A stretch of 64,000 nt of DNA from Candidatus Zixiibacteriota bacterium (GTDB lineage: Bacteria > Zixibacteria > MSB-5A5 > GN15 > JACZUZ01), in assembly GCA_024280835.1 (NCBI GenBank), contig JAJRPJ010000012.1, forward strand, positions 248,001-312,000, in the 5' to 3' direction. Positions 1 to 64,000 of the stretch are shown one piece after another. A program made the translations under genes and the position numbers. Position 1 is the stretch's first letter; every line of letters begins with the position of its first letter. The notes below the pieces were generated by a model. It ran no database searches and was not told where the DNA came from. It saw only the letters and a list, made by a program, of their open reading frames with translations.

Positions 1-2
1 TC

Positions 3-377
3 TACGTCATTGGTTTTGCCAGCCCAAACTCAAAATCGCCAACTGAGCGCCACGATGAATACAGAGAGCGACTCAAAGCGCTAAAAGCCGACCCAGAATT
101 ATTGGCGCGTTATGATGCAAATAATGATGGCGTGATTTCATTTGAAGAGTGGGCTGTCGCCAAAGCCGACCTCGACAATCAACTCTTCCAAGAGAAACTC
201 AAAACCGACACAAATACAGAAAGTGTCGTCATCGGCAAACATCCACACAGTGGAGTGTTCTACATCTCAGACAAAGAGGAGTCCGATATCCTCAGCTCAT
301 ACACTTGGAAAATACCAGCGCTTGGAATAATCGGTTTTGCCCTTTTGGTCAAAGGCATCCTCGGCTTGATGGGGTAA
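3..377 (+). CDS. C-terminal part of an EF-hand membrane protein, possibly GIDE/E3-ligase-like (5' truncated)
   Basis: The reading frame is open from the left edge, so only the C-terminal 124 residues or so are present. A canonical EF-hand calcium loop is visible, DANNDGVISFEE, with D, N, D, G, I and E in the expected places. Near the end comes a segment ending in a short hydrophobic helix (IPALGIIGFALLVKGILGLMG), preceded by a stretch of the type 'GVFYISDKEESDILSSYTWK'. That stretch resembles the end of the GIDE-type membrane proteins often found next to lemA, which is the next gene 138 bases downstream. The family assignment is therefore an inference from weak similarity plus context; the EF-hand and the C-terminal membrane helix are seen directly. 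The likely location is the membrane, with the EF-hand on one face. The N-terminal part lies outside the window, so the total length is unknown. Confidence 0.7.
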   Translation, partial: YVIGFASPNSKSPTERHDEYRERLKALKADPELLARYDANNDGVISFEEWAVAKADLDNQLFQEKLKTDTNTESVVIGKHPHSGVFYISDKEESDILSSYTWKIPALGIIGFALLVKGILGLMG

Positions 378-514
378 AGAACCTTATTTAGAACAATCTT
401 ATTGGGAACAATCCTATTTTGAAAGCAGCAAAACGATATAGAGACAATGACAAGACGCTAGCATAGTATTGTAACCATACTATGGCGTAAAACTATAATG
501 ATGGAGACACGATC

Positions 515-1069
515 ATGGCAACCTTAGTTGGAATTGGAATCATTGCCGTCGCGCTCATTTTCTTCCTGATGGTCTACAACGGCCTCGTAACACTGAAGAA
601 CAATGTTGCGCGAGCATGGAGTAATATTGATGTAATTCTCAAACAGCGTTATGACGAACTACCGAAACTGGTAGCTCTTTGTGAGCGCTATATGAAACAC
701 GAGCGCGAAACTCTTGAGGCGGTGATTTCCGCACGCTCACAGATTTCACAAATCGGTGGAGGTGAAGAAGCCGCCAATGCCGAGAATATGCTCAGTGGCG
801 CCCTAAAATCTCTCTTTGCGGTAACTGAGAATTATCCAAAACTGAAAGCCGACACCAATTTCATGCAATTGCAAACTCGCATTTCAACCCTCGAAAACGA
901 AATCGCCGATCGACGTGAGTTCTACAATGATAGCGTCAACCTATACAATATCGGTATTGAGAAAATGCCAGATGCGCTAATTGCTAGCGTCTTAAACTAT
1001 GCCCCGAAACGAATGTGGAAAATCAACCCCGCCCATCGTCAGGACGTCAAAATCAAATTCTCATCGTAA
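515..1069 (+). CDS. lemA: LemA family protein
   Basis: This 184-residue protein has the standard LemA layout. An N-terminal membrane helix (about residues 3-23, VGIGIIAVALIFFLMVYNGL) is followed by the family signature region NNVARAWSNIDVILKQRYDELPKLV and a long alpha-helical bundle rich in heptad-like leucines. The typical 'ENYPKLKAD..F..LQ..I...E..IA..R..YN..V..YN' motif runs through the second half. Length matches the family (about 180-200). LemA proteins have an extracytoplasmic helical domain anchored by the N-terminal helix; their biochemical role is not settled. The ATG at 515 follows a purine-rich GGAGA stretch about 8 bases upstream. The gene upstream is a truncated membrane protein that may belong to the same small operon, since LemA is often paired with GIDE-domain proteins. 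Confidence 0.95.
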   Translation: MATLVGIGIIAVALIFFLMVYNGLVTLKNNVARAWSNIDVILKQRYDELPKLVALCERYMKHERETLEAVISARSQISQIGGGEEAANAENMLSGALKSLFAVTENYPKLKADTNFMQLQTRISTLENEIADRREFYNDSVNLYNIGIEKMPDALIASVLNYAPKRMWKINPAHRQDVKIKFSS

Positions 1070-1382
1070 GCTCCTATTGCGGACACAATCGGAGCTAACA
1101 TAGCTATCTAAGAGCTAAGTCAAGCTCAACTTCAAGCATATGAGCGGCAAGGACGGGGAACCTCTTTGCCGCTCTGCTTGTTTATTCCTCTAAGTCGCTG
1201 CACTCCAACAGAGACCGGACTCCAAAACGAGTCGCATATTGCGCATTTTCCATAAACTGCTATACTTGGATGGAGCCGAAGGCATTGCTACCTCACCGGT
1301 AATGCTATTAATCAAAACATTCGCTGGATCGCAAATGCAAACAAGACGTTCCGCACCTTAGCGGGGAGCATCAGTAACGCCT
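1070..1382. other. Intergenic region between lemA and the 901-residue secreted protein
   Basis: No plausible coding frame was found in these 313 bases. The region holds the hairpin at 1142-1174, the likely end of the lemA transcript. A weaker interrupted inverted repeat (GCATT...ACC / GGT...AATGC) lies at about 1282-1308, ahead of the next gene. The promoter of the 901-residue gene must lie in the second half, but I could not pick out convincing -35 and -10 boxes. Confidence 0.6.
1142..1174 (+). terminator. Hairpin, probable terminator of lemA
   Basis: A perfect 9-base-pair stem, GAGCGGCAA (1142-1150) with TTGCCGCTC (1166-1174), closes a 15-base loop about 70 bases after the lemA stop. The following bases are only moderately T-rich (TGCTTGTTTATT), so intrinsic termination is likely but not certain. 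Confidence 0.55.
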
Positions 1383-4088
1383 ATGAATAAATTCACTTAC
1401 AATACTTGGACAATTTCGCTCTTGGTTCTTTGCCTCTCAATTTTGCCAATACCTACGTTCTTCCAATCAAACCTGTCTGCTGAGACTCGTCAAGACTCAT
1501 CTGCTGAGATACCGCAAGCGCTTCTGGATATGATGGCCGAGGAACGTGAAAACTCCCCAAGAAAACTCTATGACCCAAGCTCCACGCCTCCTTCAGTAAT
1601 CGACCCTCTCTATCGTGTAGCTATTGTCACGCCACGCACAGATAGCAAAATACATACAATCGGTAACTTACGAATGACCCACACAAACTTCGGCCAATTC
1701 CAACGCGGTTTCTTCCCTGGGACAACTGGTGAAACATATTTAACTGTGGGCGGCTTATGGGTCGGCGCAGTTGTCGGTCGCGACACTTTAGTTTCCACAG
1801 CCACAGACGATCTCGGAATACAAGAGTTCTGGCCCAATGAGTTTGACACTCTCATCCAACTCTCTATCAATGTTAATGACAATTTCTTTTCAGAAGACGC
1901 CATTTCCGAGCAAGACTTTGTGGCCACCTACTATGACACACTCACTAATCAATTCTTCGTGCGCCAAGACCCAATCGATAATCGTGTACACAAACCACTC
2001 AATATCAGAGTTGATCAACGCTCAATGCAGTGGAGCTATGACTATGCCGCAGACTTTATCCTCTTCGACTATAAAATTACAAATATCGGCCTGAAACCAC
2101 TAAAAGACGTCTACGTAGGTGTCTATGTTGATGGAGCAGCCTACTTCACCACCAACAATACAAACCCAGCTTTGATCTCACAAGGTGCAATTATCAGTGG
2201 CTCATCTCGCGATGACATTGCTGGCATGATGCAAACATTTCCCGCAGAGTGTGACTTTGTAGATACTCTCAACACTGCATACATCATGGATAATGACGGA
2301 GACCCCAGTGATCCTCGTCATTGGAGTGCAACCTTTTCGCTCCGAGGTATGTCAGGAATGAGGATACTACGTAAACCTAGACCCTTCAGCAAAGTTTCAT
2401 TCAACTGGTGGATAAACGAAGTCTCACGTTTTGATTTCGGACCACGCAAGTTAGGAACAGAAGACCGTCCCTTTAGAGACATGAATGGCTTCCTAGGAAC
2501 TCCATTCGGTGACAAGAACAAGTACGACATAATGAGCAACGGTGAAATAGACTATAACCAACGCTCAATGGCAGTTAGCCACCAAGGCGCTGGCTGGCTA
2601 CCGCCACCACCTCTGGCAACCCCACAAAGCATGGGCGGCCCAGTTCGCTATTTGCTTTCCGCGGGACCTTTCGATCTCAGTTCTGGGCAATCCGTTCCGT
2701 TTACTCTTGCCTATATCGGTGGCAAAAACGTTCATATAGCGCCCAACAATTTCACAGATTTATTTGATCCGTTTGAACCAGAGAAATTTGTCCGCACACT
2801 TGATTTTTCAGACTTTGCGCTTAACGCCCGCTGGGCGGGATGGGTCTATGACAACCCTGGTGTTGACACTGACCGAAATGGCTATAACGGCAAGTTCCGC
2901 GATTGCGTTTTCTCATATGTAACTGTCATTGACACTACCCTCCTAATCGATTCACTTGTTTCTCCCCCAGACACGCAAATAGTCATCGACTCCTCGATTG
3001 TGCCTGAAGCGCTAGACAGAAAGTTTTATGAAGGTGACGGTACCCCAGATTTTCGTGGCGCCTCCCCGCCACCAGCCCCATTTATCAGAGTCTTGCCATC
3101 CGAAGGTCGCCTAACCGTTCAATGGAACGGATTCAATTCCGAAACTACTCCAGACCCATTTACTGGAGTGGTAGACTTTGAGGGTTACCGTGTCTATAAC
3201 GCCTTGGCAAATACTCCTGATGACTATATCCTTCAATCATCGTTCGACGCCGAAAACTTCAACCGCTACGTTCTCGATAGAAAACGCGACGTGTACATCC
3301 TTCCAGATGCGCCCTTTACGCTCGCACAATTGCAAGCGCTATACGGCTCATCATTCGACCCCGCTAACTTCACTTTAGACAATCCACTGATCGCCAAAGA
3401 CCCCGCCAGCGGTGAAGACAAGACCTATTACTTCGCCACTATGGACTGGAATCAATTCGAGCTTGACATCCCTGGCGGAATAAGAAAACGTTTCCCAGAC
3501 GCTCCCAAGCCGCCACTCGATGAAACCCAGTGGACAGCCGACGATCTGACAGATGATGGATTGCTCAAGTTCTATGAATACGAATACACCATGAACAATT
3601 TGCTTTCCTCAGTCCCAATGTATGTCGCTGTCACCGCCTTTGATTATGGCTCGCCATCAGTAAACCTACCGAGTCTAGAAACCAATCCAACTCTGAACTC
3701 GCTTCGTGAACTCCCTTTCACTTCCGCTCAAGAAGCGGAAGAACGTGGCCTACCAGTCATTGTCTACCCTAATCCTTATCGTGTCGATGGCAACTACCGA
3801 GCTAGTGGTTTTGAGGGTCGCGACCTGGAGGGATTCCCAACTGAGAGGACCAGACGAGTTAACTTCATAAACCTCCCTTTGGTATGCACCATCTCCATTT
3901 ACTCTCTAGATGGAGACTTAGTCAGACAGGTCATACACAATCGCTCCGATGGCGGCGCTGAAGCCACACATGATTATTGGGACGTTGTCTCTCGAAACCT
4001 ACTGCCTGTGGTTTCTGGTATATATTACTGGGTGGTTGAAGAACCTAATGGCGAGACGCAAATGGGCAAAGTTGTACTAATAATGTAA
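1383..4088 (+). CDS. Large secreted protein with C-terminal FlgD-like/type IX-type sorting domain
   Basis: This 901-residue protein has an N-terminal hydrophobic signal segment (about residues 9-32). The long middle part lacks a recognised catalytic motif. It has the look of the 'T9SS sorting domain' surface proteins of FCB bacteria, with many aromatic and beta-rich stretches such as FILFDYKITNIG and DVYVGVYVDG. A fibronectin type III-like stretch is present at about residues 570-620 (RVLPSEGRLTVQWNG...DFEGYRVYNA). The last 75 residues or so (VNFINLP...TISIYSLDGDLVRQV...YWDVVSRNLLPVVSGIYYWVV...GKVVLIM) match the FlgD-like beta-sandwich sorting tail, including the final 'GK-V-hydrophobic' end. 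The likely location is the cell surface or outside. The actual substrate or ligand cannot be told from the sequence. It stands alone, with a hairpin upstream and the M61 peptidase gene 94 bases downstream. Confidence 0.85.
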   Translation: MNKFTYNTWTISLLVLCLSILPIPTFFQSNLSAETRQDSSAEIPQALLDMMAEERENSPRKLYDPSSTPPSVIDPLYRVAIVTPRTDSKIHTIGNLRMTHTNFGQFQRGFFPGTTGETYLTVGGLWVGAVVGRDTLVSTATDDLGIQEFWPNEFDTLIQLSINVNDNFFSEDAISEQDFVATYYDTLTNQFFVRQDPIDNRVHKPLNIRVDQRSMQWSYDYAADFILFDYKITNIGLKPLKDVYVGVYVDGAAYFTTNNTNPALISQGAIISGSSRDDIAGMMQTFPAECDFVDTLNTAYIMDNDGDPSDPRHWSATFSLRGMSGMRILRKPRPFSKVSFNWWINEVSRFDFGPRKLGTEDRPFRDMNGFLGTPFGDKNKYDIMSNGEIDYNQRSMAVSHQGAGWLPPPPLATPQSMGGPVRYLLSAGPFDLSSGQSVPFTLAYIGGKNVHIAPNNFTDLFDPFEPEKFVRTLDFSDFALNARWAGWVYDNPGVDTDRNGYNGKFRDCVFSYVTVIDTTLLIDSLVSPPDTQIVIDSSIVPEALDRKFYEGDGTPDFRGASPPPAPFIRVLPSEGRLTVQWNGFNSETTPDPFTGVVDFEGYRVYNALANTPDDYILQSSFDAENFNRYVLDRKRDVYILPDAPFTLAQLQALYGSSFDPANFTLDNPLIAKDPASGEDKTYYFATMDWNQFELDIPGGIRKRFPDAPKPPLDETQWTADDLTDDGLLKFYEYEYTMNNLLSSVPMYVAVTAFDYGSPSVNLPSLETNPTLNSLRELPFTSAQEAEERGLPVIVYPNPYRVDGNYRASGFEGRDLEGFPTERTRRVNFINLPLVCTISIYSLDGDLVRQVIHNRSDGGAEATHDYWDVVSRNLLPVVSGIYYWVVEEPNGETQMGKVVLIM

Positions 4089-4182
4089 CCTCACAAAAAC
4101 CATTCGTTAAGAAAATTAATCCCCCCCACTGTGAAACATCTGGAGTAATCTGAGAGTTAGCAGAGAGAAAGAGAAACTAACT

Positions 4183-6156
4183 ATGCAAATGGCCCAACAA
4201 CTGAGTGACGTAAACAAACAGGAAATCTTGCAACCCAAACGCCGCACCAAGTCTCTGCTACATAAGTCTCTCCTTCCAGCTCTCTTAGGACTATTCTTAT
4301 TGCCCACCCCATCGGTAACCGCTCAGCAAACAACCATCGACATACTCATCGATGCCAGTGAACTCCCCAGAAAACTCCTTCGGGCCACTCTAAAGCTAAA
4401 AGCCCCAACCGCAATCACTGGCTCCACCGACACTCGCCCCGCACTACTCTATCCCAAATGGATACCTGGGATTCATGGCCCAAGAAATCCAATCGGTAAT
4501 CTCGCTGGGATCGCTGTCACTGATTCTCAAGGTAAAGTCATCACATGGGAGCGTGACTGGCATGACATCTATCGAATCTTTATAGACTCACCCAGCAAAC
4601 GCAATATCTCACTACAAACAACCTACATTTGCAGTCAACCCACTGTTAACTCAAAAGGTGTGGATTCCTACGGCTATTCGAATCTGGGTGTCATAAATTG
4701 GAATACAGTCATTTTCTATCCTGAAGGTATTCCAATTTCAAAAATCGAAATTCGCGCCGGAGTTATTCTACCTACAGGCTGGGACTATGGCTCAGCTCTA
4801 CAAGAGAGCTCTCGCTCAGGTGATACAGTTTTCTTCAAGGCTGAAACATTGGAAAACTTTATCGATAAGCCACTGATCTGCGGAACAAACTTTCGCACAG
4901 TCGAATTAGGTGACTTAAAGCACGCCAAATACTATTTGCACATGGTCGCCGATGATGCAGGTGATCTCCCTCGCGAAGATTCTTTACTGACACCATTACG
5001 CAATGTCGTCAAAGAAGCCGAAGAACTTTTCGGCGGCACACATTTCTCTGAATACCATTATCTGTTAGTCCTTAGCTCACACGTCGGACGCACAGGACTC
5101 GAACACCGCAATTCATCCCTAAACTCAGTTAAAGCCAATGAGTTCAGAAGCGGCGACTGGGAAGACAAACAAATCCCCTACTTGTTAACCCACGAATTCG
5201 TACACGCGTGGGTCGGCAAATATCGCCGTCCAGAGGGCATGTACACCAACGACTATATGCAACCCAAGGACACGGACCTCCTTTGGGTCTACGAGGGCAT
5301 GACACAATACCTTGGCAACTTGTTGGCTGTTCGTAGCGGCTTTGTCAGCGAAGAGCGCTATATCGATAATCTAGCTGGAAGTATTGGCGGCTTAATCAAT
5401 CAAAAAGGCCGTAAATGGCGACCACTTCGCGATACCGAAATCGCTGGATATACCTTGCGAGGCGGTTCAAAAAACTGGAGCTACTTGCGACGTGGACAGG
5501 ATTATTATCGCGAGGGTTCGGCCCTAGCCCTTGAATTCGACGCTCGCATCAGAACTCTTACTGATGGTAATAAATCCTTGGATGATTTTTGCCGAGAGTT
5601 CTATACCAAAGGCGGTGGAGCAAATCATGCCGAACCCTTTAGTTTAAAAGAAGTCGAACAAACACTAATGCGGCAAGCCGAATTAAACTGGGATTCGTTA
5701 ATCCAAATCCGAGTCTACCAAACTCAGGAGCGCTTTGATCCCGAAGTCGTCCGCCAATGTGGCTACAGATTGACCTTCACACCTGAGGCCCCAGAACGCA
5801 TCAAGCGCTACCAAAAACGCTACAAAAGCGGATTCTTTACTGAATCACTGGGATTCTCAATCGGAGCTTCGGGCAAAGTTGGCCAAGTGATGCCAGGATC
5901 TCCTGCCGATGACGCAGGACTATATACGGGAGTCGAATTGATAGGTGTGGGAGGTAAGAAATTCACTACTCGTCGCCTTGAAGACGCTATTAGAAACTCT
6001 GTTATGACTGGCGAAGTCAATTTGATGGTTCTGGACGGGGATGATTTTGAGTCCGTAACTATCAATTATGACGATGGCTTACGCTACTACACATTGACAC
6101 CAGACCCCGACAAACAAGACCTGCTCAAGAACATACTTCAACCACTACGCAAATGA
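4183..6156 (+). CDS. M61 family metallopeptidase with PDZ domain
   Basis: The protein has 657 residues. A signal segment lies at about residues 27-47, ending in an alanine-type cleavage region (SVTAQQ). The N-terminal beta domain (WIPGIHGPRNPIGNLAGIAV) is typical of glycyl-aminopeptidase-like M61 enzymes. The zinc site is visible: HEFVH at about residues 336-340 and the downstream glutamate in WVYEGMTQYLG at about 368-378. A PDZ domain follows at about 565-640 (LGFSIGASGKVGQVMPGSPADDAGLYTGVELIGVGG). Together these predict an exported zinc peptidase acting in the periplasm or at the surface; cleavage specificity is not evident. Length and domain order match the family. A strong hairpin terminator sits 64 bases after the stop, so this gene probably ends its transcript. 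Confidence 0.93.
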   Translation: MQMAQQLSDVNKQEILQPKRRTKSLLHKSLLPALLGLFLLPTPSVTAQQTTIDILIDASELPRKLLRATLKLKAPTAITGSTDTRPALLYPKWIPGIHGPRNPIGNLAGIAVTDSQGKVITWERDWHDIYRIFIDSPSKRNISLQTTYICSQPTVNSKGVDSYGYSNLGVINWNTVIFYPEGIPISKIEIRAGVILPTGWDYGSALQESSRSGDTVFFKAETLENFIDKPLICGTNFRTVELGDLKHAKYYLHMVADDAGDLPREDSLLTPLRNVVKEAEELFGGTHFSEYHYLLVLSSHVGRTGLEHRNSSLNSVKANEFRSGDWEDKQIPYLLTHEFVHAWVGKYRRPEGMYTNDYMQPKDTDLLWVYEGMTQYLGNLLAVRSGFVSEERYIDNLAGSIGGLINQKGRKWRPLRDTEIAGYTLRGGSKNWSYLRRGQDYYREGSALALEFDARIRTLTDGNKSLDDFCREFYTKGGGANHAEPFSLKEVEQTLMRQAELNWDSLIQIRVYQTQERFDPEVVRQCGYRLTFTPEAPERIKRYQKRYKSGFFTESLGFSIGASGKVGQVMPGSPADDAGLYTGVELIGVGGKKFTTRRLEDAIRNSVMTGEVNLMVLDGDDFESVTINYDDGLRYYTLTPDPDKQDLLKNILQPLRK

Positions 6157-6220
6157 TTAGAACAGAGTTCTCAATCCCCAACAGGATAGATACCACGAGC
6201 ACAGAAATCGCAATATAAGA

Positions 6221-6253
6221 AAAGCCCCCTACAGAAACTCTGTAGGGGGCTTT
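6221..6253. terminator. Strong intrinsic terminator, probably bidirectional
   Basis: A 15-base-pair perfect stem (6221-6235 with 6239-6253, core GCCCCCTACAGA / TCTGTAGGGGGC) closes a 3-base loop and is followed by a T-run at 6251-6255. An A-run on the left side (6219-6223) makes it usable from the other strand as well. It closes the M61 gene on the + strand and would also close any minus-strand gene ending at 6262. Confidence 0.93.
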
Positions 6254-6261
6254 TTGATTTG

Positions 6262-6456
6262 CTACTTGGAGCGCCAATTCCCAAAAGCGACAATATAGCT
6301 GGCTCTTGAATAGAAGTCCCAACCTTGACCATCATGTGAGAATGGCGCTTCGGTGAATGGATCTGCTTTCAAATCGAACAGCAGGATATGCTCAGGAACC
6401 AAAATCCAAGAGCCAAACAATACTGGACCACAGGAGTCCATTTTGGCGTTTACCAA
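6262..6456 (-). CDS. Possible small protein (64 residues), unrecognised
   Basis: This minus-strand frame opens with TTG at 6456, or with an internal ATG giving 59 residues. It ends 9 bases before a terminator that also works on the minus strand. The composition looks protein-like (GSWILVPEHILLFDLKADPF and YIVAFGNWRSK), with aromatic and hydrophobic residues spaced as in a folded protein. A purine-rich AAAGGGCGG precedes the TTG by about 8 bases. I recognise no family. It could instead be the decayed end of a larger gene. The placement against the terminator is the best support. Confidence 0.35.
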   Translation of the reverse strand: MVNAKMDSCGPVLFGSWILVPEHILLFDLKADPFTEAPFSHDGQGWDFYSRASYIVAFGNWRSK

Positions 6457-6864
6457 AGAAAGACCGCCCTTTAAAGAATGGATAATTAAAGCAGAGTTTC
6501 AAAGCAGAAAAGGTCCTTAATACGCGCTGGATAACGTCATAGAAGATGACAAGACAGGCGGTCGATTACCAATGCGCGGACCGGCGTGTAGCGACAGTAT
6601 AGATGATTTTTTGCTTTTGTAAAGGCTTATTTACCGCAAAATCTGCGCCTCTCCTTTTCTACATTAATAAACGCATCCTTACCTCTAGAAGTGAAACCGC
6701 TAGGAGATATCCCATTTTTTTGCCATTCCCACATAATAGCTGTAAACTCTATCACCAATCGCTGGGTATTGGCTCTTGCTGAATCTATTATGCAGCCAAT
6801 AGAAACTGTGCCTATCTAGCGCCACCTAAGAGAAATCAGACCCTCAGTAAGTTATCCATTATAT
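6457..6864. other. Intergenic region upstream of the LTA-synthase-like gene
   Basis: About 400 bases without a convincing gene. It must carry the promoter of the + strand gene at 6865 and of any minus-strand gene at 6456. Short AT-rich stretches occur (ACATTAATAAACG at about 6660 and CCATTTTTTTGCC at about 6711), but no clear promoter pair or operator could be assigned. Confidence 0.5.
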
Positions 6865-9009
6865 ATGCGGCAGAATCCACTACATCCAAATACCAAGCAG
6901 AGCTTATTGCATTCTCTACCGTCACAAGAATCTCTTCAGATTCTCCTTGCGATGTTAGTAGTGATGCTCTCATACTCGATTGCTCGCTTTATTTTCTACT
7001 TGATCAATATAGAGTCATTTCCAATCTCTGCGAGCGAACTCCTGCTCACAATGCGAACAGGCTTACGGTTTGATCTTGCGACCTTCGCCTATGGCTCTGC
7101 CCTTGGCTTACCTGTCTTGGCGCTTGGAGCAGGGCTCAGCCATCGTAGATTTGTCAGAGAATTCGCATTATTGTCATTCTTCATTCCACACTCTCTGGCG
7201 CTATTCGCGAACATGGCCGACATAGCCTACTTCGCCCATGTCAGTCGACGCCAAACCAATGAATTGTTCACCATGCCGAGCGAAGTCCTCAACGCCTCTC
7301 TCTCAGAAGCTATGCAATTCTGGTGGCTTACCCTCTTGAGCATAGCAATGCTCACAGTCCTATTCATAGCCCTCAGAGCCGCTTTCAACTTTGTAGCCAA
7401 TCGCTCTCAACCACAATCCAAATCGCCTCTACAGCTTTGGATGGGTCGAACTCTATTGGTTCTGGGCGTTTTCAGCGGTGGCATATTCTTGGCCCGCGGC
7501 GGTACTCAAGACAGACCATTGCGAACAGGCATGGCTTTTACTTCCGACAATACAGCTTTAGGGCAATTAGCTCTCAACAGCGCCTACTCAATTCTCTGGT
7601 CTCGTCTGCATCAAAACGGACAAATCTTGGATTTCATGCCACCCGACACAGCGCAAAAAATCACACAAGACCTAATACATAACTCACAGGAACGATTCCT
7701 CGACAACCAATTCCCATACCTGCGACAAAGACCAGGCAACAGCGCCCACTCCGATACAATCTCTTGGAATGTTGTCATCTTCATCATGGAGAGTTGGAAT
7801 GCCCGCCAAATCGGAGCTATCCAAACCGTCAATCATAACCAGAACTCATACGAGGCAACAATCACCCCCGTCTTCGACTCGCTGGCTAGCAACGGCCTAC
7901 TTTTTACCAACTTCTACGCCAGCGGAGACCGCTCAATCCACGCCTTCCCAGCAATAATCGCATCACTTCCTAATCTAACTGGTAGCGGAATACTACACAC
8001 AGCCTTAGAAACAAAACGCTCACGAGGGCTAGGCTCTATTCTCAAAGAACGCGACTACAAAACTATCTTCGCCATGGGCGCAGAACCATCCTCAATGGGT
8101 TTCGATTCGTATGCACAAGCCTCAGGATTCCAAATCCACTATAGTGAAGATTCCTATCCCGATTCAATTTCCGAATTACACTCAAACCAATGGGGCATTT
8201 TCGACGGCAAGTTCCTCGGGTTTGTCGAAGAGCGTCTCTCGCTAACACCTGAACCATTCGCCATGACGTTCTTTTCGCTAACTTCTCATTCTCCATATGA
8301 AGTGCCGCAGGATTTTGCCAACAAATACCCAATCAACAATGATACCGATATCGACGGCAGCGCGACACCAGATGTAGCAGCCAAACGACAACAACGCTCG
8401 ATTCGTTATGCCGACTATGCGCTGGGGCAATTCTTCGAATCAGCCCGAAACAGTGAATACTTCGACCGCACCATATTCATAATCACTGGTGACCATACTG
8501 GCTGGGAAGAACAAACTGAAAGCTACACTCCCCTAGAGCATTTTCAGGTTCCGTTACTGATCTACGCACCCAAACATCCCTCACTAATTACAGGGATTGA
8601 TTCGTTACCCGCCAATCAAGTCGACATCTTACCAACACTTCTGTCATTGCTGGGCAAAGAAGCGCTTAGCGCCTCAATGGGACAATCGCTCGTTGAACCC
8701 CATACCCACCGCATATCCTTTTCAGCAAAAGCCTCTGTCGTCCATTTTCTCTACGACTCGCTCTTCATACAAGCAACCACTGACAATATACTTGGAGCCT
8801 ATGATTATCGAATTGACGAACTCCTCCAAAACAACCTCTTCAATGACAGCCCAGTCAACACCCAAGTCACCCAAGCTATAACCGCCTTTCGAGCTTACTT
8901 ACAAACAGGCCTGAATTCAATGATTAACGATAAAGTCTATCCATCGGCGCCAGTTTTGCAGGAACTTCTACATAGCTCTAAACGACAAGGCGCAAAAAAA
9001 TGGCGTTGA
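6865..9009 (+). CDS. LTA synthase-like membrane sulfatase-fold phosphotransferase
   Basis: The protein has 714 residues. About five membrane helices occupy the first 210 residues (for example LQILLAMLVVMLSYSIARF and WWLTLLSIAMLTVLFIALRA). A periplasmic alkaline-phosphatase/sulfatase-fold domain follows from about residue 300. Metal-site motifs are visible: NVVIFIMESWN at about 300-310, the catalytic-nucleophile region ASGDRSIHAFPAI at about 350-362, where Ser stands in the usual Thr position, and FIITGDHTGWEE at about 535-546. This layout is that of the LtaS/OpgB/MdoB group, which transfers phosphoglycerol or similar head groups from lipids onto glycans. In a Gram-negative-type cell the natural acceptor would be a surface or periplasmic glycan, not lipoteichoic acid; that is inference. 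The start is not supported by a clear ribosome site. Confidence 0.85.
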   Translation: MRQNPLHPNTKQSLLHSLPSQESLQILLAMLVVMLSYSIARFIFYLINIESFPISASELLLTMRTGLRFDLATFAYGSALGLPVLALGAGLSHRRFVREFALLSFFIPHSLALFANMADIAYFAHVSRRQTNELFTMPSEVLNASLSEAMQFWWLTLLSIAMLTVLFIALRAAFNFVANRSQPQSKSPLQLWMGRTLLVLGVFSGGIFLARGGTQDRPLRTGMAFTSDNTALGQLALNSAYSILWSRLHQNGQILDFMPPDTAQKITQDLIHNSQERFLDNQFPYLRQRPGNSAHSDTISWNVVIFIMESWNARQIGAIQTVNHNQNSYEATITPVFDSLASNGLLFTNFYASGDRSIHAFPAIIASLPNLTGSGILHTALETKRSRGLGSILKERDYKTIFAMGAEPSSMGFDSYAQASGFQIHYSEDSYPDSISELHSNQWGIFDGKFLGFVEERLSLTPEPFAMTFFSLTSHSPYEVPQDFANKYPINNDTDIDGSATPDVAAKRQQRSIRYADYALGQFFESARNSEYFDRTIFIITGDHTGWEEQTESYTPLEHFQVPLLIYAPKHPSLITGIDSLPANQVDILPTLLSLLGKEALSASMGQSLVEPHTHRISFSAKASVVHFLYDSLFIQATTDNILGAYDYRIDELLQNNLFNDSPVNTQVTQAITAFRAYLQTGLNSMINDKVYPSAPVLQELLHSSKRQGAKKWR

Positions 9010-9127
9010 CTTTGAAAAACAATCAACCATACTTTCAGTGAGAGCAGTGAGAGACAAATAGTTTCATTTGGTATGTTGAACCGCCCTTAACAAAGGCGAG
9101 CAATCAGAAAAAACAAAGAGGAGCAAT

Positions 9128-9289
9128 ATGGCAGGCAAAATGCGCGTTCTAAGCGAATTGTTCTTCTTTTTGCGAAGTAACAAAAAATGGTGGTTAACAC
9201 CAATCATCGGATTCTTGGTAATCCTGTCCGGATTGATTCTCTTAACCGAATCATCCGCTATAGCCCCATTTATCTATTCACTATTCTAG
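9128..9289 (+). CDS. DUF5989 family membrane microprotein (53 residues)
   Basis: A short frame reads MAGKMRVLSELFFFLRSNKK, then WWLTPIIGFLVILSGLILL and TESSAIAPFIYSLF. The order of parts is characteristic of the small DUF5989 proteins: a basic N-terminus with LSEL-F-FLR, a KKWW-L-PII entry into one membrane helix, and a terminal S-A-APFIYSLF. GAGGAG lies 4 bases upstream of the ATG, a strong ribosome site. The family is known mainly from polysaccharide and carbamoyltransferase neighbourhoods, commonly beside an SGNH hydrolase, as here (the next gene starts 36 bases later). A usual partner, carbamoyltransferase, is absent. The function is unknown; a membrane-scaffold or partner role for the SGNH enzyme is only a guess. 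Confidence 0.88.
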   Translation: MAGKMRVLSELFFFLRSNKKWWLTPIIGFLVILSGLILLTESSAIAPFIYSLF

Positions 9290-9325
9290 AAATCATCGTT
9301 TCTAACGCCTGCAGGCTAATAGCTG

Positions 9326-10390
9326 ATGCCCCAAGACCCATCACAAACTCAAGGACCAACACTTTCCACTGCGCAGAAACTCTCCTACAGCGCCATTGTC
9401 TTTGTTTTTCTTTTGGCGCTAATCGAGTTTGCGCTACGCATATCGTCACTTCAATTTTATCAAGAAAATTCATTCTTCCCCCAAAACCGAGACATCAACT
9501 TCACCAATATCTACAGCAAAGACCACAATCTTTTCTGGCGACTAAAAAGCTCAATTTCGACAAATTCAGAACTATTCAGCGCCATCCAATATCAAACAAA
9601 CTCTCTCGGATTTCGTGGAGCGGACTTTCCAGAGAAGGGCTCCAAGACTCGTATCCTCGCCTTGGGAAATTCATGTACTTTTGGCTGGGGGGTCGCACAA
9701 AACAGTATCTACACCTCAGAGCTACAAAATCTCCAACCAGCAACTGAGGTTCTAAATTGCGGCACACCAGGTTATTCAAGCCTACAAGGCAAAAGACTAC
9801 TAGCCGAAATCGCGTCAAAATTAAAGCCAGATATTCTGCTAATTATGTTCGGATGGAATGACCATTGGCCAGCGGGACAGGGCATCACCGACAAAGAACA
9901 ACAATTCCCACCGCAAATTGCCCTTGATATACAAAATGCGCTTTCGTCCCTTTCAATCTACAAAGCTCTTCGTCAGTTCTCTCTAATTGCCGCAGGTGGA
10001 GACTCCAAAACCAGTAGCATGGATCAACTCAGCGGCCAACGCCGTGTCCCTTTGATGGATTTCAGAGACAATCTTCGGGAGATTATCAATTACTGTCGTC
10101 AAAACAAGATTACTCCAGTTCTGCTCTCCCCACCAATTGCTTCACTAGCGAACTATTTTTCAGGGAAATCTATTTCTGCATTCCACGACTTACACCACTC
10201 CTACCAAACTGCCATCTTAGAAATCGGAGCCCATGAATCGGTGGCAGTCATCGACTTGCAAACTCCTTTCGACCAACACAATGACCTCTTTGACGACGCC
10301 TACGCCGACGCCATCCATTTCAACGCAGCTGGCCACCTGCTTGTCGCCCAACAAATCTCACCAATAATTGATTCCTTGCTGAGAAACTAA
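9326..10390 (+). CDS. SGNH/GDSL hydrolase family membrane-anchored protein
   Basis: The protein has 354 residues. An N-terminal membrane helix (about residues 15-38, LSYSAIVFVFLLALIEFAL) anchors it. The SGNH blocks follow: block I with the nucleophile serine in LALGNSCTFGWGV (about 110-122), a block II-like GYSSLQG glycine region, the block III asparagine in MFGWNDHW (about 173-180), and the block V Asp/His pair in DAIHFNAAGHLLVAQ (about 330-344). This predicts an esterase or O-acyl-transfer-related hydrolase facing the periplasm. The pairing with the DUF5989 microprotein suggests modification of an exported glycan, but the substrate is unknown. The ATG at 9326 is 36 bases past the microprotein stop, so the two are probably co-transcribed. 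Confidence 0.88.
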   Translation: MPQDPSQTQGPTLSTAQKLSYSAIVFVFLLALIEFALRISSLQFYQENSFFPQNRDINFTNIYSKDHNLFWRLKSSISTNSELFSAIQYQTNSLGFRGADFPEKGSKTRILALGNSCTFGWGVAQNSIYTSELQNLQPATEVLNCGTPGYSSLQGKRLLAEIASKLKPDILLIMFGWNDHWPAGQGITDKEQQFPPQIALDIQNALSSLSIYKALRQFSLIAAGGDSKTSSMDQLSGQRRVPLMDFRDNLREIINYCRQNKITPVLLSPPIASLANYFSGKSISAFHDLHHSYQTAILEIGAHESVAVIDLQTPFDQHNDLFDDAYADAIHFNAAGHLLVAQQISPIIDSLLRN

Positions 10391-10508
10391 AACTCCCACA
10401 TGGCAGTTGTCTTAGTTTAGATGTGTTAGTTGAAATATGACTTAGATTCGGCTAACTTGTCCTTGCGAGAATCGAAGGACGTATTACAAAGTCAGACAAG
10501 GAACACTG

Positions 10509-11945
10509 ATGACACAGCCAAAGCATTATCCCACACAATTAGCTGGCTCTCCCAAGTCAGACAATACTATTGAAGTCACTTCTCCCTACACTGGCGCCAT
10601 TGTCGGCTCTGTCGAAGGCGCAACTCCTGAGATTCTTGAGCATGCCTTCGCCACCGCAAAAAAAGCCCACAAAGAAATAACCAGCGCTCTGCCCGCCTTC
10701 AAACGCGCTGAGATTCTTGAAAAAACAGCCGACTTGGTTGAAGCCAATCTCGCAGACTATGCCATGACCATCGCTCTCGAGGGCGGGAAACCACTCGCTG
10801 ACGCTGAGATAGAAACACTACGCGCCGTCAACACCCTGCGTTTATCTGCCGAGGCGGCGCTTTCACTCGAAGGCGAATTACCAGTGATGGACCGCTCAGC
10901 CGCTGGAGCCAAGAAAACATCATTTATCATTCGTGAACCCATCGGCGTCATCTCCTCGATCTCAGCATTCAACCATCCGCTAAATCTATCAGCCCATTTG
11001 GTCGGCCCATCATTAGCCCCAGGCAATAGCGTCGTCCTCAAACCAGCATCCGACACTCCCCTCTGCTCAATGAAACTCGGGCAACATTTTCTCGAAGCTG
11101 GCCTTCCGCAAGAAGCATTGAGCATCGTCAATTGCGATCCACCTCTAGCCGAACAATGCGCTACCGACCCAAGAATTAATTTCCTGAACTTCATCGGCTC
11201 AGACAGAGTCGGCTGGTCGCTACGTAGCAAACTCCCAATTGGCGCTCGCATAATGCTTGAACATGGCGGCTCATCACCTGCGATAGTCGAACCCGACACC
11301 AATCTCGAAAAAACCGCCAGCAGTTGTGTCAAAGGCGGCTACTACCACGCAGGCCAAGTCTGTGTCTCCTTACAACGTCTCTTCATCCATGAGAAAATCT
11401 ACGATGAATTCCTAACCCTGTTCGTAGAAAAAGTCAAAGCGCTAAATGTCGGCGACCCAACCCTACCAAAAACCGAAGTCGGACCACTAATCCGTAAATC
11501 TTCAGTTGATAAAACAGCCGAATGGGTAGACGAAGCGCTCAAACTCGGAGCCAAAGCGCTCTGCGGCGCAGAATCCTTAGAGAACAATTGCTATGCGCCA
11601 ACTGTCTTGACTGGTGTCAAAGCCCCAATGAAAATCCATGACCAAGAAATTTTTGGACCTGTTGTTGTAGCTTATAAGTATTCCGACCTCGACAAAATTC
11701 TAGCGGAAGCCAACAATTCACCCTATGCCTTCCAGTCCTCAATCTTCACACAAGACATCGACCGCGCCCTGTATGCAGCCAACGAACTCGACGCCACAGC
11801 AGTGATGATCAATGACCACCCTGCTTTCCGCGTCGACTGGATGCCTTTCGGTGGCCGTAAAGCCTCAGGTGTCGGCATGGGCGGTGTGCGCTATGCCGCC
11901 GAAGAGATGTCACAACTTAAAATCATCAATATCCAGAAACCATAA
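10509..11945 (+). CDS. NAD(P)-dependent aldehyde dehydrogenase (lactaldehyde/glycolaldehyde-type)
   Basis: The protein has 478 residues, the full length of the ALDH superfamily. The cofactor-binding region (NHPLNLSAHLVGPSLAPGNS...VLKPASDTPL) spans about residues 155-190. The general-base glutamate is in LEHGGSSPAIV at about 250. The catalytic cysteine is in HAGQVCVSLQRLF at about 283. The C-terminal oligomerisation and active-site end (MPFGGRKASGVGMGG) is intact. The sequence style (NPYTG-like start TSPYTGAIVGSV, ALPAFKRAEILEKTADLVE) fits the lactaldehyde or glycolaldehyde branch. The next gene is a GlcD-type 2-hydroxy-acid oxidase, which would oxidise the lactate or glycolate formed here. 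That pairing is inference; substrate choice cannot be read from the sequence. The ATG at 10509 follows the purine stretch CAAGGAACACTG. Confidence 0.92.
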   Translation: MTQPKHYPTQLAGSPKSDNTIEVTSPYTGAIVGSVEGATPEILEHAFATAKKAHKEITSALPAFKRAEILEKTADLVEANLADYAMTIALEGGKPLADAEIETLRAVNTLRLSAEAALSLEGELPVMDRSAAGAKKTSFIIREPIGVISSISAFNHPLNLSAHLVGPSLAPGNSVVLKPASDTPLCSMKLGQHFLEAGLPQEALSIVNCDPPLAEQCATDPRINFLNFIGSDRVGWSLRSKLPIGARIMLEHGGSSPAIVEPDTNLEKTASSCVKGGYYHAGQVCVSLQRLFIHEKIYDEFLTLFVEKVKALNVGDPTLPKTEVGPLIRKSSVDKTAEWVDEALKLGAKALCGAESLENNCYAPTVLTGVKAPMKIHDQEIFGPVVVAYKYSDLDKILAEANNSPYAFQSSIFTQDIDRALYAANELDATAVMINDHPAFRVDWMPFGGRKASGVGMGGVRYAAEEMSQLKIINIQKP

Positions 11946-12011
11946 CAGCAGCCATAACACCAATTGCAAAATAGAAATTATACTAGTGAATACTTCTGAT
12001 AAAACTTCTCT

Positions 12012-13415
12012 CTGACCCAAAAGCCTATCAATGAGACAACCATCCTAGCCCTCTGTTCAATTGTCGGCGCTGTTAATGTACTCTGTGATAACAAATCACT
12101 TGAAGATTACTCCCACGATGAAACCGAGGACCTCTCTTTTCCACCGCAAGTAGTCGTCAAACCAAATTCGACCGCGGAAGTCTCTGCGATTATGAAACTC
12201 GCCACCTATGAACAAATCCCAGTCACACCTCGTGGCGCTGGCACTGGTCTTTCAGGTGGGTGCCTTCCTCTCTATGGTGGCATAGCTCTCTCGCTTGAAC
12301 GCATGAATCGCATTCTAGAAATCGACACCAATAATTTCATTTGCGTCACCGAACCAGGTGTAATTGTCCAAACTCTCCAAGAAGCAGTTGAAGAAGAGAA
12401 CTTATTCTACCCAGTCGACCCCGCCAGCCGCGCCAGTTGCCTGATCGGCGGCAATGTCGCCGAGAACTCTGGCGGTCCAAGAGCTGTCAAATATGGTGTC
12501 ACCAAAGACTTCGTACTCGGACTAACTGCAGTCATGCCCGATGGCGAAATAATTAAAACTGGCGGCAAACTCTACAAAGATGTGACAGGCTACAACCTCA
12601 CCCAAACTCTAGTCGGCTCCGAGGGCACACTCGCAATCATCACCGAGATACTTCTAAAACTAATTCCCCTCCCAACTTTGCGACTTGTGCTAATGATTCC
12701 CTTTCCTTCGCTTGAAGCCGCCGCAACCACGGTCTCAATGATAATGCGCGCAAGAATAGAACCCTCAGCGCTAGAGTTTATCGAACGTGACGCAATCATC
12801 GCCTCACGAGAACAACTCGGAACCCACGTCGATTACGATGACGCTGCCGCACACTTAATGATAGAACTAGATGGTGACAATCAGGACCTAATCGACGAAC
12901 GCGCCGAAAAACTCGGAGAAATCGCGCTAGAACACGGAGCGTTAGATGTATTACTAGCCGAGACAAAACAAAAGCAGGAAGAACTCTGGACAATTCGCCG
13001 CTCCCTTAGCGAAGCAGTCAAAAGTCGGTCGGTCTACAAGGAAGAAGACACTGTGGTCCCACGTGACAGAATCCCCGAATTACTGAAGCGCATCAAAGAA
13101 CTTTGCGCGCGTTGGAATATCAGTTCAGTTTGCTATGGCCACGCTGGCGACGGAAACATCCATGTCAACCTTCTCAAGGACGACTTACCAGATGAGATTT
13201 GGAATAACAAACTCGACACCATGATTCGTGAACTCTTTGAAATAGTAGTCGACCTCGGCGGCTCACTAACTGGCGAACACGGCGTAGGCTACTCACAACG
13301 CGAATACATTTCAATCATGAAATCCCCTGTAGAGCTAGCCCTAATGAAACGTATCAAAGACGCCTTCGATCCCCAAGGCCTCCTAAACCCTGGGAAAATT
13401 TTCCCAACGTCATAA
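12012..13415 (+). CDS. FAD-linked oxidase, glycolate/lactate dehydrogenase GlcD type
   Basis: The frame is open from 12003 and reads through the typical N-terminus (ETTILALCSIVGAVNVL..., then DYSHDETEDLSFPPQVVVKP). The true start therefore lies well before the first ATG at 12192. I use the CTG at 12012, giving 467 residues, close to the family length. Seen: the FAD-binding 4 motif PRGAGTGLSGG, AENSGGPRAVKYG, the C-terminal FAD-oxidase domain with CYGHAGDGNIHVNLL, and GEHGVGYSQRE. It oxidises a 2-hydroxy acid such as glycolate or D-lactate. A one-base deletion near 12012 is a plausible alternative explanation: the frame from GTG 11986 ends at a TGA just there, and its peptide (NTSDKTSL) would join smoothly onto this one. 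It probably forms an operon with the preceding ALDH gene. Confidence 0.85.
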   Translation: MTQKPINETTILALCSIVGAVNVLCDNKSLEDYSHDETEDLSFPPQVVVKPNSTAEVSAIMKLATYEQIPVTPRGAGTGLSGGCLPLYGGIALSLERMNRILEIDTNNFICVTEPGVIVQTLQEAVEEENLFYPVDPASRASCLIGGNVAENSGGPRAVKYGVTKDFVLGLTAVMPDGEIIKTGGKLYKDVTGYNLTQTLVGSEGTLAIITEILLKLIPLPTLRLVLMIPFPSLEAAATTVSMIMRARIEPSALEFIERDAIIASREQLGTHVDYDDAAAHLMIELDGDNQDLIDERAEKLGEIALEHGALDVLLAETKQKQEELWTIRRSLSEAVKSRSVYKEEDTVVPRDRIPELLKRIKELCARWNISSVCYGHAGDGNIHVNLLKDDLPDEIWNNKLDTMIRELFEIVVDLGGSLTGEHGVGYSQREYISIMKSPVELALMKRIKDAFDPQGLLNPGKIFPTS

Positions 13416-13451
13416 CAATTGATTCCAATACTAAGATATCGATTTGCATAA

Positions 13452-13479
13452 AAAAAGCCCACCAAACGGCGGGCTTTTT
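13452..13479. terminator. Bidirectional intrinsic terminator between the glcD-like gene and pilT
   Basis: AAAAAGCCC (13452-13460) pairs with GGGCTTTTT (13471-13479), and the stem can extend by CC/GG with one A.C mismatch. A-run and T-run flank it on both sides. It separates two converging genes. Confidence 0.9.
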
Positions 13480-13540
13480 CAGGCAAATAAATCGCAAAAA
13501 AAGAAGCGACTACTTTTTTCGTCTCTTACTAGGTATCACT

Positions 13541-14722
13541 CTACTTCCTCAAAGTCCGCTCACTAGGAGCCATTTGAAGCCCACCATAAGCTGGCAATTT
13601 CGACTGTCCAGCTTGCGCGGTTTCGGCAGGAACACGCTCCAGCGTTGGCCCAGCGCTTTCACCCTCAGGAATTCCCAAAGTCCTACGCACAAGCTCTGGA
13701 TTGTTAGCTTTAGAAACTGCCACATCTGGCTCGATAACACCCTTTTGCGCCAAACGCGCTAATGACTCCTCAAGAGTTATCATTCCAAACTTGCTACCTG
13801 TCACCAAAATATTCTGCAATTGAGCAGACTTAGCCTCGCGAATCATAGCCCGCACAGCGCCAGTGGCAATCATAATCTCATGCGCAGCAACTCGACCGCC
13901 ACCAATTTTCGGCAACAACGCCTGCGAAATCACTCCTTGCAGAGTAATTGACAATTGCATGCGAATCTGCTCCTGCTGATCGGGAGGAAAAACATCGATC
14001 AATCTATCAACTGTCTGAATTGCGCTAGTGGTATGCAATGTCCCAAAAACCAAGTGACCAGTTTCGGCGGCGCTTACAGCCAAAGAAATCGTCTCCAAGT
14101 CGCGCAACTCACCAATCAAAATCACATCAGGATCTTGCCTCAAAGCTCTCTTTAAAGCCGACTGAAAGTTAATCGTGTCGGCGCCAATTTCACGTTGATT
14201 GATATAACACTTCTTATCATTGTGCATAAACTCAATCGGGTCCTCCATCGTCAGGATATGACCCTCTTCAGTCTCATTGACATGATTAATCATCGCCGCG
14301 AGTGTCGTAGATTTTCCCGATCCAGTCGGTCCTGTCACTAACACCAAACCACGTGGCTTCTCAGATAATTCCCTACAAATACTAGGCAATTTCAAATCCG
14401 TGAGCGTCGGAATATCAACTGGAATCTTACGAATAACCAACCCACAAGAACCCCGCTGACGCATCACATTAACACGAAAACGAGCAACTCCCTGAATACC
14501 ATGCCCAATATCCAAATCACCAGTAGCTGAATACTCTTGCCACTGCGGCTCAGTCAATATTTGACGAACAAGAGATTCTGTCTCCTCCCCGTTGAGCTTA
14601 TCATACTGCTCCTGAGGGAACATTTTGCCATCAATCCTAAAACCAGGAGGCGAACCAACCTTGATATGTAAATCCGATGCGCCCTTGCCAGACATCTCTC
14701 GTAGTAAATCGTCCAATATCAT
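13541..14722 (-). CDS. pilT: PilT, type IV pilus retraction ATPase
   Basis: The protein has 393 residues. The N-terminal PAS-like domain ends in the family sequence GKGASDLHI (residues 12-20). Walker A is GPTGSGKSTT (131-140), the Asp box is MEDPIEFMH (159-167), Walker B is DPDVILIGELRD (198-208), and the His box is GHLVFGTLHT. The PilT C-terminal helix motif VRAMIREAKSAQLQN is intact. It powers depolymerisation of type IV pilus fibres in the inner-membrane complex. The length is a little above the usual 345-370 because of a C-terminal tail rich in A, P and Q. No other pilus gene lies in the window. The ATG is preceded by TTGGAGAGAATATAAG, with GGAG about 12 bases away, a rather long spacing. 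Confidence 0.96.
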   Translation of the reverse strand: MILDDLLREMSGKGASDLHIKVGSPPGFRIDGKMFPQEQYDKLNGEETESLVRQILTEPQWQEYSATGDLDIGHGIQGVARFRVNVMRQRGSCGLVIRKIPVDIPTLTDLKLPSICRELSEKPRGLVLVTGPTGSGKSTTLAAMINHVNETEEGHILTMEDPIEFMHNDKKCYINQREIGADTINFQSALKRALRQDPDVILIGELRDLETISLAVSAAETGHLVFGTLHTTSAIQTVDRLIDVFPPDQQEQIRMQLSITLQGVISQALLPKIGGGRVAAHEIMIATGAVRAMIREAKSAQLQNILVTGSKFGMITLEESLARLAQKGVIEPDVAVSKANNPELVRRTLGIPEGESAGPTLERVPAETAQAGQSKLPAYGGLQMAPSERTLRK

Positions 14723-15088
14723 CTTATATTCTCTCCAAAACTCTCAAATAGTTAGCAAAACCCAGTCTATGGGAGTTGTCAGCGCTACTCTGTTGACCGC
14801 CTAGTGAAACCGCCTATACCACTTTTATTATATCGGCGTTATCGTTACAGCGTTTACATTTCAGGACAATTGTTTCCAAAAGGACCCTAACCTTGTTTCA
14901 GAGCGTTATTTATAGTAGATTTATCGAAGTCTGAAGCGATCAGATGTCATTACAAGACAACATTGGCGATGGATCCCATGTTGCTCTTGGTCAACAGACA
15001 TTGGCCGCTAGCGGAGAGTGTTTCATATAGAGACACGCTTCAATATCGTTCCCTCTAGATTCTCACCACAAGAAGATAGGAAAATACC
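14723..15088. other. Divergent intergenic region between pilT and the DUF885 gene
   Basis: These 366 bases separate two genes transcribed away from each other and must contain both promoters. I see AT-rich candidates (TTTTATTATATCGG at about 14823-14836 and TTATTTATAGTAGATTTATC at about 14908-14927) but no convincing spaced promoter pair. No coding frame is supported. Confidence 0.5.
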
Positions 15089-16861
15089 ATGAACCACCGG
15101 AAGCTAACTATTTACTCTGTCGCCCTGAGCCTCATAACCCTCCTCACATTCAACTCATGCGCAGAACGAACCGTCGACAATCAAGCCGAAAAATTACACA
15201 CGCTCTTTGATGAATACTGGGAGTTTCAACTAGAGACATCGCCGACTATGGCAACCAGCATTGGCGACAAACGTTACGACAGCCTACTCTCAGATATTTC
15301 CCCCACAGGCCGCGAAAAACACCGCACCGCCACTCAAAACTTCCTCAACCGTCTCAAAGCTATAGACCAAGACAACCTAAACGCCACCGATCGCGCCAGT
15401 TCTGATATATTAGATATTGAACTCTCACGTTCATTGGAGGGAGACAAATTCAAGAACTACACTATGCCAATTAGCCAACAAAACGGCCCGCAACTATTTC
15501 TGGCGAATCTGACACGAAATATCACCTGGCAAACAGAACTTGATTATGACAACTTCCTCAAACGCATGAACGCATTTCCAGAGTATGTCAATCAAACCAT
15601 CGAAAATATGCGCGAAGGAATTCAACTAGGATTGGTCTCCGCCAAAATCAATATCGAACCCGTCATCCCACAACTAGAATCCTTCACCGTCAAAAACGTC
15701 ACCAAATCCCCCCTCTACCAACCCATAAAAGACAATGCCGCAGAACTCTCAGAAGCAGTAATCAATCGGCTTGCCAGTGAATACAAAGTCGCCATCCAAG
15801 AAAAAGTCATCCCCTCATTTATCAAGCTAAAGTTGTTCCTGAGAGATGAATACTTACCTGTTTGCCGAGATGACTTTGGCGTCTGGTCATTGCCAGACGG
15901 CAAAGAGCGCTATGCCTACTTAATCAAATATCACACAACTCTCCCCCTCACACCCGAAGAAATCACAGCCATGGGCCAAAAGGACTTGGAGCGTATCGGC
16001 AAAGAAATGTCCGCCATCATGGAAAAAGTCGGCTGGGACAAGTCACTAGCTGAGTTCTTTGACTTCTTGCATACCGACAAGCGTTTCTATTACACCGACA
16101 AAGATTCACTACTGGCTGGCTACCGTCGTATACTTGATTCTGTAAAACTGCAAGTCCCGCAAATCTTCGGCATTCTACCACAGGCGGATTGCATTGTCGA
16201 CGAAATGCCGACCTACCAAGCCAAGAGCGCCCCAACCGCGTACTACAATTCACCCGCCGAGGATGGCTCAAGACCTGGACGTTTCACCGCCAATACCTAC
16301 AACCTAAAGTCCCGCCCCAAATATGAAATGGAAGCTCTAACTTATCACGAAGCCATCCCTGGGCACCATCTACAAATCGCCATCCAACAAGAACTCAAAG
16401 GCCTGCCAACATTCCGCAATCACAGCTGGTTTACCGCCTATGGCGAAGGCTGGGCGCTGTATAGTGAGCGCCTGCCCAAAGAACTCGGCTTCTATCAAGA
16501 CCCCTACTCGGACTTTGGACGACTAATCTACGACGCATGGCGCGCCTGTCGTTTGGTAGTGGACTGCGGTTTACATTACTACAAATGGGACAGGCAACAG
16601 GCCATAGACTTCATGAAAGAGCGTTTCGGTGGCACAGATTTGAATATCGAATCTGAAGTCGATCGCTACATCGCATGGCCCGGTCAAGCCCTCGGCTATA
16701 AAATCGGACAACTAAAAATCCTAGAACTTCGGCAAAGAGCGAAAGACGCACTCGGTGACAAGTTCAAACTAAGTGACTTTCATGACCAAATTCTAAACCA
16801 AGGCTCATTGCCTCTTCCAGCTTTGGAGAGAAAAATCAACGAATGGATAGCCAGCCAGTAA
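15089..16861 (+). CDS. DUF885 family lipoprotein, putative metallopeptidase
   Basis: The protein has 590 residues. A lipoprotein signal is present: a hydrophobic stretch from about residue 8 ending in the lipobox TFNSC (Cys about 26). The family signature YHEAIPGHHLQIAIQQEL is at about residues 418-435, with the HExxxH-like zinc motif followed by a second histidine. Other DUF885 blocks are visible: MEALTYHEA just before, TAYGEGWALYSERL after it, and YIAWPGQALGYKIGQLKI near the end. Length agrees with the family (about 580-600). It is probably an exported zinc peptidase or hydrolase anchored to a membrane, with unknown substrate. The ATG follows AAGATAGGAAAATACC, with a GGA about 8 bases upstream. 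Confidence 0.93.
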   Translation: MNHRKLTIYSVALSLITLLTFNSCAERTVDNQAEKLHTLFDEYWEFQLETSPTMATSIGDKRYDSLLSDISPTGREKHRTATQNFLNRLKAIDQDNLNATDRASSDILDIELSRSLEGDKFKNYTMPISQQNGPQLFLANLTRNITWQTELDYDNFLKRMNAFPEYVNQTIENMREGIQLGLVSAKINIEPVIPQLESFTVKNVTKSPLYQPIKDNAAELSEAVINRLASEYKVAIQEKVIPSFIKLKLFLRDEYLPVCRDDFGVWSLPDGKERYAYLIKYHTTLPLTPEEITAMGQKDLERIGKEMSAIMEKVGWDKSLAEFFDFLHTDKRFYYTDKDSLLAGYRRILDSVKLQVPQIFGILPQADCIVDEMPTYQAKSAPTAYYNSPAEDGSRPGRFTANTYNLKSRPKYEMEALTYHEAIPGHHLQIAIQQELKGLPTFRNHSWFTAYGEGWALYSERLPKELGFYQDPYSDFGRLIYDAWRACRLVVDCGLHYYKWDRQQAIDFMKERFGGTDLNIESEVDRYIAWPGQALGYKIGQLKILELRQRAKDALGDKFKLSDFHDQILNQGSLPLPALERKINEWIASQ

Positions 16862-16984
16862 TACTGGCGCTATACCACACTCTTGACAAACGACCTGTCA
16901 GGCCTTATTTTGACAACTGCAAATCCAGCGAGTCCCAAATTAGACTTCGCTACCCAATTGAGTCCATGTTGAAGGAGCATTGAA

Positions 16985-18610
16985 GTGAAAAGTAAAGCAA
17001 TATTAGCAACTGCTACATTAGCAATAATTGCCACTTCTATCATTGGATGCACCGATGATGATAACGCTGGCGCTGGCCCAACTCCCGTTGAACTCTCCGC
17101 TACTGTAACTGCCCCAATCAACAACGCATCGGTTAATGACTTAGTTGAGATTACAGTAGATGCTACTGATGACAAGGGAATCGCGAAAGTCGAGTTCTTT
17201 GTGAATGCTATCAAGATCGGCGAGGATGCCGTTGCGCCGTACACTATTTTCTGGAACGCCAGTAGCTTAACCCATGGTTCGATACATTCGATCTTCGCGG
17301 TCGCTTTTGACACTGACGGTAACAAATTTGGCACAGCGCCGATTCTCTGCACTATCGACACCACTATGAGCGCCCCTCAAAGCGTTACATTGTCTCTTCC
17401 AACAGACATCACAGACTCAAGTCTCACACTAAGTTGGTCTCAAAACACTGACAATGACTTCGCGAGATACACGGTAAGCTGGGGTCTGACCTCAAATCCA
17501 CAGGTAATGACCAACTCGCAAGACATTGTGTCGGCAACCGACACAACTCTAAACATCGCAGAATTACAAGACAATTCACAATACAGTTTCCAAGTAGCGA
17601 CAACTGATATTTTCGGGAATACCCGCAAGAGTGACATTCTACAAGCCCAGACAACAAACGCTGCTCCGCCTCAGCCGACACTATTAGGCGTAGTTCGTCA
17701 AGCCAGCAACATCCAAATAAGCTGGACTACGACACAGATCCATGACTTCCTGAAGTATGAAATTGTAATCTCACTCGACACATTATTTGATTCCAGTGAT
17801 TCCACTCTCATATCTATCAGCGACATTGCCACCAACAATGCGATTATCCCGTTTTCTGATACAGGTGTTTTCACGTTTTTCATAATCCTGCATGATAGCA
17901 CAGGGCTCTCAACTGCCAGTAGCGGATTTATCACCGACCTAAGCAAAGACAATTTTGCATTGCAATTCGATGGAAGCCAATATGCAACGATTCCATACTT
18001 TCCGGCGCTTGATGTCAGAGATGAGTATACATTAGAGGCCTGGATATCCATGAGTTCCGCATCTACATATATGCGAGTAATCGATAAGAGCCCCACCGGC
18101 TCCCCCTGGTTGCAGTACTCACTGATTTGCGACCCCAGCCCTGGCGCCGATCTATGCAACGGCAACGGTCCCGTGCGTTTTCATGCCAACGCTACCGTCC
18201 CACTCAATGAATGGCGCCACGTGTCTCTGACATATGACAATGGAGTAATAATCTACTACATCGATGGCATCGCGGTAGACACAACAATAACTGGAATAAC
18301 TCAGTCGTGTGCATTCAACACCACCCTCAATATCGGGCGTAGAAAAATGTTCAACGAGTTCTACTTCAGAGGCATGATTGACGAAGTGAGAGTTTGGAAT
18401 ACCGTTCGCACTCCAGCCGAGATAGGAGCCAATTACAACAAGCGTCTATCTGGAAGTGAATTCGGGTTAGTTTGCTACTACGACTTCGACGAGGGCTCTG
18501 GTGACGTAATATTCTCACCAGTTGGAGGGAACGGCCATCTCGGAGATGTTAGTGGAGCGGACGCGAAGGACCCAGTTTGGGTGACATCGAATGTGCCAAT
18601 TTCCAATTAG
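16985..18610 (+). CDS. Lipoprotein with Ig-like, fibronectin III and LamG-like domains
   Basis: The protein has 541 residues and starts with GTG at 16985; AAGGAG lies 7 bases upstream and supports this start. The signal is lipoprotein-type (hydrophobic run ending IIGC, Cys 22), followed by a charged linker DDDNAGAGP. Domains in order: a Big/Ig-like domain at about 35-120 (VTAPINNASVNDLVEITVDA...VEFFVN); two fibronectin III-like domains at about 125-310 (LTLSWSQNTDNDFARYTVSW and IQISWTTTQIHDFLKYEI); and a LamG/concanavalin-like domain at about 320-535 (LQFDGSQYATIPYF, TLEAWISM, IDEVRVWNTVRTPAEI, YYDFDEGSGD). This is a typical surface adhesion or glycan-binding layout. No catalytic residues were seen. 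It is likely on the outer face of a membrane. A small beta-barrel gene follows 17 bases later. Confidence 0.87.
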   Translation: MKSKAILATATLAIIATSIIGCTDDDNAGAGPTPVELSATVTAPINNASVNDLVEITVDATDDKGIAKVEFFVNAIKIGEDAVAPYTIFWNASSLTHGSIHSIFAVAFDTDGNKFGTAPILCTIDTTMSAPQSVTLSLPTDITDSSLTLSWSQNTDNDFARYTVSWGLTSNPQVMTNSQDIVSATDTTLNIAELQDNSQYSFQVATTDIFGNTRKSDILQAQTTNAAPPQPTLLGVVRQASNIQISWTTTQIHDFLKYEIVISLDTLFDSSDSTLISISDIATNNAIIPFSDTGVFTFFIILHDSTGLSTASSGFITDLSKDNFALQFDGSQYATIPYFPALDVRDEYTLEAWISMSSASTYMRVIDKSPTGSPWLQYSLICDPSPGADLCNGNGPVRFHANATVPLNEWRHVSLTYDNGVIIYYIDGIAVDTTITGITQSCAFNTTLNIGRRKMFNEFYFRGMIDEVRVWNTVRTPAEIGANYNKRLSGSEFGLVCYYDFDEGSGDVIFSPVGGNGHLGDVSGADAKDPVWVTSNVPISN

Positions 18611-18626
18611 TCCGCTAGACCAATGA

Positions 18627-19256
18627 TTGTCTAGCCAACCAGTTATCAAGAAAACAGTGGCTCAGACACATACAGACTCAGAACTGAAAGATCCAAATTT
18701 GTTAGAACCACTCAAGTCTGCCAGAGAAATCACCAAAGGCGTAATCCTCTTTGGAATACTCACCTTAACCATCTCCACCACAACGCTGGCCTCCGACAAC
18801 AAAGGAACAGTTGAATTGGGCTTCGACTTCAGCGCCGAAAATAGCTCAAGCCAAGACTCAGATATTGAGTTCCCTGTGCGAATCCGAGTCGGAACATTTC
18901 TGACTCAAAAGATTCTCATGGAGACGAACATCAATTTCAATTTTCTTTCGGGAAAATTTGAGATGGGTGGAGCTCTTGGCTTTAACTATCACTTCCAAGG
19001 CTCCCAAAACACCTTGGTCCCCTATTTCGGACCCTTCGGCGAGCTGACCAGACAAAAAGCTTCTTTCATGGATCGGGAGCGCTTTGGGCTCGGCCTCAAA
19101 CTTGGCATCAAAACCCTCAAGGACAAGACCTCACCAAGGGTGGAATTCTTCATTCTACGTCGATTCAAAAACGAGTTCTTCCCCTCAGATATACTCTTTG
19201 GCCTCAACCTTGGCTTTTCAATATTCTTTATTAGCGACAGTCCATGGGATAAGTAA
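18627..19256 (+). CDS. Small outer-membrane beta-barrel-like protein
   Basis: The frame gives 209 residues from TTG at 18627, but that start makes a long N-terminal segment before the signal-like helix (about residues 35-56, ITKGVILFGILTLTISTTTLASD). A TTG further in (about residue 24) would give a more usual signal peptide, so the start is uncertain. After the signal the protein has alternating hydrophobic strands (VELGFDFSAENSS, RIRVGTFLTQKILMETNINFNFLSG, GALGFNYHF, GFSIFFIS) and ends with a strand-like segment. This suggests a small eight-strand-type barrel or its periplasmic relative. No specific family is recognised. It lies 17 bases after the LamG lipoprotein gene and is probably co-transcribed with it. 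Confidence 0.72.
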   Translation: MSSQPVIKKTVAQTHTDSELKDPNLLEPLKSAREITKGVILFGILTLTISTTTLASDNKGTVELGFDFSAENSSSQDSDIEFPVRIRVGTFLTQKILMETNINFNFLSGKFEMGGALGFNYHFQGSQNTLVPYFGPFGELTRQKASFMDRERFGLGLKLGIKTLKDKTSPRVEFFILRRFKNEFFPSDILFGLNLGFSIFFISDSPWDK

Positions 19257-19352
19257 GAGCCAAATTCCAACATCTAACTTCTTCGACCATAAACACCTCG
19301 ATGATTCAAGAACCGTACTATATCGATTCATATGGCGCTAGGCGTCAATGAC

Positions 19353-19570
19353 TCAAGAACCAGTCGTACCACAAACTGGCGCCGGCCCACTTGCAAATAT
19401 TCGAGCAATGCCAGCAGTGACATCCGCTATGTTGAATGAGTTGTTTCCATCCGTATCTGCTTCGTCCTGACAGGATGCAGCAGGACCACTCGCAAAAATA
19501 CGAGCTATGCCCGCCGTGACATCAGCTATATTGAAACTACCATTGTGGTCATAGTCACCAGCGACAACAC
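19353..19570 (-). repeat. Dockerin-like tail, copy 1
   Basis: The two calcium-loop repeats in this tail (each with a D-x-N/D-x-x-x-S-F-N-I-A-D-V-T-A-G-I-A-R-I-F core) are nearly identical to each other and to the tails at 22120 and 24268. The tail ends in VCGTTGS. Each loop resembles a dockerin type I half, with D/N residues in the calcium positions and a helix after it. Confidence 0.85.
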
Positions 19571-21947
19571 AACATCCTGGACACGGGTCTGGAATCGTTG
19601 GACAATTGTCGCAACCATCAGGAATACCATCACCATCTGTGTCAATAGTATCATCAAAGCCAGGACAAATGTCACAACCGTCACCGACTCCATCAGAGTC
19701 AATGTCAGTTTGGAAGAAGGTAAAGACGCTAGGACAATTGTCACAAACATCACCAACTAAATCGCCGTCAGAATCCTCCTGCCCAGGATTTGCAACAAGC
19801 GGACAGTTATCAACGTCACCACAGACCCCGTCGCCATCTGCGTCATTCAGTGGGTCATTTGGGCAAGGGTCACAAGCATCTCCTGTTCCATCACCGTCGA
19901 CGTCTACCTGAGAGAATTGAAATGTCAATGGACAATTGTCCATCGCATCTGGCACACCATCGTTGTCATCATCAGGGTCACAAACATCTCCAATACCATC
20001 ACCATCATTGTCAGCCTGATCAAAGTTAGAGATACTAGGACAATTGTCACACAAATCACCAGCGCCATCACTATCACCATCCTCTTGGCCTGGATTGTCA
20101 TTGCCAGGACAATTATCACACCCAGTCGGCAATGAATCCAAGTCAGGATCAACTGTATCGTCAAATCCTGGACAAATATCACATGCGTCGCCTGAACCAT
20201 CACCGTCTGAATCGAGTTGCGAAGGATTCGCGACTAGAGGACAATTGTCAAAACCATCGTCGATGCCATCGTTATCGGAGTCATTGTCACAAACATCGCC
20301 GGCGCCATCATTATCAACATCTGATTGATCTGGATTGAATACTGATGGACAATTGTCGCAGGCATCTCCTGCATTGTCAAAATCGGTGTCGTTCTGATCC
20401 ACATTGCTCACAGTAGGACAATTATCGCAGGCATCACCAAAACCGTCACCGTCTGTGTCAACCTGTGACGGGTTAGAAACCGTTGGACAATTGTCATCAG
20501 GACAAGGACTCCCTGGAAACCCTGGAGTCCCGAAACCGTCATTATCCGGATCAACACAGCCCTGGCTAAGTGTGATGACCAACATGCTAGTATTTCCAAC
20601 CGCGCTATCTCCGTCCATAGCATTATAGAAAACTGTATCTGCGCCAGTGAAACCTGAGTTAGCCGTATAAGTGAAATCTATCCATCTACCGCCATCTTGT
20701 ATAATCGTTCCGTTGCTAGGCCCTGAAATGATTTGATGCCAAAATATCGAGCCATCTGTATCTGTCGCAGAAAAACTGCCAGTGATTGGATTCGCATTGT
20801 CCCCTGAAACGAAAACATCTGTCGTCGTGGGTGGCACATTCGGAACTGCGTCGTAGGTAAAGAACTGCTGGGCCATGACCGTACCATTCAACAAGATATC
20901 GATTCGCCAGTTACCATAAAAACTAGTGGAAGTCGGAGGATTCCAAACCGTCAGCCATAGTCCCACTGAAGCGGGACCAACAGTAAAATTGGCCCCAGTC
21001 CACAAACTACCGTTGGCGTAGATTTGCCATTCAAGGTTGTCACCTGCCTGTACGCTACTCATGTGAATCCAAGACGAAAACGTCTCTCCAGAAGTAATAT
21101 GACTTTGGGAAGGAACTCGCTCAGAGAAAGTATAGTCAGAGAGCTCAAGTGTAGACACTGTATGCATCACCACTTTTGGAGGCAAGCTCATCGTATGCGC
21201 TCCTTGCGATAACCACAACGACGAACCCGAGCTACAGGGGCCACTATATGGCTCAGCAAAACTAGCCCCAGAGCGCACTTCAAAGTGAAGATGTGGCCAT
21301 GTGGAGTTTCCAGAACTACCGACAAGTCCTAACGTATCACCAGTCAACACCGTGTCACCGACACTGACAGCCACTGAATTCCTCTTCATGTGGCCATACC
21401 ATGCAATGGTGCCATCAGAATGCTCCACGAATACTGCATTCCATGTTCCACCAGGTGTAAGACTGCGATCAAAATTACCATCAGAAGTTGACACAACAAC
21501 GCCATCTGCTCCAGCGAAAACCGGAACACCCACATCCATCTCGTAGAAATCACGAATCAGTATGTCAATACCATGATGTCCATCGTAAGTCACCACGTCA
21601 CACTCATAGTCTTGAATCCCAGCGCCAAGATTCTGGTCCGTGTAGTTACTAATTGGCCTGCCAAGCGAGTTAAATCCGTTAGGACCGAATGGGTCAAAAG
21701 GGTCTCTGAACAAGACTACTGAGCTAGTGCGCTCGAAGTTATACCCAGCAGACATCAGACTATCACGGCTACGTTGGATGAGACTCTCAATTAGGGGATA
21801 GTCGTCTTGGCCTATACAGGGAGAACTTGCCGTTTGGGTATTTGTTTGGAGCCTCAACACATTCCCCGCTGAAGCCGACTCTGAGGTGACAAAACTACTT
21901 ACAAACAGCGCTAACCCTACATACACAGAACTCTTTAACATTCCCAT
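19353..21947 (-). CDS. Secreted M23 (LytM) peptidase with thrombospondin-3 calcium repeats and dockerin-like tail
   Basis: The protein has 864 residues. Signal peptide: about 1-27. The LytM/M23 peptidase domain has its zinc motifs at GHHGID (His124/125, Asp128), YGHM (about 184-187) and HLHFE (219-223). A beta-rich middle (about 260-460) includes a cadherin-like segment (NPITGSFSATDTDGS). About 10 thrombospondin type 3-like calcium loops (DxDxDGxGDxCDNCP) run from about 470 to 790. The last 70 residues or so are two dockerin-like EF-hand repeats (NGSFNIADVTAGIARIF and NNSFNIADVTAGIARIF) ending VCGTTGS. M23 enzymes cut peptidoglycan cross-bridges or other glycine-rich peptides; target here unknown. 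It is exported, and calcium-rigidified by inference. GGAGGA 5 to 7 bases before the ATG supports the start. It shares its tail with the next two genes on this strand. Confidence 0.9.
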   Translation of the reverse strand: MGMLKSSVYVGLALFVSSFVTSESASAGNVLRLQTNTQTASSPCIGQDDYPLIESLIQRSRDSLMSAGYNFERTSSVVLFRDPFDPFGPNGFNSLGRPISNYTDQNLGAGIQDYECDVVTYDGHHGIDILIRDFYEMDVGVPVFAGADGVVVSTSDGNFDRSLTPGGTWNAVFVEHSDGTIAWYGHMKRNSVAVSVGDTVLTGDTLGLVGSSGNSTWPHLHFEVRSGASFAEPYSGPCSSGSSLWLSQGAHTMSLPPKVVMHTVSTLELSDYTFSERVPSQSHITSGETFSSWIHMSSVQAGDNLEWQIYANGSLWTGANFTVGPASVGLWLTVWNPPTSTSFYGNWRIDILLNGTVMAQQFFTYDAVPNVPPTTTDVFVSGDNANPITGSFSATDTDGSIFWHQIISGPSNGTIIQDGGRWIDFTYTANSGFTGADTVFYNAMDGDSAVGNTSMLVITLSQGCVDPDNDGFGTPGFPGSPCPDDNCPTVSNPSQVDTDGDGFGDACDNCPTVSNVDQNDTDFDNAGDACDNCPSVFNPDQSDVDNDGAGDVCDNDSDNDGIDDGFDNCPLVANPSQLDSDGDGSGDACDICPGFDDTVDPDLDSLPTGCDNCPGNDNPGQEDGDSDGAGDLCDNCPSISNFDQADNDGDGIGDVCDPDDDNDGVPDAMDNCPLTFQFSQVDVDGDGTGDACDPCPNDPLNDADGDGVCGDVDNCPLVANPGQEDSDGDLVGDVCDNCPSVFTFFQTDIDSDGVGDGCDICPGFDDTIDTDGDGIPDGCDNCPTIPDPCPGCCVVAGDYDHNGSFNIADVTAGIARIFASGPAASCQDEADTDGNNSFNIADVTAGIARIFASGPAPVCGTTGS
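19570..20530 (-). repeat. Tandem thrombospondin type 3-like calcium-loop repeats (DNA level)
   Basis: The + strand repeats the short palindrome GGACAATTGTC (with small variants) about ten times at irregular intervals. Each copy encodes Asp-Asn-Cys-Pro on the minus strand, the core of a calcium loop. The repeats are imperfect and lie inside the gene at 19353-21947; they are not a CRISPR array. Confidence 0.8.
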
Positions 21948-22119
21948 GACTCCTCCAGTTGGTATATAATGTCACACCAGCGCTCAGTAGTACAAGGCCC
22001 ACCCTGCGCATACCTTGCGGCTTCAAAATGAAAACATTTATCAAAACAAGAACTTCTGAGGGAAACTTACGAAGGAATCAAACATCCGTCAAGCGCTATC
22101 AATGACGTGGCCGGTCCGC

Positions 22120-22335
22120 TCAAAAACCAGTCGTCCCACAAACTGGCGCTGGCCCACCTCCAAAAATGCGGGCAATCATAAATGTCACATCCGAGATGTT
22201 GAACGAGTTATCACCATTAGCATCTGCTTGATCATTACAAAGCGGCCCAGGGCCACCATTGAATATCCGAGCTATCATAAAAGTTACATCAGCAATATTA
22301 GCTAGGAAGTCAGAGTTAGCGTCGCCTGCCACAAG
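22120..22335 (-). repeat. Dockerin-like tail, copy 2
   Basis: Same arrangement as at 19353, with cores FLANIADVTFMIARIF and NSFNISDVTFMIARIF and the end VCGTTGF. It is more diverged in the first repeat (SDFLANIADV) than the other two copies. Confidence 0.85.
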
Positions 22336-24228
22336 ACAACACGAACTTGGAACTTCAAGGGCCCCACTCACCAAATATGGCTTGTAGGTCAAATCTGGAG
22401 TCAAAAACTGCGCCACACCAATTGAGAGACCATCAAAAGTTATTGAATTAACTCCATTGGCCGATGGAGGCACATCAAAAAATAACGACATTATCGGCCC
22501 ACTGCCTGGAGGCATATATGTTGCGCTATCAGCAGAAGCGGTAATACTATACAACGCTTCTTTCGAAAAAGGATTCTGCGAATCTTCGGAGAAACTCGGC
22601 ATTATCTCCGAGCGCAGTCCAGTGTTCGTAGCATGACTAAATGACAAGTTCATTGAACCCGCCCAAGAAAACGGAATTACCATCCGCTGCAATGGCTGGG
22701 TGTTAGCCACATATACATCGAACTGCACTTGTTCACCAGGTGTAACTGTTAGCGACGGCCCAACCAAAGTATCAGCTAGTATGCGAACGAATCTGGCCTT
22801 AATAGCCACATAGTTTTCACCCGAAGCATCAACAGTCAACGAAATATCATGAAACCCTGGGGTTGTGTATTGATGCGCCGCAACCTGCCCTGCCCCAAAA
22901 GCTCCATCACCATAATCCCAAGACCAGCTTGTCACCGCCAAATCAGAAACTCCAGAAAACTGAACATCCAGTGGAGCTTGACCGATGGTAGTATCGATAC
23001 TAATCTCAGCGTGCGGGCAAACATCACCAACAAAATCACTATTGATATCACGTTGATAAGGATTGAATATCTCAGAACAATTATCACAACTATTGCCAAT
23101 ACCGTCCCCGTCATCATCAGTAAACGGATACGAGCAAGGCTCCACACTTGGTGTTGGATCTGTAAAGCAATCAATCGCTGCGCGTTGGAATGAAAAGCTC
23201 TCCGTCTCTTCAAATGTTAGACATCCGACAGGCTCACGGCTATCAAGCGCCGATCTATTCAAAGAGAATGTTACATCCACAATATTTGACCAATCATCAT
23301 AATCACGATTGAGCTCTCGTGAACCAGCGCCACAATTAACGATGTCACTACCAACTGGCAATGTGTCAATTACCCCATTACAATTCCAATCAACAGGCCC
23401 ATATCCAACACCCAACCGTTCATCAAGAGCATTCTCGTCGAGGTCAGGCATCAAACCATGCGAATAATCAAGGTTCTTGTGTGGGATACATGAATCAGTT
23501 GTATTCTCACAAATCAACGCCTGTCGCACCCCAGATAATTGATAACGGTAAGCCATCGAACTGGGATAATTAGGCTTATACTGTGTGACAATGCCCTCGT
23601 TTTGGTCGCCTGCGTGAGTCAGCCCCAAATTGTGGCCCAACTCATGAACAAACGTTCCTGCGCGATTAAACGAAGTTCCGACATTCCCCGAAAACGACCC
23701 TAGACTCACAATAAAGTCATCACCGAAAATCTCGGCTAGTCCAGATGAAGTAGTAACCCCACCGCCTGGATCATAATTGTGAGCCATGACACAATAATGC
23801 CAACCAGGTTGTCCTGCATGATTAAAATGTTCATTCTTTATTTTTAGAAATCCATCAGCGCCAGCATTATTGAAGACACCAACACCCGCCGAAGTCAAAA
23901 CAGTGACTTCGGCTATTGATTCCGACTGATCAATAGTCATGGTAATTCCCTGACAGGCAAACATCGCCACAATTGAAGCAATTTCGTTTTGCTGCAGAGC
24001 ATGATTATGCGCCCCAGTGACCATGTAATCAACCTCGACATTGATCGCTGTTACCGCTGAACCTGTCGGCGCAGAAAGCAGCGCCTCAGCCAAACTTGGA
24101 TCAATTTGCAAATGCGGAAACCGCTCCGCCGGACTAACCGCTTCTGTAGAAGCTCTCGCTAAAAGTGGCGCAATCCACGCACATAACACAACCGCAATTA
24201 ATCGATAACTAAATTTACTTCTATGCAA
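22120..24228 (-). CDS. Secreted metzincin-type zinc peptidase with PKD, cohesin-like and dockerin-like domains
   Basis: The protein has 702 residues. It starts with TTG at 24228; GGAGG 7 bases upstream supports this. Signal segment: about 8-26. The catalytic domain has HELGHNLGLTH (195-205), the HExxHxxGxxH zinc motif, and a Met-turn (PSSMAY, Met about 225). These place it in the metzincin clan (reprolysin or similar). Further on: calcium loops at about 368-400 (DDDGDGIGNSCDNC), a PKD domain at about 408-490 (APLDVQFSG...WDYGDGAFG), and a beta domain at about 492-630 beginning LTVTPGEQVQFDVYVANTQPLQRMVIPFSW. The last resembles a cohesin, with the typical 'GxxVxVxVxVxNxxxLxxxxxxxxxD' entry. 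The two dockerin-like repeats end VCGTTGF. It is probably exported and calcium dependent. The neighbours on the strand carry the same tail. Confidence 0.88.
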   Translation of the reverse strand: MHRSKFSYRLIAVVLCAWIAPLLARASTEAVSPAERFPHLQIDPSLAEALLSAPTGSAVTAINVEVDYMVTGAHNHALQQNEIASIVAMFACQGITMTIDQSESIAEVTVLTSAGVGVFNNAGADGFLKIKNEHFNHAGQPGWHYCVMAHNYDPGGGVTTSSGLAEIFGDDFIVSLGSFSGNVGTSFNRAGTFVHELGHNLGLTHAGDQNEGIVTQYKPNYPSSMAYRYQLSGVRQALICENTTDSCIPHKNLDYSHGLMPDLDENALDERLGVGYGPVDWNCNGVIDTLPVGSDIVNCGAGSRELNRDYDDWSNIVDVTFSLNRSALDSREPVGCLTFEETESFSFQRAAIDCFTDPTPSVEPCSYPFTDDDGDGIGNSCDNCSEIFNPYQRDINSDFVGDVCPHAEISIDTTIGQAPLDVQFSGVSDLAVTSWSWDYGDGAFGAGQVAAHQYTTPGFHDISLTVDASGENYVAIKARFVRILADTLVGPSLTVTPGEQVQFDVYVANTQPLQRMVIPFSWAGSMNLSFSHATNTGLRSEIMPSFSEDSQNPFSKEALYSITASADSATYMPPGSGPIMSLFFDVPPSANGVNSITFDGLSIGVAQFLTPDLTYKPYLVSGALEVPSSCCLVAGDANSDFLANIADVTFMIARIFNGGPGPLCNDQADANGDNSFNISDVTFMIARIFGGGPAPVCGTTGF

Positions 24229-24267
24229 CCTTACGCCTCCACACTGTTAGTTTTACCGATATTCACT

Positions 24268-24490
24268 TTAAGACCCAGTCGTACCGCAAACAGGAGCGGT
24301 CCCACCAGTGAAGATTCGAGCGATACCGAATGTTACATCAGCGATATTAAAAGAATTGTTTCCATCAGCGTCAGCTTGGTCCTGACAAGACGGCGCGGCG
24401 CCACCAGTAAATATTCGCGCGATCCCAGCTGTAACATCAGCAATATTGAAAGAACCATTATTGTCGTAATCACCCGCAATTGCACAGCAT
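24268..24490 (-). repeat. Dockerin-like tail, copy 3
   Basis: Cores NGSFNIADVTAGIARIF and NNSFNIADVTFGIARIF with the end VCGTTGS. It is closest to copy 1. Confidence 0.85.
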
Positions 24491-25575
24491 GTACCAGGGC
24501 ATGGGTTGACTATCAAAGGACAGGCGTCAGCAACCGTCAAAATACCATCCCCGTCATCATCAGTATCAAGATAATTCGCCAGATTGTCACTGTCAGTATC
24601 ATCATCTGTCGGATCACCATTACCATTCACATCTTCATCTGTAGTAAGGATACCATCATCATCATCATCTGTATCCAGAGCGTCAATCGTTTGGTCTCCA
24701 TCTGTATCTGTCGGTGAACTAGGATCTCCAATTTCAACGAAATCGCCTACCCCGTCTCCATCAGAATCAGTGCTACCGGGATTCAAACCAAGAAGAATCT
24801 CGACAGCGTCCATCAAACCGTCATTGTCTGTATCGGCTGTCGAGAGCGTCATTGAAGCATTGCTCGTGTAAATGAAGTCACCATTATTGAGACCATTATT
24901 GTTGGCGGCATTTCCAGCCCCAAAAAAAGTCACAACTCCAACATCAGCGAGCGGCGCCACCCATTGGACTGTCCATCCCAAAGAAGAATCAGCAGAAAAC
25001 GCATCAGTGCCTGTGGAACGATGTTTGAGATATTCCCGCCCTGTAAGCACTACCAAAGACTTCTGGACTCGAACACCGTCGACTACCAGCAACTCACCGA
25101 CAGGTTGATTATTTGCATCCAGAACTGTCATTTCAAACCCCCAGCGCATTTGCGCAGGATCTTCGAGAGCAATAGCTACATTCACCGTCTCACTTGGTAA
25201 ATATGAAGCTGGCGGGCTGATAATAAAAGAGCCGTCACCCGAGTTTGTCGCAAAAGAGCTGTGGCACCCGCCCGCATTGCAAGTAGCTTCAAACATTCCA
25301 GCAGTAGTCAGTGGCGCCCCTGTCCTAGCATCGGGAGGACCTCCCGAAAAGTTCACAGGCTGGTCAACACCACAATCTCCAGGAGAGATTCCCAGTGCCT
25401 CATGGTTTTCTGGACTACCTGAAAAAGTCCTAACCGCTACATTCAGAACCAAGAACGAAACCGCGATGGCAATAGTATATTTTGATATAATTATCTTTGA
25501 AAAAGAATCCTGTCCCTGAGCCATAAGTACCCCCATGAAAAAGCAATTAGTCAATTGACAGAACCTTCGCTCCAT
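24268..25575 (-). CDS. Secreted Reeler-like (choice-of-anchor V) protein with calcium repeats and dockerin-like tail
   Basis: The frame gives 435 residues from ATG at 25575. A shorter start at MAQGQDSFSKII (about residue 19), with GGGGGT just upstream, may be the real one. A hydrophobic signal segment lies at about 30-50. The next part (about 60-225) has the character of a Reeler-like domain: NAGGCHSSF, an SYLPSETVNVAIALEDPAQMRWGFEMTVLD core and a VTFFGAGNAAN end. The usual CxxCH-like start is here CNAGGCH, with one extra residue between the cysteines. Calcium loops (DTDNDGLMDAVEILLGLNPGSTDSDGDGVGD) run from about 245 to 350. Two dockerin-like repeats ending VCGTTGS finish the protein. No catalytic residues were found. 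The role is likely structural or adhesive on the cell surface. This is the first gene of the three-tail set. Confidence 0.82.
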   Translation of the reverse strand: MERRFCQLTNCFFMGVLMAQGQDSFSKIIISKYTIAIAVSFLVLNVAVRTFSGSPENHEALGISPGDCGVDQPVNFSGGPPDARTGAPLTTAGMFEATCNAGGCHSSFATNSGDGSFIISPPASYLPSETVNVAIALEDPAQMRWGFEMTVLDANNQPVGELLVVDGVRVQKSLVVLTGREYLKHRSTGTDAFSADSSLGWTVQWVAPLADVGVVTFFGAGNAANNNGLNNGDFIYTSNASMTLSTADTDNDGLMDAVEILLGLNPGSTDSDGDGVGDFVEIGDPSSPTDTDGDQTIDALDTDDDDDGILTTDEDVNGNGDPTDDDTDSDNLANYLDTDDDGDGILTVADACPLIVNPCPGTCCAIAGDYDNNGSFNIADVTAGIARIFTGGAAPSCQDQADADGNNSFNIADVTFGIARIFTGGTAPVCGTTGS

Positions 25576-25919
25576 TCCTGAAGGATACCAGCCAAGACAA
25601 ACTTGGCTGCTACGAACAAGCTCGAGAAATTAGATTTCCCAGAGATTCCGCTAAATTTGTTAGATTATTTGTAATGCTTTCACTGCCCCCTATGAATATA
25701 TCCACACATTTCTAAACGTCAAGCAGAATATCACCGATCCCCCAAACTCCCCCTGAAATCCCATTGCCAATCGTAGCTCAATTGAGTCAGAATTTTGTTT
25801 CTCCATTACCGCCATTATGGGTCTTATGGTTGCGCGTAATTGTATAATCGGGTATATCAACGTTGATGGCCCTCTACTATTGAACCCCGTCAACCGACCA
25901 GCGGAAATTGCTATAAGAC
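25576..25919. other. Divergent intergenic region between the Reeler-like gene and purD
   Basis: These 344 bases lie between divergent genes and should hold both promoters. A 7-base-pair hairpin AGCCAAG/CTTGGCT (25590-25596 with 25602-25608) sits just upstream of the minus-strand gene. No reliable promoter pair was assigned. A minus-strand frame overlapping this region also runs through the start of purD and has no family features. Confidence 0.5.
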
Positions 25920-27791
25920 ATGAACGACAGTAAGCCAAAAGAAAATAGAAATCGCCCATCTGGAAGCGAAGGCCGCCCACCCAGACGCAGGAGACGTTCC
26001 TCTGGGAATTCTGGCTCCTCTGGAGCTTCAAACAACTCTGGAACCCCGAAAAAAAACACTGGTGGCAGAGGTAATAGGCAGTCTCAAAGCTCCAAACGCA
26101 ACTCAGACACCAGAAATGACGCCAATCGCCGCAATCGCCCCCGCAAGAGACAGCCGAGAAAAAAGCAGCAAAACATCTCGAAGAACGGAAAACTTCACGT
26201 TCTGATACTCGGAGCTGGTGGCCGAGAGCATACTTTGGCTTGGAAATTAGCCCAAAGTCCCAAAGTTGGTAAAATCTTCGCCTTCCCTGGCAGCGCAGCT
26301 ATCTCCGAACTCGGACAGTCCATCACAATCAAACCCGAGAGTTTCAAACAAAACGTCAAACAAATCGCCCAGTTCGCTTCCCGAAATAGCATTGACCTAA
26401 CTGTTGTCGGACCAGAAGTACCATTGGCCTCAGGTATTGTCGACGAATTCAAACGTCGCAATCTGAGAATCTTCGGCCCCACCAAAGCCGCCTCCGAACT
26501 CGAATGGTCAAAAGTCTTTGCCAAACAATTCATGCGCCGTCACAGCATCCCCACCTCCAGTTTCAAGGCCTTCGAATCCACAGACGCAGCGATAACATTT
26601 TGCCGCACTACCGAATATCCGTTAGTAATCAAAGCTGACGGACTAGCTGCTGGCAAAGGTGTTTTGATAATCGATAGTTTTGAAGAAGCGAAAACCGCCA
26701 TCGACGATATTATGACTCGCAAGCTCTTTGGCTCCGCTGGAAAAAGAATACTAGTCGAAGAGTTTATCACTGGCAAAGAAGTTTCCATTATGGCCTTTTC
26801 CGATGGCGAGAATTTCTGGCCGATGATTCCATCACAAGACCACAAACGTATCGGCGAAGGCGACACTGGCCCCAATACTGGCGGCATGGGCGCCTATGCC
26901 CCAGCGACATTTCTAACTCCAGAGTTGATGGAAACAATCAAAGAAAACATCCTCGCCCCCTGCATCAAAGGCATGGCCGCAGAAGGACGCCCATTCAAAG
27001 GCATCCTCTATGCTGGTGTAATGCTCACCGAGTCGGGCCCCAAAACTCTCGAGTTTAATTGTCGCTTCGGAGATCCAGAAACCCAAGTCGTCTTGCCATT
27101 GCTCGAAAGCGATCTCGCGGAAATCATGATGACAATCGCCGATCACAAACTCCCCGCCGACCCCTCAAAAAAGTCAGGCAAACGCAAATCTAGTTCTTCA
27201 TCTAAAGATAAAGACAAGGGCAAGAAAAAGGACGAAGCCTCGAAAAGCGACGACGAAGCATTTGTCAAACAAGGGCCAACCTATTTACGTGACTTGTTAA
27301 GTGACTATGAGCCAATAGAAGATGAGCTAATTGAAGATGAGCCAGACTCCGTTCAAGCCAGTAAGCCCAAGAAATTGAATATCATTTGGAGAGATGGGGC
27401 TGCAGCAAGCATAACACTTGCGGCGCGTAACTACCCTGGCAAACCAGAGTTAGGTGCAAAAATCTCAGGTCTCGAAAAAAACAAGCAAAGCAATAAACAA
27501 TCAAAGACCCAGCCACGAGCTAAATCCCAACCACAACCACAACCACAACCACAATCTTCAACTCCACAAGGCGCGTCAATTATCTTCCACGCCGGCACCA
27601 AGAGACACAATGGCGCATGGGTAACTTCTGGAGGACGAGTCTTGAATGTATCTGGTTTGGGCAAGGACGTAGCCGAAGCATTACAGAACGCCTACAAAGC
27701 AGTCGACAAAATACGCTTCGATGGAATGCAATTCCGCAGAGATATTGGCCATCAGGCGCTAGAACCTAAAACTCCCGTCAATGCCGAGTAA
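25920..27791 (+). CDS. purD: Phosphoribosylamine-glycine ligase with disordered extension and two low-complexity insertions
   Basis: The protein has 623 residues, against about 425 for PurD. The catalytic body is complete: LHVLILGAGGREHTLAWKLAQS from about residue 92, the ATP-grasp parts (VIKADGLAAGKGVLI, GEGDTGPNTGGMGAYAP, LEFNCRFGDPETQVVLPLL) and the C-terminal domain (FHAGTKRHNGAWVTSGGRVLNVSGLG, then FRRDIGHQAL). The enzyme joins glycine to phosphoribosylamine in purine synthesis. Extra material: a basic Arg/Asn/Ser/Gly-rich tail at 1-90 (PPRRRRRSSGNSGSSG); a Lys/Ser/Asp/Glu-rich block at about 412-485 that splits the loop before WRDGAAASITL; and a Gln/Pro/Lys block at about 518-550 (QPQPQPQPQ). 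There is no in-frame ATG between the tail and the catalytic body, so the tail is probably real. The insertions look like solvent-exposed, unstructured loops. Confidence 0.93.
   Translation: MNDSKPKENRNRPSGSEGRPPRRRRRSSGNSGSSGASNNSGTPKKNTGGRGNRQSQSSKRNSDTRNDANRRNRPRKRQPRKKQQNISKNGKLHVLILGAGGREHTLAWKLAQSPKVGKIFAFPGSAAISELGQSITIKPESFKQNVKQIAQFASRNSIDLTVVGPEVPLASGIVDEFKRRNLRIFGPTKAASELEWSKVFAKQFMRRHSIPTSSFKAFESTDAAITFCRTTEYPLVIKADGLAAGKGVLIIDSFEEAKTAIDDIMTRKLFGSAGKRILVEEFITGKEVSIMAFSDGENFWPMIPSQDHKRIGEGDTGPNTGGMGAYAPATFLTPELMETIKENILAPCIKGMAAEGRPFKGILYAGVMLTESGPKTLEFNCRFGDPETQVVLPLLESDLAEIMMTIADHKLPADPSKKSGKRKSSSSSKDKDKGKKKDEASKSDDEAFVKQGPTYLRDLLSDYEPIEDELIEDEPDSVQASKPKKLNIIWRDGAAASITLAARNYPGKPELGAKISGLEKNKQSNKQSKTQPRAKSQPQPQPQPQSSTPQGASIIFHAGTKRHNGAWVTSGGRVLNVSGLGKDVAEALQNAYKAVDKIRFDGMQFRRDIGHQALEPKTPVNAE
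27527..27553 (+). repeat. Hexanucleotide repeat (CAACCA)n encoding a Gln-Pro run
   Basis: About four and a half copies of CAACCA lie within the second insertion of purD and encode QPQPQPQPQ. Such runs often change length by slippage. Confidence 0.85.
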
Positions 27792-27829
27792 GCGCTTATC
27801 GCAATTCTTATTCAGATATTATTGGGATC

Positions 27830-29200
27830 ATGAAAACAATACTAAAACAAGCCACTGGCCTCTTTCTAGTTTTCTTTTTTCTGACCGCAGCTAATGACGA
27901 CTCCACAAAAGTCGCCACAGACACAACTAAATCTCCTAAATCACCAATCGACACTATCGCAGACACCGCTTCAAATCCAACCCTTGACACTATTGTTGAC
28001 ACCCTCACAGATACAATTTCAGACACAACCCAACTAGATACAACTTTATTGGATACGACATTGTTGGATTCGACGCTGTCGGATACGTCCTTGCTTGATA
28101 CAACACCAGCAGACACTTCAACAACAGACTCTACGACTTCAGACTCAACAGCCTCAGACTCAACTCTTGTAGATTCAACAGCCTCAGACTCAACACATGC
28201 AGACTCAACTCTTGTAGATTCAACGGCTTCCACCGCGACCGCCCATCACACAGATTCACTGAGTGACACAGGCAGTGACACAAGCTCCGCTCTTGCAGAT
28301 GATTCTGGCGCAACAGACGTTAACACCCAAGTCAAACTTCCTCCGCCAATTGAGTTATCACCGCGCGAACAAGCCGAAGAGCATTATCAAGCGGCCGTGA
28401 CATACTCGCAAGACACCAAGAAAGTCGTTGAGATGGTCGGAGAGCTTACACTCGCTATTAAGGCCGACCCTGACTATCCACCACCTTATCTCAAATTAGG
28501 CGTCCACCAATATCGTACGAAAAACTACAAATCCGCCGAGGACAATCTCAAGAAAGCAGCTAAACTATCTCCAGATGACACAGTCGTCCTTGGAAATCTT
28601 GGCAAGTTGTACATAGCTCTACGAAAGCGTGATGACGCCGAAAAACTATTTGTCGCCGCCGTAGAGGCCAACAAAGATTTTGTAGGCGCCTACCGCGAAT
28701 TAGGTGATTTGTACTACCGTCAAAAGCGCTACAAAGAATCCATCGACGCCCTCGAAAAGTACAACAATAAAGTAACCGATGATCACCTCTCACATTTCCG
28801 CGCAGGTAAAGTCTACCGCAAGCTCAAGAGACTTGACAAGGCTGTCGGAGAATACAGGAAAGCTCTTTCTATCAAATCAGACTTCGCGCAGGCCTACAGC
28901 GCTCTTGGACAGATTTACCTTGCCGATGAAAACTTTGAGGAAGCGATTGAAGCTTACAGTAGTAGCGTACAATACAACCCCAAAGGCTACCGTTCATTTT
29001 TCAATTTGGCGATTGCGATTCAATCTGCTCATCCCGATAGCCTAGATCGTAGCTTGGCAGCTTGGCGGCAAGCCTTGCGTATCGCAAGAAATAACCCACG
29101 AGTTACAGACATCGTTCCGATTGCCGAGATTCAAATAACTGAACTGGAAAAACAGATTAAGCTAAAAGCCAACCCTAGCTCTTCTGTTGGTAAGAAGTAA
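27830..29200 (+). CDS. Exported TPR protein with a long Asp/Ser/Thr-rich region
   Basis: The protein has 456 residues. Signal peptide: about 1-22 (ILKQATGLFLVFFFLTAAND). A region of very low complexity (about 30-160) consists almost only of D, S, T, A and L, with repeated DTTLLDT and DSTASDST units. From about 175 to 440 there are TPR-like helical pairs (PPYLKLGVHQYRTKNYKSAEDNLKKA, AYSALGQIYLADENFEEAIEAYSS). TPR proteins act as scaffolds for protein complexes; partners here are unknown. The repetitive segment may be a surface or periplasmic linker. It ends 13 bases before the stop of the converging 973-residue gene, with no terminator between. It starts 38 bases after purD, so it may be co-transcribed. 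Confidence 0.85.
   Translation: MKTILKQATGLFLVFFFLTAANDDSTKVATDTTKSPKSPIDTIADTASNPTLDTIVDTLTDTISDTTQLDTTLLDTTLLDSTLSDTSLLDTTPADTSTTDSTTSDSTASDSTLVDSTASDSTHADSTLVDSTASTATAHHTDSLSDTGSDTSSALADDSGATDVNTQVKLPPPIELSPREQAEEHYQAAVTYSQDTKKVVEMVGELTLAIKADPDYPPPYLKLGVHQYRTKNYKSAEDNLKKAAKLSPDDTVVLGNLGKLYIALRKRDDAEKLFVAAVEANKDFVGAYRELGDLYYRQKRYKESIDALEKYNNKVTDDHLSHFRAGKVYRKLKRLDKAVGEYRKALSIKSDFAQAYSALGQIYLADENFEEAIEAYSSSVQYNPKGYRSFFNLAIAIQSAHPDSLDRSLAAWRQALRIARNNPRVTDIVPIAEIQITELEKQIKLKANPSSSVGKK
28082..28231 (+). repeat. Short direct repeats in the Asp/Ser/Thr-rich coding region
   Basis: The segment GACTCAACTCTTGTAGATTCAAC occurs at 28157 and again at 28202, with related copies around both (CAGCCTCAGACTCAAC). 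The repeats encode DSTLVDSTAS units. This suggests expansion by recombination within the gene. Confidence 0.8.
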
Positions 29201-29213
29201 TTGACTCAAGCGA

Positions 29214-32135
29214 CTACTTAAGCAAGAGAGCCTTGCGCACAATACGTGAGTAGGCAGTCTTAACCTCGTAAAAGTAGACTCCACTGGGCGCTATCCTTCC
29301 AGAACTAGTCTGACCATCCCACCGCAGCGTGTACCCACCTGAACTAGTGGGCGCCGAATATAGCGTCCGCACCGTTTGCCCTAACACATTGTAAATCCTG
29401 ACCCGCAAATCACTACTTCGTGGCAAAACAATGTCGAACTGCATTTCAGGATTGAATGGATTCGGGTAGTTTTGTGAAACAGTCATAGCTTGTGGCAAAA
29501 CAACACTCTCATCATCACCAACCCCAGTCACCACCCCAACTGTTATTTGTCCATGGCTCAAATACGGACCTGAATTACGGCCATTTGAGTACAATAGAGC
29601 CAAGTCGTCATCGCCACGAAGAAACTGCGTTGTCGGAATGGTGAAATCATGATTTGCTCCCCGCAGAAGTAGACGCGCCAGAGGAACACTACCCTCAGGC
29701 AGCGTAACTACCGAATCTCCAATAGGAGCATAGTCAATTGTCAGAAATCCTGAGAGAGAGTCATAAGACCAGCTGGATGAATATTCCAAAACCGTGTCTG
29801 TCAGTAACAAATACAATGTATCAAATGTAAATAGAGACGTATCGATTACCAGTGGTATATGAATACTTCTAGCTGAATCGTGCAAAGCCAAAGAAAGTTC
29901 TAGCTCCACCTGTCCACCGACTGCCGCAGTGTAGCTGGAGAAATAGACAGTATCTGCATGAGCAACATTCAATTCAAGAGCTAACCCACGCGGACTATTA
30001 AGAGCCGCAGTATCAGCCACTGTCAGCGTACCCGAATAAGATCCAGGCGCCAAAGTATTCCCTGGTAGAGAAAACAATAACGAATCACCGCCAACACCTG
30101 TATCTAACTGCAAATCTACCCAACCCAAACTAGTTGAGGCATTCCAGCGCAAAGTGTCGCCACCAGCATTGAATACCTGAACACCAGTCTCAAAAGACTC
30201 ATTCGATAAAATACTAACCCGCACAGTGTCCTCTGAGAAAGTTATATATGGCACATCACTAGCAAACTTCAACGTCACACGCACCGTATCAGGAGAGTTC
30301 ACAGCCAAAGCATCAGTAAAGACAATATACCCATCATAGTATCCCAAATTCAAACCAGTAGGATCTGCGATTACAATCACGGTGTCATTATTCCCACCAC
30401 TACTGGCGCTTAAACTAAGCCAAGGCGTTGGCCCAACCACTGCCTGCCAATTCAAATCCCCTGAACCCGAGTTACCTATTACTAACTGCGCGCTAGCAGG
30501 CGTTCCCAATTGAGCCAGCGCAACCAGTGTATCCGCAGAAAGCGCAAGATCAAACTCCGATGTCGTCACAGTCAATCCAACATTTATCGCAATTGAACTA
30601 TCAGCATTGGTCACATCTATGACTTGCAAACTAGCAAAGTAAGAACCTGGCGCTAGCGCCGGACTAGGCGCACTGATTGTAATAGTCACCATTGCTGGTG
30701 TCACCCCAGACGTAGTCGAGACTGTCAACCATGAAACCGTATCGACAATTTCAAACCCCAATTCACCAATCCCAGCATTCAACAGAGACACCGAGTCACT
30801 AGCAGGAGCTGGTCCAGCTGTGTGCATACTAAACTCAAGAGCGTTTGGCAAAACAATCAGCGCTGGCTGATTGTAATTCATGATCCGTCCATAAATATCA
30901 AAATTCCCATTGCGATAATCCGCCCAAGCCACTCGAATATCAAACCCATCCATCGCCACCACTGGTTGCGCCTGACGGCCAATCGTGGTATCAGTGTTTA
31001 TCTGAAAAGTCGAATCAACAAATTCTCCCAATTGATCAATTACCCGCCCACGAATATTCCAATCACTGGAGCTTGAATCAGCCCAAACGATTATGACATT
31101 CCCCAAACGATCTGTGGCAATCGACGGCTCCCGCTGTGGTGTAGCGCTGGAGTCACTATGAACACTGCGAGCAGTATCGAGCGCGACTCCATCTGAGCCA
31201 AAACGCCGCATGTAAATATCAGGGTTCTGCGGATATGTCCCATTGCGCCAATCAACCCAACACAATGTAAATCTTCCTGAACCATCACAAGCCACATCCG
31301 GAAAATCCTGCCTTGAATTGTTTTTTTTATGCGCACGAACATTCGCGCCAACTGGATTCCCACTAGCATCATAGACCTGAAAATAAATATCATCATTGCC
31401 GTCGCGATTATCATACCAACTAACCACAAACCATCCTAGAGTCGAAATACTCACACTCGGAGAATGTTGCTGCCCAGCAACACCTGTATCATTGACCACA
31501 AACTTAGAGCCAATTCTCACACCATCAGCGTCAAAACGCTCAGCGACAATCTCCCAATCGCGATTGCTATGCTCGGCCCAAACAACAACTCCCGAACCAT
31601 CGCTACCAAGCGCTACATCAGGATCTTCAAAAATCGAATCTACTGATTGCTCTGTCCAATTGAACTCAGTTCCCGAAGGCTGACCAGTCGAATCGAAAAA
31701 TGTATGGTATATATCAGGATTAAACGGAAATGAACCGTTACGGAAATCTTTCCAAACCGCCGTATACGAACCTGTCACGCTAGCGGCAATAGAAACCTGA
31801 AATCGCTCAGAGCTAGTGGAGTCAGTTGTAGTCAGCAGAGAGTTCCGCTCCAAAGAATTGCCTTCAGCGTCAAAACGCTGGTAATACAAATCATTCAATC
31901 CAGATCGCCTGTCCACCCAAACAACAAAAAATTCCCCATTGGCCTGAACAGCAATCTGCGGCGTACTTTGTGGAGCTGTCCCAAAGTCATCATTAATACG
32001 AAAATCTGACTTATCAATAGCCAAAACACTACCGCTGAGTGCGAAAATAGCAGTGCAGGCAAAATAAGCCATTCTCGTTAGCTTTACACCTAGGCTCAAG
32101 AGAGCCCGTCCGAGTCTTGTTCTAGAGTTTTTCAC
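29214..32135 (-). CDS. Large secreted repeat protein with beta-sandwich, cohesin-like and FlgD-like sorting domains
   Basis: The protein has 973 residues and starts with GTG. Signal segment: about 10-39. From about 50 to 415 it has at least seven repeats built around WVDRRSGLNDLYYQRFDAEG, WKDFRNG and WYDNRDGNDDIYFQVYDASG, the pattern of a blade-type propeller or similar fold. BACON-like beta-sandwich segments follow at about 425-700 (LVALAQLGTPASAQLVIGNSGSGDLNW, WLTVSTTSGVTPAMVTI). A cohesin-like region lies at about 715-870 (AAVGGQVELELSLALHDSARSIHIPLVIDTSLFTF). A FlgD-like sorting tail at about 885-973 (NYPNPFNPEMQFDIVLPRSSDLRVRIYNVLGQTVRTL...RKALLLK) completes it. Probably a cell-surface protein exported by a type IX-type route. 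Partner or ligand is unknown. Confidence 0.85.
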   Translation of the reverse strand: MKNSRTRLGRALLSLGVKLTRMAYFACTAIFALSGSVLAIDKSDFRINDDFGTAPQSTPQIAVQANGEFFVVWVDRRSGLNDLYYQRFDAEGNSLERNSLLTTTDSTSSERFQVSIAASVTGSYTAVWKDFRNGSFPFNPDIYHTFFDSTGQPSGTEFNWTEQSVDSIFEDPDVALGSDGSGVVVWAEHSNRDWEIVAERFDADGVRIGSKFVVNDTGVAGQQHSPSVSISTLGWFVVSWYDNRDGNDDIYFQVYDASGNPVGANVRAHKKNNSRQDFPDVACDGSGRFTLCWVDWRNGTYPQNPDIYMRRFGSDGVALDTARSVHSDSSATPQREPSIATDRLGNVIIVWADSSSSDWNIRGRVIDQLGEFVDSTFQINTDTTIGRQAQPVVAMDGFDIRVAWADYRNGNFDIYGRIMNYNQPALIVLPNALEFSMHTAGPAPASDSVSLLNAGIGELGFEIVDTVSWLTVSTTSGVTPAMVTITISAPSPALAPGSYFASLQVIDVTNADSSIAINVGLTVTTSEFDLALSADTLVALAQLGTPASAQLVIGNSGSGDLNWQAVVGPTPWLSLSASSGGNNDTVIVIADPTGLNLGYYDGYIVFTDALAVNSPDTVRVTLKFASDVPYITFSEDTVRVSILSNESFETGVQVFNAGGDTLRWNASTSLGWVDLQLDTGVGGDSLLFSLPGNTLAPGSYSGTLTVADTAALNSPRGLALELNVAHADTVYFSSYTAAVGGQVELELSLALHDSARSIHIPLVIDTSLFTFDTLYLLLTDTVLEYSSSWSYDSLSGFLTIDYAPIGDSVVTLPEGSVPLARLLLRGANHDFTIPTTQFLRGDDDLALLYSNGRNSGPYLSHGQITVGVVTGVGDDESVVLPQAMTVSQNYPNPFNPEMQFDIVLPRSSDLRVRIYNVLGQTVRTLYSAPTSSGGYTLRWDGQTSSGRIAPSGVYFYEVKTAYSRIVRKALLLK

Positions 32136-32414
32136 AACTCTGAGGAACGCAAATTCTCAGCCGCGCTCGCAATTTCGACAACTATTTATCAGGCAGCTAA
32201 ACCGCTAACTCAGAGAGAGTTACAGGTAGGCCATAAAGCAAAGACTAGGGTTGTCCCAGACCGCATTCAAATTCACGCCGAAGTTTCCACAAAGGCGGAA
32301 AATACTTCCCTATTCTAAAAAAGATTGCCTCAGTTTGGAGCAAAAAAAAATTGCCGCCCAGAAAACATCTGGGCGGCAATAGCATGACTTCAATTCTATC
32401 AACAGCAGAAGAGC
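32136..32414. other. Intergenic region upstream of the 973-residue gene
   Basis: Within this stretch lies the terminator hairpin of the COX24-type gene (32351-32379), and the promoter of the 973-residue gene must be to its left. No coding frame or other site was identified. Confidence 0.5.
32342..32379 (-). terminator. Intrinsic terminator for the COX24-type gene
   Basis: A 12-base-pair perfect stem, TTGCCGCCCAGA (32351-32362) with TCTGGGCGGCAA (32368-32379), is followed on the minus strand by a 9-base T-run (the complement of 32342-32350). Confidence 0.93.
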
Positions 32415-32510
32415 TTACTTATTCTTCTTCTTATGACGATCGCGTCTTCTGCGTTTTTTACGCTTATGCGTCTTAATTTTCTGACGCTTCCGCTTTTTTC
32501 CGCTTGGCAT
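32415..32510 (-). CDS. AURKAIP1/COX24-type small basic ribosome-associated protein
   Basis: This 31-residue protein is almost entirely Lys and Arg, beginning MPSGKKRKRQKIKTHKRKKR and ending RRRDRHKKKNK. The pattern is that of the AURKAIP1/COX24 domain proteins of FCB bacteria and of mitochondria, which are small basic proteins associated with the ribosome. The ribosome site is excellent (GGAGG, 4 bases before ATG). A strong terminator follows. It lies directly downstream of the HU/IHF gene on the same strand, with 77 bases between, and is too short for usual gene callers. Confidence 0.9.
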   Translation of the reverse strand: MPSGKKRKRQKIKTHKRKKRRRRDRHKKKNK

Positions 32511-32587
32511 TAAACCTCCAAAAAAACCTAATAAGGCGCTACAGTAATATCACCAAAACCAGAGATAGCGAAATCATCAAGCTCTAA

Positions 32588-32893
32588 TTACTCAGAGACC
32601 TGAACGTCATCAATTGGCAACTTAGTGATCATATTCTTAAATTCATTCGACGGCTTGAAAACAGGAACTTTCCTATCTGGAACTGGAACAACTTCACCGG
32701 TGCGTGGATTACGCGCCTTACGTGACTTACGGAGCTTAATCTTAAAAGTCCCGAAACCACGGATTTCGATGTTCTTCCCGCCCTCAAGCGTCTTTTTCAC
32801 AGTATCCAGGAAAGAATCAACCACCACAGAGACGTCTGTACGTGTTAGTCCGGTTCTTTCTGCGACCTTTTCTACGAGATCAGCCTTAGTCAT
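32588..32893 (-). CDS. HU/IHF family DNA-binding protein
   Basis: The protein has 101 residues. The typical N-terminal helices (MTKADLVEKVAERTGLTRTD) are followed by the beta arm with the core GFGTFKIKLRKSRKARNPRTGE and a proline (VPVP) at the DNA-intercalating turn. The C-terminal extension (NMITKLPIDDVQVSE) is a little longer than in HU. It binds and bends DNA as a homodimer or heterodimer; whether it is HU- or IHF-like cannot be decided here. AGGGAGGA before the ATG gives a strong start. The COX24-type gene follows on the same strand and may share its transcript. Confidence 0.95.
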   Translation of the reverse strand: MTKADLVEKVAERTGLTRTDVSVVVDSFLDTVKKTLEGGKNIEIRGFGTFKIKLRKSRKARNPRTGEVVPVPDRKVPVFKPSNEFKNMITKLPIDDVQVSE

Positions 32894-33196
32894 GTATCCT
32901 CCCTAAAAGGGTTCTTCCTTACTGTGAAAGCAGCCACGGGTTAATCACTGAACTTCAAGACACAACTCCCCGACTGCGAATCAGTTACACGAAGATATGC
33001 GATTTCAAATAGCAATCAATCATAATACTAGGATTTATTTCAAGTTTTTTGAAAGAATTGCGATTTCTTCTAAGATAAACGGCGACAACGATATCCATAT
33101 CAACCTCGCCAATAGTCTCCAAACACGCCCAAGAAGGGCCAGAAACCAGCTTTTGAGGCCCAATATCCCAAATCAGACTATACCTATCGGTGTCTC
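32894..33196. other. Intergenic region upstream of the HU/IHF gene and left of the palindrome
   Basis: No supported gene. AT-rich around 32995-33070. A minus-strand frame (32985-33254) reads into the palindrome at 33197 and is not accepted as a gene. The HU/IHF promoter should lie at about 32910-32990. Confidence 0.5.
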
Positions 33197-33271
33197 GTAG
33201 GTCGAAATCCCTTGTGGTTTCGACATTTCTCTGTAGCAAAAGAGTCGAAACCACAAGGGATTTCGACCTAC
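33197..33271. repeat. Large perfect inverted repeat, REPIN-like
   Basis: Two 28-base arms, 33197-33224 and 33244-33271, are perfect reverse complements around a 19-base centre. Each arm is itself a small palindrome (GTCGAAA...TTTCGAC, 33201-33207 with 33218-33224 and the mirror copy). Two mirrored small palindromes are the layout of a REPIN, a pair of REP elements in inverse orientation. This is direct sequence observation; mobilisation by a RAYT-type transposase is inference. Confidence 0.9.
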
Positions 33272-33292
33272 AAAACTGTGTTGGAATATTTC

Positions 33293-33320
33293 TTCACAAT
33301 TCCAAATTATTTACTATATT
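33293..33320 (+). promoter_or_regulatory. Candidate sigma-70-type promoter of the small-gene island
   Basis: TTCACA (33293-33298) and TATATT (33315-33320) are spaced by 16 bases. Each box differs from the sigma-70 consensus by one base. It lies about 100 bases upstream of the first small ORF, right after the palindrome. Confidence 0.45.
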
Positions 33321-33327
33321 AAATACG

Positions 33328-33347
33328 GTAGAGCGTTATCGCTCTAC
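33328..33347 (+). other. Perfect hairpin in the leader of the small-gene island
   Basis: GTAGAGCG (33328-33335) pairs with CGCTCTAC (33340-33347) around a 4-base loop, just downstream of the candidate promoter. It could be a leader structure or the stub of another small repeat. Confidence 0.6.
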
Positions 33348-33419
33348 AATTAAAAGTAACCGCGCCAACGCAGTTTCTATGCGTCCTAATCGCCAAGAAC
33401 TACAGAAATAGGTGGCGAA

Positions 33420-33662
33420 ATGGGTTATCGCTTTTTGTTAATTCCAGAATGCGATTGGCTTGGAGAAATAAGAAAAAGCGAGGCTGTTGATCTTGGGATT
33501 ATATCCTTCATAAAACGCTCTTGTGTGATGCAGCTAAGGCGGCATGTCACAAAAGTTACCACCCCGATATTGGGTCAGGGTGTGTTGAATGAAGGAGGTG
33601 CATTATGCATGCTTGACATTTATTATGAAGAGACAACTTTAATAAAGGTACTTCCAAGATGA
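33420..33662 (+). CDS. Orphan small protein (80 residues), unrecognised
   Basis: Starts MGYRFLLIPECDWLGEIRKSE and ends LDIYYEETTLIKVLPR. An AGGTGG stretch lies 4 bases before the ATG. The protein has one hydrophobic entry and a mixed hydrophobic pattern and no cysteine-type motif. No family is recognised. The next small ORF starts 11 bases after its stop, as in an operon. This stretch has more G than C on the + strand, opposite to the rest of the window. Confidence 0.5.
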   Translation: MGYRFLLIPECDWLGEIRKSEAVDLGIISFIKRSCVMQLRRHVTKVTTPILGQGVLNEGGALCMLDIYYEETTLIKVLPR

Positions 33663-33672
33663 AGGATGAAAA

Positions 33673-33909
33673 ATGGAAACACTAATAGTGGTTGCTGTAG
33701 TAGTCATCGTCGGAATCATCATTAAATGGAAATGGGACCATTCAGTCCAATGGACATATTGTGATTGGTGTAGTCAACCCACATGGGGGTATAGAAAGGA
33801 CAGTAAAAATCACCATGGCACTTTTTACTGCTCAGGAAGATGTGCAAGGGCCGATGAAGCATCTAGAGGCGTTAAGGAAAAAAGATATCGTATAATAGAC
33901 GGTGAGTAA
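33673..33909 (+). CDS. Orphan small membrane protein with zinc-ribbon-like cysteines (78 residues)
   Basis: An N-terminal membrane helix (METLIVVAVVVIVGIIIKWKW, about 2-19) is followed by a soluble domain with YCDWC and FYCSGRC: two pairs of cysteines with CxxC and CxxxC spacing separated by about 21 residues, plus a His-His pair. This pattern suggests a small metal-binding ribbon facing one side of the membrane. AAGGATG precedes the ATG. The family is unknown to me. It overlaps the next candidate ORF by 8 bases. Confidence 0.65.
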   Translation: METLIVVAVVVIVGIIIKWKWDHSVQWTYCDWCSQPTWGYRKDSKNHHGTFYCSGRCARADEASRGVKEKRYRIIDGE

Positions 33910-34051
33910 CAGCCATACTAAACTAAAGTCAATGCGCGTCAAAAGAGCGTTCACTAGGGAATGGCTCTATTGGCCAGACATAAATGATGCACCCCACTTC
34001 TATCAAATTCTTTTAGACTCTAGAACTAAGAGTGAAACTTTTCAAGTTTAA
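33902..34051 (+). CDS. Possible 49-residue small protein overlapping the preceding ORF
   Basis: A frame from GTG at 33902 (or ATG at 33932, giving 39 residues) ends at TAA 34049-34051. The product contains VKRAFTREWLYWPDINDAPHF, which is protein-like with aromatic and acidic spacing. The stop-start overlap with the preceding ORF suggests translational coupling. There is no clear ribosome site. It is too short for usual gene callers. Confidence 0.35.
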   Translation: MSNSHTKLKSMRVKRAFTREWLYWPDINDAPHFYQILLDSRTKSETFQV

Positions 34052-34100
34052 TCAGCCAATGTCGGTCGCCCGCCACTGGCTCCTACGAGCTACTAATTAT

Positions 34101-34216
34101 CGGGCTGGTGGCCCGTCCGCTCTGCGGCGGGTTTCTAGTTGACAAGCTACTCTGAATATAAATCTGAAACCCTGAATCTCAACCATTTCTCTGTAAACCT
34201 GCCCCAGATGGGCAGG
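34101..34216. repeat. Cluster of short GC-rich palindromes
   Basis: Three hairpins lie close together: CGGGC/GCCCG (34101-34105 with 34111-34115), CCCG-T-CCGC/GCGG-CGGG (34112-34120 with 34124-34131) and CCTGCCC/GGGCAGG (34198-34204 with 34210-34216). This is the right-hand limit of the small-gene island; REP-like origin is possible. Confidence 0.6.
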
Positions 34217-34251
34217 CCACAGATTCGTTCCACTTGTAGGAAATTGTGAAC

Positions 34252-34289
34252 AAAAAAAGCCCTCGGCTGATTTCTCAGTCGAGGGCTTT
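34252..34289 (-). terminator. Intrinsic terminator after sppA
   Basis: AAAGCCCTCGGCTGA (34256-34270) pairs with TCAGTCGAGGGCTTT (34275-34289), a stem with one G.T pair and a 4-base loop. On the minus strand it is followed by a T-run (the complement of A's at 34252-34258), and it lies 30 bases beyond the sppA stop. Confidence 0.92.
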
Positions 34290-34318
34290 CTAATTAAAAT
34301 CCAGCGTTGCGTAGTCGA

Positions 34319-35215
34319 TTAATGATACAAATAAAGCAACTGCGGCCCGACCGACTCCGCTGAAAAGACAGTCTTGACACTAGTCACGGTCTCACTCATT
34401 AATTCAAAGAAGCCAGGCTTGCGCTTAACTTCGCGTACGGTCTCTGGATTCGGATCGAGATCAACCATTTCCGCGGCAATATTCAGCGCATCATGAAAAG
34501 TCCCCAACGTATCCACCAAACCCAAATTGTAGGCCTGCAAACCAGTATAGATTCGCCCATCAGCCAAAGGCTTAACCGCTTCGGTTTCCATACCTCTACC
34601 TCGGGCGACCACCTCGACAAACTGCTCATACGAATCCATAATCACCGAACGGAGCATCTGCTCTTCAGCGTCAGTCATCCGACGTGAATAATTCCCAACA
34701 TCCTTGAGCTCACCTGACTTAATTGTCTCAAGCTCAACTCCAACTTTTTTCATCAATTCGCCAAAAGTAGGATACTGCAAAATCACACCAATCGAACCAG
34801 TCAAGGTCCCAGGATTCGAGACAATCTTGTCAGCCCCACAAGCTACATAGTAGCCCCCAGAAGCCGCCACCGAGCTCATAGCGGCGACAATAACTTTGCC
34901 ATATTCATTACGAGCGCGATTGAGCGCCTCATAGATTTCCTGCGAAGCCGCCACACCACCGCCAGGCGAATTGATATGGATAACTATCGCCTTGATGTTA
35001 TCGCGCTTGCTCCACTTTTCAATCTGTTTAACTGTCGGAGCAGGATCATAGATTCCACCAAATAACTCAACAACCGCTATCTGACCGCTACCTTTGGTTA
35101 CATAATCCTCACTGTCACTACTAAAGGCAAAAAACAACACAGCCATCATTCCGAGTCCAACTAGAAACACTCCACCAATGACCAAACCTATTATCACATC
35201 TTTCTTGCTTGCCAT
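34319..35215 (-). CDS. sppA: SppA, S49 signal peptide peptidase
   Basis: The protein has 298 residues, which fits the short bacterial SppA form. An N-terminal membrane helix lies at about 8-30. The S49 core has INSPGGGVAASQEIYEAL and the catalytic serine in MSSVAASGGYYVACGADKI (about 112-130), followed by NPGTLTGSIGV and the lysine in IKSGELKDVGNYSR (about 164-177). It degrades cleaved signal peptides in the inner membrane. The gene is on the minus strand, 68 bases after the transglycosylase gene, and ends at a strong terminator. Confidence 0.95.
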   Translation of the reverse strand: MASKKDVIIGLVIGGVFLVGLGMMAVLFFAFSSDSEDYVTKGSGQIAVVELFGGIYDPAPTVKQIEKWSKRDNIKAIVIHINSPGGGVAASQEIYEALNRARNEYGKVIVAAMSSVAASGGYYVACGADKIVSNPGTLTGSIGVILQYPTFGELMKKVGVELETIKSGELKDVGNYSRRMTDAEEQMLRSVIMDSYEQFVEVVARGRGMETEAVKPLADGRIYTGLQAYNLGLVDTLGTFHDALNIAAEMVDLDPNPETVREVKRKPGFFELMSETVTSVKTVFSAESVGPQLLYLYH

Positions 35216-35283
35216 AATCCTATTCTCAATTCAATGTTGGATTGTGTGTGTAACTATTCTGACAATTGATCTACAATCTCAGC

Positions 35284-37800
35284 TTAACTGACCCTTAGTT
35301 TCATCCCTGGCTTAATTCTAGCTGGATTTGAAATATTATTATCTCTAGCAATTTTCCTGACAGTTGTGCGATATAACTTGGCAATAAAACCAAGATTCTC
35401 ACCGCGCCTGACAGTATGCCAAACTGACCCGCTTCCGCTCTTCTTGCCTGAAGCGCTCAAGACAAGCTTTTGTCCTGGGTGCAACCGCGCTCGCGAAGAA
35501 AGATTATTCCACGCCCGCAACTTACTCACAGTCAAACCATAACGCTTGGCGATTTTCCAAAGCGAGTCACCAGAGCGCACAACGTATCTGCCGCTCGACG
35601 ACTCCGTGGCCCGTTTGACATTCTTCTTAACACTGGCTTTGATTAGCAACATCTGCTTAGGATGTAACATCGCCGAGGCGCCGAGTCCATTCCAGCGCCT
35701 TAGTTGCGAAACTGTCACACCATACTTGCGAGCAATCACAGTCAGATTCTCACCCCTGCGAACTCTATGCTTAAACGACTCACCTGAAGCATCGGCAATA
35801 GTAGCGTATTTCTTCGTACTACTTCGTTTCTTGGTAGTCTTATTGGCTAAGGAAGCCGAGCGAGCTGAAAGCCCAGGAATCTTGAGACGCTGATTAACAT
35901 AAATCCTACCCCGACGACCAATATTATTGAGGTTCTTCAATGAAGTCATCGAGATGCCAAATGCGCGCGCAATATCATAAACCGAGTCACCACCACGAAC
36001 AATATAGATTCCGTTCTCAGCTTTACGCTTGCCACTCTTGCGACCAGATTTCCGCGGCGCTCCGTCCAGCGGCACAGGCACAATCAAAGTCTTACCTGCG
36101 TAAATACGACTACGACGGCTAGACATATTATTGGCCTCACGAACCGCATATTGCGAAACTCCGTACTTCGAAGCAATAGTCGAAATTGTCTCGCCGCGTC
36201 GAATACGATGCTTAACCCAACTCATTTCCTCAGGAGACTCTAAACCATCATAGGCCGAAGCAAAAACTGCCTTCGTTCCTTTGGGGATTTTCAACTTATA
36301 GCGCTTGGCTTTCGGCGGAGTATGCTTACGCAACAACTCTGAATTAAGTTCAATAATCACCTTCTCTGTAGTACCAACCGCCTTGGCAACATCTTTCAAG
36401 GCCAATGTTTTCCCAACCACCACCACATCATATTCAAGGGGCTCTTGGAACTCTATCTCAGATGGGTCAAAACCATACTTACGAGGATCTTTGCAAATAA
36501 TTGTCGCCGCCATATAAAGCGGAATGTAATTCTTAGTCTCACGGCGCAGGTGACGCAACTTCCAATAGTCACTAGTGCGATCACGTTTCATCGTCCGACT
36601 AACCTTACCAGGTCCAGCATTGTAAGCCGCCATCGCCAATGGCCAATCACCATAGCGCTGATAAAGCCACTTAAGATACTTAGCTGCAGCATGAGTGGAT
36701 TTGACGGCGTCACGTCTCTCATCATACCACCATGAACGCTTCAACCCATACAGCTTACCAGTTGAAGAAATAAACTGCCACAAACCTGCAGCCTTTGCCC
36801 AAGAATATGCCTTGGTATTATAGCCTGACTCAACCAAAGCTAAGTAACACAAATCATCTGGTAGACCATAAGAACGGAAAATCTCATGAATCATCGGCAA
36901 AAACTTTGTCGAACGACTGTAATATCTAATAAACGCGTCACGAGCGTCAGTTTGAAAATACTTTATCGAAGACCGCACCCGATCATTGAAAACAATCGGC
37001 ATATCATAGGTAACTACTCGATTATCTTCATCACCAACGGTCGGCGCCTCCTTCGGATTTGTCGAAAGCTGTCCAAAGTCACGCAAACGCTCACGCAAAG
37101 CCGATGGCGAAATATCCGCTGGCAACTTACCAAGTGAAAGCAAAGTCACATTATACGAAGAAACAACGTTTTCCAGCAGCGTATTATAGCGATTGATTTC
37201 AACCGATAATGTCGAATCTGGCATGTCCTCTGATTCAATATCCAGATCGCCGAGAATCTTTAAAGAGCGCTCAAAATAATACTGAGCCTCATCCCAACTT
37301 CCCTCTTGGTTAGCAACAACCCCCATCGAAGAATACTCACCAGCCAAATCCAATTGACGCCAAATCTCATCATCAACCGCCACCGAATAATCCATATCGG
37401 CAGTCTCTTTGCTAAAGACCTCAACTGGCTTAACCTCAGCGTCGTCCAAATCAACAACAACCCAGATTGTGTCGCCGCGCGAAACTCCCACTGCGCCTTC
37501 AGCCTCTTCTTGATCTGGATACTCAGTATAAACTAATGCCGTATCAGTATCACTAGCTGAACCAGCTTCGCGTCTATCGTTCGCGGCGCGTCTGCCCTCT
37601 TGGTCAACATTAACCCCGCTGGGCTGACAGCCTACCAATGCGACTACTGCCAACAACATCGCTGCCAATGTAAACAGGCTTCTCTTCTTGGTAGAGACTA
37701 CCTTAAAGTGTGTGCTTTCTGGAATCATATCTCGAATCATATTCTGTAGTGTTATTTCCTCTAGTGTACTTTTCTCTAGTGATATTGCCTCTGGTCTCAT
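35284..37800 (-). CDS. mltD: Lytic transglycosylase of the MltD type with about five LysM domains
   Basis: The frame gives 838 residues. Lipobox LVGC is at residue 58, so the first 30-odd residues before the signal helix may be extra; later ATGs (MIRDMIPES or MIPES, residues 21-25) are more likely starts. The GH23/SLT domain has the catalytic Glu in LVESGYN (about 322), KAAGLWQFISSTGKLYGL and AYNAGPGKVSR. LysM domains with GETIST-, GDSVYDI-, GENLTVI-, GDSLWKI- and GENLGFI-type starts follow from about 533 to the end, plus an atypical one before them (KTLALKDVAKAVGTT). It cleaves the glycan strand of peptidoglycan from the periplasmic side, with the LysM repeats holding the polymer. It is on the minus strand between miaA and sppA. 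Confidence 0.92.
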   Translation of the reverse strand: MRPEAISLEKSTLEEITLQNMIRDMIPESTHFKVVSTKKRSLFTLAAMLLAVVALVGCQPSGVNVDQEGRRAANDRREAGSASDTDTALVYTEYPDQEEAEGAVGVSRGDTIWVVVDLDDAEVKPVEVFSKETADMDYSVAVDDEIWRQLDLAGEYSSMGVVANQEGSWDEAQYYFERSLKILGDLDIESEDMPDSTLSVEINRYNTLLENVVSSYNVTLLSLGKLPADISPSALRERLRDFGQLSTNPKEAPTVGDEDNRVVTYDMPIVFNDRVRSSIKYFQTDARDAFIRYYSRSTKFLPMIHEIFRSYGLPDDLCYLALVESGYNTKAYSWAKAAGLWQFISSTGKLYGLKRSWWYDERRDAVKSTHAAAKYLKWLYQRYGDWPLAMAAYNAGPGKVSRTMKRDRTSDYWKLRHLRRETKNYIPLYMAATIICKDPRKYGFDPSEIEFQEPLEYDVVVVGKTLALKDVAKAVGTTEKVIIELNSELLRKHTPPKAKRYKLKIPKGTKAVFASAYDGLESPEEMSWVKHRIRRGETISTIASKYGVSQYAVREANNMSSRRSRIYAGKTLIVPVPLDGAPRKSGRKSGKRKAENGIYIVRGGDSVYDIARAFGISMTSLKNLNNIGRRGRIYVNQRLKIPGLSARSASLANKTTKKRSSTKKYATIADASGESFKHRVRRGENLTVIARKYGVTVSQLRRWNGLGASAMLHPKQMLLIKASVKKNVKRATESSSGRYVVRSGDSLWKIAKRYGLTVSKLRAWNNLSSRARLHPGQKLVLSASGKKSGSGSVWHTVRRGENLGFIAKLYRTTVRKIARDNNISNPARIKPGMKLRVS

Positions 37801-37815
37801 ATTTGCAATATCACT
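37778..37815 (-). promoter_or_regulatory. Perfect inverted repeat around the first start codon of the transglycosylase gene
   Basis: AGTGATATTGC (37778-37788) and GCAATATCACT (37805-37815) pair around a 16-base loop that contains the ATG at 37800. The hairpin might hide that start, or be an operator if the true start is further downstream. Confidence 0.5.
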
Positions 37816-38074
37816 TCGTTCTGGAAACCATACCCGTTATACGCATAATCGGCTATTTGTTACGAAGACTTAAACGTCTTTCTGAGGCTCTAGGTTCCAT
37901 ATCCTGTTGCCAATTAACACCTTACGGCACAGAATAACCCCGCGAGGCTCCTCAAACGACGAACTCCGCCACGGCAAACTGTTACTGCCAATAAGGTTAG
38001 TAGTTTTAGGTATCCGAAAGCAACAAACAACTGGGATAGAGTAGCGACAATTATGGCAAAACGACATTACAAAC

Positions 38075-39016
38075 TTATGCTTCAGATTGATTCAACACAG
38101 CTTGAGCTGCGGCATATAATGCTTCAGTCTCTTGAAAAAACTCAACAGAGTCAGTCCCCCTCAACCAAGTCATCTGCCGCTTGGCAAATCGTCTGGTATT
38201 CTGCTTGATAAGCTCCACCGCCGCAGGCAAACTGTGTGAACCAGTCAAATGTTTAGCCAACTCCGCATAGCCAATAGTCCGCGCCGCCAAAACCTTCTCC
38301 GCGCCCCACAACTCGACCAACCCCTCAACCTCAGACAGCCAGCCCCGCTCAAGCATAGCCTCAACTCGCAACTCAATCCGCGCATAAACCGAGGCAATCG
38401 GCGGTGTCAAAGCCAATTGCACAAACTGATACGGCCGCGCCGTCAATCTTTGGCTGACCGCTAATTCAGATTTTGTTTTGCCAGTTAGATAGAATATCTC
38501 CAAAGCCCGCTGCACACGCACAACATTATTAGCGTGGGTAATCTCAGCCTCAAGTGGATCAATCGAACGCAGCTTATCATGCAACCCCTGCGTTCCCAAG
38601 CTCTCCGCCTCCTCAGCCATTTTCGCACGCAATTCAGCGCTAGGAGCCTCTATCTCAAAGATTCCATCAACGAGCGCCCTGATATACAAGCCAGTGCCAC
38701 CACAAACAATTGGAATCTTGCCACCGCGTAAAGTTTTCTTGATTTCGCCTTCAGCCTCTTCCTTAAATCGAAACGCCGAGTAACTCTCACCCGGCCCGAC
38801 AATATCCAACATGCGATAATCAAAACGCTCGCGCTCGGCCAATGACGGCTTAGCCGAACCAATATCAAAACCCTGAATAATTTGCCTCGAATCAGCGCTA
38901 ATAATTGAAACAGAAAACTCCTCAGCCAAACGATGAACAACCGCAGACTTCCCTGAACCAGTTGGCCCTGTAATGATTAAAATTGGCGACGTGACTTTGG
39001 TTGGAGATAGCATCAT
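38075..39016 (-). CDS. miaA: MiaA, tRNA dimethylallyltransferase
   Basis: The protein has 313 residues. Walker A is GPTGSGKSAVV near the N-terminus, followed by the substrate loop SADSRQIIQGFDIGSAKPS, GGTGLYIRALVDG, and the C-terminal part VLAARTIGYAELAKHL and NTRRFAKRQMTWLRG. It prenylates adenosine 37 of tRNAs that read U-starting codons. It is in the mutS-mutL-miaA run, 54 bases after mutL on the same strand. Typical length and motifs. Confidence 0.96.
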   Translation of the reverse strand: MMLSPTKVTSPILIITGPTGSGKSAVVHRLAEEFSVSIISADSRQIIQGFDIGSAKPSLAERERFDYRMLDIVGPGESYSAFRFKEEAEGEIKKTLRGGKIPIVCGGTGLYIRALVDGIFEIEAPSAELRAKMAEEAESLGTQGLHDKLRSIDPLEAEITHANNVVRVQRALEIFYLTGKTKSELAVSQRLTARPYQFVQLALTPPIASVYARIELRVEAMLERGWLSEVEGLVELWGAEKVLAARTIGYAELAKHLTGSHSLPAAVELIKQNTRRFAKRQMTWLRGTDSVEFFQETEALYAAAQAVLNQSEA

Positions 39017-39070
39017 TAGAATGTAAGGAATTGTATGGAGATACTGTTAACGATTAATAACAATTCTGAA

Positions 39071-40918
39071 CTAAGTGCGACCAAAACGATGATCAAGTTC
39101 ACCGCGCGAAATCTTAACGAATGTCGGGCGACCATGTGGACAGGAATAACCAGTGTCACACTTAAAAAGTCGCTCAATAATAACCTTGGCCTCTTCAGGC
39201 CCAAGAATATCCCCAGCCATCACCGCCGAACGACAAGCAATCGACTGCGCCACAGCTTTAATAGGCGAATAACCACTTTTTTCCAAACGCTGAATATCAT
39301 CAAGCGCAGCGCCAAAAATCTTCTCAGGTGACCGATGCGCCAAAATCGCAGGTATCGCATTGAGCATCACAGTCTGTCCACCCAAATGTGAAGCATCAAA
39401 ACCAATTACCGAAAGCTCATCCTTGCGCTCATCCCAAACTGAAAAACGTTCAAGCGAAAGCTCAATATTCACAGGCAACAACATCCTCTGCGAAAGCGCC
39501 GCATTTTTACCCATGCGCTCCATTGTCTCTTCATAGAGAATCCGCTCGTGCGCGGCATGTTGATCCACCAAATACAAATCCGAACCACTCTGCGCCAGCA
39601 AATACAATTTCGCAAACTGCCCCAAATACCGCACACCCGATTCAAACAATTCGGGGTCACTATCTCGGTGACTATCCGCTAAGCTCCCCACACTACCGCC
39701 AGCAGACTGCTCTGAAATAACTTGGCCATCTGGAATTAAACCCGCGCCAAAAATCTGCGCCGTCGCCGACTCAGTTGCGCTTCCTGAATACTCTTGACTT
39801 GGCAAGCGATTAAACGAAGCCCCATAACCTGCCACAGCGCTTGACGGCTTCTCAAATGACGTCGAGGACATATGCCGGTCATGTAAACCGAAATCCGGAA
39901 TAATCCCCCGTTGCCGCAGAACATCACGAACAGCATGCCGAATAAATGTATGCGCCTCGCGCTCATGTGACAGTCGCACTTCATTCTTTGCAGGATGCAC
40001 ATTCACATCCACCAAATCACCATCGACCTCAAAATGCACAGCCCCAATCGGGAAAACACCCTTAGGCAAAAGCTCACCATACCCAAGATAGAACGCGCTC
40101 AACAATGGGCTCGAACGCAATGCGCGATTATTTATATAGAGCGTCAAACCTCCACGCACCGAACGCGCCACATCTGGCTTACCCAGCGCTCCCCACAAAC
40201 GAAACCCACCTTCAGAAACATCAATCTCCATCAACGCCCCCTCAGCCACACCCAACATCCGCGTGGCGCGTTGCATCAATGTCTCTTCACGAGAGAATGA
40301 AAACACTTTCCGCCCATTGAGCCGCATAGAAAACCCAATCCCCAAAGCGCCAAGCGCCTGCGACATTGCCGCGCGTGATAATTGACGAGCCTCAGTGGTT
40401 TCAGTTTTCAAAAACTTCTTACGCGCAGGAGTATTAAAAAACAAATCCTCTATTATCACCGAAGTCCCATCAGCCCGATGTGACGGCCGAACTTCACGCA
40501 CCACTCCACCCTCAATCAGAATCTCAGTGGCATGATCTTCTTCGGCGCATTTGGTAATCATCCGCAAACGTGACACAGAAGCAATCGATGGCAAAGCCTC
40601 ACCTCGAAACCCATAACTCGAGATTTTCTCCAAGTCCTCAAAATTCCGAATCTTACTTGTGGCATGTCGTGAAAAAGCAATCTCCAATTGCGACGAACGA
40701 ATCCCAGAGCCGTTATCATGGACTTCAATCTTGCCCATACCAGACTTTTCAACAATCACATCAACTTGAGTGGCGCCAGCGTCACAAGCATTCTCAACCA
40801 ATTCCTTAAGCACCGAAGCCGGACGTTCAATCACCTCACCTGCGGCAATTTTATTGACCAAACGCTCAGGCAAAGGACGAATCCAATTAGCTTGCTTGTC
40901 GACTGCAACTTTATTCAT
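39071..40918 (-). CDS. mutL: MutL, DNA mismatch repair ATPase and nicking endonuclease
   Basis: The protein has 615 residues. GHKL ATPase motifs are ELVENACDAGA, DNGSGI and GFRGEALPSI. The C-terminal domain has the endonuclease motif DQHAAHERILYE, which fits DQHA(X)2E(X)4E, plus ACRSAVMAG, SCPHGRPTF and FGR near the end. These show a nicking MutL of the kind used in bacteria without MutH. It overlaps mutS by 8 bases, suggesting translational coupling. Confidence 0.97.
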   Translation of the reverse strand: MNKVAVDKQANWIRPLPERLVNKIAAGEVIERPASVLKELVENACDAGATQVDVIVEKSGMGKIEVHDNGSGIRSSQLEIAFSRHATSKIRNFEDLEKISSYGFRGEALPSIASVSRLRMITKCAEEDHATEILIEGGVVREVRPSHRADGTSVIIEDLFFNTPARKKFLKTETTEARQLSRAAMSQALGALGIGFSMRLNGRKVFSFSREETLMQRATRMLGVAEGALMEIDVSEGGFRLWGALGKPDVARSVRGGLTLYINNRALRSSPLLSAFYLGYGELLPKGVFPIGAVHFEVDGDLVDVNVHPAKNEVRLSHEREAHTFIRHAVRDVLRQRGIIPDFGLHDRHMSSTSFEKPSSAVAGYGASFNRLPSQEYSGSATESATAQIFGAGLIPDGQVISEQSAGGSVGSLADSHRDSDPELFESGVRYLGQFAKLYLLAQSGSDLYLVDQHAAHERILYEETMERMGKNAALSQRMLLPVNIELSLERFSVWDERKDELSVIGFDASHLGGQTVMLNAIPAILAHRSPEKIFGAALDDIQRLEKSGYSPIKAVAQSIACRSAVMAGDILGPEEAKVIIERLFKCDTGYSCPHGRPTFVKISRGELDHRFGRT

Positions 40919-43631
40919 CTGGCAACAACTCCTTCAACTCAGAAAGCAAAACCAACGCTTGAAGCGGTGTCAATGATTCAATATTAGTCTCAGTCAAGCG
41001 ACGCTCAACCTCTGATGGAGCGGCAATATCAAATAGAGAGGTTTGCGCAGGACGCTCTTTAGCCTTAACAGCTTCAAACGAACTCGAACTCTTCCCCGCT
41101 TCCAAACCACGCAATATTTCAGCGGCGCGCGCCAAAACTTGCTTAGGCATCCCCGCCAATCTCGCTACTTCAATACCATACGAATCATCACAACCACCAG
41201 GGATAATCTTATGCAGAAAAATCACCTCACCCTGCCAACGCTTGACCGCCACCTGATAGTTTTTAACTGCATCCAATTGTTCAGCCAAGGCAGTTAATTC
41301 ATGATAGTGCGTGGCAAAAATAGTTCTGGCGCCAATCCGATTATGCAAATCCTCCGCCAACGCCCAAGCAATAGACAGCCCATCAAAAGTCGAAGTCCCT
41401 CGTCCAACCTCATCTAACAACACCAAAGAATTGGCAGTCGCATTGTTAAGGATATTAGCCGTCTCAAGCATCTCGACCATGAAAGTCGACTGTCCGCGTG
41501 ACAGATTATCAACCGCGCCAACCCGCGTAAATATCCGATCACAAATACCAATGGTCGCCGCTTTCGCAGGCACATAAGAACCAATTTGCGCCAGCACAAC
41601 AATATGCCCAAGCTGCCGCAAGAAAGTCGACTTACCCGCCATATTCGGACCAGTCAAAATCATCACACGTGTATCTTGTGCACTCAAGAATGTGTCATTA
41701 GGGACGAATGTTCCCTTGGGCAATATATTTTCAATCACAGGATGACGACCATCAGTGATTTGTATTTCATTATCAGCAGTCAAAGTCGGGCAAACATAAT
41801 CACGTTCAACCGCCAGCTCAGCCAAAGCTGAAACAACATCGATCTCAGCGAGAATCTCTCCCGCCAATTGCATATCAACAATGTGCTCAGTCAGTTCCTC
41901 AAGCAACTCGTCAAAAAGCTCACGTTCTAGTTTGAATATTTTCTCTTCAGCCGCGAGAATAACACTCTCATGAACTTTCATTTCCTCTGTGATATAACGC
42001 TCAGCGCTGACCAAAGTCTGCTTACGAATAAAACGCTCAGGAATCTTATCACGGTGCAGATGTGTCACTTCAAGATAGTAACCAAAAACTTTATTGAACC
42101 CCAAACGCAGTGAAGAAATCCCAGTTTTCTCACGTTCGCTCGCCTGCAAACCTGACATATAGGATTTGGCGTCAGCAATAGAAAACTTAAGCGCATCGAG
42201 CTCCTCAGATGCCCCCTTGCGGAATATCCCTCCTCCGCTAGATAACAAAGGCGGTGATTCAACCAGACGCGTAGCGACACTCTCAGCGACTCCCATCACC
42301 CTTTGTGGAAACTTCTCAGAGGACACACGCAACAATTCAGACTTGGCGGTTTTCAAAGACTCAGCTATCGCACAACCTTGAGTCAATCCTGAAGCCAAAG
42401 CCAATGTCTGACGCGGCGAAATCCGTTTGACACCCAAGCGCCCCACCAAACGTGGCAAATCAGGCAAAACCCGCAAACTCTCGCGTAGTGACTCACGAAG
42501 CGTACTATTCTGCAAACATTCAGTGACCGCTTTTTGCCGCTTACCGACCTCTTCAAGCTTAGAAAAAGGCGCCAGAAGATTCCTACGCAAACGACGCTCA
42601 CCTGCAGCTGTGCGTGTCAGGTTAACAGCGCCCAAAAGTGTCGCTTCTTTATCATCACCAGTAAGTGACTCCACCAATTCCAAATTGCGAGCCGATGAAT
42701 AATCAAGTCGCATAAATGAATCCGCGCTAACTCGTGAAATCGAAGTAATATGATTCAAAGTCGTGCGATGGTTCTCAGCGAGATACCGCAGAATTGCCCC
42801 CGCGGCGCCAATCGACGGAGCGGATTCATCAAGACCAAAACCCGCCAGCGAATTAACTTTGAAAAAGCGCTTCAATTCCCCAATCGCAACCTGCTGCTCA
42901 AACTGATAACTATCAGTGGCAAACTGTCCCTTGGGACTATGAGCCGAATCAATAATATAATCTAAGTCTGGATTCTTGTTTTCCGGAAATAAAGTCTCAC
43001 GCGGCGCCAGCGCTCCATAGCGCTCAGCAACCTGATGAACATCTGCATCGAAAACACGAAACTCCGCAGTAGAGACATCCAAATAGGCCAACCCGAAAAC
43101 TCCCTTAGCCCCATTGCCCCCAGCGCAAATCGCGCTCAAATACGTCGGGGCGCCTGTATCGGTATCATTCTCGAATGACGCCGTCGCAGGCGTGAGAATC
43201 TCAACCACATCCCGCTTAACAATTCCTTTGGCTTCCTTGGGATCTTCAACCTGCTCAACAATCACAACCTTCTCGCCAGCGAGAACAAGCCTGCTGAGAT
43301 ACTTATCAGCCGCATGATACGGCACACCAGCCAAAGCGATCGAATCAGAGCCAGCCCCACCGCGCGAGGTCAATGTAATTCCCAAAATCGGCGCAGCCTT
43401 AATAGCATCCTCGCCAAACATCTCATAAAAATCGCCCATACGAAAAAAGACAATCTTATCAGGATAACGCTCCTTGAAAGCATTGAACTGCTTCATCAAA
43501 GGCGTAATCTTTCCAGACGGCTTGCCAGATGGTTTCCTAGTTGGCTTTCCCGAAGAAACCAGACCCTCAGTTTCCTGACCGTCAGACTTGGGGCTGTCAG
43601 CTTTTGTGTTATAGACTGTAGTTTGGTTCAT
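40911..43631 (-). CDS. mutS: MutS, DNA mismatch recognition ATPase
   Basis: The protein has 906 residues. The mismatch-binding domain has FFRMGDFYEMFGEDA (Phe-x-Glu motif). The ATPase domain has GPNMAGKSTFLRQ (Walker A), LVLLDEVGRGTSTFDGLSIAWA and ATHYHEL. An N-terminal extension of about 40 residues rich in Gly, Pro, Lys and Ser (KPTRKPSGKPSGK) precedes the usual start of the family; this is unusual but has no stop or ATG that would exclude it. Overlaps mutL. It recognises mispairs and recruits MutL. Confidence 0.97.
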   Translation of the reverse strand: MNQTTVYNTKADSPKSDGQETEGLVSSGKPTRKPSGKPSGKITPLMKQFNAFKERYPDKIVFFRMGDFYEMFGEDAIKAAPILGITLTSRGGAGSDSIALAGVPYHAADKYLSRLVLAGEKVVIVEQVEDPKEAKGIVKRDVVEILTPATASFENDTDTGAPTYLSAICAGGNGAKGVFGLAYLDVSTAEFRVFDADVHQVAERYGALAPRETLFPENKNPDLDYIIDSAHSPKGQFATDSYQFEQQVAIGELKRFFKVNSLAGFGLDESAPSIGAAGAILRYLAENHRTTLNHITSISRVSADSFMRLDYSSARNLELVESLTGDDKEATLLGAVNLTRTAAGERRLRRNLLAPFSKLEEVGKRQKAVTECLQNSTLRESLRESLRVLPDLPRLVGRLGVKRISPRQTLALASGLTQGCAIAESLKTAKSELLRVSSEKFPQRVMGVAESVATRLVESPPLLSSGGGIFRKGASEELDALKFSIADAKSYMSGLQASEREKTGISSLRLGFNKVFGYYLEVTHLHRDKIPERFIRKQTLVSAERYITEEMKVHESVILAAEEKIFKLERELFDELLEELTEHIVDMQLAGEILAEIDVVSALAELAVERDYVCPTLTADNEIQITDGRHPVIENILPKGTFVPNDTFLSAQDTRVMILTGPNMAGKSTFLRQLGHIVVLAQIGSYVPAKAATIGICDRIFTRVGAVDNLSRGQSTFMVEMLETANILNNATANSLVLLDEVGRGTSTFDGLSIAWALAEDLHNRIGARTIFATHYHELTALAEQLDAVKNYQVAVKRWQGEVIFLHKIIPGGCDDSYGIEVARLAGMPKQVLARAAEILRGLEAGKSSSSFEAVKAKERPAQTSLFDIAAPSEVERRLTETNIESLTPLQALVLLSELKELLPDE

Positions 43632-43719
43632 AGAATAGATAAAGACATCTCTAAGAGATTAAATCCTCGTCTCAACTTAAGAGCGAGGTAACATTGGCTA
43701 AATGGAATCTATTGCCAGA

Positions 43720-44838
43720 TCACTTCTGACGCAAGGAGATGCTAAAGAGGACTTTTTCGGAACGCTCTAAGGTACGCTTAAAAGCCGCCGCCGCATCGGC
43801 AGAGCCAAAACGCCCGACATAAACCGCATAATATCGCTTACCTGAGATAGTCTTACGGGCAATTTCCACTGGTTCGCCATAATTCTCAAACTGCTTTTTC
43901 TGCCGACGAGCATTTTCCTTAACCGTAAAAACTCCGACTTGGATACTGTAGAACGACCCAATCAACCGCTCAGCCTCACCTTTATCGGCCTGGCTGTCGA
44001 TTCCAGAGATTCGCTCGATCAAATCATAGGCCCCAATTGCATGCGGATAGGCCTCGCGCAAAATATTGAAATCCAGCGCCGCCTGATCGTAGTCATTACC
44101 ACGAGTATCGTCTTCAGCCAATAGGTACAGCGCCACTGGAGCCAAAGGACTGGTTTGCGAAGTAGAAACTCGAAAAGCATTCCCCCGACCACTACGATAA
44201 CTTCCTTTCTCACGCATTTCAAAACGCGCCAACGCCAATCGAGACCATTCGCGCATATCAGCATCCGCGGAGTTCTTCATTTGGCGACGACAAATCGCTT
44301 TGGCTTGCTTAAAATCACCCTCACGTTCGGCCAGAAAAATCCATAATTTCGTAAAAGCTACCTGAAACTCACTGCGCTTAAACTCTCGCTCATGTTGACT
44401 AAGGGCAATTCTCAATTTTGGAATATTCCCCAGCGCCTGATAATAGCGAGCTAGGCTGAGATAAATTTTCTCACGTTGACGCGGGTACTCAGTTCCAGCT
44501 AAGGCCGCCCTCAAATATTTAGCGCCCAGATTGCCATTGGTCTCCAGCCGCGCCAAAGTTACCAATTCCTCTGGAGAACGAGAATTAGCCGAGGCCAACT
44601 CCGAAAGCTTATCCTGCGCTTCTTTCGGCGAACCATTATCGATAAGCGCCTCTATTTCGCGCAATTTATCCGCGCGTGTAGCGCCAACAGCAACCACCGA
44701 ACAAACGAAAACCGCGACTAAAGCCAGCGCTAAAGGACGCAGAGTATCTACCAAACAAAAAGACGTCCTCACGCTAAATCGCGTAGGACGCACACTATCC
44801 AACAACACAACAGAGTTTCTAACAAACATCAAATTCAA
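43720..44838 (-). CDS. SPOR-domain protein with TPR-like helices
   Basis: The protein has 372 residues. A signal-like helix lies at about 35-53 after a long N-terminal part, so a downstream start is likely. The middle is helical and TPR-like (LSLARYYQALGNIPKLRIALSQHE, PEELVTLARLETNGNLG). The end is a SPOR domain (YSIQVGVFTVKENARRQKKQFE...KRYYAVYVGRFGSADAAAAFKRTL), which binds glycan strands of denuded peptidoglycan. It probably acts at the septum or cell wall. Upstream of mutS on the same strand, 88 bases away. Confidence 0.85.
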   Translation of the reverse strand: MNLMFVRNSVVLLDSVRPTRFSVRTSFCLVDTLRPLALALVAVFVCSVVAVGATRADKLREIEALIDNGSPKEAQDKLSELASANSRSPEELVTLARLETNGNLGAKYLRAALAGTEYPRQREKIYLSLARYYQALGNIPKLRIALSQHEREFKRSEFQVAFTKLWIFLAEREGDFKQAKAICRRQMKNSADADMREWSRLALARFEMREKGSYRSGRGNAFRVSTSQTSPLAPVALYLLAEDDTRGNDYDQAALDFNILREAYPHAIGAYDLIERISGIDSQADKGEAERLIGSFYSIQVGVFTVKENARRQKKQFENYGEPVEIARKTISGKRYYAVYVGRFGSADAAAAFKRTLERSEKVLFSISLRQK

Positions 44839-44895
44839 AAAACCTCTCTATGGCTACCAATAAATTCAATCAGCTCGACAAGTCTATCATTGCAA

Positions 44896-46002
44896 TCATT
44901 GTGACGAAGCAGCGCTTGAACTCGAAAGACCACGCAAAGCCTCCAACTTTTTCTGGCTTTCCTTGCGCTCCTTGCTCTCTATCAAACCGATAAGATTATG
45001 AATCTTCTCTTCCTTCTTGCTCTTCAAATACAACCGCGCCAATTCAAGAGCTGGCAAATAGGAATCGCTATTATTCTCCAAAGCATGAATCAACTGCTCC
45101 TCGGCGGCCTCAAAATCTGACTTCTTGCTGAAATACGCAGCCAACTTCAAACGCGCCTCAAGATTCCCAGGATCCAACCGAATCACCATCCGGCAAATAT
45201 CCTCAATCTCACCAAACTTCCCGACTTCAAAAAGCGCCTTCTCCAAACGCTCAAGTGTCGGACCAGATTTCTCTGGCACATTCGAAACCATTCGCTTCCA
45301 AATTCCAATCGCATCTTCAACACGATTCTCGGTCATATACGTATCGCCAATTTTGACATAGGCCGCCGCGCACGTTTCATCCAATGAAATCGCCTCTTTG
45401 AAAATCAAGCGCGATTGATGATACTCTTCCCTATCCGCAAAAGCTTCGCCAATTTTGACCTTGTAAGCGGCCAATGACTTGCGCGACATCTCGCCTCTGA
45501 GCTTCAAAATTTTTTCTGCGGTAGCCAAGGCGTTTTCCCATTCGCCACTTTTCTCCTGAATAGAAAGCAAAGTCTCTAGTCCCCAAGCCCCCTGCTCACC
45601 ACTATCATTATACTGTTGCAACGAACGAGCCGCCGCCGAATAATCGCCCATCTCAAGATAATCCGAAGTGATAGCCCGATAGACATCTGAACGCTGCTGA
45701 ACTGTCAAATCATGCCGTGAACCCAAATCCTGATGGATCTGCAAAGCGCGCTCAGGCTTACCATTACGCTTAAATATATCCCCAATACGAAGATAGGCGT
45801 CAACGTTTGAAGAATCAGTTGAAATCACCTGCCGGAGCTTCGCAAAAGCCGTGCGGTCATCATCGTTCAACAATGAGCGCAAACCATCAATATATGTCTG
45901 CTGATCAACAGCTTTACCCCCGCCACGTATTTTCTCATAGACAAAATAGACTCCCAAAGAAGCGGGTATCAAAGCGAACAAAAAGAGAATTAAACTATCC
46001 AT
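44896..46002 (-). CDS. lapB: LapB-like TPR membrane protein
   Basis: The protein has 368 residues. N-terminal membrane helix: MDSLILFLFALIPASLGVYFVYEKIRGGG. At least seven TPR-like units follow, including DAYLRIGDIFKRNGKPERALQIHQ and AAYVKIGDTYMTENRVEDAIGIW. The order helix-TPR and the pairing with lapA three bases upstream match LapB (YciM). LapB regulates lipopolysaccharide synthesis in enteric bacteria. The C-terminal rubredoxin-like zinc ribbon of E. coli LapB is missing; the protein ends in a charged and serine-rich tail (RGLSSSSAASSQ). Confidence in the family is good, in the exact role moderate. Confidence 0.85.
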   Translation of the reverse strand: MDSLILFLFALIPASLGVYFVYEKIRGGGKAVDQQTYIDGLRSLLNDDDRTAFAKLRQVISTDSSNVDAYLRIGDIFKRNGKPERALQIHQDLGSRHDLTVQQRSDVYRAITSDYLEMGDYSAAARSLQQYNDSGEQGAWGLETLLSIQEKSGEWENALATAEKILKLRGEMSRKSLAAYKVKIGEAFADREEYHQSRLIFKEAISLDETCAAAYVKIGDTYMTENRVEDAIGIWKRMVSNVPEKSGPTLERLEKALFEVGKFGEIEDICRMVIRLDPGNLEARLKLAAYFSKKSDFEAAEEQLIHALENNSDSYLPALELARLYLKSKKEEKIHNLIGLIESKERKESQKKLEALRGLSSSSAASSQ

Positions 46003-46005
46003 AAC

Positions 46006-46359
46006 CTACTTCATCTCCGCTTTCTCAGACTCACGAGGACTGGCCTCACCGAACAAATCGTGCGGCTCCTCAATTGGACGATTGCGCAATGCCGCAACTT
46101 CCTCTTTGAGACCTTTAATAGACCTACGAGCTGAACTTAATTGCGTCAATTGTTTTATATAGGCCCCCATCAAAAGCATCATCGAGGTCACCATTCCAGC
46201 CACAAAACCCCAGAACAACACAAATATAAGCTGGACACCCTCATAGCGCTTCCAGTACAGGTCAATAGTCACCTGTTGGTCAAGCTTAACATTGTAAACA
46301 AAGAAGCCACCGATAACGACTATCGCCGCCAGTGTCAAAATCGCGCGTATTACCCACAT
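46006..46359 (-). CDS. lapA: LapA-like two-helix membrane protein (DUF1049)
   Basis: The protein has 117 residues. Two membrane helices (about 5-25 and 43-68), with the family-typical FVYNVKLDQQVTIDLYW between them and a short C-terminal coiled stretch LTQLSSARRSIKGLKEEVAALR. It lies three bases before lapB, the usual arrangement. LapA is a partner of LapB in lipopolysaccharide assembly control. Confidence 0.88.
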   Translation of the reverse strand: MWVIRAILTLAAIVVIGGFFVYNVKLDQQVTIDLYWKRYEGVQLIFVLFWGFVAGMVTSMMLLMGAYIKQLTQLSSARRSIKGLKEEVAALRNRPIEEPHDLFGEASPRESEKAEMK

Positions 46360-46526
46360 ATCCTATGTCTCCTAGGCCATAAATCGGTCTCATATGCAAT
46401 CGCAAACAAAACCAATTGGCTACATACTTCTAATATCAAAATACTCCACATCCAAGATGGAGTCAATTCAAATCGAATTCAACAGAGATACTCAATAATA
46501 TCCCAATCTCAGCAGTTGGGGATTTC

Positions 46527-47273
46527 TTATTTCCCACTCTCTCCAGCTTCACCACTAAGATTAAGAGACTTCACAGCCTTAACAAAATACGGCTCGTTAA
46601 CTCCCCGATAGAACAATGATTCACAAAGACCACTAACAATAATGATATTCTTACCATCAACAGATTTGAAGACTGCCAAATCGCCCTGAACATTGTCAGT
46701 CACAACATCTGAAACTTGGCCAACGCCTCGTGGGACTTCCAGATGATAACGACGCATAATCTTGACTCGCAACCCTTTTTGTCCGCCATCCAACTTCAAG
46801 CGTGAGATTATCGGTCTCTTGGTCTTACCGTCAAACACTTTGAAAGAACTGTAAATTTTCTTCTTTTGCTCAGAAGAGAATGTCTTGGACTTCAAAGAAT
46901 CTACAAATGCCCGCACATCAAGACTGCTTGTATCGACAAAAAGCTTTATCATAGGAACCGTTGTCAAAAATTCATTTTCACGAAATGATGGTGGAATTGA
47001 ATATTCTTTTCTAGCAGCCACAAAGCGAACACTTTCACCCTTGGCGGCAACTTTCATACTCCACGCCTCTGGAATCTCAATAGTCAAGCCATACTTGCTA
47101 TCGGTAAAAACTCCATTTTCGTAGGTACCAGTATACTCTTTTTTCTTTTTCTTGCGTCTGGCCAACGGCGAATCGCCCTGCCCAAAAGGAACCAGGGCCA
47201 ACCCCATCCCCAGTAATACACCCACCGCGATAATCCGTTTCAGCTTCAATGCTTTCATCATTGTTTTCATCAT
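46527..47273 (-). CDS. Exported protein of unknown function (248 residues)
   Basis: Signal segment: about 12-29 (RIIAVGVLLGMGLALVPFG). A very basic run RRKKKKKEY lies just after the signal. The body begins with GTYENGVFTDSKYGLTIEIPEAWSMKV, the style of PsbP-like or related small beta proteins that start with a 'Y-GLTIEIPE-W' pattern. No catalytic residues or clear family motif. Probably periplasmic. Located upstream of lapA on the same strand, 167 bases away. Confidence 0.6.
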   Translation of the reverse strand: MMKTMMKALKLKRIIAVGVLLGMGLALVPFGQGDSPLARRKKKKKEYTGTYENGVFTDSKYGLTIEIPEAWSMKVAAKGESVRFVAARKEYSIPPSFRENEFLTTVPMIKLFVDTSSLDVRAFVDSLKSKTFSSEQKKKIYSSFKVFDGKTKRPIISRLKLDGGQKGLRVKIMRRYHLEVPRGVGQVSDVVTDNVQGDLAVFKSVDGKNIIIVSGLCESLFYRGVNEPYFVKAVKSLNLSGEAGESGK

Positions 47274-47525
47274 TGTCTTCCCATTCTCATTTCTTCAAAA
47301 GCAATCAATTCCGCTCAAAGAACCTCAATCTCCTCACAGCGAAATCAAATACAATCAAATCTGTAACTTCCTAATATCCCTGTAAGCCCCCAACAATACT
47401 TCCTCAAATTACAACCATACAGTCAGTTATCAATATCATGCAGAATCGCTCGGGTCAAGCATAATCTTATAAGATAGTTTATCACAGTCCTCATTAAGAA
47501 TAATTGACGTACCTCCACACCAATT

Positions 47526-49760
47526 CTATTTCAAGTAAATCATCTTGATTGCCCGATGACCCTCAAAATCCTTAGATAACAAACGCGCGAAATACATCCC
47601 AGACGCCACAGCGGCGCCGCTTTCGTTTCGCCCATCCCAACGGACTTCTCCACTGGCTGACCCAGACTCCGAAAGCCCAACCAATGCCAACTCACGAACC
47701 ACTTGTCCCAAAACATTATACACCACAATCCGAGAACTAGCATTTCCCCTAGGAATCCCCGAAAACCGAATCAAGGTCTCACCATTAAACGGATTAGGAT
47801 AATTATCCAACAAACGGAAATCTGATGGTTTCAAAACCAGCGGATCATCATCCACTCCAGTCTGCAAGAACTCAAAGACCTTAATCGATGTCCCATTTGA
47901 AGTCGCAAACACTCCTGTGCCTGGGGTGACCAAACTCGCCCCACTCGATTCGTAATACAATTCTTCCAACTCCCCATCAACAAACGCCAACACACTGGTC
48001 GAATTAGGCCCCACAGCGGAAATCAAACCGTCTCGTTCAACCGCTGAGGAATAGTCACCAGCCACAAAGTACTCCCCTGTAACTTTCAACTCATTTGGAA
48101 CCCGAATATCAAATCGTCGAATCCTACCCTCAGAAAACATCAACAATGAATTCCCATTATCAATCGTCAACATAGTCCGTATCGCTCCAGGAATCACCAT
48201 AGAACTAATCTCCACAACCCCATCGAAGAAACTCAACTTACTCAAAGACAGCCGACCCGCCTTAGAAGAGTAGTGATAGATTCGCTCGCGCTCCACTGTC
48301 ACAGCCGTTACTCCCACACCCAGACTTAGCAAAACAGCTCCAGAGTTAAATAACTCCCCAGCGCCTGTGCGAATCAAATAATATTTGCTGCCAGCGCGAA
48401 GCAAGAATTCTTTTCCCCCGCCGACACCCTCATGAATAGTAATCTGATCAACCTCCGCTGGAACTCCAAAAGCCCCCATTGCCAGCGGCAACGAGTCACT
48501 AAATGCCCGCACCACCCAGACCAACGGAACCTCTGAGCCATTATCAATCAAATACAGCGTGTCACCCTGCTCAACTGAAGCATTCGTCCCTAACGGAAAC
48601 GAGCGAGAACCAACTAACTCAGGTCCATCAGCCCCAAAGAGTTTGTACTTTTCAAATGAGTTCCTACGACCAGCAGTGTAAAGAAATCCATCAACCAAAT
48701 GCAATGACTGGATCGGTCCAGGGTGATCAAAACTAGCGAAGTTCTGCGGATAGTCACTAACATTCATCCACAATCCCGCCAAGCCTGAAGTCTTTGAAGG
48801 TGTCACCAACACCTGCTTATCTCCAAAGTTGGCCAAGGTCGCCCCCAACGTATTGCCAGAAATCGGAATCAAGTTCAAGGCCCCAGGGTCTACCTTGTCC
48901 TGAGTCTCAATGACATTAGGGCTAGAAATAATGACATAATTTGAGTCAGTCTCAAAAACTTTCGTAGCAAAGCTAATCGTCGGACGTTCGAACAGCGAAT
49001 TGAATATCCCCAACGAGTCAAAAGTAACTGTCTTAATTCCTGAATCCCCCACAGCGAGATTGAACCTATTATCATGAGGCGTAAATGATTGTATCTGGAA
49101 TGGTAAATACAAATAGTCAGGAATTGGCTGCAGCCCGCTCTCTGGGGTTGGATAGCGAAGTATCCCATTGTAATCATCCAGCGCATAAAGCGTATCAGCA
49201 GCCAAAGCTAATTGAACAACCCGCACACCAACCATAGAAGAGTCAACAAAGCTCAATGAGCGAAAGTCATCAACCCGATACATCGACAAACCACGAAACT
49301 CTTCAGCAAAATACAGCGCTCCCGAATAATACAAATAATCCTGAATCTCTCGCGAATAATTAACCGCGCCTAGTTTTTCAAACTTAATTGATTCTGAGAG
49401 TGAGAAAAACAAAAACGAATTATCCGCCATATGTACTACCAAAACAGAATTATCATAACGCATCGAAAGCGGTTTCACTTCCAAAGGATAGAAATCCCGA
49501 ATCCTGAAAACTCCTTCTTCAAGGACACCAGCCCCAATACTAGCAGTGAAACCAGTATCAAGTGTCAAAACACTAATCCCACCATCCATCGCGCAAACCA
49601 AAACCGTATCAACCTGCAAAGCCGCCCAAAAACCATTATGCAAAAACTCAGCTGCTAACTTCGGCTGAATATCCTTAGACGCTCCAATAGCTGATACACC
49701 AATGACGCTCATTAGCAAGACCAAAGTTCCGATGATTGTCACTACCGACTTTCTAATCAT
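47526..49760 (-). CDS. Secreted repeat protein with FlgD-like sorting tail
   Basis: The protein has 744 residues. Signal segment: about 6-28. The body (about 40-640) has LVIVD-like or propeller-type beta repeats (VLVCAMDGGISVLTLDTG, AALYALDDYNG-like patterns). The C-terminal tail is of the FlgD/type IX-type (NYPNPFNGETLIRFSGIPRGNASSRIVVYNVLGQVVREL...SGMYFARLLSKDFEGHRAIKMIYLK). Its start overlaps the stop of the subtilase gene by ATGA at 49757-49760, so the two are translationally coupled. Function unknown; probably presented on the cell surface. Confidence 0.82.
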   Translation of the reverse strand: MIRKSVVTIIGTLVLLMSVIGVSAIGASKDIQPKLAAEFLHNGFWAALQVDTVLVCAMDGGISVLTLDTGFTASIGAGVLEEGVFRIRDFYPLEVKPLSMRYDNSVLVVHMADNSFLFFSLSESIKFEKLGAVNYSREIQDYLYYSGALYFAEEFRGLSMYRVDDFRSLSFVDSSMVGVRVVQLALAADTLYALDDYNGILRYPTPESGLQPIPDYLYLPFQIQSFTPHDNRFNLAVGDSGIKTVTFDSLGIFNSLFERPTISFATKVFETDSNYVIISSPNVIETQDKVDPGALNLIPISGNTLGATLANFGDKQVLVTPSKTSGLAGLWMNVSDYPQNFASFDHPGPIQSLHLVDGFLYTAGRRNSFEKYKLFGADGPELVGSRSFPLGTNASVEQGDTLYLIDNGSEVPLVWVVRAFSDSLPLAMGAFGVPAEVDQITIHEGVGGGKEFLLRAGSKYYLIRTGAGELFNSGAVLLSLGVGVTAVTVERERIYHYSSKAGRLSLSKLSFFDGVVEISSMVIPGAIRTMLTIDNGNSLLMFSEGRIRRFDIRVPNELKVTGEYFVAGDYSSAVERDGLISAVGPNSTSVLAFVDGELEELYYESSGASLVTPGTGVFATSNGTSIKVFEFLQTGVDDDPLVLKPSDFRLLDNYPNPFNGETLIRFSGIPRGNASSRIVVYNVLGQVVRELALVGLSESGSASGEVRWDGRNESGAAVASGMYFARLLSKDFEGHRAIKMIYLK

Positions 49761-52700
49761 CGCGACCCTCCTACAGGCCCAGCCACTCCATGATTAGAAA
49801 CATCATGCAAAAAACGCGGCCAATCCCAAAGTCTAGGTGTCACCTTACCCTTAGTATCCCAAACACTCACCGTATTATCCGAACCCGCCAAAATAATTTC
49901 CAACAAACCATCATTGTCAATGTCATCAATCACCGGCATAAAGCCTATCGAAGTTACCGTCCCAGGATTAGCTGGCGTCACTAGTGGATACCCGTCAAGC
50001 ATACGTCCCTCAGGCGTAAAAGCATAGATCCTTTCAAAACCAGTCCCCGGGAAAAGAAATCCACTCCGCGCAATAATATCCAAAGCCCCATCACCATCAA
50101 TATCGGCAACCATCAAACTAGAAAGGGAAACATCAAGCTGAAATATCTCGCCAGGCAAACCCGAACCGCTATCAATGAATGGCGTCCCGTCTAATGAAAA
50201 TATAAACACTTTTGAAATATCAAACTCTGTATACACCGCTAAAGCCTCAGGAACACCGTCACCATCAAGATCAGCAAAAGTCGGATACGCCCCAATCCAA
50301 TCATTAACCTCGGGAATATGAATCGGCCAGCCTGGCGCATCCTCAATACCATCATGCAGCAACCAAAGTGACATATCCCCACCTTGCGCCTGACCGCTCA
50401 ACAACACATCGACAATCCCATTGCCATCGACATCACCAAGCGCCATACCATGGCTCTGCTCAATATCCAATAATCGCGCGCTAACACGACCATTGGCAGG
50501 TTGTCCATCACGGGAGTTAAAAGCAAACAAACCAGATGTAGCCCCAGGCGATGAATAAGCCGAGAGTAATTCCAAACGACCGTCACTATTGAGATCAACT
50601 GCTGTCACTTGTGGAATAGAAACTCCACGAAATGGAAAGTCATTGCTAATATTGGGATCAATGCGCGTGAACAAACCCGAAAGCGAATAAAAATATGACT
50701 CCCCCGAAAAAGTATAGGCCCTCAATTGTCCAATAGAATTGACAAACATCACCGCAGGCTCACGGTCACTAGCAAGCTCAGTCACTATTGGCGTTGGGAA
50801 CCCGAGAAACACCTGACCCGTAACACCATACTGCGGAAACCCTGCAATAGCGCCTCCGTGCCTATCGACAATATGCAAACCAGTGTCGCTAGTGAAAATT
50901 ACATCTAAGAAACCATCACCTGTAATATCATGTACTGTCGGTGTTGATCGACAATCCCTCTCTACAGAAACAGGAAATCCACTCAACACTTGACCTTGAT
51001 AATCAAACACATACATCCCATATCCAGACCCAACAATGACTTCCTTGAACCCGTCACCATCAAGATCCGCAACCACTGGCGAGATCGCCAAAAAACCTGG
51101 CAACTTAACAGGCCAACCAACACTCAAAGCCGAGAACACTTCAACTGTAACCGAATCTTCCTGCTCACCGAAACTTCCAAAGACACGCAAATGCAAGACA
51201 TAAGCCCCAGATTCAAGTGCGCTCAATTCCCAAGTCAACATCCGTGAATTAAAAAACTCCGCCGTACTAGAAAACACATACGTCTCAAGAGAATTATTGG
51301 GCCTGCTATAACTTACACTAACCGAATCAAACGCATCAGCCGACGCGCTACCAATCACACTCACAATCGACTGCAAGGTGTCGCCAGTTGATGGCGAAAT
51401 AATTCTAGCGATAGGCGCACGCGAAACAGTCACTTGCAAAAAACTCTCATGCCCATCATCGGCAGTCAAACGAAAACGCAATAAACCACCTGGCAATGAG
51501 TCACTATAAATTGCCAACAATGAATCAGCAGGAAACTCACTAGCGCTGGCCAATTCAAAATACTGCAACGAATCACCAACCCCCACGCTCGAAAGTAAAG
51601 CATACTCCAGCGTCCAAGCGCCAGTATAACCAGCCACTGGCAATCCTCGGATGTCAAAAGCCCCCGTGTGCCGTGAGTAAGCCATTGGAGAAGAGAATGC
51701 CAGACTAGCTTCACTGATTAGAGCCAAAGAACGACCAATATCAAGCGCCCCAGCGCCAGACAACGTATCCGGCCCTGGAAATTGAGCGCCAGTATCATAT
51801 GGCTGAACAATGTCACGCGCCCCATCCCGTAAAGCAGTTTCAATTTCTATCACCGACAACTCGGGACGAACCGCCAACAACCGCGCTGCCGCGCCAGCGA
51901 CAATCGGTGTCGACATCGAAGTCCCATCCGAGAGATAGTACAATGAATCGATAATCCGAACCCCTGGCTCACCTCCAGCGGCGAACATGTCAGTGCCAGC
52001 GCCACGAATCGACAAAATGTCACGCCCCGGCGCGACAATATCAACATGAGCGCCATAAGTAGAAAAGAACGTCACCTTCCCTGCGCTATTGGTGGCGCCG
52101 ACTGTAAAGACAGTCGGCAAATCCGCTGGCTGAAAACGTGAATTATCACCACTATTACCAGAAGCCACCGCCACAAAAACACCCTGCTCACGAGCATAGG
52201 CAAACGCCTCTACCAATAGCTGCGACGGAAACCGCGACCCCCAACTTATGTTCAAAATATCAGCGCCACTATTAACTGCGTAAATAACCGCCTCAGCGCC
52301 AACCGATGCAAATGCGTTCGGAAATATCTTAACTGGCAGAATTTCCACTTCAGGAGCCACACCCACAACCCCCACACCGTCATTAGCCGCGGCAATAATC
52401 CCTGCCACATGTGAACCATGCCCAACACTATCGGCAGGATCATTGTCCGTCAATTGATCTGTGATAGTGATACTATCACCAGAGAAATCAAATCCGTGGA
52501 CATCATCAATCAAGCCATTGTGATCATCATCAATACCATTCTCTGGAGTCTCATCAGGATTGGTCCAAATTTTCCCCGCCAACTCGGGATGCGTATCGTC
52601 AACCCCAGTATCAATCACCCCAACCAACGGTCGCTTCCGTTTTGGAGCTGGACTCGTATACTCAGCGCGTAGCCCAATATCCTCGCCAGCTATTCCGCTG

Positions 52701-53305
52701 ACAAGCTTGAGAGTATCGTTCTCAATATCATCAATTCGCTCAATCGCCAAATATGACTGTCCGTTATTCAGCAAATGCCATTGATTCGGAAAATGTTCAT
52801 CAGTCGGTAAATCAAAAAGTTCAAGAATTGGATCAGCCTCGATATACTCAATATTGCTCAACCCAATCAACGCTTCAATCTGCGAAACACCAACAGACGA
52901 ATCGGCAGTGGCAACCACTAGTATTCGTTCCAGCGGATTAACTGAAACGCCTCGACGATTCAATTTACTCGCACGAGCGCTAGCTCTGCTGGAAAGTTTC
53001 TGCAAAGCTATAGCGGGACGCTTGAACTGAATTCCACTCTTTGCAACAACCGAACCTGGAGCAGGCAAAGCCGAAGTAATTCCAAACAACGCCCCCAAAT
53101 CCGCCTCAGGAGATAGTTTAACAATAAATCTCTTCCCACCAACCGCCTGCACACCACTACCACCAGCAGACAAATCAGAATCAAGCGAACGCCCCATCAC
53201 CGACGAAAAACCAAATACCAAAGACACAACAACCCAAACAAACAGCGTTAGATTAGTATTCGTATTCTTAGCGTAATTTGTATCGTACTTGATTGTCATA
53301 CACAT
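49757..53305 (-). CDS. Secreted S8 subtilase with FG-GAP repeats
   Basis: The protein has 1182 residues. Signal segment: about 15-40. The catalytic triad of subtilases is present: Asp in VGVIDTGVDDTHPEL (about 232), His in GHGSHVAGIIAA (about 300) and Ser in DGTSMSTPIVAGAAA (about 463). After a beta-rich part come about seven FG-GAP/VCBS-type repeats from about 730 to the end (VADLDGDGFKEVIVGSG, TFADLDGDGVPEALAVY, IDDIDNDGLLEIIL). These form calcium-stabilised blades. The protein ends with WDWPRFLHDVSNHGVAG, a common end for such repeats. It has no FlgD-type tail, in contrast to its coupled partner downstream. Exported protease, likely outer surface or extracellular. Confidence 0.93.
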   Translation of the reverse strand: MCMTIKYDTNYAKNTNTNLTLFVWVVVSLVFGFSSVMGRSLDSDLSAGGSGVQAVGGKRFIVKLSPEADLGALFGITSALPAPGSVVAKSGIQFKRPAIALQKLSSRASARASKLNRRGVSVNPLERILVVATADSSVGVSQIEALIGLSNIEYIEADPILELFDLPTDEHFPNQWHLLNNGQSYLAIERIDDIENDTLKLVSGIAGEDIGLRAEYTSPAPKRKRPLVGVIDTGVDDTHPELAGKIWTNPDETPENGIDDDHNGLIDDVHGFDFSGDSITITDQLTDNDPADSVGHGSHVAGIIAAANDGVGVVGVAPEVEILPVKIFPNAFASVGAEAVIYAVNSGADILNISWGSRFPSQLLVEAFAYAREQGVFVAVASGNSGDNSRFQPADLPTVFTVGATNSAGKVTFFSTYGAHVDIVAPGRDILSIRGAGTDMFAAGGEPGVRIIDSLYYLSDGTSMSTPIVAGAAARLLAVRPELSVIEIETALRDGARDIVQPYDTGAQFPGPDTLSGAGALDIGRSLALISEASLAFSSPMAYSRHTGAFDIRGLPVAGYTGAWTLEYALLSSVGVGDSLQYFELASASEFPADSLLAIYSDSLPGGLLRFRLTADDGHESFLQVTVSRAPIARIISPSTGDTLQSIVSVIGSASADAFDSVSVSYSRPNNSLETYVFSSTAEFFNSRMLTWELSALESGAYVLHLRVFGSFGEQEDSVTVEVFSALSVGWPVKLPGFLAISPVVADLDGDGFKEVIVGSGYGMYVFDYQGQVLSGFPVSVERDCRSTPTVHDITGDGFLDVIFTSDTGLHIVDRHGGAIAGFPQYGVTGQVFLGFPTPIVTELASDREPAVMFVNSIGQLRAYTFSGESYFYSLSGLFTRIDPNISNDFPFRGVSIPQVTAVDLNSDGRLELLSAYSSPGATSGLFAFNSRDGQPANGRVSARLLDIEQSHGMALGDVDGNGIVDVLLSGQAQGGDMSLWLLHDGIEDAPGWPIHIPEVNDWIGAYPTFADLDGDGVPEALAVYTEFDISKVFIFSLDGTPFIDSGSGLPGEIFQLDVSLSSLMVADIDGDGALDIIARSGFLFPGTGFERIYAFTPEGRMLDGYPLVTPANPGTVTSIGFMPVIDDIDNDGLLEIILAGSDNTVSVWDTKGKVTPRLWDWPRFLHDVSNHGVAGPVGGSR

Positions 53306-53534
53306 TTACTCAAAATAGTTATGTACTCTGTGGACCCAACACGGTCCTAGCCTGCATGAGGGAGAATCAATAGTGACGCAAGATCAACTGGGATGAATTA
53401 CTGGAGAGACTTGAATTGCAACAGACGTGACTACAACAGGTTTGATTACAATAGGCTTCAAGACGGCGAAACATCCTCATAACAAAATACGCCACATAGG
53501 GTTATTGTCAAGAGGTAATTGAAGAGGTGGCCCC

Positions 53535-56500
53535 TCAAATCTCATGCGGAATGTGAACTAATCGCAGTCCTAGCCGCGACTTAATATCGTCAGTAATCGC
53601 ATACAGCGCAGGAATCACAAACAAAGTCAAGACTGTAGCAATCGTCAGCCCCCAGACAATCGTCGTCGCCAGCGGACCCCAAACAATCGAACGCCCACCC
53701 AAACCAATAGCCATCGGCAGCAGACCAAAAATAGTAGTAATCGAAGTCGAAAGAATCGGGCGCAACCTTCTCTTCCCCGCGCGGACAATGGAAAAATATC
53801 TAGCGCTACCGCGCGTTCGACCACGATTCACAAAATCGACCAACACCAAAGCGTCATTAACCACCACACCACTAAGCGCAACAATTCCATATAGGGTCGC
53901 AATCGAGAAAGGATCACCCAAATACAACAACCCAAGCATCGCTCCGATAATCGCAAACGGAATAGTGAATATGATAATAAACGGCTGCAAAAAAGACTTG
54001 AATTGCGCCCCCAAAATCATATATATCAGCAAAATACCAACCGCAAATAATTTGCTCAACGGACCGAAAGCATTCTTGAATTCGTTCCATTCACCACCAA
54101 AATCAAGCCGATACCCCGGATGTCGTTTACCAATCTCCTTGAAACGCTCCGCCACCAGCGCGGCAACCTTATCAATCTGAATTACTTCTTTATCGTTTTC
54201 AGCAAAAATTGTAATCGCTCGCTCTTGATTAAAACGACGAATCTCATCAATACCGCGACCCTCGACACGAGTAGTCATATCCGACAGCGCTACTGTCAAT
54301 CCAGCGTCATTTGTTAGACGCATACCCTCCAAAACATCAAAACTCTTGCGCGACGTTTCAGGAAATTTCACCACCACTCGCACTTCCTGATCACCATCTC
54401 GAAACGTAGTAGCCTCCAGCCCCTCAAAAGCAATCAACATTTCTCGGGCGATACTCTCCGGTGTAAATCCCAAACGAGCTGCGCTCTCCAGATCAACTTT
54501 GTAACGGACTTCCTTCTTACCTAGCTCAAAATTATCACGCACATCATAAAGCCCCTCAATACCGCGGACCTCTTCCATCAATTCATTGGCAACCTCTTCC
54601 AGTTCGCCAAGATACCGCCCTTTAACCTTCACCTCCAAAGGCGCCCCAACTGGCGGACCAGATTCAATCTTCATATAATCAATAGAAACTGGCCCGATAA
54701 CATCCGCAAAAGCAACCCGCATTTCCTCAATCAATGAGTCATTGGAAATCGTCCGACTGTCCATGTCCGTCAAATCGAGCTGTATCTGAGCGACCGATGC
54801 CTTAAAAAACCAATCCTGTTGCGTCATCAAAAAACCCGCCGTGGCCGCATAACCCAAAATGTCATCCTGACTGACAGCAGCGAGCTTCCCTTCTAACTCG
54901 AGCAATGTCTTCTCTGTTTCCTCGATGTTAGAAGCAGCCGGCATACGAACCTGAACTATAATCGATGGAACCTCCTCATCCCGAAACATTTCAACACCAA
55001 GTCTCTCAAGTATAAATGGCACAGCCACCAAACTCAGGAGAACAGCGGTAACTACCAGATAACGATACCGAATAGACTTGCTGACCAACGGCACATAGTA
55101 CCGATTCAACCGAGAAAAAATCTTAGTCCGTCGAGTAACACGAGGTCTCTTTCTCACCTGCTTCTTACTCCACTCTGCAACATGTGACGGCAAAACCAAG
55201 AACGCCTCAAGCAACGAAGCCACCAAAGCCAAACTGACCACAATCGGCACAATCTGCAAAAACTGCCCTATAATCCCAGGCATCAACATCAAAGGCAAAA
55301 AACCTGCAATAGTCGTCGCAGTCGCCGCCAATACTGGTGTCGCAACCTCACGTGTTCCCTCATAGGCGGCCTTCACTGGCGAATAACCCATTTGCAAATA
55401 CCGATAGCAATTCTCAATAACTATAATCGCATCATCAACCACCACACCCAAAACCAATACCAAACCAAACAGCGAATTACCATTGAAAGAACCACCAGTG
55501 GCATAAAGGAATATAAACGTCACCATGAAAGTGATAGGAATACCCAGAGCCGCAAACAATGCATTGCGAAAGCCAAGGAAAAATTAGAGCGTCAGAATAA
55601 CAAAAAACATTCCGACCAATGCATTTGATTGCAAGACCGAAAGAATGCCATTGATCTGCCGCGACGTATCACCAACAAAAGAGAAAGTTACCTTCTCATC
55701 CTCAGGTAACCCCTCGCTAAACCTCTCAGTCATCGCCTTGACACTATCAATCACCGTCAACGAACTCGAGCCGCGTGTCTTAGTTATCAGCATCGAAAGC
55801 GCCGGCTGGCCATTGAAACGCATCGACGTCTCCCTGCGGCGCAAATGCGGCTGCACATCAGCTATATCACCCACACGCAAGAATCCAGAATACCTATCGC
55901 CAGCGACAACTGTCTGCTTAACATCCTCAACGTCAGTAAACTGATCTACCAAGCGCAAAGTATATTCCTCACCACCAGATGAAACCGCCCCAAGTGGAAA
56001 CCCCACATTCTTGGCCTTAAGAGCCGCGGCTACACGGCTAAGTGAGACACCCGCGCTACGCATCTTCTCTTGATTAACTTCCACCCAAACTTCAGGATCA
56101 CGTCGCCCAGGAATTTTTGCCCCTTTAATCCCTGGAAGTTTCTTAATCTCCAGACGCAATTCGCGGGTAATCTCTTGCAAGCGCAATTCTGGAACCTCCG
56201 CTCCAGCAATCACCACCTGTATAGCAGGCAAAAAATCTTCAGTGGTGAAATTGACGATAGTCGGATCGTCAGCTGCATTAGGAAGATCAGTAACTCGATT
56301 GACATTGCTGGTCAACTCCTGTAGTAGAGGCCTGAATTCATCCTCAGGTACAGCGTCAAACTTAACAGATATAACAGATCGTCCCTCAAGTGAAGTCGAG
56401 GAAATAGAACTGATTCGATTTGTCGAGGCGATTTCCTCTTCAAGAGGAACAGTGATGAGGCGCTCAATTTCTTCCGAACTACCGCCCGGCCAAGAGGTGA

Positions 56501-56675
56501 TAACATACACCCAATTGAGCTCAACTGCAGGCATAACTTCACGAGGAAGCTGTACCAAAGAAAAAATGCCGACAACCAAAACCGTCGCGGCCAGTAGATT
56601 AACTACAACAGGATTTCTAATTGAGAAGCGAATCAAGAGAGACCTCTTCGAGAGCTCGTAATAATTGATTGTCAC
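53535..56675 (-). pseudogene. RND efflux permease (HAE1/AcrB type) interrupted by one in-frame TAA
   Basis: Two reading frames, 56675-55584 and 55559-53535, lie in the same phase and are separated only by a TAA codon at 55586-55584. Read through, they give a full-length permease of about 1046 residues. The N-terminal part has RNPVVVNLLAATVLVVGIF and the usual SWPGGSSEEIE, and ends VILTL; then come the stop and FFLGFRNALFAALGIPITFM. The downstream part holds the essential GVVVDDAIIVIENCYRY (Asp-Asp in TM4). Leucine is common at the stop position in this family, and TTA to TAA is a single change. The start may be the GTG at 56675, overlapping the adaptor gene by 59 bases, or a TTG at 56636, with AGAGG 7 bases upstream. 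Either a nonsense mutation or a base-call error. Confidence 0.88.
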
Positions 56676-57879
56676 TCAAACCTTGGGCGCCCTTGACCAC
56701 AATGCGCTCACCAAACTCCAAACCAGAGAGAATGTTCACTCCAGAACCAACTCTCTCACCAAGCACAACAGACCGGAAACTAGCCCGAAGCATACGCGCC
56801 GCACCACCAATAACGTTAGAGTCCACCACAACGACTGCAACAAATCTCTCGCCATCATGATCTGCATTTTCATTGTGCTTCTCAATGACAGCGCTAGCTG
56901 GAACTATAGGACGGCCTGCATTGCTTAGCTTGAACGTCACCCGACAAGTCACACCAGACCGTAGACGCAAGTCAGAGTTGTTAACGACAACCTCACCCTT
57001 AAATAACTTAGTAACTTCATTGCCCTTGGGACTAACCGCGCGCAGAGTTCCAAAACGTGAACCTTTCGCCTCTCCGACAACACTAATCTCACTCTGCATC
57101 CCCACCGAAACCATCAGCGCATCTTCCTCAGAAAGAAAAATATCAGCAATCAATTGCTGACGATCGGTAACTTCAGCGACAATCCCACTAGGAGGTGGTG
57201 TCTCACCTTTATCAAACGGCAAACGTGACACCTCGCCATCAAATGGCGCAACAATTCTCGTCTCAACCAAATGCCTCTTAGCCACTCCTAACTCAGCCTG
57301 CGCTCCATCATAAGCGGCCTTAGCTACTTGAAAATTCAAACGCACAGCTTCCAATCGCGACTCTGAAATTCCAGATTCAGCAAACAGTTCTTGCGCCCGC
57401 TTCAAATCCCGTTCAGCCTTCTTGCTACCAGCCTCAGTGGATTCTTTACGAGCCGTAGCCGCATCAACCGCCAATTGCTCGAGCTCCGAATCAAGCCTAA
57501 CTAATGTCTGCCCCGCCACAACTCGCTCTCCAAGAGTCACATCAATTGAAACAATGCGCCCAGGACGCTTAACAGTTAGGTTTGCCTCCTGAACGCCACG
57601 TAAGACCGCCGAAAAAGACCGAACCTTACCAACCGCATCAGCGTTTGGACTTCTCAGCATAGCAACTACAACTGGAGCAGACTCATCTTTGGAAGATTCA
57701 TTCTTGGGGGAGGAAAGTGCAGAAGTTTCAGAGTTATTTGTTTGTGAAACATGTTCGGGAGTCTTTGTGTCCTGTTCACTCGAACAAGACAACATGAGCA
57801 ATGACACCAAAGAAAACACCATGAAAGAAAATACTCCTATTCGAGTCTCTTCTTTCACTTTTGCCATGGCTGATTTCAT
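56617..57879 (-). CDS. RND efflux periplasmic adaptor lipoprotein (MFP/HlyD family)
   Basis: I choose ATG at 57879, MKSAMAKVKEETR..., because GGAGAT lies 5 bases upstream; a further start at 57921 is possible but overlaps the next gene. The protein has 420 residues. Lipobox LMLSC, Cys about 32. Features of the membrane-fusion protein family: RPGRIVSIDVTLGERVVAGQTLVRLDSELEQLAVDAATARKE (biotinyl-lipoyl hybrid motif and start of the alpha-hairpin), VETRIVAPFDGEVSRLPFDKG and GLSDNQLLRALEE. The adaptor bridges the inner-membrane pump and an outer-membrane channel. Its permease partner follows. Confidence 0.92.
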   Translation of the reverse strand: MKSAMAKVKEETRIGVFSFMVFSLVSLLMLSCSSEQDTKTPEHVSQTNNSETSALSSPKNESSKDESAPVVVAMLRSPNADAVGKVRSFSAVLRGVQEANLTVKRPGRIVSIDVTLGERVVAGQTLVRLDSELEQLAVDAATARKESTEAGSKKAERDLKRAQELFAESGISESRLEAVRLNFQVAKAAYDGAQAELGVAKRHLVETRIVAPFDGEVSRLPFDKGETPPPSGIVAEVTDRQQLIADIFLSEEDALMVSVGMQSEISVVGEAKGSRFGTLRAVSPKGNEVTKLFKGEVVVNNSDLRLRSGVTCRVTFKLSNAGRPIVPASAVIEKHNENADHDGERFVAVVVVDSNVIGGAARMLRASFRSVVLGERVGSGVNILSGLEFGERIVVKGAQGLSDNQLLRALEEVSLDSLLN

Positions 57880-57901
57880 AACATATCTCCAACTCACATA
57901 G

Positions 57902-58795
57902 CTACTCGCGGCCAAACCCAATTGGCCGACGGTTCATATGCTCAATATAGGTCCCGACAGGTATGAAGGTAAACTCATCAAGTAGTCGTTCGAGCTTCCT
58001 ATGAAAACTCTTTATCGAAGAATGCTGCCGAAAACGATCGCGCATACCAATACCATCAATCTTGGGGGGATCAAGATCAAACTCCCACGGATGAACATAT
58101 ACCATAGCTGGCTGGCCATCGCGATTCAAGCGACGAACCATCATAGAACTGTACCAATACGGAGAGTGACGCAAATATCCACCGCCAGCCACAGGCAAAT
58201 TCTTGCCAAATAACCGAACAGTCGAAGGCGGGAATTCCAATAAACTCTTTTCCTTACCTACCTCAAGTCGCACCAATTCACGAGGCGCATTCAAGTCACC
58301 ATAGAAATCATGCTTAACTGGAAAAACCGACGAATCATATTTGAAACCAAGATCAAACAATGTCTCCAACGCCCAAATATTCGAAGAGTTGATTGACCAA
58401 CTTGGAGCGCGATAGCCATCAGGCTTGACTCCGCAAGTCTCACCGATAACGTCAATCGCTCTGATAGTATCTTCTCTAAACTCTTCTTGAGTGAGTTCAT
58501 CAACCCGACGATGCCAATAACTGTGGCAGCCGACCTCATGACCAGCGCCGACAATATCTTTCATTAATTGTGGATGACGCTCTGCCACCCAGCCCAATAG
58601 GAAGAATGTTGCAGACACTCGTTTGCGCTCAAATAACTCCAGTAGCAAATATGTATTGTCTTCAATCCTAGACGGTAATTTCTGCCATTGCTCTCTGTCG
58701 AACCGATCTGACAAAATCTCAACAACAAACCACTCTTCAAGATCAACTGTTAAGACATTTCGCATTGATGTACTTGTGGATTTATCTCGGTGCAT
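57902..58795 (-). CDS. Polysaccharide deacetylase with DUF3473-type C-terminus
   Basis: Frame gives 297 residues, but MRNVLTVDLEEWFV (about residue 11) is the likely start, because the family begins there. The NodB-type catalytic motifs are TVDLEEWF (general base Asp), HEVGCHSYWHRRV (His pair for metal) and GYRAPSWSI. The end, with VYVHPWEFDLDPPKI, is of the DUF3473 kind known from exosortase-linked exopolysaccharide loci. It removes N-acetyl groups from an exported glycan. No PEP-CTERM protein or exosortase lies in this window. It forms the first part of the polysaccharide locus that runs leftward from 63729. Confidence 0.88.
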   Translation of the reverse strand: MHRDKSTSTSMRNVLTVDLEEWFVVEILSDRFDREQWQKLPSRIEDNTYLLLELFERKRVSATFFLLGWVAERHPQLMKDIVGAGHEVGCHSYWHRRVDELTQEEFREDTIRAIDVIGETCGVKPDGYRAPSWSINSSNIWALETLFDLGFKYDSSVFPVKHDFYGDLNAPRELVRLEVGKEKSLLEFPPSTVRLFGKNLPVAGGGYLRHSPYWYSSMMVRRLNRDGQPAMVYVHPWEFDLDPPKIDGIGMRDRFRQHSSIKSFHRKLERLLDEFTFIPVGTYIEHMNRRPIGFGRE

Positions 58796-58932
58796 AGCCG
58801 TTTAATATTCATGTAGTAGTTATCTAAAGTAGCCTCAACCTACCATAGTATCCCAAGTCTCAAAGCCAGAGCTATAGCAAATCTCAAAGCAACTCAAGTA
58901 CTTCAAGCGATTTCGTTAGCAATAACCCTAGC

Positions 58933-59703
58933 TTAATCCTTGGTGGTTTCGTAACGATAGTAGTTAGGATTAAAGTAATATGGAAGCGAATTGTTAAGAT
59001 TATTGAGAACGACACCAAGCAAACGATCTGTAGAACCAGTCAACAAATCACGAGCGCGAACAACAACATCCCGCTGTGTCTCTCCCGCCTTGACAACCAA
59101 CAAGACACCATCAACTTCTCCCGCTAGCAACATAGGATCAGAGACAGGCAATACTGGCGGTGAATCAAGAATTATGAAATCATATTGATCAGACACCTCA
59201 TCAACAAGACGCCCGATACGAGAAGCATCAAACACTTCTGTCGGATTATCGATATGCTTACCTGCAGTAATAATATCTAGCCTATCCAACTCTGTCTTCT
59301 TGATTATCCGAGTCCCAGAAAGTCCTTCAGTCAAATACTCCGAAAGTCCCTGTTCACGCTCAATCGAAAACAAATGATGTATACTAGGACGACGCAAATC
59401 GCAATCAATCAGCAATGTCCTGCGCTCTTTTAGCTTTGCTGAACAAATCCCCAAGAAGGCCGTAGTCGTTGATTTCCCTTCAGAGACTGTCGCTGAAGTT
59501 ATCAAAATAGATTTTCTATCTGTACCGGGATTCCGCAAACCAGAACCAGAACTACTTCCCGTACTGGCTTGCTTAGCCTTGGCGGCATAAGCCCCATTCA
59601 AATTGTGTATCAAACGCCTGAACTCAGTAGCAGCGTTAGACTCTAAATCGAATCTATCAACGATTGATATGGCGCTATTTTCTCTCTTCATCAGTTTATC
59701 CAC
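58933..59703 (-). CDS. CpsD/CapB-type tyrosine autokinase
   Basis: The protein has 256 residues. Walker A SATVSEGKSTTT (about 70-81), Walker A' LLIDCDLRRPS (about 97-107) and Walker B FIILDSPPVLPVSDP. The C-terminal tyrosine cluster (SLPYYFNPNYYRYETTKD) is present and is the autophosphorylation site of this family. It works with the Wzz-type protein, also encoded here, to control polymer length and export. The two are not fused, as in Gram-positive bacteria and many non-proteobacterial groups. Confidence 0.93.
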   Translation of the reverse strand: MDKLMKRENSAISIVDRFDLESNAATEFRRLIHNLNGAYAAKAKQASTGSSSGSGLRNPGTDRKSILITSATVSEGKSTTTAFLGICSAKLKERRTLLIDCDLRRPSIHHLFSIEREQGLSEYLTEGLSGTRIIKKTELDRLDIITAGKHIDNPTEVFDASRIGRLVDEVSDQYDFIILDSPPVLPVSDPMLLAGEVDGVLLVVKAGETQRDVVVRARDLLTGSTDRLLGVVLNNLNNSLPYYFNPNYYRYETTKD

Positions 59704-59730
59704 TAATTCTTTGATTCATCAATCTAGAAA

Positions 59731-60873
59731 TTACTCTTTAGAACCTGATTCCATATTCTTTGTCGCGTTTTCCAATTCCTCAAGTAGGCCATAGGAAATA
59801 TCATGAGCGTTAATCGCCTTGTACAACTCAGGGTTCAACTCAAGAACAGCTTTAAGCTGCTCTATGCCCGCCTTCCACTCACATATCCCTGATTTCATAT
59901 ACGCCAGCGCCAATTGAAAAGAAACATCAACATACTGCGGATTCTCTTCTAACTGACGCCGTAATAACTCAATTTGAGCTGTGATTTCTAACTTACCCGA
60001 AGACTGCAATGTCGCCAAGAAACTCGTTCGTCTATCCTCATAGGAGCTTGCCTTAGAGCTAACAACCGCATCACGATTCTTCTTATAGTAACTAAAGGCC
60101 TCACGTACAGAACCTGATTCTAACGAACTTGCCCCAAGTTGATGCTCCTGGCTTTGGAAACTCTCATCAATTAGTGTCGCTTTTTCAAAATACCCTCTTG
60201 AATGAGTAACGAACTCCTGAGCAAACTCGCGATCGATACTTTTGATACCGTTGAAAAGACAAACTAACCCCATAGAGTAGTATGCGTCAGCATAGTATGT
60301 GTTTAACTCAAGCGCATTCTCCAGTTGCTTGCGACTCTCAGCACTCTTTCCAGCCCAAGCCAAAGCCAAACCATAAGCATTCCGATAGTCAGCAAATAAT
60401 GGCTTCTGACTAACAGCCTCACTAAGTCTCTCACATGCGCGACCATACTCACCCATGTGCGTCAAACAAAGCGCATGTCGATAAAGAGATTCAGCGTCTA
60501 CAGGATTCAAATCAACTGCTAGAGCATACAAACGCTCAGCTTCGTCATAAATACCACGAGACTCAAAAACATCAGCCAAGAGGCGCGCTATTTGAAATGA
60601 TCCGCCTTCTTCGACAGCCTGCAGATGCGAAAACATTTCCTGAACTTGCGCTTCAAGAGTCGCTGCAACATTCTCTAAGGCGGACTCAAAATCACTGGCG
60701 CCAACCATATCCAATGCTGGCTCAGTCGCAGAAAAAATCAATCGACCATTGTCATACAGTCCTACATTAATTGAATTACCATCTGCGAGAAATGTCGCCT
60801 CAATCGCAAATTCACGACCAAGTACAGTAAATCGTGTCGTCGCAGAAATCGTCTGTTCACCACGAATAGGCAT
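59731..60873 (-). CDS. TPR protein of the exopolysaccharide locus
   Basis: ATG at 60873, with GAGGGGG about 8 bases upstream, gives 380 residues; an in-frame TTG one codon earlier is not favoured. A beta-rich N-terminal domain (about 1-75) reads RFTVLGREFAIEATFLADGNSINVGLY and DNGRLIFSATEPALDMVG. TPR-like units follow from about 95 to 350 (DEAERLYALAVDLNPVDAESLYRHALCLTHMGEYGRACERL). No catalytic motif. Its start shares one base (TGATG) with the stop of a 33-residue frame upstream, indicating coupling. Possible scaffold in polymer synthesis. Confidence 0.8.
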   Translation of the reverse strand: MPIRGEQTISATTRFTVLGREFAIEATFLADGNSINVGLYDNGRLIFSATEPALDMVGASDFESALENVAATLEAQVQEMFSHLQAVEEGGSFQIARLLADVFESRGIYDEAERLYALAVDLNPVDAESLYRHALCLTHMGEYGRACERLSEAVSQKPLFADYRNAYGLALAWAGKSAESRKQLENALELNTYYADAYYSMGLVCLFNGIKSIDREFAQEFVTHSRGYFEKATLIDESFQSQEHQLGASSLESGSVREAFSYYKKNRDAVVSSKASSYEDRRTSFLATLQSSGKLEITAQIELLRRQLEENPQYVDVSFQLALAYMKSGICEWKAGIEQLKAVLELNPELYKAINAHDISYGLLEELENATKNMESGSKE

Positions 60874-60974
60874 CAAAGCGCCCCCTCACTATAGATTCCC
60901 CGCTGAGGTGTCGCCAAAATTGGCTCCACACAGTAGCAAAACTGAATCTCTATAACGTCATTGTTATCTAACAT
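60873..60974 (-). CDS. Possible 33-residue peptide upstream of the TPR gene
   Basis: Starts MLDNNDVIEIQFCYC and ends TPQRGIYSEGAL. AAGGGA lies 8 bases upstream of ATG 60974, a very good ribosome site. Its TGA overlaps the ATG of the TPR gene (TGATG). The peptide has two cysteines (CYC) and no recognised family. Could be a leader peptide for translational coupling rather than a functional protein. Confidence 0.45.
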   Translation of the reverse strand: MLDNNDVIEIQFCYCVEPILATPQRGIYSEGAL

Positions 60975-61013
60975 ATCTGTAATCCCTTGAATTCGCTTCC
61001 TACAAATCCAATA

Positions 61014-62534
61014 TCAGTGTAAAGACTCAATCTCAGGAATAGTTGCCAATACTGGAATACCCAGCAGATCTTCAACCTCAGAAGTCTTTCTAAAGGAACC
61101 ATCCATCAGCTCTCTTAGGAGAGCCGCCGCTCCACCCAAAATTAGCCCTAAAATTCCGCCCATGATGCTGATTTTCGGACGGTTCGGTCGTGATGGTTCC
61201 AATGGCGCAACCGCTGGTTCAATAACTTGATAACGTGAATTGGCGCTATGAATAATATCTTGCCGTAGTTGGTTGCTAGTCTCTTGCTGTTTGAACAATG
61301 CCAAATTTTGACGCGCATCAGAAACTTCACGCTCAGCCTGATCCAATAAGGCCTTAGCCACCGGAATCTCATTGGCCCGTTGCTGAACACGGCTAAAAGA
61401 TTCGCGAAGTGACGCTCGATGGTCATGCAAGAAATCCAAACGCTCTAAGGTGACAAAATAATTAGTCAAATCTGTGCGCGTAGCGCTATTGGCTTTTGTG
61501 TACTTATCGTCAACCAAACGCTCAATCTCTTTTTCAATCGCTATCATCTTGCGATTTAATTCAATCGTGCCATTGAGCACAACACGCTCAGACCAAACAT
61601 ACTTGCCCATCAAATTTACCAGCGAACGGCTGTCCTCACCAAGTTGTTTCTTCAATGACCGTAGGTTCTTGCTCGTGGTTGGTTTCAATGTTCCAACTGA
61701 CTTGAGTTTGACAACCAGTTCAACTTGATCACGATTCAAATCACTAATCTCACTTGTAATTTCATCAATCGCAGCGCCGATAGTCTTACGATTATCTTCA
61801 GAGATAATTGTTTCGTCAATCTGAAGCCGCAAGCTAGCCTTCTCGGCCTCGGTTTTCTTTTCAACCGCAGCCAGCAACAAAGATTCAAACTTTGTCAACT
61901 GATCGTCAGTCAATTCCTGAGCGCTTCTAACAGCCCCTAAATCCTGCAATGTCCGCTCTTCCATGTAAATCTCGGTCAAACGGGACGCTGTCTGTTGCGC
62001 AATTAGTGGGTCAACGTCATAGACACCTATTCGCAACTGCCCCTGCCCAGCAAACTCCACCTCAATCGCATCACGCATTTTCTTTATCAGAAGTTCCATC
62101 TTGATGGTTTCCAGAGCCAAACGCGGATTCGACGAGCGTATACGCTGCGCCTCTTCTTCAATCTTCGGATTCTGGTCAAGACGCATCTCACGAATCAATC
62201 TGCTAATAACTTTCGACGACATAATCTCATTGGTCATCGCAGCCAATTGCCTACGACGATCTTCAGAAGTCATTCGCCTTGAACCGCTCTGCGCTACCAA
62301 ACCACTAAGCGGCTTAATAAGTGAGGGATTATTATTGTAACTCATAATCGTCGTAGAATAGTAGGCTGGCTCCAACAAAAACGAACCGCCAATAGCCGCG
62401 CTCAATGTCAAGACAAATGGCACAATTATGTACCACTTGCGCCTGCTAAGCGCCGCCAAAACATCGCGTAAATCGACTGTGGCTTGTTCACTATTGTTAG
62501 ATACTGTAGACATATTCTCGTATGAAACCCTCAA
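61014..62534 (-). CDS. Wzz/GumC-type polysaccharide chain-length protein
   Basis: The protein has 506 residues. Membrane helices are at about 33-54 (WYIIVPFVLTLSAAIGGSFL) and about 458-476 (ISIMGGILGLILGGAAALL). A long coiled-coil periplasmic part lies between. The conserved Pro-rich approach to the second helix (APLEPSRPNRPKIS) is present, as is the typical C-terminal DGSFRKTSEVEDLLGIPVLATIPE. It acts in the inner membrane with the Wza-type exporter and the CpsD-type kinase. Confidence 0.92.
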   Translation of the reverse strand: MRVSYENMSTVSNNSEQATVDLRDVLAALSRRKWYIIVPFVLTLSAAIGGSFLLEPAYYSTTIMSYNNNPSLIKPLSGLVAQSGSRRMTSEDRRRQLAAMTNEIMSSKVISRLIREMRLDQNPKIEEEAQRIRSSNPRLALETIKMELLIKKMRDAIEVEFAGQGQLRIGVYDVDPLIAQQTASRLTEIYMEERTLQDLGAVRSAQELTDDQLTKFESLLLAAVEKKTEAEKASLRLQIDETIISEDNRKTIGAAIDEITSEISDLNRDQVELVVKLKSVGTLKPTTSKNLRSLKKQLGEDSRSLVNLMGKYVWSERVVLNGTIELNRKMIAIEKEIERLVDDKYTKANSATRTDLTNYFVTLERLDFLHDHRASLRESFSRVQQRANEIPVAKALLDQAEREVSDARQNLALFKQQETSNQLRQDIIHSANSRYQVIEPAVAPLEPSRPNRPKISIMGGILGLILGGAAALLRELMDGSFRKTSEVEDLLGIPVLATIPEIESLH

Positions 62535-62661
62535 AAAATATTACTGACACTTTCATTGATTGAGCTTAACTAAACACCCCAAAAAAGGCGCGCACTCTCT
62601 CCCAATCCCTACCTACTTGTTATCGACAAATCTCACCAGATACCGACATACACCCGTCTTT

Positions 62662-63729
62662 CTAGCGAAGCAATAGAAACATCGAGGTTATTCCACTAGC
62701 TAAAGCAATAAAATCCCGTGCGCGACCCAACCCCAAGAACCCACGACCTCTTGCCGGCAAAACAATCGTATCCTCTGGACGAATCAAATAGCGCGCGGGC
62801 TGTCCTGTCTTGGTATATTTATCTATATCAATAATAATTACCTGCGAATACTCGCCGTCCTTGCTAACCACACGCACCTTCCTCAAATCTGCGCCACTCG
62901 TTGGGCCACCGGCTAGAGCAATTGCATCTAGTAAATCTATGTTCGGCTCAAGAGAATGAGTACCAGGCGTGTTAACCTCACCGATTATATAATAGAGATT
63001 CTTTAATCCAATATTACCACTGATCCTTGGCCGAAGAACTCCACCAAATGTCCTCAGAAGCTCTATCGTATCACCAGAGCGTATTGTCGGCAACTTATTT
63101 ACCTCACCCCGTGAAATCATCCCCGAAACGTCGACAATTTCGACTTTCCCCTGCTTCTCACCACCACGAATAATTCGCACCCGGGTAAGATCACCAACAT
63201 CCGTGGCGCCTCCAGCTTCATTTATCAATGCCCACAGGTCTGGTATACTTTCGAAAGTATACTTGCCAGGATCTTGAACCTCGCCAAAAACAAACACCTT
63301 ACGGCTATTGTAATTCACAACACGCAATGTCGCTTGGGAAATTTGTGGATTAATTCGTGATATCCGCCTGACGATTTCCTTTTCTAACTCAAACTCAGAC
63401 AAACCAGCGGCCTGCAATTCGCCAATAATATCAATTGCGATTTTCCCATCGTCACGAACACGTACTTGCGCATTCAGCGTCGGATCTTGCCAAAAACGGA
63501 TTTCCAGCACATCCTCAGGTCCAATCTGATAAGGCTTGGCCGACAATCCAGACGACAATGCCAAAACCCCAAGAAAGCCTGCTACTAAACACAGACTATA
63601 CTGTCTTAGTCGAATTAACAATCGAGCATTCAAGCCCAACCTCTTTTGAACAGCGCCTCTCTTAGAAACATCTCTCATCGAAAGACCAGTTTGTATTACA
63701 TCAGAAAACATTTTTAGCAATTCTCCCAT
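62662..63729 (-). CDS. Wza-type outer-membrane polysaccharide export protein
   Basis: The protein has 355 residues. Signal/anchor segment: about 38-62. Poly-export domain: YQIGPEDVLEIRFWQDPTLNAQVRVRDDGKI (about 67-100). SLBB-like domains follow with KVFVFGEVQDPGKYTF (about 150-165) and the second NLYYIIGEVNTPGTHSL. A C-terminal hydrophobic helix (GLGRARDFIALASGITSMFLLL) may span the outer membrane as in Wza. It forms the exit of the polymer. First gene of the locus on this strand. Confidence 0.93.
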   Translation of the reverse strand: MGELLKMFSDVIQTGLSMRDVSKRGAVQKRLGLNARLLIRLRQYSLCLVAGFLGVLALSSGLSAKPYQIGPEDVLEIRFWQDPTLNAQVRVRDDGKIAIDIIGELQAAGLSEFELEKEIVRRISRINPQISQATLRVVNYNSRKVFVFGEVQDPGKYTFESIPDLWALINEAGGATDVGDLTRVRIIRGGEKQGKVEIVDVSGMISRGEVNKLPTIRSGDTIELLRTFGGVLRPRISGNIGLKNLYYIIGEVNTPGTHSLEPNIDLLDAIALAGGPTSGADLRKVRVVSKDGEYSQVIIIDIDKYTKTGQPARYLIRPEDTIVLPARGRGFLGLGRARDFIALASGITSMFLLLR

Positions 63730-64000
63730 TTGTTCTCATACACGCAGATGACCAGTAGGTTCAATCTACTCTCTAAACTCCAACATCATCCGCCCAAATT
63801 CTCAGAGGCAATAACAACTCAATAAGTACCTTTTGCAACCCCGCAGGAAACCACCAAATTCGCTCACAGCGATAACAATAGCCAGTGGTCTCCAAATTGA
63901 AGTCCAGCACAAGTCTAACACCGTAACAATATCTCTGTAAAGGATTAAACCGCTAATCAGCAAGGAATCTCAAAGCCCCCTAGGCAAGAAACGGACCTTC
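63730..64000. other. Region upstream of the Wza-like gene, up to the window edge
   Basis: No coding frame supported. The promoter of the polysaccharide locus is expected here but was not identified. Confidence 0.45.

Follow-up and report, generated by a model that had tools for sequence, protein, structure and literature searches.

In a 64,000-nt stretch of a Candidatus Zixiibacteriota genome (contig bases 248001−312000, referred to here as the window), two small open reading frames, ORF1 and ORF2, lie in tandem on the + strand, with the minus-strand genes hup and sppA on either side. The sequence-only reading described this segment as an island of orphan genes with reversed strand skew, bounded by palindromes and of recent arrival, which raises the questions of whether the ORFs are genes and how they came to occupy this spacer. 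The most likely answer, to which we assign a probability of about 0.6, is that a compositionally foreign and probably horizontally acquired pair of ORFans has settled in a repeat-prone spacer.

An enlarged spacer between hup and sppA

The contig, 401,841 bp long, belongs to a 3.31-Mb genome that is 96% complete, and the site is located deep within it. The features of the locus are as follows.

32588−32893, minus strand: hup (HU protein; Pfam E = 1.8e-32).
About 33097−34250 (approximate): DNA gained relative to relatives, delimited by sister homology and gap lengths; the right limit is an estimate, set before the sppA terminator.
33197−33271: REPIN of the GTAG-tagged REP family A, i.e., two inverted 28-nt REPs (33197−33224 and 33244−33271), 19 nt apart.
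33293−33320, + strand: promoter-like site TTCACA-16-TATATT, a consensus match only, at 10/12 positions.
33328−33347, + strand: leader hairpin GTAGAGCG-TTAT-CGCTCTAC (RNA fold z = −2.6 for 33326−33425).
33420−33662, + strand: ORF1, an 80-aa ORFan with an AGGTGG ribosome-binding site 5 nt before the ATG.
33673−33909, + strand: ORF2, a 78-aa ORFan with an AAGGA site upstream.
33902−34051, + strand: 49-aa ORF, probably not a gene, with a GTG start within the end of ORF2.
34101−34220: dispersed element of family B, ~120 bp, with inverted REP-like arms (GGTGGCCCGTCCGCTCTGCGGCGGGTTTCTAGT) and a spacer of ~55 nt.
34256−34289: intrinsic terminator, most likely that of sppA; the arms of its inverted repeat are 15 nt long and 93% complementary, and T tracts are present on both strands (read from the sequence).
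34319−35215, minus strand: sppA (S49 peptidase; E = 5.2e-50).

Each of the 13 relatives for which the stretch compared spans both SppA and HU has the two genes side by side and in the same orientation. According to the alignments, the gap between them is 1425 bp here, 557 bp in a sister of the same genus and only 134−215 bp in 12 order-level relatives. The sister, whose SppA is 84% identical to that found here, is homologous over 32345−33096 (82%) and then again from 34320. Because homology breaks at the former position and returns at the latter, ~200 bp beside hup are ancestral and ~1.15 kb are new. The sister's syntenic gap contains neither ORF1 nor ORF2, and together with the shorter gaps in the other relatives this identifies the extra DNA as an insertion, by which the spacer has grown by about 1.15−1.2 kb. 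The comparison of sister genomes, which had been proposed as a check, thus yielded a site without the ORFs. Syntenic homologues with normal skew, which would have spoken against a recent arrival, were also looked for; no homologue was found in the relatives searched.

The sister's gap is not empty, as it holds an extra 0.35 kb belonging to another palindromic repeat family with 32 matches in the sister genome. This repeat (L013 2400−2740) is a member of a palindromic family of up to ~200 bp, the third family seen at the hup-sppA gap. Given the insertions found here and the different repeat at the same gap in the sister, the spacer is repeat-prone in this genus. The locus offers a clean case of ORFan insertion into a conserved spacer in which a sister holds another repeat at the same place.

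Two unrelated repeat families at the borders

The palindrome to the left, with 33-nt arms that are 94% complementary, had been called REPIN-like. It consists of an exact copy of REP-A (GTAGGTCGAAATCCCTTGTGGTTTCGAC), which carries a GTAG tag at one end, and its exact reverse complement, and as single-stranded DNA the doublet is predicted to fold into a hairpin of −34.6 kcal/mol (z = −11.3). The genome contains 18 copies of REP-A at up to 3 mismatches, versus 0 for a reversed-pattern control. It also encodes an intact RAYT, a Y1 transposase of 167 aa (L062 1360−1863; matched part C8:2898−3224; NCBIfam REP_Tyr_transpos, E = 2.3e-40), the gene of which is followed by an exact REP-A 14 nt past the stop codon and preceded by a 2-mismatch copy 21 nt before the start codon. 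The left palindrome thus combines a GTAG tag, an inverted-doublet hairpin and dispersed copies with a RAYT that has this REP on either side, and because this RAYT occurs in the genome, the palindrome is a REPIN in the strict sense. The segment L062 1318−1911, i.e., an intact RAYT gene between inverted GTAG REPs in the same genome, is itself a REPtron. Matches of the left palindrome to Rfam microRNA families were rejected; they fall far under the gathering scores and reflect the perfect hairpin alone.

GTAG-tagged REPs and REPINs together with RAYT transposases have been described (PMC3733652, PMC3116915 and PMC2817692). The REP-A system resembles these in its one-end tag, in its inverted doublets forming long hairpins, in its dispersal and in the presence of a REP-flanked RAYT; it differs in having few copies (18 when up to 3 mismatches are allowed) and is otherwise ordinary. 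The REPINs are therefore already known in kind, and the novelty of the locus is confined to the ORFans. Zixibacteria are not among the host phyla named in the available part of the REP/RAYT survey (PMC3733652), and relative to that part the RAYT-REPIN system is extended to this phylum.

On the right side, the GC-rich palindromes noted earlier form a single element that is also repeated elsewhere. Four more full-length copies of family B align at 83−84% in the same genome and one at 76%, and its REP-like sequence has 8 matches in this genome and 2 in the sister. Inverted arms and dispersed copies are what is expected of a REPIN or MITE; no family B copy was found at the loci of the genome's seven Y1 transposases. 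Compared with TIR/MITE-like repeats such as the TIRs of "TIRtrons" (PMC3733652), family B is alike in its length of ~120 bp, its inverted arms and its dispersal in the own and sister genomes, but unlike them it has no copy beside any of these transposases. Several repeats of both families are also found on a 10.2-kb contig of the same genome (C2:5432−9684), where the sequence adjoining one copy (L050) is 5S rRNA-like by eye.

The check proposed in the sequence-only reading thus shows that both palindromes recur in the genome, but as two different families. This outcome bears on the idea that the locus is one composite mobile element, with the palindromes as transposon ends and the genes as cargo. 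The ORFs are indeed bracketed by palindromes, and REP-flanked RAYT genes do exist, but the two ends are unrelated and each is copied elsewhere without these genes, so they do not delimit one transposon; in addition, no transposase is found inside and the DNA between the ends occurs only once in the genome. A single composite transposon was therefore rejected, and we consider this origin highly improbable. Integron attC sites were also considered but not adopted, since inspection by eye revealed no pattern of that kind.

Composition and coding capacity of the inserted DNA

The count of 90 G against 55 C on the + strand of 33421−33780 given in the sequence-only reading is exact. When the window is scanned in 360-bp stretches, G exceeds C by most (+42) in the stretch that begins at 33411, against a mean of −31.8 (sd 16.6) for the window as a whole, which makes it the window's peak of positive values. 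The reversal is found only in ORF1 (skew 0.24) and ORF2 (0.27); the leader (33285−33419, −0.16) and the region of the 49-aa ORF (−0.15) are not reversed, and both palindromes are at or below zero. With only these two ORFs reversed, the term "island" was slightly too broad. Gene direction was considered as a cause and excluded, because the 11 other large + strand genes of the window all have negative + strand skew (−0.09 to −0.25). When 57 pieces of 480 bp from other + strand genes are used for comparison, their skew is −0.17 ± 0.08 (maximum 0.03), versus +0.27 for ORF1 and ORF2 together. The GC content at third codon positions is 0.36 in ORF1 and 0.35 in ORF2, as compared to 0.43−0.53 in the other large + strand genes of the window, and the GC content of 33285−34095 is within the lowest 0.6% of the window.

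Composition does not by itself establish that the ORFs are translated, and a competing explanation is that they are not genes but non-coding or decayed DNA, open by chance, that arrived with the repeats. Codon scores, trained on the window's own genes, place ORF1 in the overlap between real and spurious ORFs and ORF2 within the spurious range, under 99% of host gene pieces. These values, mainly that of ORF2, speak for the non-gene explanation, although foreign genes, like non-genes, would be expected to score poorly with a host-trained measure. In dinucleotide shuffles of the segment, one ATG-initiated ORF of at least 75 aa is common (17%), but two in tandem are rare (0.1%). Ribosome-binding sites before both ORFs, a skew reversal that matches the ORFs and not their surroundings, and the protein-like combination of cysteine signature and N-terminal membrane helix in ORF2 (see below) also argue against chance. 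We regard the non-gene explanation as unlikely, yet deserving of serious weight. The two larger + strand ORFs with minus-strand flanks that were noted earlier are thus retained, whereas the possible third one is doubtful: the 49-aa ORF has a codon score typical of spurious ORFs, its skew is not reversed, and a search of 132 genomes from the phylum yielded no relative.

Searches for relatives gave a uniform outcome for ORF1 and ORF2. Neither the sister of the same genus nor the 132 genomes of the phylum contained a significant relative; there was nothing significant in collections of phage, plasmid, viral-contig and genome-contig sequences, and no family match in Pfam, PHROGs, NCBIfam or PADLOC. 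The genome-contig scans for both ORFs reach close relatives only. In the ORF1 scan the query also carried part of SppA, by which the relatives could be named at the same time; every match was due to SppA, although a few set in slightly before it, at residues 60−79. Weak tblastn matches to ORF2 (E 0.004−0.01) were judged to be due to chance because they show ~30% identity over 43−70 residues and run through stop codons. At the DNA level, the sequence between the palindromes has no match in the sister or in two other genomes of the family, where only the palindromes are matched.

The lack of homologues of ORF1 and ORF2 in every collection searched can be read in favor of the non-gene explanation, and it is also compatible with de novo birth of genes in an expanded, repeat-rich spacer, since relatives were found nowhere outside this genome in those collections and repeats have enlarged the spacer in this genus. 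A locally born gene would, however, share the local composition, while the skew and third-position GC content of the pair are unlike all local DNA. Furthermore, the sister lacks a related non-coding sequence (its matches are to the palindromes only), and a full TRASH-like cysteine signature is not likely to arise in this manner. De novo birth hence appears quite improbable. No donor or relative was found, so that it is composition from which a foreign origin is suggested, and horizontal transfer is held only as more probable than de novo birth. The claim of a recent arrival is supported by the absence of a syntenic homologue, by a sister gap without the genes and by a composition unlike that of the other large + strand genes.

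The ORF2 protein and a proposed history of the locus

As the sequence-only reading had it, the 78-residue protein has a membrane helix and paired cysteines. The helix spans residues 2−24 at the N-terminus, and the cysteines are arranged as C30-x2-C33-x18-Y52-C53-S54-x2-C57, a signature of which the six-frame translation of the window contains a single full instance. The zf-FCS consensus of the TRASH clan is CX2CX14-30FCSX2C (PMC4047054), to which the CX2CX18YCSX2C of ORF2 conforms with Y in place of F. In the structure model, residues 1−20 form a helix with a pLDDT near 88, followed at low confidence by a beta hairpin and a short helix. ORF2 thus resembles zf-FCS proteins in its cysteine signature, and the weak model places a beta hairpin between the cysteine pairs and a short helix after them; it differs in the Y for F substitution, in having no Pfam match and in being a bare membrane-anchored protein of 78 aa. 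Neither Pfam nor NCBIfam gave a TRASH-clan match, and because no curated model matches it, ORF2 is termed TRASH-like and not filed as a member. With the weak fold model, a structural search of the PDB gave no match; when the PDB was searched by sequence, a member of the TRASH clan, eL24, came up, but without significance (E = 1.3). The structure model of ORF1 is uninformative (mean pLDDT 37).

Upstream of ORF1, the candidate promoter of the earlier description agrees with the consensus, but 8 such sites were found, as compared to 3.5 ± 1.8 in shuffles. The leader hairpin it described is present. A second hairpin is predicted at 33380−33420 on the + strand, in which CGCCA pairs with the AGGTGG ribosome site of ORF1, so that translational control is a possibility.

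We propose that a short spacer, in a gene order conserved across relatives, gathered insertions in this genome. A GTAG-type REPIN would have been copied into the spacer by the RAYT that this genome encodes at another site, and the small inverted-repeat element of family B would represent a second insertion. The ~0.8 kb of AT-richer DNA between the palindromes, with its own leader and two tandem ORFans, most probably arrived horizontally, from a phage or another mobile element. The repeats would not have carried the genes as a unit; rather, all would have settled at one tolerated site, which extends from the sppA terminator to the region upstream of hup. The promoter-like site and leader hairpins could give rise to an independent, translationally restrained transcript between these limits, and the ORF1 and ORF2 proteins would be made together. 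Judged from its sequence, ORF2 is likely a small zinc-binding, TRASH/zf-FCS-like protein anchored in the inner membrane that may bind a partner, nucleic acid or metal; ORF1 is a possible partner. A bolder version, which we consider a long shot, is a new two-gene module transferred from host to host by as yet unsampled mobile DNA and serving defence, metal sensing or element maintenance, in which a hairpin over the ribosome site restrains translation of a membrane-anchored TRASH-like zinc protein and its small partner. Should the ORFans prove functional, they would represent a new, small pair of proteins; if not, the locus reflects ordinary spacer dynamics. Under the favored reading, i.e., a foreign ORFan pair, it would illustrate on a modest scale how repeat-rich spacers acquire new small genes.

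Downstream of hup, at 32415−32510 on the minus strand, lies an unlisted gene for a highly basic 31-aa protein (MPSGKKRKRQKIKTHKRKKRRRRDRHKKKNK). It gives a weak COX24_C/AURKAIP1-like match under the cut-off (E 0.022), and a GGAGG precedes its ATG.
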